Below are positions 1 to 41,887 of a DNA stretch of 41,887 nt, piece after piece (the first letter of the stretch is position 1; each line of letters opens with the position of its first letter). The DNA comes from Candidatus Woesearchaeota archaeon (GTDB lineage Archaea > Nanobdellota > Nanobdellia > SCGC-AAA011-G17 > JACPNG01). The position numbers were made by a program, and so were the translations under genes. The DNA lies in NCBI GenBank assembly GCA_018303365.1, contig JAGVYI010000005.1, positions 1 through 41,887 on the forward strand, written 5' to 3'. The notes under the pieces were generated by a model. It was not told where the DNA came from and did not search any database. It saw nothing but the letters and a program-made list of their open reading frames with translations.

Positions 1-369
1 CACACACTAATAAAAGGTAAGGACAATAAGATATTTGCTATAAGTGGAGATATTGCAAGAGTTGATCTTGAAAACCTGCGTGTTGAAAGTGTTGGACTTT
101 ATGCAGGAACGCTTGAAGAAAAAGGGGTGCGTCTGAGTATAGATGGGGCGCAGCTCTTCGTTAAAAAAACAGAAAAAAATATTCATTCCCTAAACGAAAA
201 AGAGGCATACCTGTGGTTTAATGGAGAAGATATTCCTGTTTCATCTACTTATGGTCAATATGTAGTTCTGAACCATAAAAAAGACATTCTTGGTTGTGGA
301 AAATTATCAAGGGGAGTAATAAAAAACTTTGTTCCAAAAGAGCGGAGGTTCTATGTTAAAGAGAATTAA
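1..369 (+). CDS. C-terminal part (5' truncated) of a NOL1/NOP2/sun-type RNA methyltransferase, PUA-like domain
   Basis: Frame is open from base 1 (HTLIKGKDNKIFAISGDIARVDLENLRVESVGLYAGTLEEKG...) through ILGCGKLSRGVIKNFVPKERR, which resembles PUA-like C-termini of archaeal RNA methylases. The track ORF (GTG at 127) is only the visible tail. Confidence 0.6.
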   Translation, partial: HTLIKGKDNKIFAISGDIARVDLENLRVESVGLYAGTLEEKGVRLSIDGAQLFVKKTEKNIHSLNEKEAYLWFNGEDIPVSSTYGQYVVLNHKKDILGCGKLSRGVIKNFVPKERRFYVKEN

Positions 370-1132
370 ATCTTGGCTTTTTTATAAAGACCTAACAGAA
401 GAAGCAAGGCAAAAGCTTCATGAAAGACAAAAGATGGAACTAAAAGCACCCCAAAATACATATAATGGTTTTGTCGACGAAATAAGTGGAATCATTTCTC
501 CAATATTAGAATTCTTAGATAGTACCAGAATAAAAAATATGGAGGAAAGAAATAGAACCCAACCAACTATTGAGCGTGTTAACAGAGAGTACATTGAAAG
601 TCTACAATATGAACGCCAAGTTCTTGCAAAAACAGCTGAACGACATGAATTAAAAGCAAGAGAATACCAAGCCCAGTTAGAAGAATCAAACCGAACACAA
701 GCTGATTTGGGAAAAAGAGTCTCTGAATTAGAAAATGCTGTTGATAGAGCAAGAGAAGAAAGAAAATCACTAGAAGATAAGGTGGTAAATCTCACACCAA
801 AAAAAGTAGCCCTTATTGGATATGGTATTAGAACAGCTACAGAAATCTTAGGGCAGCTACAGAAAGAACAAAGCTTACAGGGTGTCCAATTCGCAGTATA
901 TTATATGGGCTCAGAGGACAGAACACAGCTTATAGAATCACTTAGAGGAGCACAAGTAGCCATACTCAACAAACTAACATATGATCAAACAAGACACTTA
1001 GGATTTGTAAGGGACGTTCAAAGGGAAATTGGAAGATTCCCATCGTTAAGAGTGTATATAGTAGAACAGACTCCAGAAGCAATCATAAATGCAATCACAC
1101 AACCTTTGACGGATAATGGCAAGAACCCTTAA
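353..1132 (+). CDS. Coiled-coil protein with C-terminal alpha/beta domain, unknown function
   Basis: ATG at 353 preceded by GCGGAGGTTCT (Shine-Dalgarno-like). Central heptad-rich region, then VALIGYGIRTATEILGQL... Confidence 0.65.
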   Translation: MLKRIKSWLFYKDLTEEARQKLHERQKMELKAPQNTYNGFVDEISGIISPILEFLDSTRIKNMEERNRTQPTIERVNREYIESLQYERQVLAKTAERHELKAREYQAQLEESNRTQADLGKRVSELENAVDRAREERKSLEDKVVNLTPKKVALIGYGIRTATEILGQLQKEQSLQGVQFAVYYMGSEDRTQLIESLRGAQVAILNKLTYDQTRHLGFVRDVQREIGRFPSLRVYIVEQTPEAIINAITQPLTDNGKNP

Positions 1133-1766
1133 GACAACAAACACTACATTTAGGCTTGGTCCTGCAAACCTCCTTTCCAAGACGAACGAAAAGAGCGTGA
1201 AACTCATTAAATTCCTCAGTATCTAAAGATAGATTATCCATAAAAAGACTCTGAAGAGATTCATAGGAATGCTCGCCAAATCCAAGACGGGACATAACTC
1301 TTTTTGTATAGGCATCAATAACAAAAATGGGCTTATTTGCAGCATAAAGAATTATTGAATCTGCAGTCTCTGGACCAACTCCATAAATAGAAAGAAGTTC
1401 TTCTCTAAGTTTATCTATAGGAAGGGATAATAATTTCTTTAAATCACCGTCATAATTTTTAATAATAAACCTGACAAAGGCCTTTAGCTTCTTTGCTTTC
1501 TGATTAAAATAACCCGACGGACGTAGAAAAGTAGAAAGCCTCTCAAAATTTACAGAATCAATAGAGTTAATACTTAAAAGATTGTTGGCTTTAAGATTTT
1601 CTAGTGCCTTTTCAACATTCTGCCAGCTTGTATTTTGCGTTAATATAGCACCAAGACAGATTTCAAACCCTTTATTCTTAACATCCGTATATGGCCACCA
1701 GTTCTGAGAACCATACCTTCCATAAAGGATGGTATAGATAGCCTCAAGAACTCCTTTTCTATTCAT
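1095..1766 (-). CDS. nth: Endonuclease III / HhH-GPD DNA glycosylase with C-terminal [4Fe-4S] cluster
   Basis: LSIYGVGPETADSIILYAANKPIFVIDAYTKRVMSRLG (HhH-GPD) and C-x6-C-x2-C-x5-C at the C-terminus. Confidence 0.88.
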   Translation of the reverse strand: MNRKGVLEAIYTILYGRYGSQNWWPYTDVKNKGFEICLGAILTQNTSWQNVEKALENLKANNLLSINSIDSVNFERLSTFLRPSGYFNQKAKKLKAFVRFIIKNYDGDLKKLLSLPIDKLREELLSIYGVGPETADSIILYAANKPIFVIDAYTKRVMSRLGFGEHSYESLQSLFMDNLSLDTEEFNEFHALFVRLGKEVCRTKPKCSVCCLKGSCHYPSKVV

Positions 1767-1789
1767 AAAAAACTGTAAAAAATAAAGAT

Positions 1790-2437
1790 TTATATGTTAT
1801 TCCCATTTATAAGGTATCTCTCAAGACGCCCCAAACCCGTATTTTGCCTCTGTCTTACCATTTCGCGTGTAACTCTAGGCTCACCAAACTCAGTTGAAGA
1901 TAAAACTGCAGTCTCTTCTAAAGTATTCCCAACAAAGCGGCAGGCAAGCGCAAAATAAATTTTCGGTTTAAGTAATTCTTTTACTCTGGGATACTGAAGT
2001 ACTGCCTGCCCTTGAAGAGCAAACTCTTTTTTTAAGCAAGGATATGGGTCTAAAGAAAAAACAGCCCCATTTTGTCTAAAACGGGGTCGTCGTTCAATCC
2101 CATACTCCTTAAGCCTTGCAAGAACTACTGACTTAGAGCATCCTAACTTGCCTGCTATCTGTTGAGCGGTCTGTTCCTCAACAGAATAATGCTTTTTCAA
2201 AAAATCATAATCTATTTCTATTTTCTTTGGGTTCTTACCCAAACCAAGGTCAGAAAAGATACTTGGTTCAAAATGAAAAGCATCAACAATCTTTTGAAGA
2301 GTCCTTGCCCTAGGTAAAGTCCTATCCCGCTCCAAGAGATACAATGTAGTCGGACAAATACTAGCAATATATGCGAATCTCTCCCTAGAAAGATACACCG
2401 CCCTTCGAAATACCTCTATTCGCTCTCCTGATTTCAT
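1790..2437 (-). CDS. DNA-binding regulator: N-terminal XRE-like HTH, central HTH, C-terminal sigma-70 region-4-like HTH
   Basis: MKSGERIEVFRRAVYLSRERFAYIASICPTTLYLLERDRTLP; AQQIAGKLGCSKSVVLARLKEYGI; NTLEETAVLSSTEFGEPRVTREMVRQRQNTGLGRLERYL. Confidence 0.7.
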   Translation of the reverse strand: MKSGERIEVFRRAVYLSRERFAYIASICPTTLYLLERDRTLPRARTLQKIVDAFHFEPSIFSDLGLGKNPKKIEIDYDFLKKHYSVEEQTAQQIAGKLGCSKSVVLARLKEYGIERRPRFRQNGAVFSLDPYPCLKKEFALQGQAVLQYPRVKELLKPKIYFALACRFVGNTLEETAVLSSTEFGEPRVTREMVRQRQNTGLGRLERYLINGNNI

Positions 2438-2520
2438 ACAAAAGCCAAAAAAACACTATTTAAAAGTACTTCTCTATTTTTATGTAATGATTAAAAAAAC
2501 AATATGTAACTACAAGAAGC

Positions 2521-2970
2521 TTATCTCAATGTATTCTTGTCCACTGAAAAAAATTTATGACCTCGTAAAGATACAAAAAGAACAAGTACAACCCCCAAAA
2601 CAAGGAAAGTGTCTGCAAAATTAAAAATAGGCCAAATCTTAAAGTCAAGAAAGTCATAAACAGCCCCCCCAAAGAGCCTATCAACAAGGTTTCCAATAGC
2701 CCCACCGAAAATAAGAGAAAATCCAATTTGAGACAGTTGATCAGCATTTTTGTAAAGATAAATTATCAAACCAAGAACAGCAATGCTCAACACTATAAAT
2801 ACAACATTTCCTCCAGGAAAGATGCCAAAAAGAGCGCCACTGTTGTATGTTGGAGTAATACGGAAAAAAGAAAAAACAGTAAAAGATTGGTCGCGAATAA
2901 ATAGTTTAGTGACCTGGTCTACAAAAACAACAAACCCAGCAAGAAAGAATAATAAAAAATACTTTTTCAT
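2521..2970 (-). CDS. lspA: Lipoprotein signal peptidase II (LspA family)
   Basis: DQVTK, YNSGALFGIF, GGAIGNLVDRLFGGAVYDFLDF, FNFADTFLVLG: LspA motifs including the two catalytic Asp regions; multiple TM segments. Confidence 0.88.
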   Translation of the reverse strand: MKKYFLLFFLAGFVVFVDQVTKLFIRDQSFTVFSFFRITPTYNSGALFGIFPGGNVVFIVLSIAVLGLIIYLYKNADQLSQIGFSLIFGGAIGNLVDRLFGGAVYDFLDFKIWPIFNFADTFLVLGVVLVLFVSLRGHKFFSVDKNTLR

Positions 2971-3467
2971 TAAGCCTTGTATTCTTGCAGTCTTAAAAAA
3001 GATTTTGTTTGATTAAACAATGCATAAGTCTCTTCCTTAAGTTCTTGTTTGTATTTTGAAAACTTCCCACGAATCACAAACGTATCATATGCACTCCGTA
3101 TAAAGCGCATAAAAAAATTATGGCTCCACATATCTTCATAATCGCGCTCAAGATAAGAAGCAAACTGGAACACAATCCGCCCCTTGCAGGCAACACAGGT
3201 TTTCAAAGAAACATCTTCAAGGTCGTATCCAGTAATGGCAATATCAATATGAAATTTTGTATAATCGTCAACCTTCCGCTCAGACATCCAGCGGATATTG
3301 CAGCTCTTTTTATTTTCCCTTTCAGTATCAAGATACTCTTTTTCAAAAAAGTCATACTTGTGCTTCTCAAACCACGATTTAGTAAGGTTGTAAAGGTCAG
3401 CAAAGTTGAAAACGGCATCTTGGGAAACTTTTATAGCTGGAGGGACAACGTATTCAATTTCTGACAT
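2970..3467 (-). CDS. Unknown protein, member 3 of a tandem three-paralog family
   Basis: Shares VPP near the N-terminus, KVDDYTKFHIDI, YLERDYEDMW...FF..FI..AYDTFVIR with the two upstream ORFs. Abuts 3468. Confidence 0.75.
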   Translation of the reverse strand: MSEIEYVVPPAIKVSQDAVFNFADLYNLTKSWFEKHKYDFFEKEYLDTERENKKSCNIRWMSERKVDDYTKFHIDIAITGYDLEDVSLKTCVACKGRIVFQFASYLERDYEDMWSHNFFMRFIRSAYDTFVIRGKFSKYKQELKEETYALFNQTKSFLRLQEYKA

Positions 3468-4001
3468 CTAAATCATCACATCCTCATCTCTTATATATTG
3501 GTTTATATAAGCATATACATCATCACGAAACTTCTTTACCTTCATATAGTGCTCTTGGGCAACCTCTTCAATACGTTCCCTTATAATAAATTCCTGATAA
3601 ATCTTTCTGAAAAAAGAAAGCCCTTCAAGATTCTTCTCTACATAGCCATCAACACGAAGTTCAAAGTCTCCACGCTGGAGTTTGACTTTCATTCCACTAA
3701 TAACAGTTTCAGCCTCAGTAACACCCAAAAAAAGAAAATTCACATCTATTCCTAGTTTTAGGTTAAAGCGCGCAGGCATGACACATTCCCACTTTATCTG
3801 GTATTCCTTGCTTCCAGAACTGACCTTTTCAAGGTACTGCTTCTCAAAACTAGGGTCCCAGGTAAATTCAAAGCTAAACCATTGCTGAAGCCACCGGTAA
3901 AAATAAGCAATATCAATCATACCAATATGGCGGATCTTAGTTCCACCAGGTCCTGGAGGAGTTACCCAGATACGCTCAGGTTTTTCTTCATACGTTGCCA
4001 T
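3468..4001 (-). CDS. Unknown protein, member 2 of a tandem three-paralog family
   Basis: IWVTPPGPGG, IDIAYFYRWLQQWF, FEKQYLEK, FFRKIYQEFIIRERIE: same layout as its neighbours. Confidence 0.75.
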   Translation of the reverse strand: MATYEEKPERIWVTPPGPGGTKIRHIGMIDIAYFYRWLQQWFSFEFTWDPSFEKQYLEKVSSGSKEYQIKWECVMPARFNLKLGIDVNFLFLGVTEAETVISGMKVKLQRGDFELRVDGYVEKNLEGLSFFRKIYQEFIIRERIEEVAQEHYMKVKKFRDDVYAYINQYIRDEDVMI

Positions 4002-4515
4002 GATAATAAGGATAAAGGTCTAAAGATTCTTTGACAGCATCCCGAAGGCCACAGACCTCTCCAAAGAGGGGACCTTGGTATTCATTCTCAATTTTATTCT
4101 TAATAAGGTAATTATTATAGATTTTGCTGAGCATTGCTGAAAATGAGCTTCTTTGCCATTTATTGCGGTAATCTAAGAATACATAACCAATGATATAAAC
4201 CTGAAAAAACCCCTCATCCATGGTCATTTCACCAACAACAACCTTTCGAAGCTTATTAATACGAACATCAACATTGATATGAAACCTTGCATAATCATCA
4301 ACTTCCTTTGCAGTCTGTAAAATAAAAATAACCTCCCCGAATTCTTCCGGCCTGCGCCTGGAAGTGTTTTCTTTCTCTTGAAAATTACGAAGTGAATAAT
4401 GATGGTCAAGAAGAAATGAGCGAATAGCCTGATAAGTTTTACTAATATCAAACACACCACGTTTGGCAAAGCGGATACCACTTGGAGGAGTAACCCAAAC
4501 TTGCCTTCCAATCAT
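3988..4515 (-). CDS. Unknown protein, member 1 of a tandem three-paralog family
   Basis: VWVTPPSGIRFAKRGVFDISKTY, EVDDYARFHINVDVRI, YNNYLIKNKIE. Overlaps the next ORF by 14 nt. Confidence 0.75.
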   Translation of the reverse strand: MIGRQVWVTPPSGIRFAKRGVFDISKTYQAIRSFLLDHHYSLRNFQEKENTSRRRPEEFGEVIFILQTAKEVDDYARFHINVDVRINKLRKVVVGEMTMDEGFFQVYIIGYVFLDYRNKWQRSSFSAMLSKIYNNYLIKNKIENEYQGPLFGEVCGLRDAVKESLDLYPYYHGNV

Positions 4516-4620
4516 GTATTTTGTTATTTTTTGGAATATTAATAATGTTTTCGGTCATAGTTTACTGAAAACAAAGGTTTTATATAGCGCAATGCCCAAA
4601 GATAATAAAAAAGAGGGAAA

Positions 4621-6138
4621 ATGGAAGATAAGTTTCTAAGTAGCCTTTTCAGTCCTCCAAAAAAGGAGGAACCATCAAAAAAAGACATTGTACAAAAGGT
4701 TGAAGAGAATATTGGGGCAACTTACCACTTGGCATACGATTCCTTTAATGAAGGCCTTGAAGGAATTTACTTTTGGATCCTTGATTTCCTTCGTGGCAGG
4801 GAACCAATGAGTGGTCTTGGATATACCGTAGACAAGACAAGAGAAGACTTTGAAGCGGCAGTAGGTTCTGCATTTCACAGCGATATTGGAATAAAGGCAA
4901 CAAGAATGCAGGAGCAGGCAATGAAAATGATTGGAACAATCAACACCGTGCTGCGCAGCATCATTAACCTAATCTATGACCTAAAAGAATTTGATGTGCG
5001 CCTTGCAGTCTACAATGACATTCATGCAAAAGAAAAAGCAAGAATGGAAGCAGCAGAACTTGCCCTAAAACAAATATGGCTCGACCAGGTTGACATCAAA
5101 CGTGGAAGAGGAGCTGTTCATGCAATGAGCCAGCAGTTAGAATTTGTTACACTCAGAGATGCCTTTCTGGCAGCATCTTCAATCAAGCATATAGACAAGC
5201 TTGATTTAAATGATCGTGTCCGCCGTATTCTAAAACCTAGGATGGAAGAATATTACCACTGGAAAAAAGAAAGTGAGAGAGAACTTAGAAAAAGGTACAA
5301 TATAGAAAAGGCATACCTTCGCTCCCAGGTTGCTGCATTAAAATTATATGCACAGTGGACAAAGCCATATCTCCTTGCAGCGAAAAAACTGAGCATGCAT
5401 GATTTTAACTCACCAAATATTGTCAGCGTTTTCAACAACATGGAAATGCAGCTTGATATTTTCGCCAAAAAAGAGTTTAATTTTCAGGCAATGATAGATA
5501 AAGGAGAAATTGCAAAAGGATTGCGACCGTCTCAAAAATACCATGCATGCATAAAAGTAGAGATACACTTTAGAAGCATCCCCCATTCTGCTGGCCAGTC
5601 ACAAACAGGAACGCGCTACTCCCAGGGGGGAAGGGCAGACGTGCTCTTCAAGTCATTTGCATTAAGCGAAAAAGACCTAAAACTCTATGAACAAAAGGAA
5701 CTTGAAGATGACCTTGCTCTTATTGAAAACCTTCTAGATGTAAGCCTTAAGGAAATTGAAGAGGATGTAAAACACTATCTTAATGACGAAGAAGAGGAAG
5801 GCCCACCCCAAAAGCGGAATTTTCTTAGAAAGCTCCTAAAAAAGACAAAAGACGAAGCAACAAAAAGAGAAATCAAGGAACACCTAAAAGAACTGGAAGG
5901 AAAAGAAGGTGGAGTTGAAGAAAGCTCAGTAAACCCATTTGAAGCCCTTTACGAGGGGTTTAAAGAAATTGGAAAGCCGCTCAAAGGCGTTGGAAAGAAT
6001 CTCAATATTTTCGGAAAGGGTAAAGGCTCTGGATTCATAGACAAAACAGTCCTAAAAGCAGCACAGGGGCAGGCAAAAGCAGAGTGCTTTGTAGCATATG
6101 ATATATACAAAAAAGCTCATAGAATGCTCAGTACATAA
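4621..6138 (+). CDS. Unknown 505-aa helical protein
   Basis: Long intact ORF, divergent from the three-paralog operon; TATA-like TTTTATATA upstream (~4577). Confidence 0.8.
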   Translation: MEDKFLSSLFSPPKKEEPSKKDIVQKVEENIGATYHLAYDSFNEGLEGIYFWILDFLRGREPMSGLGYTVDKTREDFEAAVGSAFHSDIGIKATRMQEQAMKMIGTINTVLRSIINLIYDLKEFDVRLAVYNDIHAKEKARMEAAELALKQIWLDQVDIKRGRGAVHAMSQQLEFVTLRDAFLAASSIKHIDKLDLNDRVRRILKPRMEEYYHWKKESERELRKRYNIEKAYLRSQVAALKLYAQWTKPYLLAAKKLSMHDFNSPNIVSVFNNMEMQLDIFAKKEFNFQAMIDKGEIAKGLRPSQKYHACIKVEIHFRSIPHSAGQSQTGTRYSQGGRADVLFKSFALSEKDLKLYEQKELEDDLALIENLLDVSLKEIEEDVKHYLNDEEEEGPPQKRNFLRKLLKKTKDEATKREIKEHLKELEGKEGGVEESSVNPFEALYEGFKEIGKPLKGVGKNLNIFGKGKGSGFIDKTVLKAAQGQAKAECFVAYDIYKKAHRMLST

Positions 6139-6182
6139 CGAAATGTTTATAAGTAAAAAAAGAGCATAAAAATTTGATTACT

Positions 6183-6470
6183 ATGACACTTGAAGACCAA
6201 TTAGCATACACACCAGCTCAACAACAAGATGGGGGTTATGGACCGCAAAATGATGGTTACAGCACCACCCATAAAACTTACAGCACAGAAACTCAAAGCA
6301 GCCAATACGGGGTCCCCCCTCCAAATCCTCTTGAAGATAAGACAATAGACAATTCATATGCCCGAGATAAAGGAATAAATGCGGGGAATATGTCGGAACA
6401 CAATCAAGAACACAAGGGTATTAAAGTCGAAGGATGCTGGTATTGCTCTAAAGCATTCTCCCAAAATTAA
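6183..6470 (+). CDS. Small Gln/Tyr-rich unknown protein with C-terminal CWYC motif
   Basis: ATG at 6183 follows TATA-like TTTATAAGT with a spacing suggesting a leaderless start. Protein ends VEGCWYCSKAFSQN. Confidence 0.6.
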   Translation: MTLEDQLAYTPAQQQDGGYGPQNDGYSTTHKTYSTETQSSQYGVPPPNPLEDKTIDNSYARDKGINAGNMSEHNQEHKGIKVEGCWYCSKAFSQN

Positions 6471-6512
6471 ATAACCTTTAAATAAACCAATCTACCCATT
6501 AATTCTTCAATT

Positions 6513-7112
6513 ATGGCAATTAAAAAGATACAGGAAGAATTAAAGAAGAAGACAAAAAAAGAGAAAGAAAGGTTTCTTCAGGAGCAGCTGAATAAAAAAG
6601 AAAATGGATTTCTTAAAGAAAAACTTGAAGAACTGCTAAAAAGAATAAGAAAGGATATTCATAAAAAAAAAGAAGAAAAAAAGCCAGAAAAGGCCATAGC
6701 AGAACAGCTTATATCTGCACTAAATGAAGAAGAAGTAAAACCCCAACAAGAAATAGAAGAAGTTCAAGAGCAACCGCAAGAAACACATAGAAGAGATTAC
6801 AATGCAAATGAATATGGTGGAATTAGAACCCGCTATGAGATAACTCAAGACAATCTCAGTGGAATTGCATACACCACTTCACAGTCAACAGAATCTTTTA
6901 TTAATGATTTGCGAGACAGGCTCATACAAGAAGGTAGAATAAGCCTCAGTGTAACAAATGCAGAAGAAACACGTGGAGAACTACGGAATATTGTTGATGA
7001 ACTATTTCATGGGTCGTCTCCTGAAAGAAGGATACAGTACTTCACAAAACTAGACACGGCCTTTCGCGAAAAACAGGAACAATATACAAAAAGGAAAAAC
7101 AACTTACCATGA
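6513..7112 (+). CDS. Lys/Glu-rich coiled-coil unknown protein
   Basis: ATG ~30 nt after a TTTAAATAA box; overlaps the next ORF (7109) by 4 nt. Confidence 0.7.
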   Translation: MAIKKIQEELKKKTKKEKERFLQEQLNKKENGFLKEKLEELLKRIRKDIHKKKEEKKPEKAIAEQLISALNEEEVKPQQEIEEVQEQPQETHRRDYNANEYGGIRTRYEITQDNLSGIAYTTSQSTESFINDLRDRLIQEGRISLSVTNAEETRGELRNIVDELFHGSSPERRIQYFTKLDTAFREKQEQYTKRKNNLP

Positions 7113-9049
7113 ATAACTTTATTAGAGAATACAACACAGCGGTGGAAAGTGAATACTTCTCTGTCCCCCAATATGCAATGGGCGCGCCAACAAGTATCAA
7201 TACAGCAAATCAAATCGCTGAAGCAACAAAACGCTTAAACTCAGGTGTTTTTGGAGTTGACTTAGCCCCAATCCGCCCGGATATCTTTGAGCAGATTCCA
7301 AAACAGCACTTTGAAGAGATCAACAGGCTTATGAAACTAACAGGAGCAAAAGCAAGCATTCATGGCCCAATCATGGACCTTGTAGGTTTTCAGCAAAATA
7401 GATGGGACGAATCAGAAAGAAAAAATGCAGAAAACCAGCTGGGTTATTTTCTTGACATGGCCCATAAATTAGACCCAAAAGGAAATACCCCTATAAATTT
7501 CCACGCAAACACCCAAACTCCTGGTGAAACATGGAGAAAGATGAGCCTGCAGGAAAAGGAATATGTCCAGCAGCTCTACAAAACAGCATCGCAGGAAGAA
7601 AAAAAATACCTTCAGGAATTCATTGATAAAGGAGCAATAAAAGAGCGGGCAGCCTTTATCAATCAGGAAACCGGCGAAATAGGAATGAACAAATTCGAAG
7701 TAAAAAGGTACATAGGAAGAGACAAGATATGGACGCCAGATGAATATTTGGAGAATCAAAACCATACAATGTGGGATAAAGAGAAACTTGATGTGCTTGA
7801 CCTTCAAAAGACAAAGTCAGAAATAGCAGATAACTTTCAAAGGATAGTATCTAACAACGTAGGACTTGAATACGCCCACAGTCAAGGAGTAGTATCCCCG
7901 GAAGAATTAAGGGAATATGAAGAAAACAAAAACAAGATGAAGCTTCTTGAAAGACACATGCACGAGATTGATGTGCATATTCGCTCACGTATGGAGGATA
8001 TCCACCACAAATTCCAAAAATATACGCCTGCAGAAGAAAAAAAAGAGATTCTAAAAGAGTTTGAGAACTTTGAAAAGACAGCCCAAACATACGGAAAGCA
8101 ACAGGAAATTCAAAGAGAAGCAATGAAAGATTTAATGATAAAATACAGGAAACACCCCGAGTTATTAGAATCCGAACATGAAATCCAAAAAAAGCTTCAA
8201 GCTGAAGTTGAAAAGAAACTTGGACAAAAACCAGTAAGCCAGGATGAAATGTTACATCAGCTAAACCAGCTTCCAGCACCAAAAGTCTTTATCCCAACCA
8301 CAAAATTTGCTCAGGAAAAGACAGTAGAGACAGTATCAAACACAGCATGGGAAGCATACCAAAAATACGGGAAGAATTCCCCCTTGATAACAATTGAAAA
8401 CTACCAGCCAGAGCTGACAATTGGAAGTTCAAAAGAACTTAGAGATACAATTGAAAGAGCACAGGAAAAGTTTGCTGAAAAGCTTCAAAAAGAGAAGAGG
8501 ATGGGAGAAAAAGAAGCTATGCAGGAAGCTCAAAAACTTATCGGTGTAACCTGGGATGTAGGGCACATCAATTTTATGAGAAAACTTGGATATACGGAAA
8601 AAGACATTCTAAAGGAAACAGAGATTATTGCCCCGCATGTAAAGCAATTACACATAACAGATAATTTTGGATTCTCTGATGCTCACATGCCGCCTGGCAT
8701 GGGAAATGCACCAATTAAAGAACAAATTGAACGCCTAAAAAAGCACGGATTTGAGGCAAAAAAAGGAAATGTTATTGTCGAAGCAGGAGCGTTTGTTGCG
8801 CAGTTCAAGGAAAATCCACACCTTTATGCACTGGAATATTTTAACTCACCCCTTTATTCAATGAAAGTAGCGCCATACTGGCCACAGATGATTGAAACCC
8901 AAGGCTCATACGGGCTTGGAATGGGACCAACACTTCCAGAAACGCACTTCCGGGATTTGTATGGTGGTGGATTCTCAAACCTTCCACCAGAACTTGGAGG
9001 TCAAAGAGGGGGGGACAGAGGACGGTTTGCCCAAGGTGGAAATCAATAG
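7109..9049 (+). CDS. Xylose-isomerase/AP-endonuclease-family-2-like TIM-barrel protein with a long helical insertion
   Basis: FGVDLAPIRP, KASIHGPIMDL, INFHANTQTPG, ITIENYQPE, GVTWDVGHINFMRKLG, VKQLHITDNFGFSDAHMPPGMGNAPI, GNVIVEAG: spaced like a sugar-isomerase/EndoIV-like barrel. Confidence 0.7.
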   Translation: MNNFIREYNTAVESEYFSVPQYAMGAPTSINTANQIAEATKRLNSGVFGVDLAPIRPDIFEQIPKQHFEEINRLMKLTGAKASIHGPIMDLVGFQQNRWDESERKNAENQLGYFLDMAHKLDPKGNTPINFHANTQTPGETWRKMSLQEKEYVQQLYKTASQEEKKYLQEFIDKGAIKERAAFINQETGEIGMNKFEVKRYIGRDKIWTPDEYLENQNHTMWDKEKLDVLDLQKTKSEIADNFQRIVSNNVGLEYAHSQGVVSPEELREYEENKNKMKLLERHMHEIDVHIRSRMEDIHHKFQKYTPAEEKKEILKEFENFEKTAQTYGKQQEIQREAMKDLMIKYRKHPELLESEHEIQKKLQAEVEKKLGQKPVSQDEMLHQLNQLPAPKVFIPTTKFAQEKTVETVSNTAWEAYQKYGKNSPLITIENYQPELTIGSSKELRDTIERAQEKFAEKLQKEKRMGEKEAMQEAQKLIGVTWDVGHINFMRKLGYTEKDILKETEIIAPHVKQLHITDNFGFSDAHMPPGMGNAPIKEQIERLKKHGFEAKKGNVIVEAGAFVAQFKENPHLYALEYFNSPLYSMKVAPYWPQMIETQGSYGLGMGPTLPETHFRDLYGGGFSNLPPELGGQRGGDRGRFAQGGNQ

Positions 9050-9848
9050 AAAAAGTGAATTTATTGACCCTGGTATAATTGATGAAGACTATGGTATAGC
9101 ATACGACTTTGCAACCAAAGCCTATCGGGAGTTTGATAAAGTAATAAAATCTATAGTACTCTTTGGCTCGGTAGCAAAAAATACACAGCAAAGAAGAAGT
9201 GATGTAGATATTATAATCATTGTTGATGATGCGACGATTCAATGGGACCAGAGGCTTATTGCATGGTATCGTGAAGAGATGCAGCGCCTTGTAAGTTCTG
9301 TTAAGTATGCTAAAAAACTCCATGTCAACACAGTAACCCTAACAGCATTCTGGAATCAAATATTAATAGGAGAGCCCGTGGTAATCAATGTTCTTAGGTA
9401 CGGGATTGCCCTTATTGACTTTGGGGGATTTTTCAATCCACTTAAAATCCTACTTGCAAGAGGAAAAATACGACCAAGCCCGGAAGCAATTTATACAGCT
9501 CTAAAGCGCGCACCACTTCATCTTGCACGGGCAAAATTCAATATGCTCTCTGTTGCAGAATCAGTATACTGGGCAATGGTTGATAGCGCCCATGCAGCAC
9601 TTATGGCAGCAGGAAAGACTCCACCAAGCCCTGAACACATTGATATTATGCTAAAAGAGCACTTTGTAAGAAAAGGAAAGCTAAATAGCAAATATGTAAA
9701 CTGGTATCGGGAAACCTACAGACTAGCGCATAATATAACGCACGGTACAGTAGTTGATATTTCTGGTAAAGAGCTAAACACACACCGCAATCGTGCAGAT
9801 AAATTTATTGGCCAAATGGCAAAATTAGTAAAAAAAGAAAGAAGTTAG
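9036..9848 (+). CDS. Nucleotidyltransferase-fold protein with C-terminal helical (HEPN-like) domain
   Basis: VLFGSVAKNTQQRRSDVDIIIIVDD (GS-x(n)-DxD). GTG (9036) start proposed; a TTG at 9027 is an alternative. Paralogous to 16859..18706. Confidence 0.7.
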   Translation: MEINRKSEFIDPGIIDEDYGIAYDFATKAYREFDKVIKSIVLFGSVAKNTQQRRSDVDIIIIVDDATIQWDQRLIAWYREEMQRLVSSVKYAKKLHVNTVTLTAFWNQILIGEPVVINVLRYGIALIDFGGFFNPLKILLARGKIRPSPEAIYTALKRAPLHLARAKFNMLSVAESVYWAMVDSAHAALMAAGKTPPSPEHIDIMLKEHFVRKGKLNSKYVNWYRETYRLAHNITHGTVVDISGKELNTHRNRADKFIGQMAKLVKKERS

Positions 9849-9867
9849 CTAGTTTAGCTAGCTTTTT
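9847..9867 (+). terminator. Hairpin + T-tract between convergent genes
   Basis: AGCTAG-TTTAG-CTAGCT-TTTT overlapping the stop codon of the + gene. Confidence 0.45.
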
Positions 9868-10519
9868 GTTGTGTGGTTGTTGCGTAATTCATCAAAGTCG
9901 CATAAAACTGAGCCTCACCATCTTGATCTTTTATGTGTTTAGCATGCTCTTCTAATCCTTTCTTAAGTTTATCTTTATCAAATTGAGAATTAGGATCATC
10001 AGGGTTTGTCCGGTATTTATTTGCGGCCTTTCTAACCTCAACTCCAAGAACCTTTTCGAACTGGCGCGCCAATTCAGGACTACCAAGGTTATGAAGGGCC
10101 TTAGCATGATAAATCTCTGACCCATTTTTGTCACCTAATCTTCTGAGAAGGTAATCAAACATGGCATTAGTATCTCCGCTTTGTGCTATTTTAGCTCCTT
10201 CTTGTATATCTTTCTCAATAATTGCCACCAGTCTGCCGTACTCTTCGGGAGGGGCTTTTTCTAAAGCTTTATGAGAAATCTTTGATGCTGAAGGTCTGGC
10301 CAATTCTAAAAATGTTTTTTCGCTTTTAGGAAACTCTTGGTCTATCTCTTTACCTAAAACATCAGGAGGCAAACCCTCATAGCTAGTTTTTCCGCCAGAA
10401 AGACCATTTAAAAACTCACGAACCCTATATCCCCACGGATCTTGAGAAAAAAGAGCTCTCGCTCCGGTCCAATTTCTAAAACTTCCATAAGCATTTGTTA
10501 AATTTTGCTCTAGTGTCAT
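9854..10519 (-). CDS. Unknown soluble 221-aa protein
   Basis: Intact ORF with a promoter-like AATAGAAAGCTTTATATA upstream on the minus strand. Confidence 0.65.
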   Translation of the reverse strand: MTLEQNLTNAYGSFRNWTGARALFSQDPWGYRVREFLNGLSGGKTSYEGLPPDVLGKEIDQEFPKSEKTFLELARPSASKISHKALEKAPPEEYGRLVAIIEKDIQEGAKIAQSGDTNAMFDYLLRRLGDKNGSEIYHAKALHNLGSPELARQFEKVLGVEVRKAANKYRTNPDDPNSQFDKDKLKKGLEEHAKHIKDQDGEAQFYATLMNYATTTQQKAS

Positions 10520-10693
10520 ATCAACTCCAAATATGTTATTACACTATAGTAATGACTAATATATAAAGCTTTCTATTCCTCTAAAAACACAAAATAAAGC
10601 CATTTCATGGCAATTTTAAGAAATCCCTAGAGAATCATCTCTTCTTGGAAGGACATACTCCCAAAATAAAAACCGCTTATAAAGATTTACCAC

Positions 10694-11206
10694 TTAACGT
10701 TTATCTGTTTTATTTTTTGATTTTCCCTTCATTGCCCAAAAAATAATAGCACCGAACAAAACAATAAATAAAATCCCTTGAACTATATTAGAAGGAAGTT
10801 GGCTTAAAATCCTAAGACTTCCACCACCAAGAAAAGAAGTGGTCTTATCAGAAAGTGCAAAAAATATATAACTTATCGAAACTATAAATCCAACAAACAG
10901 GAAAATCCCTTTTTTCGCCTTTTTCCTTGCAATAAGCCCAAATCCAAAAAGAAGGATCAAAAGCAGGAATATAAAGTAAGAGATATTGGTAAAAAAACGC
11001 AACATAATACCAACAAGAAACTGATTTCGTATAAAAAATAGACCTGCAATGCTGGCTAAAACAACCTCAATGCCGCGCTTGTTCTGAAAAAAACCAATGT
11101 GGTTGATAGCACCAAAAACAACAAGAAATACAACAAAAAATGGAACGATTGTCTCAAAAGCACCTAAACCGTCTAGCAGGCTAAGAAGATCTGGTAGCAC
11201 ATTCAC
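10694..11206 (-). CDS. Multi-pass membrane protein, unknown
   Basis: Several hydrophobic segments; overlaps the end of the upstream PEP-synthase-like ORF by 4 nt. Confidence 0.7.
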   Translation of the reverse strand: MNVLPDLLSLLDGLGAFETIVPFFVVFLVVFGAINHIGFFQNKRGIEVVLASIAGLFFIRNQFLVGIMLRFFTNISYFIFLLLILLFGFGLIARKKAKKGIFLFVGFIVSISYIFFALSDKTTSFLGGGSLRILSQLPSNIVQGILFIVLFGAIIFWAMKGKSKNKTDKR

Positions 11207-13257
11207 ACCTTAAAGTCTTTTCTCGCTGCATGCAAAAGAAGCTTCTTCTCAACCCTTGAAACAATATGCCTAATCTTTATAACAGAGTCAGGATTTGCTG
11301 CAATAGAATCAATCCCAGCCTTCACAAGAAATTCAGCCATATCAGGATTGTTTGCCGCCTGACCGCATATAGAGGTCTCAACATTATATTCCTTGCAAAC
11401 CTGAATAACATGCTGGATCTGCCTGAGAATAGCAGGGTGCATCTCATTATACTGAAAGTGAAGTAAAGAATTGTTTCTGTCTACACCCAGTGTAAGCTGG
11501 GTAAGGTCATTTGTTCCAAAACTAACAAAATCAATGCCTTCCTCACAAATATCACGAATAATTTGTACTGAAGCGGGTGTTTCTACCATGATACCAAATT
11601 CTACATTCTCGCAAGGCTCAAGCCCTACCTCCTCAAGAATCTCTTTTGCACGTTTAACCTCCTCAACAGAAATTACAAACGGAAGCATAACCCCAACCTG
11701 GGTGTAGCCTGCATCATGAAGCCGTTTGATTGCAAGAAATTCTGCTTTGAGAATCTCTTGCTGGGAAAGAAGCCTGCGAATACCATGCCAACCTAACATA
11801 GGATTTGCTTCAGGAGGTTCACCATCCCCACCTTCAAGACCCCTGTATTCGTCAGTACGAAGGTCAGACATCCTAACCCAGACCGGCTTGCCTTTAAAAG
11901 ATTGAGCAATCTTCTCTAATCCCTTATAGAGAAGTTCAACATAATCCTCGTCCCGGTCATGGGCAATATAATGGGCAGGATGGATTCCACCCCTTGCAAG
12001 AAGCATTTCAAGGCGTAAAAGCCCAACACCATCTGCACCTGTCCTAGCAGCATTTTCAGCGTATTCAGGAAGGTCAACAATGGTTTTAATTTCGGTGATA
12101 GTCTGAACATCCCCATACTGTGAATACTTCTCATCTGGCTCAGGCAACGTTTCAGGCTTTTTAGAATCACCATTATTTATTTGTCCATCCTGCTGCATTG
12201 TCTCTTCTTCTTTCTTTTCAACAGGTAATTTCTGCCCAGACGCCTTCTTAAGAGTAGTAATTGGACTGGACTGGATAATATAGACTTGTGCACCCTCGAT
12301 AGCAAATTCAATATCCTGAGGTTTTCTATAATGCTCTTCTATTTTGATTGCAAGCTCAACAAGACTGCGAAGTTCATAATCCTGAAGCTTCTGCATTGTT
12401 GCACGCCCTTCCTGAAGGTTGCGCTTAACAGTATAGCCAAGATTTGTGTCAAGCCTGTATTCAAATTCTTGGCGGTTTACCTTCTTTTCAATAAGGGCTT
12501 TCGTTCTCTTGCTAAGAACATACTGGTCTGGGGTAATAGAACCAGAAACAACAGCCTCACCAAGACCAAAACCAGCTTCGACAAGAATTTCGTCTTCTTT
12601 ATTACTAATAGGATTAACAGAAAATATAACGCCTGATTTTGCTGATAGAACCATCTTTTGGATAATTACAGCGATACTAACCTTCTCGTGTGGAAACTTG
12701 TGTTGAACCCTGTAATAAATTACCTTTGCAGTAAAAAGGCTTGCCCAGCATTTTTGAACAGCGCGAATAACTTCCTGGACCCCTCTAACATTCAAAAAAG
12801 TTGCCTGTTGACCAGCAAAACTTGCATCAGAAAGGTCTTCCGCAGTAGCAGAACTTCGAACAGCAACAAAGGGAGCATTACGCCCAACCCTGATAATATC
12901 AAGGGCCTCTTTACTCGCTTTTGAAAGAACATCTTTGTCGATATTAAGGCAATCATAAGCCTCTTTAATTTCGTTAGCAATCTCTTTTGGTATCTCTGCC
13001 CGTAAGATCATATCCTGAATTCTTCTAGAAACCTCTTGAAGCCTGCTTGTTTTCTCAACATCAACAGAGGATAATGCCTCATAAATATTATCTCCAATAT
13101 TACCTCTTTCAAGAAAACGCTCATAAGCCTTTGTAGTTACAATAAATCCTGATGGAACTGGAAGGCGAGCACCATACATCTCCCCAAGTGAAGCACCTTT
13201 TACTCCGGCAAAGGGAATATCTGTATTGTCAACCTCACTAAACCATGCAATATTCAA
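11203..13257 (-). CDS. PEP synthase/PPDK-like protein apparently lacking the central phosphohistidine domain
   Basis: N-terminal PEP/pyruvate-binding domain (VKGASLGEMYGARLPVPSGFIVTT, VRSSATAEDLSDASFAGQQATFLNV) and C-terminal PEP-utilizing TIM barrel (GADGVGLLRLEMLL, GIMVETPASV, FGTNDLTQLTLGVDRN, SICGQAANNPDM). No GGxTxHAAI motif between them. Confidence 0.88.
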   Translation of the reverse strand: MNIAWFSEVDNTDIPFAGVKGASLGEMYGARLPVPSGFIVTTKAYERFLERGNIGDNIYEALSSVDVEKTSRLQEVSRRIQDMILRAEIPKEIANEIKEAYDCLNIDKDVLSKASKEALDIIRVGRNAPFVAVRSSATAEDLSDASFAGQQATFLNVRGVQEVIRAVQKCWASLFTAKVIYYRVQHKFPHEKVSIAVIIQKMVLSAKSGVIFSVNPISNKEDEILVEAGFGLGEAVVSGSITPDQYVLSKRTKALIEKKVNRQEFEYRLDTNLGYTVKRNLQEGRATMQKLQDYELRSLVELAIKIEEHYRKPQDIEFAIEGAQVYIIQSSPITTLKKASGQKLPVEKKEEETMQQDGQINNGDSKKPETLPEPDEKYSQYGDVQTITEIKTIVDLPEYAENAARTGADGVGLLRLEMLLARGGIHPAHYIAHDRDEDYVELLYKGLEKIAQSFKGKPVWVRMSDLRTDEYRGLEGGDGEPPEANPMLGWHGIRRLLSQQEILKAEFLAIKRLHDAGYTQVGVMLPFVISVEEVKRAKEILEEVGLEPCENVEFGIMVETPASVQIIRDICEEGIDFVSFGTNDLTQLTLGVDRNNSLLHFQYNEMHPAILRQIQHVIQVCKEYNVETSICGQAANNPDMAEFLVKAGIDSIAANPDSVIKIRHIVSRVEKKLLLHAARKDFKV

Positions 13258-13323
13258 ATATGCATCACCTCAAAAACACCTGATTGACATAATATATAAA
13301 AGTTTATATCTCTTTACAGCCCA

Positions 13324-13950
13324 ATGGATAAAAAAGAGTTGCTTTTGCGCTGGAAAAAAGAAGAGATAATTACATCCAAAAAAGTGCTCTTTGCATTTGA
13401 TAAGGTTCAAAGAGAAAATTTTGTACCAAAAGAATATAAGAATGAAGCATACAGGGATTATCCGCTTCCAATAGGGTCAAACCAGACAATCTCACAGCCA
13501 ACAACAGTAGCTATTATGACGCAGGCACTTGGGGTTAGAGAGGGTCAAAAGGTCCTTGAAGTTGGAACAGGTTCTGGATATCAGGCTGCAATTTTAAGCG
13601 TTCTAGTTGGAGAGAATGGAAGGGTTTTTAGTGTTGAGATTATACCCCCGCTTGCACAAGAAGCAAGGCATGCCCTTAAAGGCTATAAAAATGTTAAAGT
13701 GATTTTGGGAGACGGTAGCGTAGGTTACAAAAAAGAAGCCCCCTATGACCGGATTATTGTAACTGCTGCATGCCCAAAGATTCTTGAAAAGCTTGTTTTA
13801 CAGCTTCAAATTGGAGGAATTCTTGTTGCTCCTGTTGGTTCTGAATATCATCAGGATATGCTTAAAGTAAAAAAGCTAAAGAATAAGATTAGAGTAGAAA
13901 ACTTAGGGGGGTTTTTATTTGTCCCGCTTAAAGGAAAAGAAGGATATTAA
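13324..13950 (+). CDS. pcm: Protein-L-isoaspartate O-methyltransferase
   Basis: IGSNQTISQPTTVAIMTQAL and VLEVGTGSGYQAAILSVLVG motifs. Confidence 0.92.
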   Translation: MDKKELLLRWKKEEIITSKKVLFAFDKVQRENFVPKEYKNEAYRDYPLPIGSNQTISQPTTVAIMTQALGVREGQKVLEVGTGSGYQAAILSVLVGENGRVFSVEIIPPLAQEARHALKGYKNVKVILGDGSVGYKKEAPYDRIIVTAACPKILEKLVLQLQIGGILVAPVGSEYHQDMLKVKKLKNKIRVENLGGFLFVPLKGKEGY

Positions 13951-14078
13951 TAAAGAAGCTCAAAAGGATCTGTTTTTCTTACACCATAATTTCGCGGAAG
14001 AGTGGTATATCTATCTAAAGAGATTCCCGGTTGTACATCATAAGTTTCATGTCCTTTGTGGTATTCTTCTGAGCACAT
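13947..14078 (-). CDS. Small 43-aa ORF (MCSEEYHKGHETYDVQPGISLDRYTTLPRNYGVRKTDPFELLY)
   Basis: Read on the minus strand; AAGGGAGTAAAA precedes the ATG; stop overlaps the pcm stop. Below the ORF-track length limit. Confidence 0.4.
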   Translation of the reverse strand: MCSEEYHKGHETYDVQPGISLDRYTTLPRNYGVRKTDPFELLY

Positions 14079-14139
14079 TTTTACTCCCTTAATAGCTTCT
14101 ATTAATAACCCTCTAAATTATTGCCAGCATCGTCTCTTT

Positions 14140-15045
14140 TTATTGCCTGTACAGCTGACTTCCAGCTTTTATCGTGTCTTCTCTGTTAAGATCAGGATTG
14201 TTGATAACCGCCAATGTCTGCTCAAGCGTTGGCTGCACAATGCCAGAAGAAGCAGTTTTTGCGCGCACTGCACTTACCACGACGAAACACCCATAACTGT
14301 TATAAATGTCGATGTTGTGGTTGCCATCGAGGCCAATATTACCGTTGCCGAGGTACACTAGGCGCCCCTTTGCTTGAGCGTCAAAGCCGGCTTTATTTAT
14401 TCTGTGATAGCTGCCAATATTGCTCCAGCCTTCTCCGCCATCTTCTTTTTTGCTAAATAGCATTTTAGCCAATGCTTCTCTGCTTTCAGGAGAGCCTGCA
14501 ATCATAAGCACGCGGTCATCACTCATGAAAGCACCATAATTTAATTGACTGTTGCCATTGATGTTGGCTTTGTCTTTGTCCAATCGTGTAAAAACAGTAT
14601 AAGGAGTTCCTGCTACAGGCACGCTGCCTTTCTTAACATCATCAAGATGAATTCTCGCAACATTCTGACTGTTGTAATTGCCTTTTCCAACAGCAACCCA
14701 TTCGTCGTCAGCAATCTGCATAAATCCATAGTCGCCAGCTTTGGAAAATGCTTTTTCCAGTCCTTTTGCAGTTGCCAAAGAACCTGCTGAATGCCATATT
14801 TCATAAGAACGGTCGCCATCTCGCTGACCATGATATTCGCCAGTTATTGTGTCTATCCATGTGGGTCTGATTGCTTTACGAACCTTAGGATGAGCAGTCA
14901 TAGCTTGGATCACCATTGGCATGTCAGCTACTCTCAAGTCATATTCTCTAGACAATTTATTTGCCTCTTTTCGAGCCCTGACATAGTAATCACTATCTGT
15001 AACTGCTGCGAGTACAGGAGATTTTACTTGCACGATTTGTGACAT
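14140..15045 (-). CDS. Unknown 301-aa protein
   Basis: Long intact ORF, GGAGGT-like SD shortly upstream of the ATG, promoter-like element upstream. Confidence 0.65.
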   Translation of the reverse strand: MSQIVQVKSPVLAAVTDSDYYVRARKEANKLSREYDLRVADMPMVIQAMTAHPKVRKAIRPTWIDTITGEYHGQRDGDRSYEIWHSAGSLATAKGLEKAFSKAGDYGFMQIADDEWVAVGKGNYNSQNVARIHLDDVKKGSVPVAGTPYTVFTRLDKDKANINGNSQLNYGAFMSDDRVLMIAGSPESREALAKMLFSKKEDGGEGWSNIGSYHRINKAGFDAQAKGRLVYLGNGNIGLDGNHNIDIYNSYGCFVVVSAVRAKTASSGIVQPTLEQTLAVINNPDLNREDTIKAGSQLYRQ

Positions 15046-15183
15046 TTTAAGCGACCTCCATGAAATACACTATGCTCTTATAAGTTAAAAGGGGATGATA
15101 TTTATGTATCTCTACCATTTTATCTATAATTCTTAGAGCATTTATCTTTATAAAGCTTTCTATTTTATACTACTAATCAGTAA

Positions 15184-15699
15184 TTATATAGCTTCAATAC
15201 CGCATTTACAAGGAAGTCTGGCAACAGCCCTTTTAAGAGCCTCTTTTGCCACATTTATATCCTTTTTGTCTACATATACAGAGAAAATCTTCTGACCCTC
15301 TTTTAATTGTGCAGCAGTACTAATTGCCTTTCCAAAAGAATGCTGCATACCTGATTGCATACGGTCGGCCCCAGCACCAGTAAGCATTTTATTTTCCCGA
15401 AGAATATGGTGGGGATAAACACGAAGCTTTAAGTGGTAACCACTCGCCCCAAGATTTTTATGAAGTTGTCTATTAATAACAACACGTGCAGATTCAAGGG
15501 CATTATGGCGGATTTGAAGTCTATCTTTTGTGTATAAAGAAGCAACACCCTCAAAATCCTTTGTAAGGTTTCCAAGGTCAAACTTAACTATTTTATGATT
15601 GGGAACTGCCCTGATATACCCTTTTTTCTTGTATTTGCTTTTGCGCGTATATGCCCTCTCGATATTACGATAACATTTTCCCTTTCTAAGAGTTGCCAT
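15184..15699 (-). CDS. rpl10e: Ribosomal protein L10e/uL16
   Basis: YRNIERAYTRKSKYKKKGYIRAVPNHKIVKFDLGN, YHLKLRVYPHHILRENKMLTGAGADRMQSGMQHSFGK. Confidence 0.93.
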   Translation of the reverse strand: MATLRKGKCYRNIERAYTRKSKYKKKGYIRAVPNHKIVKFDLGNLTKDFEGVASLYTKDRLQIRHNALESARVVINRQLHKNLGASGYHLKLRVYPHHILRENKMLTGAGADRMQSGMQHSFGKAISTAAQLKEGQKIFSVYVDKKDINVAKEALKRAVARLPCKCGIEAI

Positions 15700-15700
15700 T

Positions 15701-15961
15701 TTAACCAATCACCTCAACGGTTGTTCCTATAGACTGACCAGGAAGACCCCGCTCAAACCTTGCACGTATAGCCCCGCTGTTTCCATGAATTCTAATAACT
15801 TTCCCCTCAATCTTCTTGCCGCCAGGAGTTGTCCAGACAACCATTTTATCAATAAGCGAAGATGCTGATTCTTTAGAATTGACTCCATCAACAAACAGAA
15901 TCATCTGGGAAGTGTCTTGGGTCTTATGGCTTCCACGAAAACCAACAACAGTAGCCTTCAT
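15701..15961 (-). CDS. rpl35ae: Ribosomal protein L35Ae
   Basis: VVGFRGSHKTQ, VVWTTPGGKKIEGKVIRIHGNSGAIRARFERGLPGQSIGTTVEVIG. Confidence 0.9.
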   Translation of the reverse strand: MKATVVGFRGSHKTQDTSQMILFVDGVNSKESASSLIDKMVVWTTPGGKKIEGKVIRIHGNSGAIRARFERGLPGQSIGTTVEVIG

Positions 15962-16037
15962 AACCCTAAGTCCCTAAAGGCGCTTTAAAAAGTTTTCTCT
16001 GCTGTTTCTCAAGATGGTATTAGTAAAGGTCTAGGGT

Positions 16038-16176
16038 CAACTATTAAATTTAGTAGTTGTTAAATGCCTTTTGAGCTACGAAGTTCTCAAAAGTTTCGAC
16101 GGAAAGTTAAATTTAAGTTTTCAAATAAATTCAAGAGTTAGCGAGTGTATCCTTTAGGGAATTCTCTCCGTTGAAG
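16038..16176 (+). ncRNA. Candidate structured RNA, unidentified
   Basis: Three consecutive stems: CAACTA/TAGTTG; CTTTTGAG/CTCAAAAG (16068-16093); TTTCGACGGA/TCCGTTGAAG (16094-16103 with 16167-16176), the last using G-U pairs that work only on the + strand. Confidence 0.3.
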
Positions 16177-16220
16177 CGAACAAGGTGAGCAATTTAGGAA
16201 AACAGAAAGGGAAAGAAAGA

Positions 16221-16493
16221 TTATAATTCTAAGTCTTTTGGAAGAATTGCAACTGCATATCCTTGACCTAAAGCAACTTCTAAAAATCCGTAATCAAACC
16301 TATTTCCAGTTTGATATTGTGGATGACTTGATTTTACAACTCTAGGAACCAATTTTCCTTGTGATGCATAAGGTTCTATAGTATCTGGAACCATTTGAGC
16401 AACAATATATTTTCTTCCAATGTCCTGGTGCGCTGTACTTACTGTTTCTTCCAAAACCGTATTACCTCTTCTAACAAGTGACTTATCGTCCAT
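16221..16493 (-). CDS. Unknown 90-aa protein
   Basis: Intact ORF with a soluble composition. Confidence 0.5.
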   Translation of the reverse strand: MDDKSLVRRGNTVLEETVSTAHQDIGRKYIVAQMVPDTIEPYASQGKLVPRVVKSSHPQYQTGNRFDYGFLEVALGQGYAVAILPKDLEL

Positions 16494-16561
16494 AAAATTA
16501 GTAACTTAGAAGTAGTATATAAATCTTTTGGTTTGACTTGCCTATCCCACTATTTTTCTAA

Positions 16562-16750
16562 CTTTCTACAGAGCCCGATAGATGGAATGATTTAAAATTA
16601 GATGAAGTTGAAGTGAGAATCGGAGACACAGTTTATTTAAACACTGTTGCTGAACAGCAAGTATTAGAATTAGCACAAAATCAATTTGATGGTTATTTAA
16701 AAGATATTCTTGAATACAAGCAGCAAAAGGCTGTTGATTTAATTAAGTAA
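16562..16750 (+). pseudogene. Open fragment without a good start codon (TEPDRWNDLKLDEVEVRIGDTVYLNTVAEQQVLELAQNQFDGYLKDILEYKQQKAVDLIK)
   Basis: Protein-like composition but no ATG in frame; possible GTG at 16613. May be a remnant or a small gene. Confidence 0.3.
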
Positions 16751-16858
16751 ATCTTTCAGGTTCTATCTTTTAGCCTGAATTCTGAATTAGACATAATTTC
16801 TGTTAAATCGAAAAGAATTACAACGATCGATGGTTTATACTTGCAGTTTATTTACGCC

Positions 16859-18673
16859 CTAATATCCAAGAAGAATCTCAACCTTCTCACCATAAAGGCG
16901 TTTAAGGTCTTCAAAAATACGCTCTTGAATAAATACCTTGTCAGGAATTTTGGTTTGGGTTAAGTGTTTTTCAAGCTCATCAAGAGAACTCTTTACCACA
17001 TTATGAAGACCGCCTTCAACAATATCGGCCTTCTTTATATCCTCGCGCTTTTGTAGATTTCCAGTAATAAACGCAACATTGTCAAGAAGCATAATTTCAC
17101 CAAAGTTATTACCATACTTGAATCGGATTTTTGCCCTCTCGATATCAAGCCCTTTCCTTCTCTGGATATACTCTACCATCCCTTTGATAAAAACTCTTGC
17201 CTCCTTGTGAACCTTATCAATTTCCTGTTTAGAGATCTTCTTGGTATCATAATCTCTTTTTGCCTTTAAAATAAGCCTGAATGTGCGTAAATATTGTTCA
17301 GGCACCTTGCCTTCATCAACAAGAATAGACTTAAAGTCTTTCTCAATCTTGTTAAGATTGGGCTCTTTTTGGGTAGTTACATAGATAGCATCACGTACAA
17401 TCCTAATGCAACGGTCATAAGTCTCAAGAACGCTTCTGCCATAACTCTTCTTCTCAATCTGATTAAAAAGCTTCTTTATCCTCTTAAGGTAATCTTCAAC
17501 GTCTTTAAGAAGGTTGTCAATTTCCTTTCCTGAAATATTCTTGATTTTACCATGCTCAACATCTTTAAAATACTGGATAAGGCGCATAAGTATATCTACA
17601 TAACGCTTTTCAAGAAGTCTCTCCTTTTTGACAAAAATATCATCAAGAAGCTTGACAGTCTCCTTAGGAGTCGGAGGAGGAATTCCGTAAAGCATAATCG
17701 CTGCCTGAGCAGGATTAAGGGCAGCATAATACAAGTCTTCACCAACAACACTCAAAAGCTTGTGGCGTGTCCTGTCAACAAGACGCTCACCAATATCCAT
17801 ATTCATGTCAATAGCCTCTGGAGAGGGTTTAATGCGGCCCATCTGAAGAAGAAGCTTCCAAGGCATAAAGGTTCCACGATCATAAAGAGGAACACCATCA
17901 CGAAGGAAAGTAAATATAACTGGATTTGCATCCTTTATATTATCCCAAAAATCAGTGAGGATATAAGTCTGCACATGAAAGGACGCTTGAACACCTGCAA
18001 GGCGCCCGGCATCAAAACCCATCCCCTGAATAATAGCCCGGAGTTTATCTTTAAGCTCAACTCGAGGCATTTTTTTAACATCAGTATCATCAACAACAAC
18101 ATAGATATCAATATCATGGGGGTTTGCATCCCCCCTAAACAATGACCCTGCAGCAACATAACTGACAATGTATCTGTCAAACTTTTTTATAGCCATCTCT
18201 TTATGGATTTCGGCAGCCTTTAGCGCACCAAGAATGCCTTTATCATATAAGATAGAGCCAGTACCAATAAGGTGAAGAATTTCATACTTTGCATCAAAGC
18301 AGTATTCTTTAAGCTCAGAAAGAATAATTAGGTTTAGTTTAATGTTCTTATCAATCTTTGGTGCTATCTCCTCAATAATGCGCGCATATTTCTCCTTAAA
18401 CTCGTACTTATTTAGTTTTCCTGTATCGCCATCATTTAAAAGAACAAGAACAGGAAGCTGCTCTCTGCGCTCCTTTTTCTCTGCATCGCTCAGCTTTTTT
18501 TCCTCTTCAACAGGCAAAGGCTCTGGAGGAAGAAGTTCAACACCAATAATAACCTCGCCGCATTTTTTAAGAACTTCCTTCTTGAATTTGTCAAGTTGCT
18601 CTTTAAGTTTCTTAAGCTTCTCCTCTACTTCAGGAGGCATCTTAAGAGTGGGCTGCTGGGAAAAGTCATTCAT
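16859..18673 (-). CDS. Large nucleotidyltransferase-fold protein with helical (HEPN-like) domain and C-terminal extension
   Basis: YVAAGSLFRGDANPHDIDIYVVVDD; GRIKPSPEAI, KLLSVVGEDLYYAALNPAQAAIMLYGIPPPTP align with the 9036..9848 protein. Start uncertain (18673 or 18706). Confidence 0.75.
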   Translation of the reverse strand: MNDFSQQPTLKMPPEVEEKLKKLKEQLDKFKKEVLKKCGEVIIGVELLPPEPLPVEEEKKLSDAEKKERREQLPVLVLLNDGDTGKLNKYEFKEKYARIIEEIAPKIDKNIKLNLIILSELKEYCFDAKYEILHLIGTGSILYDKGILGALKAAEIHKEMAIKKFDRYIVSYVAAGSLFRGDANPHDIDIYVVVDDTDVKKMPRVELKDKLRAIIQGMGFDAGRLAGVQASFHVQTYILTDFWDNIKDANPVIFTFLRDGVPLYDRGTFMPWKLLLQMGRIKPSPEAIDMNMDIGERLVDRTRHKLLSVVGEDLYYAALNPAQAAIMLYGIPPPTPKETVKLLDDIFVKKERLLEKRYVDILMRLIQYFKDVEHGKIKNISGKEIDNLLKDVEDYLKRIKKLFNQIEKKSYGRSVLETYDRCIRIVRDAIYVTTQKEPNLNKIEKDFKSILVDEGKVPEQYLRTFRLILKAKRDYDTKKISKQEIDKVHKEARVFIKGMVEYIQRRKGLDIERAKIRFKYGNNFGEIMLLDNVAFITGNLQKREDIKKADIVEGGLHNVVKSSLDELEKHLTQTKIPDKVFIQERIFEDLKRLYGEKVEILLGY

Positions 18674-18760
18674 TTTCTGTGAAAGTCTCCAAGAACTTTT
18701 AAACATTTTGGTAAACCAAACCCTTATAAAATCTTTCGTTGTGCGTAATCTGGGTCACCA

Positions 18761-19729
18761 ATGAAAATCTTGCAGTTCTCTGATATAGTCGGTCAGGAAG
18801 AGGCAAAGTTACAGCTCAGATCAGCGCTACTGATGCAAAGAAACATCATCATTGTAGGCCCTCCAGGGGTTGGAAAGACAACCTTAGCAAGAAATATTGC
18901 AAGGCTTCTTCCAGAAACAGTCGTAACCAGAGATATCTTTGGAAATCCAACCCAAAAAAAGAAAACAATGAGAGGAGAGCAGCGTTTTGTTAGGGTACAG
19001 GGGTCACCAGACCTGACAGTTGAAGACCTCATTGGAGATATTGACCCTCTTAAGGCTCTAAAATACGGACCCTTTTCAAAAGAAGCATTCACCCCCGGAA
19101 AGATATTCAAAGCGCACCAAGGGGTCCTCTTCTTTGACGAATTAAATCGCTGCCCTGAAAAACTCCAAAACGCACTTCTCCAGGTTCTTGAGGAAAAGAA
19201 AGTGACAATAAGTAATTTCGATGTTGACATCCCTGCTGATTTTATATTTATTGGAACAATGAACCCAGAAGATTTCACAGGAACAGAAAGACTCTCAGAA
19301 GTGCTTCTGGACAGGTTTGATATGATTTACATGAGCTATCCAAAAACAATTGAAGATGAGAAAAAAATCATTATTACAAAGGCAAAAAAGCAAAAAGGTA
19401 TTGGCTTTCCTGACAACCTGTTGCTTTTAACTCTTACATTCATTCGGGAACTTAGGGAGCACAAAGACCTTGAAAGGGTTCCATCTGTAAGAGCATCACT
19501 TGGCTTATATGAAAGAGCACAGGCAAACGCATTTTTGAATGGAAAAAAGACAGTTACAACTGAAGACATAAAAGAAGCGCTTATTTCTGTTCTCGCCCAC
19601 CGCATCCGTTTCACTCCAAGAGTAAAATACCTGACAACCCCTGAAAAGTTCGTAAAAACAAATTTTGAAAAATTTCTTGAAAACCAGCGAGAAGAGATCC
19701 AACCAGAGCAAAGGGGTGATGGTCCGTAG
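18761..19729 (+). CDS. MoxR-family AAA+ ATPase
   Basis: GPPGVGKTTLARNIA (Walker A), VLFFDELNRCPEKLQNALLQVLEE (Walker B), FIFIGTMNPEDFTGTERLSEVLLDRFD. Confidence 0.92.
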   Translation: MKILQFSDIVGQEEAKLQLRSALLMQRNIIIVGPPGVGKTTLARNIARLLPETVVTRDIFGNPTQKKKTMRGEQRFVRVQGSPDLTVEDLIGDIDPLKALKYGPFSKEAFTPGKIFKAHQGVLFFDELNRCPEKLQNALLQVLEEKKVTISNFDVDIPADFIFIGTMNPEDFTGTERLSEVLLDRFDMIYMSYPKTIEDEKKIIITKAKKQKGIGFPDNLLLLTLTFIRELREHKDLERVPSVRASLGLYERAQANAFLNGKKTVTTEDIKEALISVLAHRIRFTPRVKYLTTPEKFVKTNFEKFLENQREEIQPEQRGDGP

Positions 19730-20867
19730 CATACAAAGACAAGAAGAGATTTATGAGGTAGAAGGTACCCTTAGCTCACAAAGTGAAGAGGATAAACTTC
19801 TTCATTCTGTTCTTGATGGAGAAAATACAACTGAGGGACGTATAATTAAAAATGCGCTAAACCAAGGCATCTCATCGTTCAACCCCGACTTTCTATTTGA
19901 ACAACTGGTAACGAATTACAACATTGCAAAAAATATTTACGGAGAGAAAATCCTACAGGAAGTAGTGGGAGATGAAAAAGACATCCGGTTTCCAGAGAAC
20001 AGGAAAAAAATCAGAAAAAACATTGAAGATCTATTCTTCCAGATGAAAAAGCAGGGCCTGCTTGGAAAAGAACTGGATATCACACAAAAGGGAATCCGAT
20101 TGGCATCATTGATTTTGTATACTGAAGAGCTTTCTCAGCTTGAAGCAAAAGGTTTTCGTGGGGAACACATGCACAAAAGAAAAAGCCATTATGGAGAACC
20201 AACAGACATAAAGAGATTTCACAAAGGAGATAGGTATAAGGACATAGCCATTAGAGAATCACTTAGCCTTGCAGTACGGCGCAGGCACAAGAATTTGGAA
20301 AAAGAAGACTTGCTTGCTAGAAAAAGACAAGACAGAGGAAGAGTAAATATTATATACGCTTTGGACGCGTCAGGCTCGATGAAGGGGGAAAAGATTGAAA
20401 TGTGTAAAAAAGCAGGAATCGCCCTTGCCCACCACGCAATTGAACAAAAAGACAAGGTAGGTCTTCTCATTTTTGGAACAAAAGTAGAAGAAGCGCTTCA
20501 TCCAACACATGATTTTGCGCTTTTGCTTGAAAAAATAGCAGGCATTACACCAAAAAAAGAAACGAATCTTTCACAGACAATACTAAAGACTATTGAACTT
20601 TTTACAGGCCTTGAAGGAACAAACCACCTTATATTAATTACAGATGCCCTACCAACAGTTGGCGAATCGCCAGAAAAAGATACTATTGAAGCAACATCAA
20701 AAGCCCACACAGCTGGAATAACAGTATCTGTAATCGGTATTCACCTTGATAAAAAGGGAGAAGAACTCGCAAGAGAAATAGCCGCTGTTGGAAATGGAAC
20801 GTTCAGGATTGCAACAAGCCCAAAGCAGCTTGATGTACTTGTGCTTGAGGATTATTATGCTTTATAA
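19719..20867 (+). CDS. VWA-domain protein, MoxR partner
   Basis: IIYALDASGSMKGEKIEMCKKAG (MIDAS DxSxS) and LILITDALPT; overlaps the MoxR ORF. Confidence 0.88.
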   Translation: MVRSIQRQEEIYEVEGTLSSQSEEDKLLHSVLDGENTTEGRIIKNALNQGISSFNPDFLFEQLVTNYNIAKNIYGEKILQEVVGDEKDIRFPENRKKIRKNIEDLFFQMKKQGLLGKELDITQKGIRLASLILYTEELSQLEAKGFRGEHMHKRKSHYGEPTDIKRFHKGDRYKDIAIRESLSLAVRRRHKNLEKEDLLARKRQDRGRVNIIYALDASGSMKGEKIEMCKKAGIALAHHAIEQKDKVGLLIFGTKVEEALHPTHDFALLLEKIAGITPKKETNLSQTILKTIELFTGLEGTNHLILITDALPTVGESPEKDTIEATSKAHTAGITVSVIGIHLDKKGEELAREIAAVGNGTFRIATSPKQLDVLVLEDYYAL

Positions 20868-20912
20868 GTAAAAACCCAATATTTTTAAGGACAGTAAAAT
20901 CTAACAACTTTC

Positions 20913-20985
20913 GGGCCCGTGGTCTAGTGGCTATGACATCACCCTTACACGGTGAGGGTCCCAGGTTCGAATCCTGGCGGGCCCA
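20913..20985 (+). tRNA. tRNA-Val (TAC)
   Basis: Acceptor GGGCCCG/CGGGCCC, anticodon arm TCACC-CTTACAC-GGTGA, T arm CCAGG-TTCGAAT-CCTGG; no intron. Confidence 0.95.
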
Positions 20986-21057
20986 TTTAATTATTAAAAG
21001 AAATAGACATTTGATTCTAACAAAAACTCTAAGACCACATTTAAAGTCTATGACAGC

Positions 21058-21273
21058 TTATCTTCTTGTAAGTCTCCAGCCGCTCCTCAGCAACTGAACA
21101 TGCTGCTGCTGCAATTCTTGGGGAAGCAGGCTGTAGCGGGACGCCAGGGATTCCATATCGCGCAGGTATTGGTAAAGATGGTCCATGGCATCTTCAGCCC
21201 GCTTCCGCCCGCGACTCTTTGGGCTCAAAGCCAAAGCTGAACCCTTGCCATCAGTTGACTTTTGCAGGTTCAC
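21058..21273 (-). CDS. Small unknown protein in a GC-shifted island
   Basis: GTG start with AAGGAGGG 7-8 nt upstream: VNLQKSTDGKGSALALSPKSRGRKRAEDAMDHLYQYLRDMESLASRYSLLPQELQQQHVQLLRSGWRLTRR. Confidence 0.5.
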   Translation of the reverse strand: MNLQKSTDGKGSALALSPKSRGRKRAEDAMDHLYQYLRDMESLASRYSLLPQELQQQHVQLLRSGWRLTRR

Positions 21274-21312
21274 GCGATTCCCTCCTTTTTCTGTTAAGTG
21301 CCTACAGCCGTG

Positions 21313-21334
21313 AATTTGCTCAGTTGAGCAAATT
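21313..21334. promoter_or_regulatory. Perfect operator-like palindrome
   Basis: AATTTGCTCA-GT-TGAGCAAATT, upstream of the minus small gene and the plus HTH-like pseudogene. Confidence 0.5.
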
Positions 21335-21393
21335 TCAGAATTTTGCAAAAATGCGAAAAGCTAATATTCCAGAAAAACTACATTATTGTTAAG

Positions 21394-21895
21394 ATGACCG
21401 CTGAGAAGCCCCGCCGTCGCATCACTCCGGCAGACCGGCCAGAATAAAGGCCAGAGGTGCTGCAAGAGTGGCAGGAGCGAGAGCGCTATCTTGTTGAAGA
21501 GATTGGTATTAGCTACCATGCCGCCCACCAGAAGATTGCCGAGGAGTATTCGACTTCTTCGCATACTGTTTGGCGACATCTCCGAGGTGTCAAACATTCT
21601 CCCCAAGTACTCCCTACCGAGAGAGACTCGTCAGTGACGAGGCATCAAGACCCCGTGACGCGTTCTACAAGCGTTTCAAGTACAACCCCGCCCAGTTCAT
21701 CGCTCCTCTCTACCACAGCCCCCTGATGAGGCGCTGTCTCTTGAGGAGCTGTCTGTCCGCCTACACGAAGCCCATGGCTACCTCCCACGGCTCTACACCT
21801 TGGAACGCCTTGCTGAGCAGGGCAATCCAAAAACTGGAGAGAAGGTACTGGAAAGGGTCTGTGATAATCCTCCGCTTTACGGTTTTCTTAAATAA
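21394..21895 (+). pseudogene. Decayed HTH-like gene with in-frame stop and frameshift
   Basis: MTAEKPRRRITPADRPE*RPEVLQEWQERERYLVEEIGISYHAAHQKIAEEYSTSSHTVWRHLRGVK in one frame with TAA at 21445; coding-like SLPQPPDEALSLEELSVRLHEAHGYLPRLYTLERLAEQGNPKTGEKVLERVCDNPPLYGFLK* in another frame. Confidence 0.5.
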
Positions 21896-22023
21896 AATTC
21901 GGCCAGGAAACAGGGGATGTCAAGAAACAAATATCGACTTTTAATAAAGGAAAAGTTTAGACTAGACACCCCTCCTTACACCTTGAATAATTCCTGAGAT
22001 AGAGTTGTCTCTACGCCATTGAA

Positions 22024-22063
22024 AACCTCTTTTTATTGTAAAAAAGTAAAGAGGTTGTTTTTT
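22024..22063 (+). terminator. Intrinsic terminator-like hairpin
   Basis: AACCTCTTT...AAAGAGGTT followed by GTTTTTT. Confidence 0.5.
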
Positions 22064-22098
22064 AAAAGTGTTTTCTTTTGAGAATTAGTCGGATAACA

Positions 22099-22686
22099 CT
22101 ATCGTGAAGCATCAGCTTGACGTTCCAATTCAAGTTTCTTTGCAATAGCACTGCTTTTATTGTCAGACTCGTAAGCCTTAACAATCTCGTCAGCAAGACA
22201 GGCAACAATCTTTCTTTTTGTATTGAAAGACTTTTGATATGCCCCCTGAACCATTTGTCTAAGAACAATATCTATACGGCGCTGAGGAGCACACTCAACA
22301 GCCTGTGGATACTTTGCACCACCATACTCAATGGTTGTAATTTCTTCTCTTGGAGCTGCATTCTCAATGGCCCGGATAAATACCTCAACAGGGTTTTTTT
22401 TCAACTGTTTTTCAATAATAGAAAAAGCCTCTTCGACAATTTTGTATACTTTAGTTGCCTTGCCTGTATTGTGGCCAGAAGACATTTTGTGTTTTTTCCC
22501 GCGATGACCAGCAACCATTAGTTTATTCATCAAACGCTCAACAACGGGTGTTCGTGACTTGTGAAACTGCTGAACAACATTTCGTCCTCCGGTTCTTGGA
22601 ACAAGAATAGGGTTAAGATTAAGATAAGGCTTTAACCCAATGTCCTGCACATCAAAAGACATATCCCACTTATTGAATATTTTCAT
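22099..22686 (-). CDS. rps7: Ribosomal protein S7 (uS7)
   Basis: [78 protein letters not shown]. Confidence 0.93.
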
Positions 22687-23120
22687 CTTCTTCCCTTCTC
22701 AATCTTGCCACGAACAAGGGCATTAAGGCTTTGGTCATTAACCTTAATTACTTGCCAGCGGATACCGGCAAGGTCTCCTTTTGCACGCCCCATTTTACCA
22801 CCAATACACTCGACAATCACTTCGTCGTGTTCATTAATCATCTTTATTGCATTATTTCCAGGAGCAAAAACACCGATTTGTTTGCCATTTTTTATCAATT
22901 GAACCTTAACACACTTTCGCATTGCCGAATTTGGTTGTTTTGCTTCCCTTTGAAACTTTTCAAGAACAATGCCCTTCGCTTGATGTGCTCCACGCAACGG
23001 GTCAGACTTTGCTTTAAGGTTAAGTATTCGCCTCTTGTACCATTTTTTCTGCCAACGAGCCTTCTTTCTGCGGCTTTTCAATTTTTTTGCTGCATTGATT
23101 CCTGTAACTTTCTTTCCCAT
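22683..23120 (-). CDS. rps12: Ribosomal protein S12 (uS12)
   Basis: [45 protein letters not shown]. Confidence 0.95.
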
Positions 23121-23121
23121 C

Positions 23122-23526
23122 TTATACCACTTTAATGATTATTGGAAAATAATGAGCGACAATGCGCTGAATGTATTTTAGGCGATGTCTATCCCTGCCG
23201 ATAATATAGGCCTTTTCAACGCTTTTGACCTCAATACAAATCTCCTGCTCAGACGATTTATAAATTTTGCCCTTGATAGGAGCTATAAGGTTAGCAATGA
23301 ACTCTAAAGGATCATCATCAAATTCAACAATACGAATTTTCTTACGAAGCATCTTAGCAAGGCGGCTCACATTAGTTCCCCTCTTTCCGATTGCTCTGCC
23401 ACCTTTGCCAGGCATAACAATAAAGAGGGCTTCACCATTAAGAAAGCAATTCTTTGGAGGAACATGGGTAACGCCCTCAAACGCATTTATATAATCGATC
23501 TCTTGCCTTGTAAGTATTTGCCTCAT
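23122..23526 (-). CDS. nusA: NusA-like KH-domain transcription factor
   Basis: [49 protein letters not shown]; second [19 protein letters not shown]. Confidence 0.9.
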
Positions 23527-23774
23527 CAGTAACTTACCACACTAATAGAAAATGGCTTCTTACACATTGCCCCAACTTCAAAGCCTGAAACATTGAGTTC
23601 TCGCACCTCTATGCCTTGAAGGGAAGCCTGTCGAGTAATATCTCTCCTAGTGTTCTCATCACAACTTGCTGTGAGAAATATTTTTTTCAACTCTCCAGAA
23701 AAGAGCCGCTTCTGTGTTTGCTTGGCTCCGATAATAATTCTCTTCTCTTTTAGTGCTTTCTTAAATTCTTGCAT
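23526..23774 (-). CDS. rpl30e: Ribosomal protein L30e
   Basis: L7Ae/L30e-like fold, [17 protein letters not shown]; conserved position between rpoA'' and nusA. Confidence 0.8.
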
Positions 23775-24906
23775 TTTTCATCTTTGCAACAAGACTTGGA
23801 AGTCCTGTACCAAGGGGTATGGGCTGATTAACAATAACATTCTCGATAACTGAATCAAGAGGATCAATCTCACCAACAAGGGCAGCATTAATGATGTGTT
23901 TAATGGGAGTCTCAAAACTGGCTCTGGCAAGGACGCTCTCTTTCTCTCCAGTAATACCACTTCTGGTAATCCCCTTTACCTTCCCTGTATTGGTCATTAA
24001 GTCAGCAATAAACATTATATGGCGCACGTCAATATCAAGGCCCTGATTCTTTATAACCTTCTCTGCTTCATAAATAATAGCTTCTCGTGCAGCATCAATA
24101 CCAAGAACCTCTGCAGTCTCATGTATATTATTAGTAATCGTTCTGGTAGCATCAACTTCTTTTAAACTTAATACCCCGGCAAGGTTTGAACCACTGGCAA
24201 GAATAACAAACTCATTCCCTATTTTTATAGGTATAACATAAGATATTTTCTTAACCCCCTTAATAAAACACTCTTTGGCCTTTTCGCGAAGTTTGTAAAC
24301 CTCCTTGAGGTCTTCCTCCACGCTAGAGGGTTTTAGAACAATAATGCCATCTTTTGACTGTTTGACAACCACACCCTTAAGACCGCTCTGAAGAGCTTCA
24401 AGAATCTTCGCCTCAGTAATATGAAGATCCGCCATATTCTTCTTATTAAGTGTTACTTCAACTTGGAGTTTTAATACATTAATGACAAACTCACTTGCAA
24501 CTTCCCTAAACTTTGTTTCTTTGATAAGTGAAGCGACTTTCTTTACATCTTTGTTTTCTTTGGTATAGGCTTTATCAAGGTAAATCTCCATTGCAGGGGT
24601 GCTAACATTAGACCGTGCATCAAAAAGTTCTATAAGCCTTGGCAAGCCAAGAGTAACATTGAGTTCCGCAACACCAGCAAAGTGAAAAGTGTTTAGTGTC
24701 ATTTGAGTTCCAGGCTCTCCGAAAGATTCTGCAGTAATAACGCCGATTGCCTCCCCAGGGGAAATATAGGCATCTTTGTATTCATTTTCAAGTCTGTCAA
24801 GAGCCTTTTTTATTTCTGCTTTAGTAAGTTTAACATCTTCAGCTTCTTTCACAAGACCCCTAACAAGGGGCTCTGGAACTCCTCGGTTAATATATTCATC
24901 GATCAA
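23761..24906 (-). CDS. rpoA2: RNA polymerase subunit A''
   Basis: [50 protein letters not shown]. Confidence 0.97.
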
Positions 24907-27466
24907 TCTTTACCTCCTCGACAATACGGCGAACATCTATCGTCCCTTTCTCTGTTTTTGCAACATCAAGGTCATCGTCTCCGTAATGAAATTGGACAAT
25001 ATTGCCACTTGCACCACGAACAGTGTGGTCATATTCTACGCGAATATCCTGCAAAGCATTTGCAAGACGCCTATAAAGGTAGCCACTTTTCGGAGTTCGC
25101 AAAGCAGTATCCATAAGGGAATCACGCCCAGTCATAGAACCAAAGAAAAAGTCCACAGGATCAAGACCATCTTTAAACCCAACACCAATAAATCCACGTG
25201 CTTTTGGAGAAAGTTCTCCTTTCTTAAAAAGAGAGAGTGTTCTCTTTTTATACCCCTTGTCTATTCTCTTTCCGCGAAGAGCCTGTTGTCCAACACAAGC
25301 AGCAATCATAGAAAGATTGAGAATGTTTCCTCTTGAGCCCGAGCGTGCCATAACAATAGTTGGGTTCTTTTCGTCGGCACTATTTGCAATAAGGTCTCCT
25401 ATTTTATTTCTGACTTTGTTAAGAATCTGAAGAACATGCAGCTCAAGAGTCTCCTCAGCAGTCTTGCCAGGAACAATCTCGAGTTTTCTTGAGTTATAAA
25501 TCTCAATATACTCTTGAACTTCTTTCTCAGTATCTTGAATAAGCTTTCTAATCTTCACCATAAGCTCCTCAGGAAGGTCAGTATCAGAAACACCGGTTGT
25601 AAAACCGCAGTCAAAAAGGACATTTATACCAAGACGAAATATTTTACCCATTAAATCAATAGTAAAGTCAGGACCATACTTCTTGTGAAGGCTCCTAATC
25701 ATGGTTGCCCCTTCTTCACCAATAGAGTTGCTATCAACAACCCCTTCTTTAATAGCTCCTAATTTAATAACAAGGCGTGTACCGTCGCGACACTTACTAA
25801 CAAGGCTAAAATCATCAGGAAGAAGTGCACTGAAAACATCCTTTCCACTAACAAAACTTCCAAACTTTCTAAAAGCCTGTCGATTATCAACCCCAGAAGA
25901 TACAAGAAGTTGAACTGCTTTATCTTTTGGAACAGTCAAGCCAGCTGTAAGAATATAATTTCCAGCAATAGCATCCTCAATGCAGCCAATAACATTAAGT
26001 CCATGTTTTGGACTAATAATCTGGGTTTGCACTTGCATAAGGACCTCAGCCTCTGCCATCGCCTCCTCGGTTTGAGGGATATGAAGGTTCATCTCATCAC
26101 CATCAAAGTCTGCATTATAAGGAAAACAAACAGCAGGATTGAGCCTAAAAGACCTTCCAGGCATAACCCTAATGCGATGGCACATGATACTCATCTTGTG
26201 AAGAGAAGGTTGCCTATTAAAGATTGCAAGGTCTCCGTCCATAAGATGCCTCTCAACAATGTAGCCAGGCTGCATCTCTTCAAGGAGCTGCTCTCTGGTT
26301 TCATCAGTGATTTTCTTTTTCTTCCCATCAGGCCGTATTACATAATTACTTCCTGGATATTTCTTAGGACCACGTTCAACAAAAGCCTTAAGTCGCTCTT
26401 TGTTCCACCCAGTAACGCGTTCAGGAACCGTAAGCTCCAGTGCAATAAGTTTTGGGACACCAACTTCATTAAAATGAATTTGTGAATCAGGGGAAATAAC
26501 AGTTCGTGCAGCAAAATTAACACGCTTTCCTGTAAGATTATACCTAAACCGTCCCTCTTTGCTTTTAATTCGCTCGGTAAGGGTTTTAAGAGGTTGGCCA
26601 GAACGGTGTCTCGCAGGGGGCACCTGAGTAACCTCATTATCAAAATAAGTAGTAACATGGTATTGAAGAAGATCCCATAGGTCCTCAACAATAACCTCCG
26701 GGGCACCAGCACTAATATTCTCAAATAAACGCTGATTAATGCGTACAATATCTCCCAATTTATGAGTCAGATCATCCTCACTACGCTCCCCAGTCTCTAA
26801 AGTAATCGATGGGCGCATTGTAACAGGTGGAATAGGAAGTAACGTTAAAGTAAACCATTCAGGTCTCGCGTATTCTGGATTCATACCAAGTAAAGTAACT
26901 GTATCATCATCAAGTTTTTCAAGCCGGCTTCGAATTTCAATAGGTGAAAGGCGACGGTCATCTTCAAGAAAAGTTGTTGGTTTCTCTATCTTAATTGTAG
27001 ACTGCTTAGCACCACAATGAGGACACTTTTTTGTTGTTCGTGCTGTAAGAATAACGGCTTTTCCACGTTTACGAAGAAGCGAAGGTCGCCGAAGGATTTT
27101 TTCCATATTTGTTTGGTATTTTTCCCTTTGTTTTTGGTCAAGAAGAAGCACACCACACTCTTTGCATGTACATTTGAGTGCATCGTGGATAACTTTAATG
27201 TATTTAATATGAAGAATTGGACGCGCAAGTTCAATGTAGCCAAAGTGTCCAATACACTCCTTTAGTTTAAGGCCACAGGTCTTACAACGAAGACCAGGGT
27301 CAATAACTCCAAGGCGGACATCCATCAAACCACCATCAACAGGATAACCTTCTTTATCATAAAGCTCTGGTGTAACAATCTTAGCCGCGGACATCTTTTT
27401 AATCTCCTTTGGACTAAGAGAACCGAAGGTAATCCGCTCTATTTTTTTATAGATGATATCTTTCAT
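24896..27466 (-). CDS. rpoA1: RNA polymerase subunit A'
   Basis: Catalytic [16 protein letters not shown]-x2-C zinc motifs near the N-terminus. Confidence 0.98.
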
Positions 27467-27470
27467 TATC

Positions 27471-29273
27471 CTAATATTTACTTTTGAGTTTTAGTCTTGG
27501 ACTGATACCTAACGCTCTAAGTTCGTCAAGTAGCAATTTAAATGCATAGCTAAGTTCGATAGGATTAATTTCAACATTCCCGCCGCAACGTGGACAAAAC
27601 TTTCTGTTCTTGTAAGCATCATAGACAGCAAGCATACCGCATTGCTCACAGATATACAGAACAGTTCGGTCTGAATCAAATCTCTCTTTAAGTAAGAGTG
27701 ATGCACCATGAGCAACAAAACAGTCTTTTTCCATCTCTCCAAGGCGAAGACCGCCACCGCGTGCCCTTCCCTCAATAGGTTGGCGTGTAAGAAGCTGAAT
27801 ACGTCCAGAAGCACGGGCATGTATTTTGTTTGCGACCATGTGTTTTAATCTCATATAATACATATTTCCAACAAAAATTGTTGCTTCGAGTTCTTCTCCA
27901 GTAATGCCATTGTAAAGTTTCTCTTTTCCATCTTCTCTAAAACCAAAGGAAAAAAGCTCTTTTCGAAGAAGTTCTGGGCTTTCAGAACTAAAACTTGTTC
28001 CTTCAGGATACCTTCCAGAAAGAGATCCTACTTTCCCAGCAAGCACTTCAATAAGATGGGAGATTGTCATTCTGCTTGGAAGACTGTGTGGTGAAAAGAT
28101 AAGGTCCGGTACAATACCACTAGTTGTGAAAGGTAGGTCTACAGCTGGAACAATTGCACCAACAACTCCTTTTTGTCCATGGCGAGAAGCAAATTTATCA
28201 CCTACCTCAGGAGCCCGTAGATGACGCAATCTGACTTGCACAAGTTTATTTCCTTCTTGATTTTCAGTAACAAGGACCATATCAACAGTTCCAATCTCAC
28301 CATGATTAACAACAGTAGAACTCTCTCGTCGAACATTAGCAGCAATACTAAACTCCTCAAGGTCACCAAGGAATCTAGGAGGACTTGTCTTTCCAATAAT
28401 GACATCATCCTCCTTTACTTCGATACCAGGAGCAATAATCCCATCTTCTTCAATAAGGCGATAATCTGTCTCTGAACGGTATCCTTTAATCTCTTTATTA
28501 GGAATACCAATTTCATCAACAAGACCACCAGCATACCTTAATTCTTCAGTAGTATAGGGTCTAAAGAATGTGCTGCGTGCAAGACCACGCTGGACAGAAT
28601 CCTTATTAAGAATAATAGAATCTTGCATATTATAACCTTTATAACTCATCAGGGCGATAGTTACATTTTGTCCTGCAGGATGTTGGTCATAAGCCGCAAT
28701 ATCATGCATAAATGACCTCGTGATTGGTCGCTGGGGATAATGAAGAATACTCGCATCAGTGTCCATACGGATAAGATAATTTGAAGCATAAAGACCAAGC
28801 GACTGTTTTTGAGTTTTTGAACCACGGTTGAGGCGTGTTGACTGGCCATAATTTGCATAAGGGACAAGAGAAGTAGTAATACCAAGAATGATATTAGGAC
28901 CTATCTCAAGATGAGTATGGTCCTTTGTCAATTCGTTTTCACTAAGTGCAATATAAGAATTTTCTTCCTCAGAAGCATCAAGGTACTCTATAATTTTTTG
29001 GCTAATAAGGTCTTTCCATTTTATCTCCCTGTTTTGCAGCTTTTTGGTATGCTCTTGAGTAAGTTTGCTTTCCCCATCTTCTACGATTATAAGTGGACGA
29101 CGGCAGCGGCCCTTGGTATTGTCAAGGTAGACATCCCGATTTACTTCATCAAAGAACACATTAAGTGTTTCTGGAAGTTTTCCAATACGCCGGTCATCTC
29201 TAACCTGCTTAACAAAAGCCTGAGTATCCTGCACTTCACCAACAAATTTCTCATTCAAATAAACGTCTGCCAT
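27471..29273 (-). CDS. rpoB1: RNA polymerase subunit B' (C-terminal half of split B)
   Basis: GDKFASRHGQKGVVGAIVP, GRARGGGLRLGEMEKDCFVAHGASLLLKERF, zinc motif CEQCG...CPRCGG. Confidence 0.97.
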   Translation of the reverse strand: MADVYLNEKFVGEVQDTQAFVKQVRDDRRIGKLPETLNVFFDEVNRDVYLDNTKGRCRRPLIIVEDGESKLTQEHTKKLQNREIKWKDLISQKIIEYLDASEEENSYIALSENELTKDHTHLEIGPNIILGITTSLVPYANYGQSTRLNRGSKTQKQSLGLYASNYLIRMDTDASILHYPQRPITRSFMHDIAAYDQHPAGQNVTIALMSYKGYNMQDSIILNKDSVQRGLARSTFFRPYTTEELRYAGGLVDEIGIPNKEIKGYRSETDYRLIEEDGIIAPGIEVKEDDVIIGKTSPPRFLGDLEEFSIAANVRRESSTVVNHGEIGTVDMVLVTENQEGNKLVQVRLRHLRAPEVGDKFASRHGQKGVVGAIVPAVDLPFTTSGIVPDLIFSPHSLPSRMTISHLIEVLAGKVGSLSGRYPEGTSFSSESPELLRKELFSFGFREDGKEKLYNGITGEELEATIFVGNMYYMRLKHMVANKIHARASGRIQLLTRQPIEGRARGGGLRLGEMEKDCFVAHGASLLLKERFDSDRTVLYICEQCGMLAVYDAYKNRKFCPRCGGNVEINPIELSYAFKLLLDELRALGISPRLKLKSKY

Positions 29274-29274
29274 T

Positions 29275-30765
29275 TTACCTGATAATATTAAGACCTGCCC
29301 CCTGCAATGCTTTTTTTATTTTATCCTCAGATTGTGTTTCTGGAGTTATACTGGCGAGAATGGCAAAATTCTTTCGAAGACCAATAGAGGTTCCCTCAGG
29401 AGTCTCAATACAACACAGCCTGCCCCAGTGGGTTGGATGAAGTGCGCGTGCTTCAAAGTTCTCCTGCGTTGCACTAAGCGGGGACACAACACGTTGAAGA
29501 TGAGAAAGGGAAGCAAGGAAATTAACGCGGTCCATATTCTGACTAATTCCCTTCCTACCTCCAACCCAAGCACCTGTCGCCATAGCACTTTGGATGCGGG
29601 AAGTAAGGAGCTTTTCACGTATAAGGTTTCTAACTGTAGTATATTTTCCTCGTTTAACAAGACGCTGGAAGTTATACAGGATATCGTTGATAAGTATACG
29701 CAGATTTACGCGAAAAAGCTCTGCAACCAAGTCACCACTAAGTTTAAGAGTCTTATTACTATAGTGGTCTTTATCAGTAGGCTCGGCACCTTCTTTTGTA
29801 ACAGAGAAAAAGCGTTTGATGATTTTACATAAATTATAAGCCTTAATAATGCGGTCAGACGGCTCAACACCAAGATGGGGAAGCAGATAACGGTCAAGGC
29901 TTTCCCTTGTCTTTTCGATTTTTATTTCACGTGCTTGGGTAATCCCAATCTTCTTTGCAATAAACTCAAGTGCATCTTCTTCGGTTTTTAACTCAAGTGC
30001 CTCATAAAGATTAATAAAAATATCATCGTACTGCTTATCTCCAGAGATAAAATGATTTACTTCTTGGTCACGGGTAAGACCTAAGGCTTTAATAATTGAA
30101 ATGACTGGTATTCGTTTAAAGCGAGTAAAAGTAAGATAAATCATGCCATCTTTCATCTGTTCAAGTGTATGGGAAATACGATATGGACCATACTCAGAAA
30201 ATAATTTTGCGCTGTATCTACTTGGTCCAACTTTATTCTCTTGGATAAAGAGTTTATTTGAAGCAAGGTCTTCAACAGTAATTAATACACGTTCATTACC
30301 ATTAAGAATGAAATATCCGCCAGGGTCATCCGGGTCTTCATTCTTAGAAAGAAGATCTTCACGCTTAAGACCGTTAAGGTGACAATATTTTGATTTAAGC
30401 ATAATTGGTAAGCGCCCAACTTCACAATTGAAAGCCTCACGCTGCACTCCATCAATATGAGTACTCACCTCAAGAAACATTGGTGCTGAATATGTAAGTT
30501 TTCTAAGCCTGGCTTCCATAGGATATACATCGCGTTTACTGCCATCAGCCTCAATAAGAGAAGGTTTTGTGATCCAGATTTTATCAATCTTTATTTTAAA
30601 TTCTTGAACATCTGGGGGTATAACTGTGGGAACAATCTCGCCCATGCTCTGGACAATTTTTTGCATCTGAACATCTAAAAAGTTATTAAAAGAAAGTATA
30701 TTTGACTCTACAAAGGAGTGTTCCTCAAAATACCTTCTAATAAGCAGTTCGCTTGTCTTATCCAC
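29275..30765 (-). CDS. rpoB2: RNA polymerase subunit B'' (N-terminal half of split B)
   Basis: GGYFILNGNERVLITVEDLASNKLFI, ARALHPTHWGRLCCIETPEGTSIGLRKNFA. Confidence 0.97.
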   Translation of the reverse strand: MDKTSELLIRRYFEEHSFVESNILSFNNFLDVQMQKIVQSMGEIVPTVIPPDVQEFKIKIDKIWITKPSLIEADGSKRDVYPMEARLRKLTYSAPMFLEVSTHIDGVQREAFNCEVGRLPIMLKSKYCHLNGLKREDLLSKNEDPDDPGGYFILNGNERVLITVEDLASNKLFIQENKVGPSRYSAKLFSEYGPYRISHTLEQMKDGMIYLTFTRFKRIPVISIIKALGLTRDQEVNHFISGDKQYDDIFINLYEALELKTEEDALEFIAKKIGITQAREIKIEKTRESLDRYLLPHLGVEPSDRIIKAYNLCKIIKRFFSVTKEGAEPTDKDHYSNKTLKLSGDLVAELFRVNLRILINDILYNFQRLVKRGKYTTVRNLIREKLLTSRIQSAMATGAWVGGRKGISQNMDRVNFLASLSHLQRVVSPLSATQENFEARALHPTHWGRLCCIETPEGTSIGLRKNFAILASITPETQSEDKIKKALQGAGLNIIR

Positions 30766-31012
30766 TTATGACCACCCTATAAAAAACTCTTTCTTTGACT
30801 GTTTGACTCTTTGAGATTATCTTAACAACATCGCCAGGTTGTAGTTCAAGTTCCTTTGCAACCGGGTCTTTCATACAAAGTTTTGGAAGTTGTTTTGGTG
30901 AAATATTATATTGTTGAAATAACCCATTTAATTCTTCAGGTTTAAGTTTCGTATACTTTGGTACAAGATTATGTTTGAAAATGTTAAATGCGGCTTCCTT
31001 TTTTTCTACCAT
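30758..31012 (-). CDS. rpoH: RNA polymerase subunit H
   Basis: NIFKHNLVPKYTKLKPEELNGLFQQYNISPKQLPKLCMKDPVAKELELQPGDVVKIISKS. Start reset to ATG 31012; the longer track ORF runs into tRNA-Lys. Confidence 0.93.
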   Translation of the reverse strand: MVEKKEAAFNIFKHNLVPKYTKLKPEELNGLFQQYNISPKQLPKLCMKDPVAKELELQPGDVVKIISKSQTVKERVFYRVVISG

Positions 31013-31038
31013 GATTTCTTTCTCCTGACGAATGGGAA

Positions 31039-31156
31039 TGGGCCGGACGGGACTTTCACCATATAGGTTTTGAACCCGCGACCACCTGCTTAAAAGGTTC
31101 ACCACCAAAGCAAGGCTAAGGTTCAGGTGCTCTAATCCAGGTTGAGCTACCGGCCC
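31039..31156 (-). tRNA. tRNA-Lys (TTT) with two introns
   Basis: Exons 31156-31124, 31097-31069, 31052-31039; introns 31123-31098 (26 nt, at 30/31) and 31068-31053 (16 nt, at 59/60). Spliced: GGGCCGGTAGCTCAACCTGGATTAGAGCACCTGCCTTTTAAGCAGGTGGTCGCGGGTTCAAATCCCGTCCGGCCCA. Confidence 0.92.
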
Positions 31157-31158
31157 AA

Positions 31159-31259
31159 CGCCCTGGCCGGGAGTCGAACCCGGGTCCCGGCCTCGACAGG
31201 GCCGGATGATTGGCCCATGATACCATTTGAACCATGCTAGGCCACTACACTACCAGGGC
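31159..31259 (-). tRNA. tRNA-Asp (GTC) with a D-arm intron
   Basis: Exons 31259-31238 and 31209-31159; intron 31237-31210 (28 nt). Spliced: GCCCTGGTAGTGTAGTGGCCTATCATCCGGCCCTGTCGAGGCCGGGACCCGGGTTCGACTCCCGGCCAGGGCG. Confidence 0.92.
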
Positions 31260-31510
31260 TTTTTTGATGCGAAATAATCTGCTTCTAGCTATTTTTGGCT
31301 TTTTTCGGTGAAAACACTGAAGAAAACTATTTTTAGATACATCAGCGTTTTTAATGCTCCTTACCCCCAAAAAGAGACCTAGAATGATTATTTAACATCC
31401 AAGCAAAATTTTTTTTCACTCCTTTATAAAGCTTTTGAATTATCAAACCTTCAAAAAAATCTAACTCTTAATATAATACAAACTTTGAGTGCATTCGCCT
31501 TTATGGTGAA

Positions 31511-31633
31511 TCCCCACCCCAGGATTCGAACCTGGAACCCCATGGTATCAGCTGGTCATACGTCATCTCTTGTCGTATGGACATCTCAGTACGACTTCTA
31601 CAGCCATGTGCTCTACCATTGAGCTAGGTGGGG
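31511..31633 (-). tRNA. tRNA-Tyr (GTA) with an anticodon-loop intron
   Basis: Acceptor CCCCACC/GGTGGGG, anticodon arm CATGG-CTGTAG[51-nt intron, ~31597-31547]A-CCATG, T arm CCAGG-TTCGAAT-CCTGG. Confidence 0.9.
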
Positions 31634-31727
31634 TATTATTTTCTCCATTTGACCATATTTAAATATATTTCTCTAATGAACACATTTTCCACAAAAATTT
31701 ATATAGCATAAGGAAATCATATAAACA

Positions 31728-32960
31728 ATGAAAAGGAAGGTGATTGTTGCTGTTCTTTTTATTATGCTCTTAAGTGCACCTGTCTTCGCCCTCACACAAG
31801 TCGAAGTTGAACAAAAAATACTGGAAACAGACAATAACCTGCGCACAGTACAGCAACATGAGCTAAGTGAAATTCTTAACCTAAATGGGCAAACAACTTT
31901 CGCACGGGCCCAACTGCAAACGCTTCTGCAGCGCCTTGCGCAACCTGGACAAGCAGCAGTAGTTGAAGCACAATTAAATGCACTCAGAGCACAGCTCCCG
32001 CGCTCAATTGAAGTTCTTGGGAAAGTAAAAGATAAAGTTGTTGTGCCTGTAAACGTTGTTTCAGAGCGATTCGCAGATAAATCAAATGAAGTCGCAATAA
32101 ATCAGGGAAAAGGGGAAATAAATCTAGAAGCAACCTTAGTAAAGATAACTTGGTTTGATAGTCACGAAGAGCAAAAAACAGTAATACAGAAAATATGGAG
32201 TTACACAGAAGACGCAAAAAGAATAACAATCTATGAAATACTTCCAAAACCAACGCAAAAAAATAAAATTATACCAATGCAAGTTTTGTACGTAAATGAC
32301 CAAACACTAAAAGCTGTTCAAGAGCCTGTAAAAGCCGGAGAGAAATATTCATTCTCATATATTATAGAAAGAAATGACCTAAGTTTAGCAGACACAATTT
32401 ATACAATCCTTGTTCAAGAAGGAGGACCAACTATAGAAGAGTACTCGTGCGGTGACGGCATCTGTACAGTTCCATTTGAGGATAATATAGTCTGTCCAGC
32501 AGATTGCCAATCCAGCTCCAAAAAGAAAATCACATGGGTAATCATTATTGCCTTGCTTACTGGTGTCGCAGGTATTTTCTATTTTAATTTTTACAGGGGG
32601 AAAGGTGACTTTAGACGCCTAACAGCAAAGTCACCATTCACAAGCAAAAAGGACCTAAAGCAGGTTGTTGATTTTATTTCTTGGGGTATAAAGAAAGAGA
32701 TAACAAAGCAGAAAATAACACCTCTTCTTATAAAAAAAGGTTGGACAAAAAAACAGGTTACTTATGCCTACGAAGAAATTGAATGGGAAGAGCGAAAGGT
32801 TCTGCTCGATACGGCACCGAAGACCTCAGACCCACTCGATAATGTAAGGAATTTTATAACAGAATGTAGAAAAAAAGGTATTGAAGAAACAACAGTCCGT
32901 GCAGCGCTCATCAGAAAAGGCTGGCATAAAGAGCAGATTAGTAGCGTATTTAGCAAATAA
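31728..32960 (+). CDS. Exported/membrane-anchored protein with CGDGxC motif, TM segment and two C-terminal helical repeats
   Basis: N-terminal signal peptide (…LLSAPVFA|LTQ); CGDGICTVPFEDNIVCPADC; TM WVIIIALLTGVAGIFYF; repeats LLIKKGWTKKQVTYAYEEI and ALIRKGWHKEQISSVFS. Confidence 0.75.
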   Translation: MKRKVIVAVLFIMLLSAPVFALTQVEVEQKILETDNNLRTVQQHELSEILNLNGQTTFARAQLQTLLQRLAQPGQAAVVEAQLNALRAQLPRSIEVLGKVKDKVVVPVNVVSERFADKSNEVAINQGKGEINLEATLVKITWFDSHEEQKTVIQKIWSYTEDAKRITIYEILPKPTQKNKIIPMQVLYVNDQTLKAVQEPVKAGEKYSFSYIIERNDLSLADTIYTILVQEGGPTIEEYSCGDGICTVPFEDNIVCPADCQSSSKKKITWVIIIALLTGVAGIFYFNFYRGKGDFRRLTAKSPFTSKKDLKQVVDFISWGIKKEITKQKITPLLIKKGWTKKQVTYAYEEIEWEERKVLLDTAPKTSDPLDNVRNFITECRKKGIEETTVRAALIRKGWHKEQISSVFSK

Positions 32961-32998
32961 AGATAAGTTTATAAGGAATTTTTAAATCACCGTCTTAT

Positions 32999-33070
32999 GC
33001 GCCGGTAGTCTAATGGCCAGGATAGCGGCCTTCCAAGCCGTTGATCCGGGTTCGAATCCCGGCCGGCGCA
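32999..33070 (+). tRNA. tRNA-Gly (TCC)
   Basis: Acceptor GCGCCGG/CCGGCGC, anticodon loop CTTCCAA, T arm CCGGG-TTCGAAT-CCCGG; no intron. Confidence 0.95.
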
Positions 33071-33122
33071 TAATTCTATATTAAGGAAAAAATTATAAAT
33101 AAAGGATTCATAGATTGTAATA

Positions 33123-33725
33123 TTGGGGGTGGATGGTATGAAACACGAAATAAAAGATTTTAGTTATCTCCTTGGAAAATTAAAAGGCATCAGCGATAAG
33201 CAACTACAGGCTCATTTTGGGTTGTATGAAGGATATGTAAAAAAACTGAATGAGATAGAAGATAAACTGAAAACACAAGATAAGGGTGCAACAAATTATT
33301 CCTTTGGAGAATTTAGTGAGCTTAAAAGAAGAGAAGGGGTTGCATTTAACGGCGCATACCTTCATGAGTTATATTTTGAGAATCTTTCAGGAGACAAAAG
33401 CAAACTGTCAGAGGCGCTGAAAAATGCAATAAAAAAAAGTTTCAGCTCATGGGAAATGTTCGTAGCTGACATAAAAGCATCTGCAGGGTCAACACCAGGG
33501 TGGGTAGTTGTAACGAAAAACAAAATCGACGGCAATATTCACACTTACATACTTTTCGAACACCACATAGGCCTTCCAGCTCACCAGGAAATAATACTTG
33601 CCCTTGACTGCTGGGAACACGCATTTATGATAGACTACGGAACAAAAAAAGCAGATTACTTAAATGCCTTTTTTGAGAATATAAACTGGGAAATAGTCAA
33701 TAAAAGGTTTGAAAAGGTAAGATGA
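33123..33725 (+). CDS. sod: Fe/Mn superoxide dismutase
   Basis: QAHFGLYEGYVKKLN, VAFNGAYLHELYF, LALDCWEHAFMIDYGTKKADYLNAFFENINWE. Confidence 0.93.
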   Translation: MGVDGMKHEIKDFSYLLGKLKGISDKQLQAHFGLYEGYVKKLNEIEDKLKTQDKGATNYSFGEFSELKRREGVAFNGAYLHELYFENLSGDKSKLSEALKNAIKKSFSSWEMFVADIKASAGSTPGWVVVTKNKIDGNIHTYILFEHHIGLPAHQEIILALDCWEHAFMIDYGTKKADYLNAFFENINWEIVNKRFEKVR

Positions 33726-34030
33726 TTCCTACAGAGTTAAAACAAAAGCAGGATAATAGAGAAGAATTTGTCATTCTTGATGTTCGTGAGCCCAACGAAT
33801 TGAAAATAAGTCAGCTTGAGGGTAATATAAATATACCCCTAGGTGAACTTCAAGAAAAGTATCTTGAATTGGATAAGGAAAAAGATATTATTGTCGTCTG
33901 CCGCACAGGCTGGCGAAGTGCGAACGCAGTATCATTCCTAAAAGAAAAAGGATTCAAGAAAGTTGAGAATCTTGATGGGGGAATAAATCTCTGGGCTGAT
34001 ACTGTAGACCATTCAATTGAAAAATATTAG
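33722..34030 (+). CDS. Rhodanese-domain protein
   Basis: FVILDVREPNEL; active-site loop VVCRTGWRS; overlaps sod by 4 nt. Confidence 0.9.
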   Translation: MIPTELKQKQDNREEFVILDVREPNELKISQLEGNINIPLGELQEKYLELDKEKDIIVVCRTGWRSANAVSFLKEKGFKKVENLDGGINLWADTVDHSIEKY

Positions 34031-34165
34031 TTAAAAACGATATCATAATGCAGAAAGATTGCTTAAAGAAAAACAAAAGATAATGAAACAGTAAGGTGCT
34101 ACGAGAATTAGGCACATCAAATTCTACAATATATTTATATACAGTCAATATTTCTATCTTTCAAG

Positions 34166-34801
34166 ATGAAAAAGAGGGCAATTGTCTTCTGTGCCCATAG
34201 TGATGACGAAGCAGTTGGGTGTTCTGGAACAATGCTGCGTCTCATTGATGAAGGGTATTACATAACAAAAGTTGTGTTCTCATGTGGAGAAATGAGCCAT
34301 CCCCACTTAAAAAGAAAAGTCGCAACAAAACAGCGCATTCAGGAGACAGAAGAAATCAGTAAAAAATACGGAATACAAAATACTGTCTTTTTTAATTTGA
34401 CAGACTCAAAATTAAAAAAAGAAGTATCTTCAAAACAGATAGAAGAAAAAATCCATAGCATATTCAAAAAACAAAGACCAGAGAAGATTTTTATTCCTTC
34501 TGCCCATGATCCACACCCAGACCACAGGACAGTACATAAAACTATAACCGGATTCTTAAAAATAGAAAAGTGTAAATGCGAAATTCTCTGTTATGAGGTA
34601 TGGAACCTAACAGAAAAAAGCCTTCCTTCTGTATATGTAGACATTACAAAATACTATCAAAAAAAACTTCAGATGATGCGCGATTTTCAGAGCCAGTGGC
34701 TCTCTATGTATATATTATTGATACCAGTACGCCTGCGTTCAAGGCGCTATGGAAAAAAGATTGACACAAAATATGCAGAAAAATTTTACAAATTGCAATA
34801 A
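34166..34801 (+). CDS. PIG-L/LmbE-family deacetylase
   Basis: VFCAHSDDEAVGCSGTMLRL and PSAHDPHPDHRTVHK. Confidence 0.9.
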   Translation: MKKRAIVFCAHSDDEAVGCSGTMLRLIDEGYYITKVVFSCGEMSHPHLKRKVATKQRIQETEEISKKYGIQNTVFFNLTDSKLKKEVSSKQIEEKIHSIFKKQRPEKIFIPSAHDPHPDHRTVHKTITGFLKIEKCKCEILCYEVWNLTEKSLPSVYVDITKYYQKKLQMMRDFQSQWLSMYILLIPVRLRSRRYGKKIDTKYAEKFYKLQ

Positions 34802-34804
34802 ACA

Positions 34805-35830
34805 ATGAAATTAACCTTTATCGTAACAGGGTTTGGATATGGTGATAGTATCAGGACAAGTGCCTTGATTGAAGCGTTGAAAAAAAGAAATAAGAATCTA
34901 AAAATACAAATCTTTGGATATGAAAACTCATACAACTTTTTCAATAAAAATTATCCAACATACCGGATTAGAAGCTATAAATTCGCTGATTTTGGAATGA
35001 GGTTCTGGACAACAATATTCGCTGTCCAGAATGTCCATCTGCCTTTGTTGTTGCTGCGCAATCTACAGACTTACAAAAACGAAGTAGAAAAATTTGACCC
35101 AGAGGTAATTATCTCCGACTTTGAGCCATTGGCGAACATGCTTGCAAATGCACTCAATATACCTTGCATCACAATCTTTGGTTATGATCCTAAACGCTAT
35201 CAGGCTTATAGGAAAAAAAGCACGACCTTGAATATACAGGCACACTACATTGAAAGACTTTATAGGTCATCACAGACGGTTATTATTCCATCCTTTCTCA
35301 AACAAAAAGATTATGATAATATCAAATATGTGTCACCAATTATTAGGGAATGGACGCATAAGCAAAAAAAAAGAAAGCAACACATAGTAATGATGCTCGG
35401 AGGTTCTGATTTCGGTCTAAAACTTGCAAAACAGATTAAAAAGCTATCAATAGATGAGGAGATTATGTTTTTTGGAGGAAGTAAAACAATAGGAAAAGGA
35501 CACCAGACGAAATTTGACTATGATTTTCTAAACACACTAACAGATGCGAAGGGAGTAATCACACTTGCAGGCAACCTCACTATAAGTGAATGCCTCTTTT
35601 TCAAAAAACCGATGTTAATCTTTCCTATAAAAAACCATATTGAACAACTGCTTAATGCAAAAGCTGTAGAAAGATATGCAATGATTGGCAAACAAAAACA
35701 CATAAAAGAAAGCGTATATGAATTCTTAGAGCAAATAAAAAAGCCATGGCCTTTACCCAAGCATCTTAAATTTGACGGTGCAACCCAAGCAGCAAGAATA
35801 ATTGAAAAGGTGAAAAAAAGTGAAGGGTAA
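34805..35830 (+). CDS. Glycosyltransferase (GT-B/MurG-like)
   Basis: TGFGYGDSIRTSALIEAL, DPEVIISDFEPLANMLANALNIPCI, C-terminal LAGNLTISECLFFKKPMLIFPIKNHIEQLLNA. Confidence 0.75.
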   Translation: MKLTFIVTGFGYGDSIRTSALIEALKKRNKNLKIQIFGYENSYNFFNKNYPTYRIRSYKFADFGMRFWTTIFAVQNVHLPLLLLRNLQTYKNEVEKFDPEVIISDFEPLANMLANALNIPCITIFGYDPKRYQAYRKKSTTLNIQAHYIERLYRSSQTVIIPSFLKQKDYDNIKYVSPIIREWTHKQKKRKQHIVMMLGGSDFGLKLAKQIKKLSIDEEIMFFGGSKTIGKGHQTKFDYDFLNTLTDAKGVITLAGNLTISECLFFKKPMLIFPIKNHIEQLLNAKAVERYAMIGKQKHIKESVYEFLEQIKKPWPLPKHLKFDGATQAARIIEKVKKSEG

Positions 35831-36326
35831 GGTATTAGTATTTATTATCTTAATGCTATTGCCGGCGACGGCGGCACTTGAAAAAGAATTTTGCGATGGT
35901 TGCATCAAAAAAGACCTCTGCTACACAGAAAGGATACAGCTAGAAAGTGAGATAGGGAGGGTATATTGCTCAAAAAATGGCGAATTTTTACCTGTAAAAA
36001 GCATAGGTAAAGTATGTAAAGATGATGCTGAATGTGCCTCTTTCTTTTGCAAAGGAGTATGCACTACTCCAAAAAACAAAGAAAATTTCAGCAGGAATAT
36101 ACTCTTTGTTCCATTGGGTGTTGCAACAATTATAGGCATCGGAATAATATTTAGTAGACATCTAAAAACAAAACAAGGTGTAAAAAATGAAAGGAAGGCA
36201 GAAGCATCACAACAACAGAAAAGAAAGCATATTCGTATTGATTATACAAAACGTAACTCGGCAATCGAAAATAAAGTAGAAAGATCACTAGGAGAGCTTC
36301 AGGATGTTCTCAAAAAAAGACGTTGA
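35820..36326 (+). CDS. Cys-rich membrane-anchored protein
   Basis: Signal-like N-terminus, Cys-rich ectodomain (CDGCIKKDLC...CKDDAECASFFCKGVC), TM, basic tail. Confidence 0.65.
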   Translation: MKGKVLVFIILMLLPATAALEKEFCDGCIKKDLCYTERIQLESEIGRVYCSKNGEFLPVKSIGKVCKDDAECASFFCKGVCTTPKNKENFSRNILFVPLGVATIIGIGIIFSRHLKTKQGVKNERKAEASQQQKRKHIRIDYTKRNSAIENKVERSLGELQDVLKKRR

Positions 36327-36831
36327 AAAGAAATTGGGAATGCTCAAAAGCAAAGCAAAGAATCGTGACATATTCATATTTTTTACCATTTTGCTCATAC
36401 CAAACATCCTAAGACAGGTACTTTATTGGGCAGCTTTCCTAAAAACAGGGCAATTGGACTTTATTGTAAGCTTTGAAACACAAGCAATCTATCAAAGGGG
36501 CTTTCCTTTCGTTGGTATTTTTGAAGAAATAATTATTGGAATCATATTTACTTTCCTCTGGTTCAAGTACACAAAGCTTCGTTTTTTTGCCTATGGGTGG
36601 GTTCTTGATGCCACATTTGATTATGCATCTGTACTGGTATGGTATCTTGCTGGTGCAACACCTTTGCAACTACTTGGGCTTGGGGTTATAACAAGATTTT
36701 TGTTAAGAGAAATAATATTATTCTACGGAATCTTTGGACCGCTCCTGATGATTAAAAAAAGCAATATAATGTGGGTAATTTTCAGCTCACTAACTATTGG
36801 GTTATTGACCTTATTAGTAGTATTGTTGTAA
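36304..36831 (+). CDS. Multi-pass membrane protein
   Basis: Several hydrophobic segments; overlaps the preceding ORF by 23 nt. Confidence 0.65.
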   Translation: MFSKKDVEKKLGMLKSKAKNRDIFIFFTILLIPNILRQVLYWAAFLKTGQLDFIVSFETQAIYQRGFPFVGIFEEIIIGIIFTFLWFKYTKLRFFAYGWVLDATFDYASVLVWYLAGATPLQLLGLGVITRFLLREIILFYGIFGPLLMIKKSNIMWVIFSSLTIGLLTLLVVLL

Positions 36832-36900
36832 GAACCGAAACAATTCGCAATAAGACCATAATACCATTAAATTTTTATTATTATCCCTGTTGCTTTGTCT

Positions 36901-37200
36901 ATGGGTAATACTGAAGAGTTAATGAATCTTGCCAGAAAAGTTGATAAAATTCTTAAAGAAGAGTTAACACTGGCCAGCATCGAGCATGATTTGGCTGAAG
37001 CTAGGATTTATGATTTAAGAACAGTTGGTGTGCAGGGAGATCAAAGGACTTATGCTTATCCTGCTGAAATAACTTTATATCGTGGAGATAAGTTTATATG
37101 GGATACTGAATTTCTAGAAAAACTAAGCCTCAGAGTTACTAATGAAGTGGATTCAATTAATAGGGTTGTGTATGTTATTGCAACAAGGCGACCGAACTAG
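36901..37200 (+). CDS. Stand-alone GMP-synthase C-terminal (dimerization) domain-like protein
   Basis: LRTVGVQGDQRTYAYPAEITL...LSLRVTNEVDSINRVVYVIA matches the GuaA C-terminal pattern; no ATP-PPase domain in the ORF or immediately upstream. Confidence 0.75.
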   Translation: MGNTEELMNLARKVDKILKEELTLASIEHDLAEARIYDLRTVGVQGDQRTYAYPAEITLYRGDKFIWDTEFLEKLSLRVTNEVDSINRVVYVIATRRPN

Positions 37201-37210
37201 TTAAAAAAGT

Positions 37211-37507
37211 TCATCCAAAAAGCCAGCAAATAGCGAAAATCACCCCACTTAAAATTAAATAAAAGAGTTCTGTGAAGCTATTGGTTGATGAAAAATAAGG
37301 AGTTAGTAATATTTTTACTACTAAATAGAAAGATAAGTTCTTAGAGTTCATCAAGAGAAAGAAAACACCAACAAAAAGGATAGGTATAAACTTAGACTTA
37401 TGCCAAGACCCACCATATTTATATAATTCATAGTAGAGTGTCGATCTGATGTTGAAAAAAAGCAGAAAATGGAAAGAAAAGATAGAAGGTTTAAAATTAG
37501 CAGTCAA
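37211..37507 (-). CDS. Possible small membrane protein
   Basis: Hydrophobic ORF; the N-terminal part overlaps the ABC-transporter ORF, so the true start is probably internal. Confidence 0.3.
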   Translation of the reverse strand: MTANFKPSIFSFHFLLFFNIRSTLYYELYKYGGSWHKSKFIPILFVGVFFLLMNSKNLSFYLVVKILLTPYFSSTNSFTELFYLILSGVIFAICWLFG

Positions 37508-39263
37508 ATGGACATATCAATCTTCTCCATTTCTGACAATAGCAATCTTAGTAATTACTGTTCTTGGTGGATTAATAACGATTGTTGAGCCGTATATCTT
37601 TAAACTTATTCTTGATTATCTTGTAAACCAGAGAGAAGTAGCAACAAAATTAGTCATTACTATCGGCATCTTTGGAATACTTACAGCCTATGGACTTGCC
37701 CGTATTTTTCAGAATATTTTCTGGGATATTAGCAACCTCATCAAAAGGGTCCATACATTAAGGATAGAAAGACACGTTATGCACTCTTTAATGGGAAACA
37801 TCTCCTCATTAGACCTTGTATATTTTGAGGATCCGGAATATTATAACCTGCTTTCAAGAGCAACAACAAATTTATGGAGGGTACTAGAAATATTTTGGCA
37901 GTTTACATTTCTAATAGGAGAGATAGTAAGTGTCATTGTGATTGTGGGTGCCCTAGCTACCTTTGACTGGCGAATCGTAGGAATAGTAATTGTTGGAGCA
38001 ATCCCAAGCATATTTCTCGTTTTAAAATCTGCAGAAGTCCAATGGAGTGCTTTCGCAGAATCATCTCCAATATTCCGCCATGCCCATTATTACCGCTCTT
38101 TGCTAACAGAACAGCCAGAAGCAATAAAGGAAGTAAAATCATTTAGACTACGCAGTTACTTTCTAAAAAAATTTCATGAACTTTTCGGCAATTTTATTAA
38201 AAACCAAGATAGTGCAGCTATAACTCAATTAAGGTGGTATGTATTAGTTGGGGTAATTGAAGGTGGGCTCTCAGTACTTGCAGCATGGCTAGTTTTGAAA
38301 CTGTTTATAGGTGGGACTATTACAATAGGGGACCTAACCTTCCTATGGGCTCTTCTATTCCAATTTGCGGCACATGTGAGGTGGGTTGTGCGCATGGTTG
38401 GAGATATGAATACACATTCTACCTTCCTAACACCAATGGTCAAAATTTTTTACTTCAAGCCAACAATAAAAACACCAGAAAAACCACGTGAGTTTCCAAA
38501 GAGAATAAGTAAGGGCATTGAGTTCAGAAATGTCGATTTTACATATCATAGGTCAAAAAAGCCAGTTCTAAAAAATATAAATTTACATATTAAACCGGGA
38601 GAAAGTATTGCTCTTGTCGGTGAGAATGGATCTGGAAAGACAACATTGATAAAATTACTGACTAGGTTATATGAAGTAAGCAAAGGAGAAATAACAATAG
38701 ATGGTGTTAACATAAGAGAATATTCGCTTGAGGACCTTGCTGACGCAATAGGGGTCATATTTCAAGATTTCATGAAGTACGAGGCAGTTGTTGAAGAGAA
38801 CATTCGATACGGGAAGATAACAAAAGATAAATATAAAATAAATATTCATAAGGCTGCAAAGAAATCTGGGGCTTGGGACTTTGTAAAAGCATTGGATAAA
38901 AAGTACAAAACGCAGATTGGTAAAAAGCTTGACGAAGAAGGGATCGACCTTTCTGTGGGTCAATGGCAGAAAATTGCCTTGGCAAGGGCTTTTTTTAAAG
39001 ATGCCCCAATACTTATTCTCGATGAACCAACAGCAGCAGTTGATGCAAAAGCAGAATACAATCTTTTTAAAAGGTTCAAGAAGCTAAGTAAAAACAAAAC
39101 AACAATTCTAATCTCACACAGATTCTCTACAGTAAGAATGGCAGATAGGATTATTGTTATAGCAAATGGAAGGATTGTAGAGCAAGGAACCCACAAAGAA
39201 CTTCTAAAAAAGAAAGGGGTTTATGCTAAGTTGTTTACGCTTCAAGCAGAAGGATACAAGTAA
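37449..39263 (+). CDS. ABC transporter (fused TM + ATPase)
   Basis: Multiple TM segments, Walker A GENGSGKTT, signature LSVGQWQKIALARA, Walker B ILILDEP. Confidence 0.93.
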   Translation: MLKKSRKWKEKIEGLKLAVKWTYQSSPFLTIAILVITVLGGLITIVEPYIFKLILDYLVNQREVATKLVITIGIFGILTAYGLARIFQNIFWDISNLIKRVHTLRIERHVMHSLMGNISSLDLVYFEDPEYYNLLSRATTNLWRVLEIFWQFTFLIGEIVSVIVIVGALATFDWRIVGIVIVGAIPSIFLVLKSAEVQWSAFAESSPIFRHAHYYRSLLTEQPEAIKEVKSFRLRSYFLKKFHELFGNFIKNQDSAAITQLRWYVLVGVIEGGLSVLAAWLVLKLFIGGTITIGDLTFLWALLFQFAAHVRWVVRMVGDMNTHSTFLTPMVKIFYFKPTIKTPEKPREFPKRISKGIEFRNVDFTYHRSKKPVLKNINLHIKPGESIALVGENGSGKTTLIKLLTRLYEVSKGEITIDGVNIREYSLEDLADAIGVIFQDFMKYEAVVEENIRYGKITKDKYKINIHKAAKKSGAWDFVKALDKKYKTQIGKKLDEEGIDLSVGQWQKIALARAFFKDAPILILDEPTAAVDAKAEYNLFKRFKKLSKNKTTILISHRFSTVRMADRIIVIANGRIVEQGTHKELLKKKGVYAKLFTLQAEGYK

Positions 39264-39566
39264 GATTAAAAATGGCAGCAATCTTCTTTTCAGACCATTT
39301 AAGATAATTTATCAAGAAAGGTAAATTCATTTTGGCACATTTAACAACAAGAAACTTGTCTTTGGGTAGTTCTTGATAATGAGGGTAATAACAGCAAATG
39401 TTCCTTTCTATAAAAAATATAATATTAAAGCACAAAAGAAAGTTTTAAATAGGGTAAAAATAGTTTACAATAAAATAAAGCATTTATTATTACGAGAGAG
39501 CACTTGCTCAGTCTTCTGACACTTCGCTTTTTCTAGAAAAGTGCTTAAAAATACAAAGGAGAAAAA

Positions 39567-40781
39567 ATGAACTTATTTGAAACGTTTGGCTTAAGCCAAG
39601 AACTGATTGATTCTATCAAGAGGATGGGATTTAAAGAACCAACAGAAATCCAAAAAGAGGCTATCCCTCCAATCATGAAAGGAAAAGATGTAATAGGAGA
39701 GTCAGCAACAGGTTCTGGAAAAACATTGGCATTTGGTTGCGGCATTGTAGATAAGGTTACTCAGGGAGCCGGGATACAAGCCTTAATTCTCACACCAACA
39801 AGAGAGCTCACCCTTCAGGTAAAAGAAGCAATTCAAAAACTCTCCAGCAAAAAGAAACTAAATGTCGTACCAGTCTATGGTGGGGTCGCTATTGGCCCAC
39901 AAATAAAAGACATATTAAAGGCAGATGTAGTGGTGGCAACACCTGGAAGGATGTTGGATCACTTGGAAAGAAGGACAATAAACACTTCAAAAGTTAAAAT
40001 ATTAATACTTGATGAAGCAGACCGCATGTTTGATATGGGTTTTATAGAAGATGTAGAGCAAATAATAAAGGCATGCCCAAAGAAAAGGCAGACACTATTC
40101 TTCTCAGCAACAATTTCATCAAACATAAGGAACCTTGCAAATAAGTATATGGAAAATCCAATAAGAGTTTCAGCAGAAAAGATGGTTGACCCAAAAAAGC
40201 TAAAACAAGTCTACTACGACGTGCCAAAAAACATGAAACTCTCATTATTAACCCACCTTCTGGAGGAAGAGAAAGCAGGCCTTGTGATTGTGTTTTGTAA
40301 TACAAGAAGAACAACAGACTTTGTTGTGAGAAATCTTCAGTCAAATAAAATTAAGGCAATTGCCATTCATGGCGGGTTGGCCCAGAACAAACGAACAAAG
40401 ACTATGAAGATATTCAATGAAGGAAAAGTAGGTGTGCTCGTGTGTACTGATGTCGCAGCACGTGGATTGCATATTGAGAATGTATCGCATGTCTATAACT
40501 ATGAGATTCCAAAAGACGCAAAAGATTACGTACATAGGATTGGTAGGACAGCAAGGGCAGGAGAAGAAGGAAAAGCAATAAATCTACTTTGTGATTATGA
40601 TCACGAAAATTTTTCAAGGATACGAAGAGAGTATCCTATCTTCTCAATTGAAAGAATAGAAAAACCATATGTAAAAATGGTAATCGCAAAAAGAATAGAA
40701 GAAAAAAGAAAGCCCCAAATCAGACCCCGCCTTATGCAAAGGCACAATAGATTTGAATACAGGCAAAGAGAAATAATCTAA
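39567..40781 (+). CDS. DEAD-box RNA helicase
   Basis: ATGSGKT, PTRELTLQ, TPGRMLDHL, DEADRMFDMGF, SAT, HRIGRTARAG. Confidence 0.95.
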   Translation: MNLFETFGLSQELIDSIKRMGFKEPTEIQKEAIPPIMKGKDVIGESATGSGKTLAFGCGIVDKVTQGAGIQALILTPTRELTLQVKEAIQKLSSKKKLNVVPVYGGVAIGPQIKDILKADVVVATPGRMLDHLERRTINTSKVKILILDEADRMFDMGFIEDVEQIIKACPKKRQTLFFSATISSNIRNLANKYMENPIRVSAEKMVDPKKLKQVYYDVPKNMKLSLLTHLLEEEKAGLVIVFCNTRRTTDFVVRNLQSNKIKAIAIHGGLAQNKRTKTMKIFNEGKVGVLVCTDVAARGLHIENVSHVYNYEIPKDAKDYVHRIGRTARAGEEGKAINLLCDYDHENFSRIRREYPIFSIERIEKPYVKMVIAKRIEEKRKPQIRPRLMQRHNRFEYRQREII

Positions 40782-40802
40782 AGGACCCTATAAAATTATC
40801 TT

Positions 40803-41294
40803 TTAGAAAATATGTTCTTCATGGGCAATCTTGTAGTTATAAAGTTCGTCTGGTGAAAACCACAGTGCAACCTCTTCATTTGCCTCTTCTTTATTTGCTG
40901 AAGCATGAATCAGATTTCGTACTGCTTTCTTCTGCTGGTCAGTATAACTATAGCTAACATGTGTGAAATCTCCCCTAATAGTGCCAGGAAGAGCAGCTTT
41001 AGGCTCTGTCGGACCAACAATCTTTCTAACATTCTCTACAGCTTCAACACCTTCAAGACAAATTGCAACAACTGGCCCCTCTGTAATAAAATCAATAAGG
41101 AAATTTCGAATATGCTCTCCGCGCCTCTTAGTGATATCTTCAGTATAATGTTTTTTAGCAAAATCATTGTCTGCCCAAAACATTTTAAGACCAACAATCT
41201 TAAGCCCCTTTGTCTCAAAACGCTTTAGAATCTCACCTATAAGGGCACGTTTCACACCATCTGGTTTGACAAGAACAAGTGTTCGTTCAATCAT
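40803..41294 (-). CDS. ndk: Nucleoside diphosphate kinase
   Basis: ERTLVLVKPDGVKR, GPTEPKAALPGTIRGDF, NLIHASANKEEANEEVALWF. Confidence 0.93.
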   Translation of the reverse strand: MIERTLVLVKPDGVKRALIGEILKRFETKGLKIVGLKMFWADNDFAKKHYTEDITKRRGEHIRNFLIDFITEGPVVAICLEGVEAVENVRKIVGPTEPKAALPGTIRGDFTHVSYSYTDQQKKAVRNLIHASANKEEANEEVALWFSPDELYNYKIAHEEHIF

Positions 41295-41368
41295 AAGAAT
41301 CTGCCAACACAAGAGTTATATAAATGTTCCGTCATGTTTACACAAAATAAAAATACTAAAAGTTAAGA

Positions 41369-41551
41369 TTACTTCTTCTTTCCCTTCTCGTAATTAGCTG
41401 TCCAAGGTAGTCGCCTAGCCTTGCGCTTAAGTTTAAGCATATTTTTCTCGCACTTAGAAGAACAAAAATTGGCAGTTTTACCTGTCTTGAATACATAAAG
41501 TTTTCCTGTACCCCTCTCAACTTCATACCCGCAAAAAGTACATTTTGCCAT
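41369..41551 (-). CDS. rpl24e: Ribosomal protein L24e
   Basis: [34 protein letters not shown]. Confidence 0.93.
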
Positions 41552-41553
41552 AA

Positions 41554-41847
41554 CTATCCCTTTCTTCCCTGACTAAGCCGTCTCGCTTCAATTTCTGTTT
41601 CACGAAGCATAAGAATATCTTTAAGACGAATAGGACCCTTTACATTCCGCCTGAGAATCTTATTTTTATCCCTTCCCTCAAGGACTTTACAGCGAACCTG
41701 TTGGACCTCTCCACGCGTTCCGGTTCTTGCAACAATTTCCTCAACAACAGCAGGCACTGCACCACCAAAGGTAGCTCCCGCTTGTATCTCTCCTTTTGCT
41801 TCACCTTTTTTTTGATTTGGCTTTTTTATATTTCCTTGGTTTACCAT
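41554..41847 (-). CDS. rps28e: Ribosomal protein S28e with N-terminal extension
   Basis: [53 protein letters not shown]. Confidence 0.92.
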
Positions 41848-41848
41848 T

Positions 41849-41887
41849 TTATTTTAACTCAGCAATAATTTCCTTAAGAAGGTTCTT
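41849..41887 (-). CDS. C-terminal end of an upstream gene, probably ribosomal protein L7Ae (truncated)
   Basis: In-frame tail [12 protein letters not shown] directly upstream of rps28e; L7Ae is its usual archaeal neighbour. Confidence 0.5.

Follow-up and report, generated by a model that had tools for sequence, protein, structure and literature searches.

A predicted tRNA-Lys(UUU) gene split by two bulge-helix-bulge introns at non-canonical positions in a Woesearchaeota genome with a single detectable alpha-type EndA

The window analysed here, the whole stretch of 41,887 nucleotides of Candidatus Woesearchaeota DNA, carries at 31039-31156 on the minus strand what its sequence identifies as a real tRNA-Lys(UUU) gene interrupted by two non-canonically placed bulge-helix-bulge (BHB) introns. 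A functional gene, whose transcript would form two BHB hairpins for excision by EndA and for ligation by RtcB and archease, is in our judgement the best explanation of this locus, and we give it a probability of about 0.93. The gene would add a further clear case to the known archaeal tRNA genes with several introns, one that standard searches overlook; in the open-licence papers on tRNA introns in Woesearchaeota or DPANN we found no report of these introns.

Results

The gene and the tRNA genes upstream of it are arranged in the window as follows.

31039..31156, minus strand: tRNA-Lys(UUU) gene, precursor part, 118 nt; the mature 76-nt form is a complete cloverleaf
31124..31156, minus strand: exon 1 (tRNA positions 1-30)
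31098..31123, minus strand: intron 1 (30/31), 26 nt; a strict BHB, found by the splice scan and in the unconstrained MFE fold
31069..31097, minus strand: exon 2 (tRNA positions 31-59, anticodon UUU)
31053..31068, minus strand: intron 2 (T-loop, 59/60), 16 nt; its sequence forms a strict BHB, with the central helix absent from the MFE fold
31039..31052, minus strand: exon 3 (tRNA positions 60-73)
31159..31259, minus strand: tRNA-Asp(GUC), 2 nt upstream of tRNA-Lys and in the same direction
31210-31237, minus strand: D-loop intron of tRNA-Asp, 28 nt, at about 21/22; relaxed HBh'
31511..31633, minus strand: tRNA-Tyr(GUA), farther upstream than tRNA-Asp, with a 51-nt intron in the canonical 37/38 region

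Joining the three tRNA-Lys exons gives GGGCCGGUAGCUCAACCUGGAUUAGAGCACCUGCCUUUUAAGCAGGUGGUCGCGGGUUCAAAUCCCGUCCGGCCCA, a 76-nt product with a 7-bp acceptor stem, the anticodon arm CCUGC-CUUUUAA-GCAGG and a T-arm, and ARAGORN recognises this spliced form as a standard tRNA-Lys. The coordinates, intron boundaries, lengths, pairings and product are those that a sequence-only reading of the window had put forward, the strand being minus. Also on the minus strand, at 27471-30765 of the window, two neighbouring genes, of 600 and 496 aa, apparently encode RNA polymerase subunit B, judged by eye from the translation; this subunit is split into two genes in many archaea.

Both introns had been said to follow the archaeal BHB rule, and by sequence they do: in each, 3-nt bulges on opposite strands, with a 4-bp helix between them, lie at the exon-intron junctions, and both motifs are of the strict hBHBh' form. 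Intron 1 pairs through the outer helix GAG/CUU (3 bp, one of them G-U), the central helix CACC/GGUG and the inner helix ACC/GGU; the corresponding helices of intron 2 are GGG/CCC, UUCA/UGAA and CC/GG. When the 118-nt precursor is folded without constraints (MFE -45.8 kcal/mol, z -2.4), the BHB of intron 1 is complete, with its 3-nt bulges and 4-bp helix. At intron 2 a symmetric 6x6 internal loop replaces the UUCA/UGAA helix, at -11.1 kcal/mol compared to -8.7 kcal/mol for the BHB form, a gap of 2.4 kcal/mol in favour of the loop. Because the fold prefers this loop, the predicted BHB of intron 2 is backed by sequence and comparison rather than by energy.

The intron of the neighbouring tRNA-Asp has a central GGCC/GGCC and an inner CAU/AUG helix, without an adjacent outer helix, and its site in the D-loop is also intron-bearing in L111, L113 and L114. 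When introns are allowed, ARAGORN calls this gene as a tRNA-Pro with an intron, which is a misreading. Elsewhere in the genome, an intron of about 34 nt interrupts the T-loop of the tRNA-Ala(TGC) that adjoins the 16S rRNA gene (G000:C9:21471-21528, L030), approximately where intron 2 lies in tRNA-Lys. Two introns each are apparently present in tRNA-Ile(GAT) (G000:C17:49000-49611, minus strand) and tRNA-Ile(TAT) (C13:51317). One intron each is present in tRNA-Thr(TGT), Ala(GGC) and Leu(CAA), and, with less certainty, introns are found in Ser(GCT), Glu(TTC) and Thr(CGT).

The unspliced tRNA-Lys(UUU) gene was missed by ARAGORN, and the Rfam tRNA model, at its gathering threshold and at E<=10, called neither this gene nor the neighbouring tRNA-Asp as a tRNA; for tRNA-Lys, the failure of both programs is presumably due to the insertions. 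Of the tRNA scans, a kind of check suggested in the sequence-only reading, Rfam and ARAGORN alone miss the gene, and it is found when splicing precedes the scan. A strict BHB candidate had a 4-bp central helix between outer and inner helices of at least 2 bp each, two bulges of 3 nt and an intron of 10-129 nt. The 702-kb genome contains 83,521 such candidates; every neighbouring pair of them, 377,289 in total, was excised and the product scanned with ARAGORN. This double-splice scan recovered tRNA-Lys(TTT) with exactly the 26-nt and 16-nt introns. As that number of candidates illustrates, helices of 2-4 bp are individually common, and one could suppose that the pairings arose by chance and that the insertions are errors of assembly or sequencing. 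However, the same scan returned no tRNA from the reversed genome and 0, 0, 0, 0 and 1 tRNAs from five Markov-shuffled genomes, that is, 0-1 matches in each of six control genomes, and the same sites are intron-bearing in independent assemblies of other genera. The control genomes and the orthologues already refute chance or error as an explanation, and we assign it next to no probability. Some of the single- and double-splice matches reported by ARAGORN are spurious and overlap intact tRNAs, for example Lys-CTT at C8 and Gly/Glu at C17.

An intact second tRNA-Lys(TTT), which according to the sequence-only reading would make the present copy a pseudogene, was looked for with Rfam, ARAGORN and BLAST and was not found in the 702-kb, 91%-complete genome, and the sole other Lys gene found is an intact tRNA-Lys(CTT) at C8:39696. 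The codon AAA is read by the UUU anticodon and makes up about 50 per 1000 codons in the long stop-free frames of the genome. As AAA is both common and decoded by this anticodon, the tRNA-Lys(UUU) gene should be essential. The gene at 31039-31156 is probably the only tRNA-Lys(UUU) gene of the genome, although an intact second copy leaves a small doubt because the genome is only about 91% complete. It is this incompleteness that gives room to the idea of a decaying pseudogene, with another tRNA-Lys(UUU) doing its work; we find that very improbable, as no second copy was found, the mature sequence is a perfect cloverleaf, and orthologues in tens of genomes share the architecture and maintain the helices.

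These orthologues were collected within the order by BLAST, using both the gene and the mature tRNA as queries, and were then aligned on both strands with a purpose-written spliced aligner. Introns are present in 41 of the 55 distinct tRNA-Lys(TTT) genes, at 30/31 (n=25), 37/38 (n=23), 59/60 (n=14) and 53/54 (n=1), a few being ambiguous; 24 genes have two introns, and two genes, L110 and L133, have three (30/31, about 37/38 and 59/60). Among the tRNA-Lys(CTT) genes of the order, 8 of 16 contain introns. The aligner rewards BHB pairing and is to that extent biased towards BHB; with the reward turned off, 69 of 80 introns came back with unchanged length and a shift of no more than 3 nt, 50 of them at the identical place. 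Judged by these alignments, intron-bearing tRNA-Lys(UUU) is widespread in the order.

The introns at 30/31, compared in 29 genes, vary in length from 13 to 108 nt and are highly divergent in sequence, most of them with the 3' end GGUGAA or GAUGAA, and pairing in the central helix holds in 115 of 116 cells. Five genes have the exon sequence CAUC rather than CACC; in three of them the intron has the matching A, so that the third central pair is T-A in place of C-G, and in two it has a G, which gives a T-G (G-U) pair. This covariation of the third pair has P = 0.004 in 2000 permutations, a figure that is uncorrected for relatedness and serves as a guide only. Such a pattern, a variable intron with a kept central helix, would be expected under selection for cleavage by EndA. 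Covariation was not demonstrable among the orthologues at 37/38 and 59/60, where the exon side is almost invariant, and many short introns in relatives leave no inner helix. The tRNA-Asp of one relative (L217 1391-1497) has a 32-nt intron at about 59/60, whose 3' end is GAAAG as in the Lys introns there, and this could hint at transfer of introns between tRNA genes.

The genome encodes one EndA (C5, about 185-190 aa), one RtcB and one archease, the latter two close together on C18. Identification of the EndA architecture, another check that had been suggested from the sequence, gave one single-domain protein of the alpha type. It is collinear with the Methanocaldococcus jannaschii alpha4 enzyme 1A79 over residues 19-185, with no insertion of more than 1 residue, and compared with this narrow-specificity enzyme it shows no Crenarchaea- or ARMAN-specific loop. 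Its closest solved relative is 3iey_A, the catalytic subunit of the Nanoarchaeum equitans (alpha-beta)2 enzyme (E 3e-41). The 80 nearest loci by EndA share 57-72% identity, and nearly all are labelled as Candidatus Woesearchaeota or as belonging elsewhere in Nanoarchaeota/DPANN; a few bear different labels (for example Methanosarcinales, Euryarchaeota and Aminicenantes) and look like mislabelled assemblies.

A search of the genome with an EndA-type profile of the clade found the alpha gene alone and no beta subunit, the best other frame having E 0.36. Of 40 relatives, 37 have a single protein that matches PF01974, and PF02778 gave no second protein above cut-off. Run against the PDB, the clade profile detects the N. 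equitans beta NEQ261 at 2.6e-15 and the short Pyrobaculum beta 2zyz_A only at E 0.58, and the Aeropyrum beta was not among the matches listed; it is possible that a very divergent or short beta subunit was missed. A broad-specificity heteromeric EndA, as in N. equitans and Crenarchaea, would then be formed by the alpha protein and a beta too divergent to recognise, which would agree with the kinship to 3iey_A and with the relaxed motifs in the adjacent tRNA-Asp and in relatives. We nevertheless consider this unlikely, since a profile similar to the one that finds NEQ261 so readily returns only the alpha gene, since PF01974 matches one protein in most relatives and PF02778 no second one above cut-off, and since the single-contig genome G062, whose tRNA-Lys(TTT) (L262) has introns at 37/38 and 59/60, also has one EndA. 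We infer instead that the single alpha-type EndA, presumably as an alpha4 homotetramer, cuts the tRNA-Lys introns. In the relative G014 (L115), rated 100% complete, tRNA-Lys(TTT) has two introns, yet neither PF01974 nor PF02778 nor the clade profile finds an EndA; as three congeners of G014 carry the gene, its absence is probably an assembly gap.

Discussion

In the mechanism that we propose, the transcript, probably an Asp-Lys tandem, would fold into two BHB hairpins, EndA would cut both 3-nt bulges of each hairpin, which would release one intron of 26 nt and one of 16 nt, and RtcB together with archease would ligate the exons. Intron 1 would probably be removed early, because its outer helix occupies D-stem bases 22-24 and because it keeps the strands of the anticodon stem apart, and intron 2, which sits on the T-stem, could leave independently. 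Transcription, cleavage, the order of removal and ligation of the tRNA-Lys precursor are all steps that we infer.

The sequence-only reading had associated introns at such positions with Thermoproteales and had stated that they require a broad-specificity splicing endonuclease. The setting turned out to be a different one, a genome of about 0.7 Mb from Candidatus Woesearchaeota (DPANN), and the need for a broad enzyme is unsupported for tRNA-Lys, because a non-canonical position differs from a non-canonical motif: both motifs are strict, and the only EndA found is a single-domain alpha protein without a loop insertion. According to reviews, strict hBHBh' motifs are also within the reach of narrow enzymes. 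Broad EndA activity may still be needed in the lineage, as suggested by the relaxed motif of the tRNA-Asp intron and by the many short introns of relatives that leave no inner helix, and not by tRNA-Lys.

With an intron-rich tRNA-Lys and a seemingly alpha-only EndA, the Woesearchaeota order is an apparent exception to the rule that EndA and introns co-evolve. Our tentative proposal, held at somewhat below even odds, is that in Woesearchaeota a homomeric alpha-only EndA, with neither a beta subunit nor a Crenarchaea- or ARMAN-specific loop, excises multiple introns at many tRNA positions, some of these introns having relaxed motifs. If true, alpha-only removal would add a so far undescribed way of excising introns broadly or irrespective of position, and intron richness would no longer be tied to the EndA subunit type as is now accepted. 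The order offers a direct test of the co-evolution rule, because it provides over 40 natural substrates at three fixed positions. That tRNAs may carry several introns is well known, recently also outside Thermoproteales (PMC11291895), which lessens the surprise, although the apparent mismatch between enzyme and substrate adds some. Furthermore, apparent tRNA gene loss in DPANN genomes may partly reflect multi-intron genes that were overlooked.

Among known systems, according to reviews, EndA of the alpha4 and alpha'2 types is narrow and accompanies few, single introns at 37/38, and the (alpha-beta)2 and epsilon2 types accompany non-canonical and multiple introns (PMC4090602, PMC6379350, PMC4033280); the nanoarchaeon Nst1, in which alpha alone was found and which is set against N. 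equitans, has only two intron-containing tRNAs (PMC3655853, PMC4033280). BHB introns that are multiple or non-canonically placed are found in Thermoproteales and are also reported from Korarchaeota, ARMAN and the Asgard Atabeyarchaeia/Freyarchaeia (PMC4033280, PMC8450103, PMC11291895). The Woesearchaeota tRNA-Lys genes resemble the Thermoproteales type in having up to three introns per tRNA, off 37/38 and with BHB motifs, and differ from it in their DPANN host, in the single alpha-type EndA without loop insertion that is all that can be detected, and in the concentration of their introns at 30/31, 37/38 and 59/60. In the related DPANN lineage of N. equitans, the trans-joined tRNAs are iMet, His, Lys, Gln and Glu (PMC3655853), so that there too tRNA-Lys is disrupted and rejoined, but from two half genes and with an (alpha-beta)2 enzyme, whereas the Woesearchaeota tRNA-Lys is one contiguous gene with cis introns. 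Like the alpha4 EndA of M. jannaschii, the Woesearchaeota enzyme is single-domain and collinear with 1A79; the difference lies in the many introns of this genome that are multiple or non-canonically placed, which reviews do not describe for alpha4 species (PMC4090602). The few, single introns at 37/38 that go with alpha4 enzymes are not the pattern seen in the genome or in the order, and they are a correlate of that enzyme type rather than its defining property.
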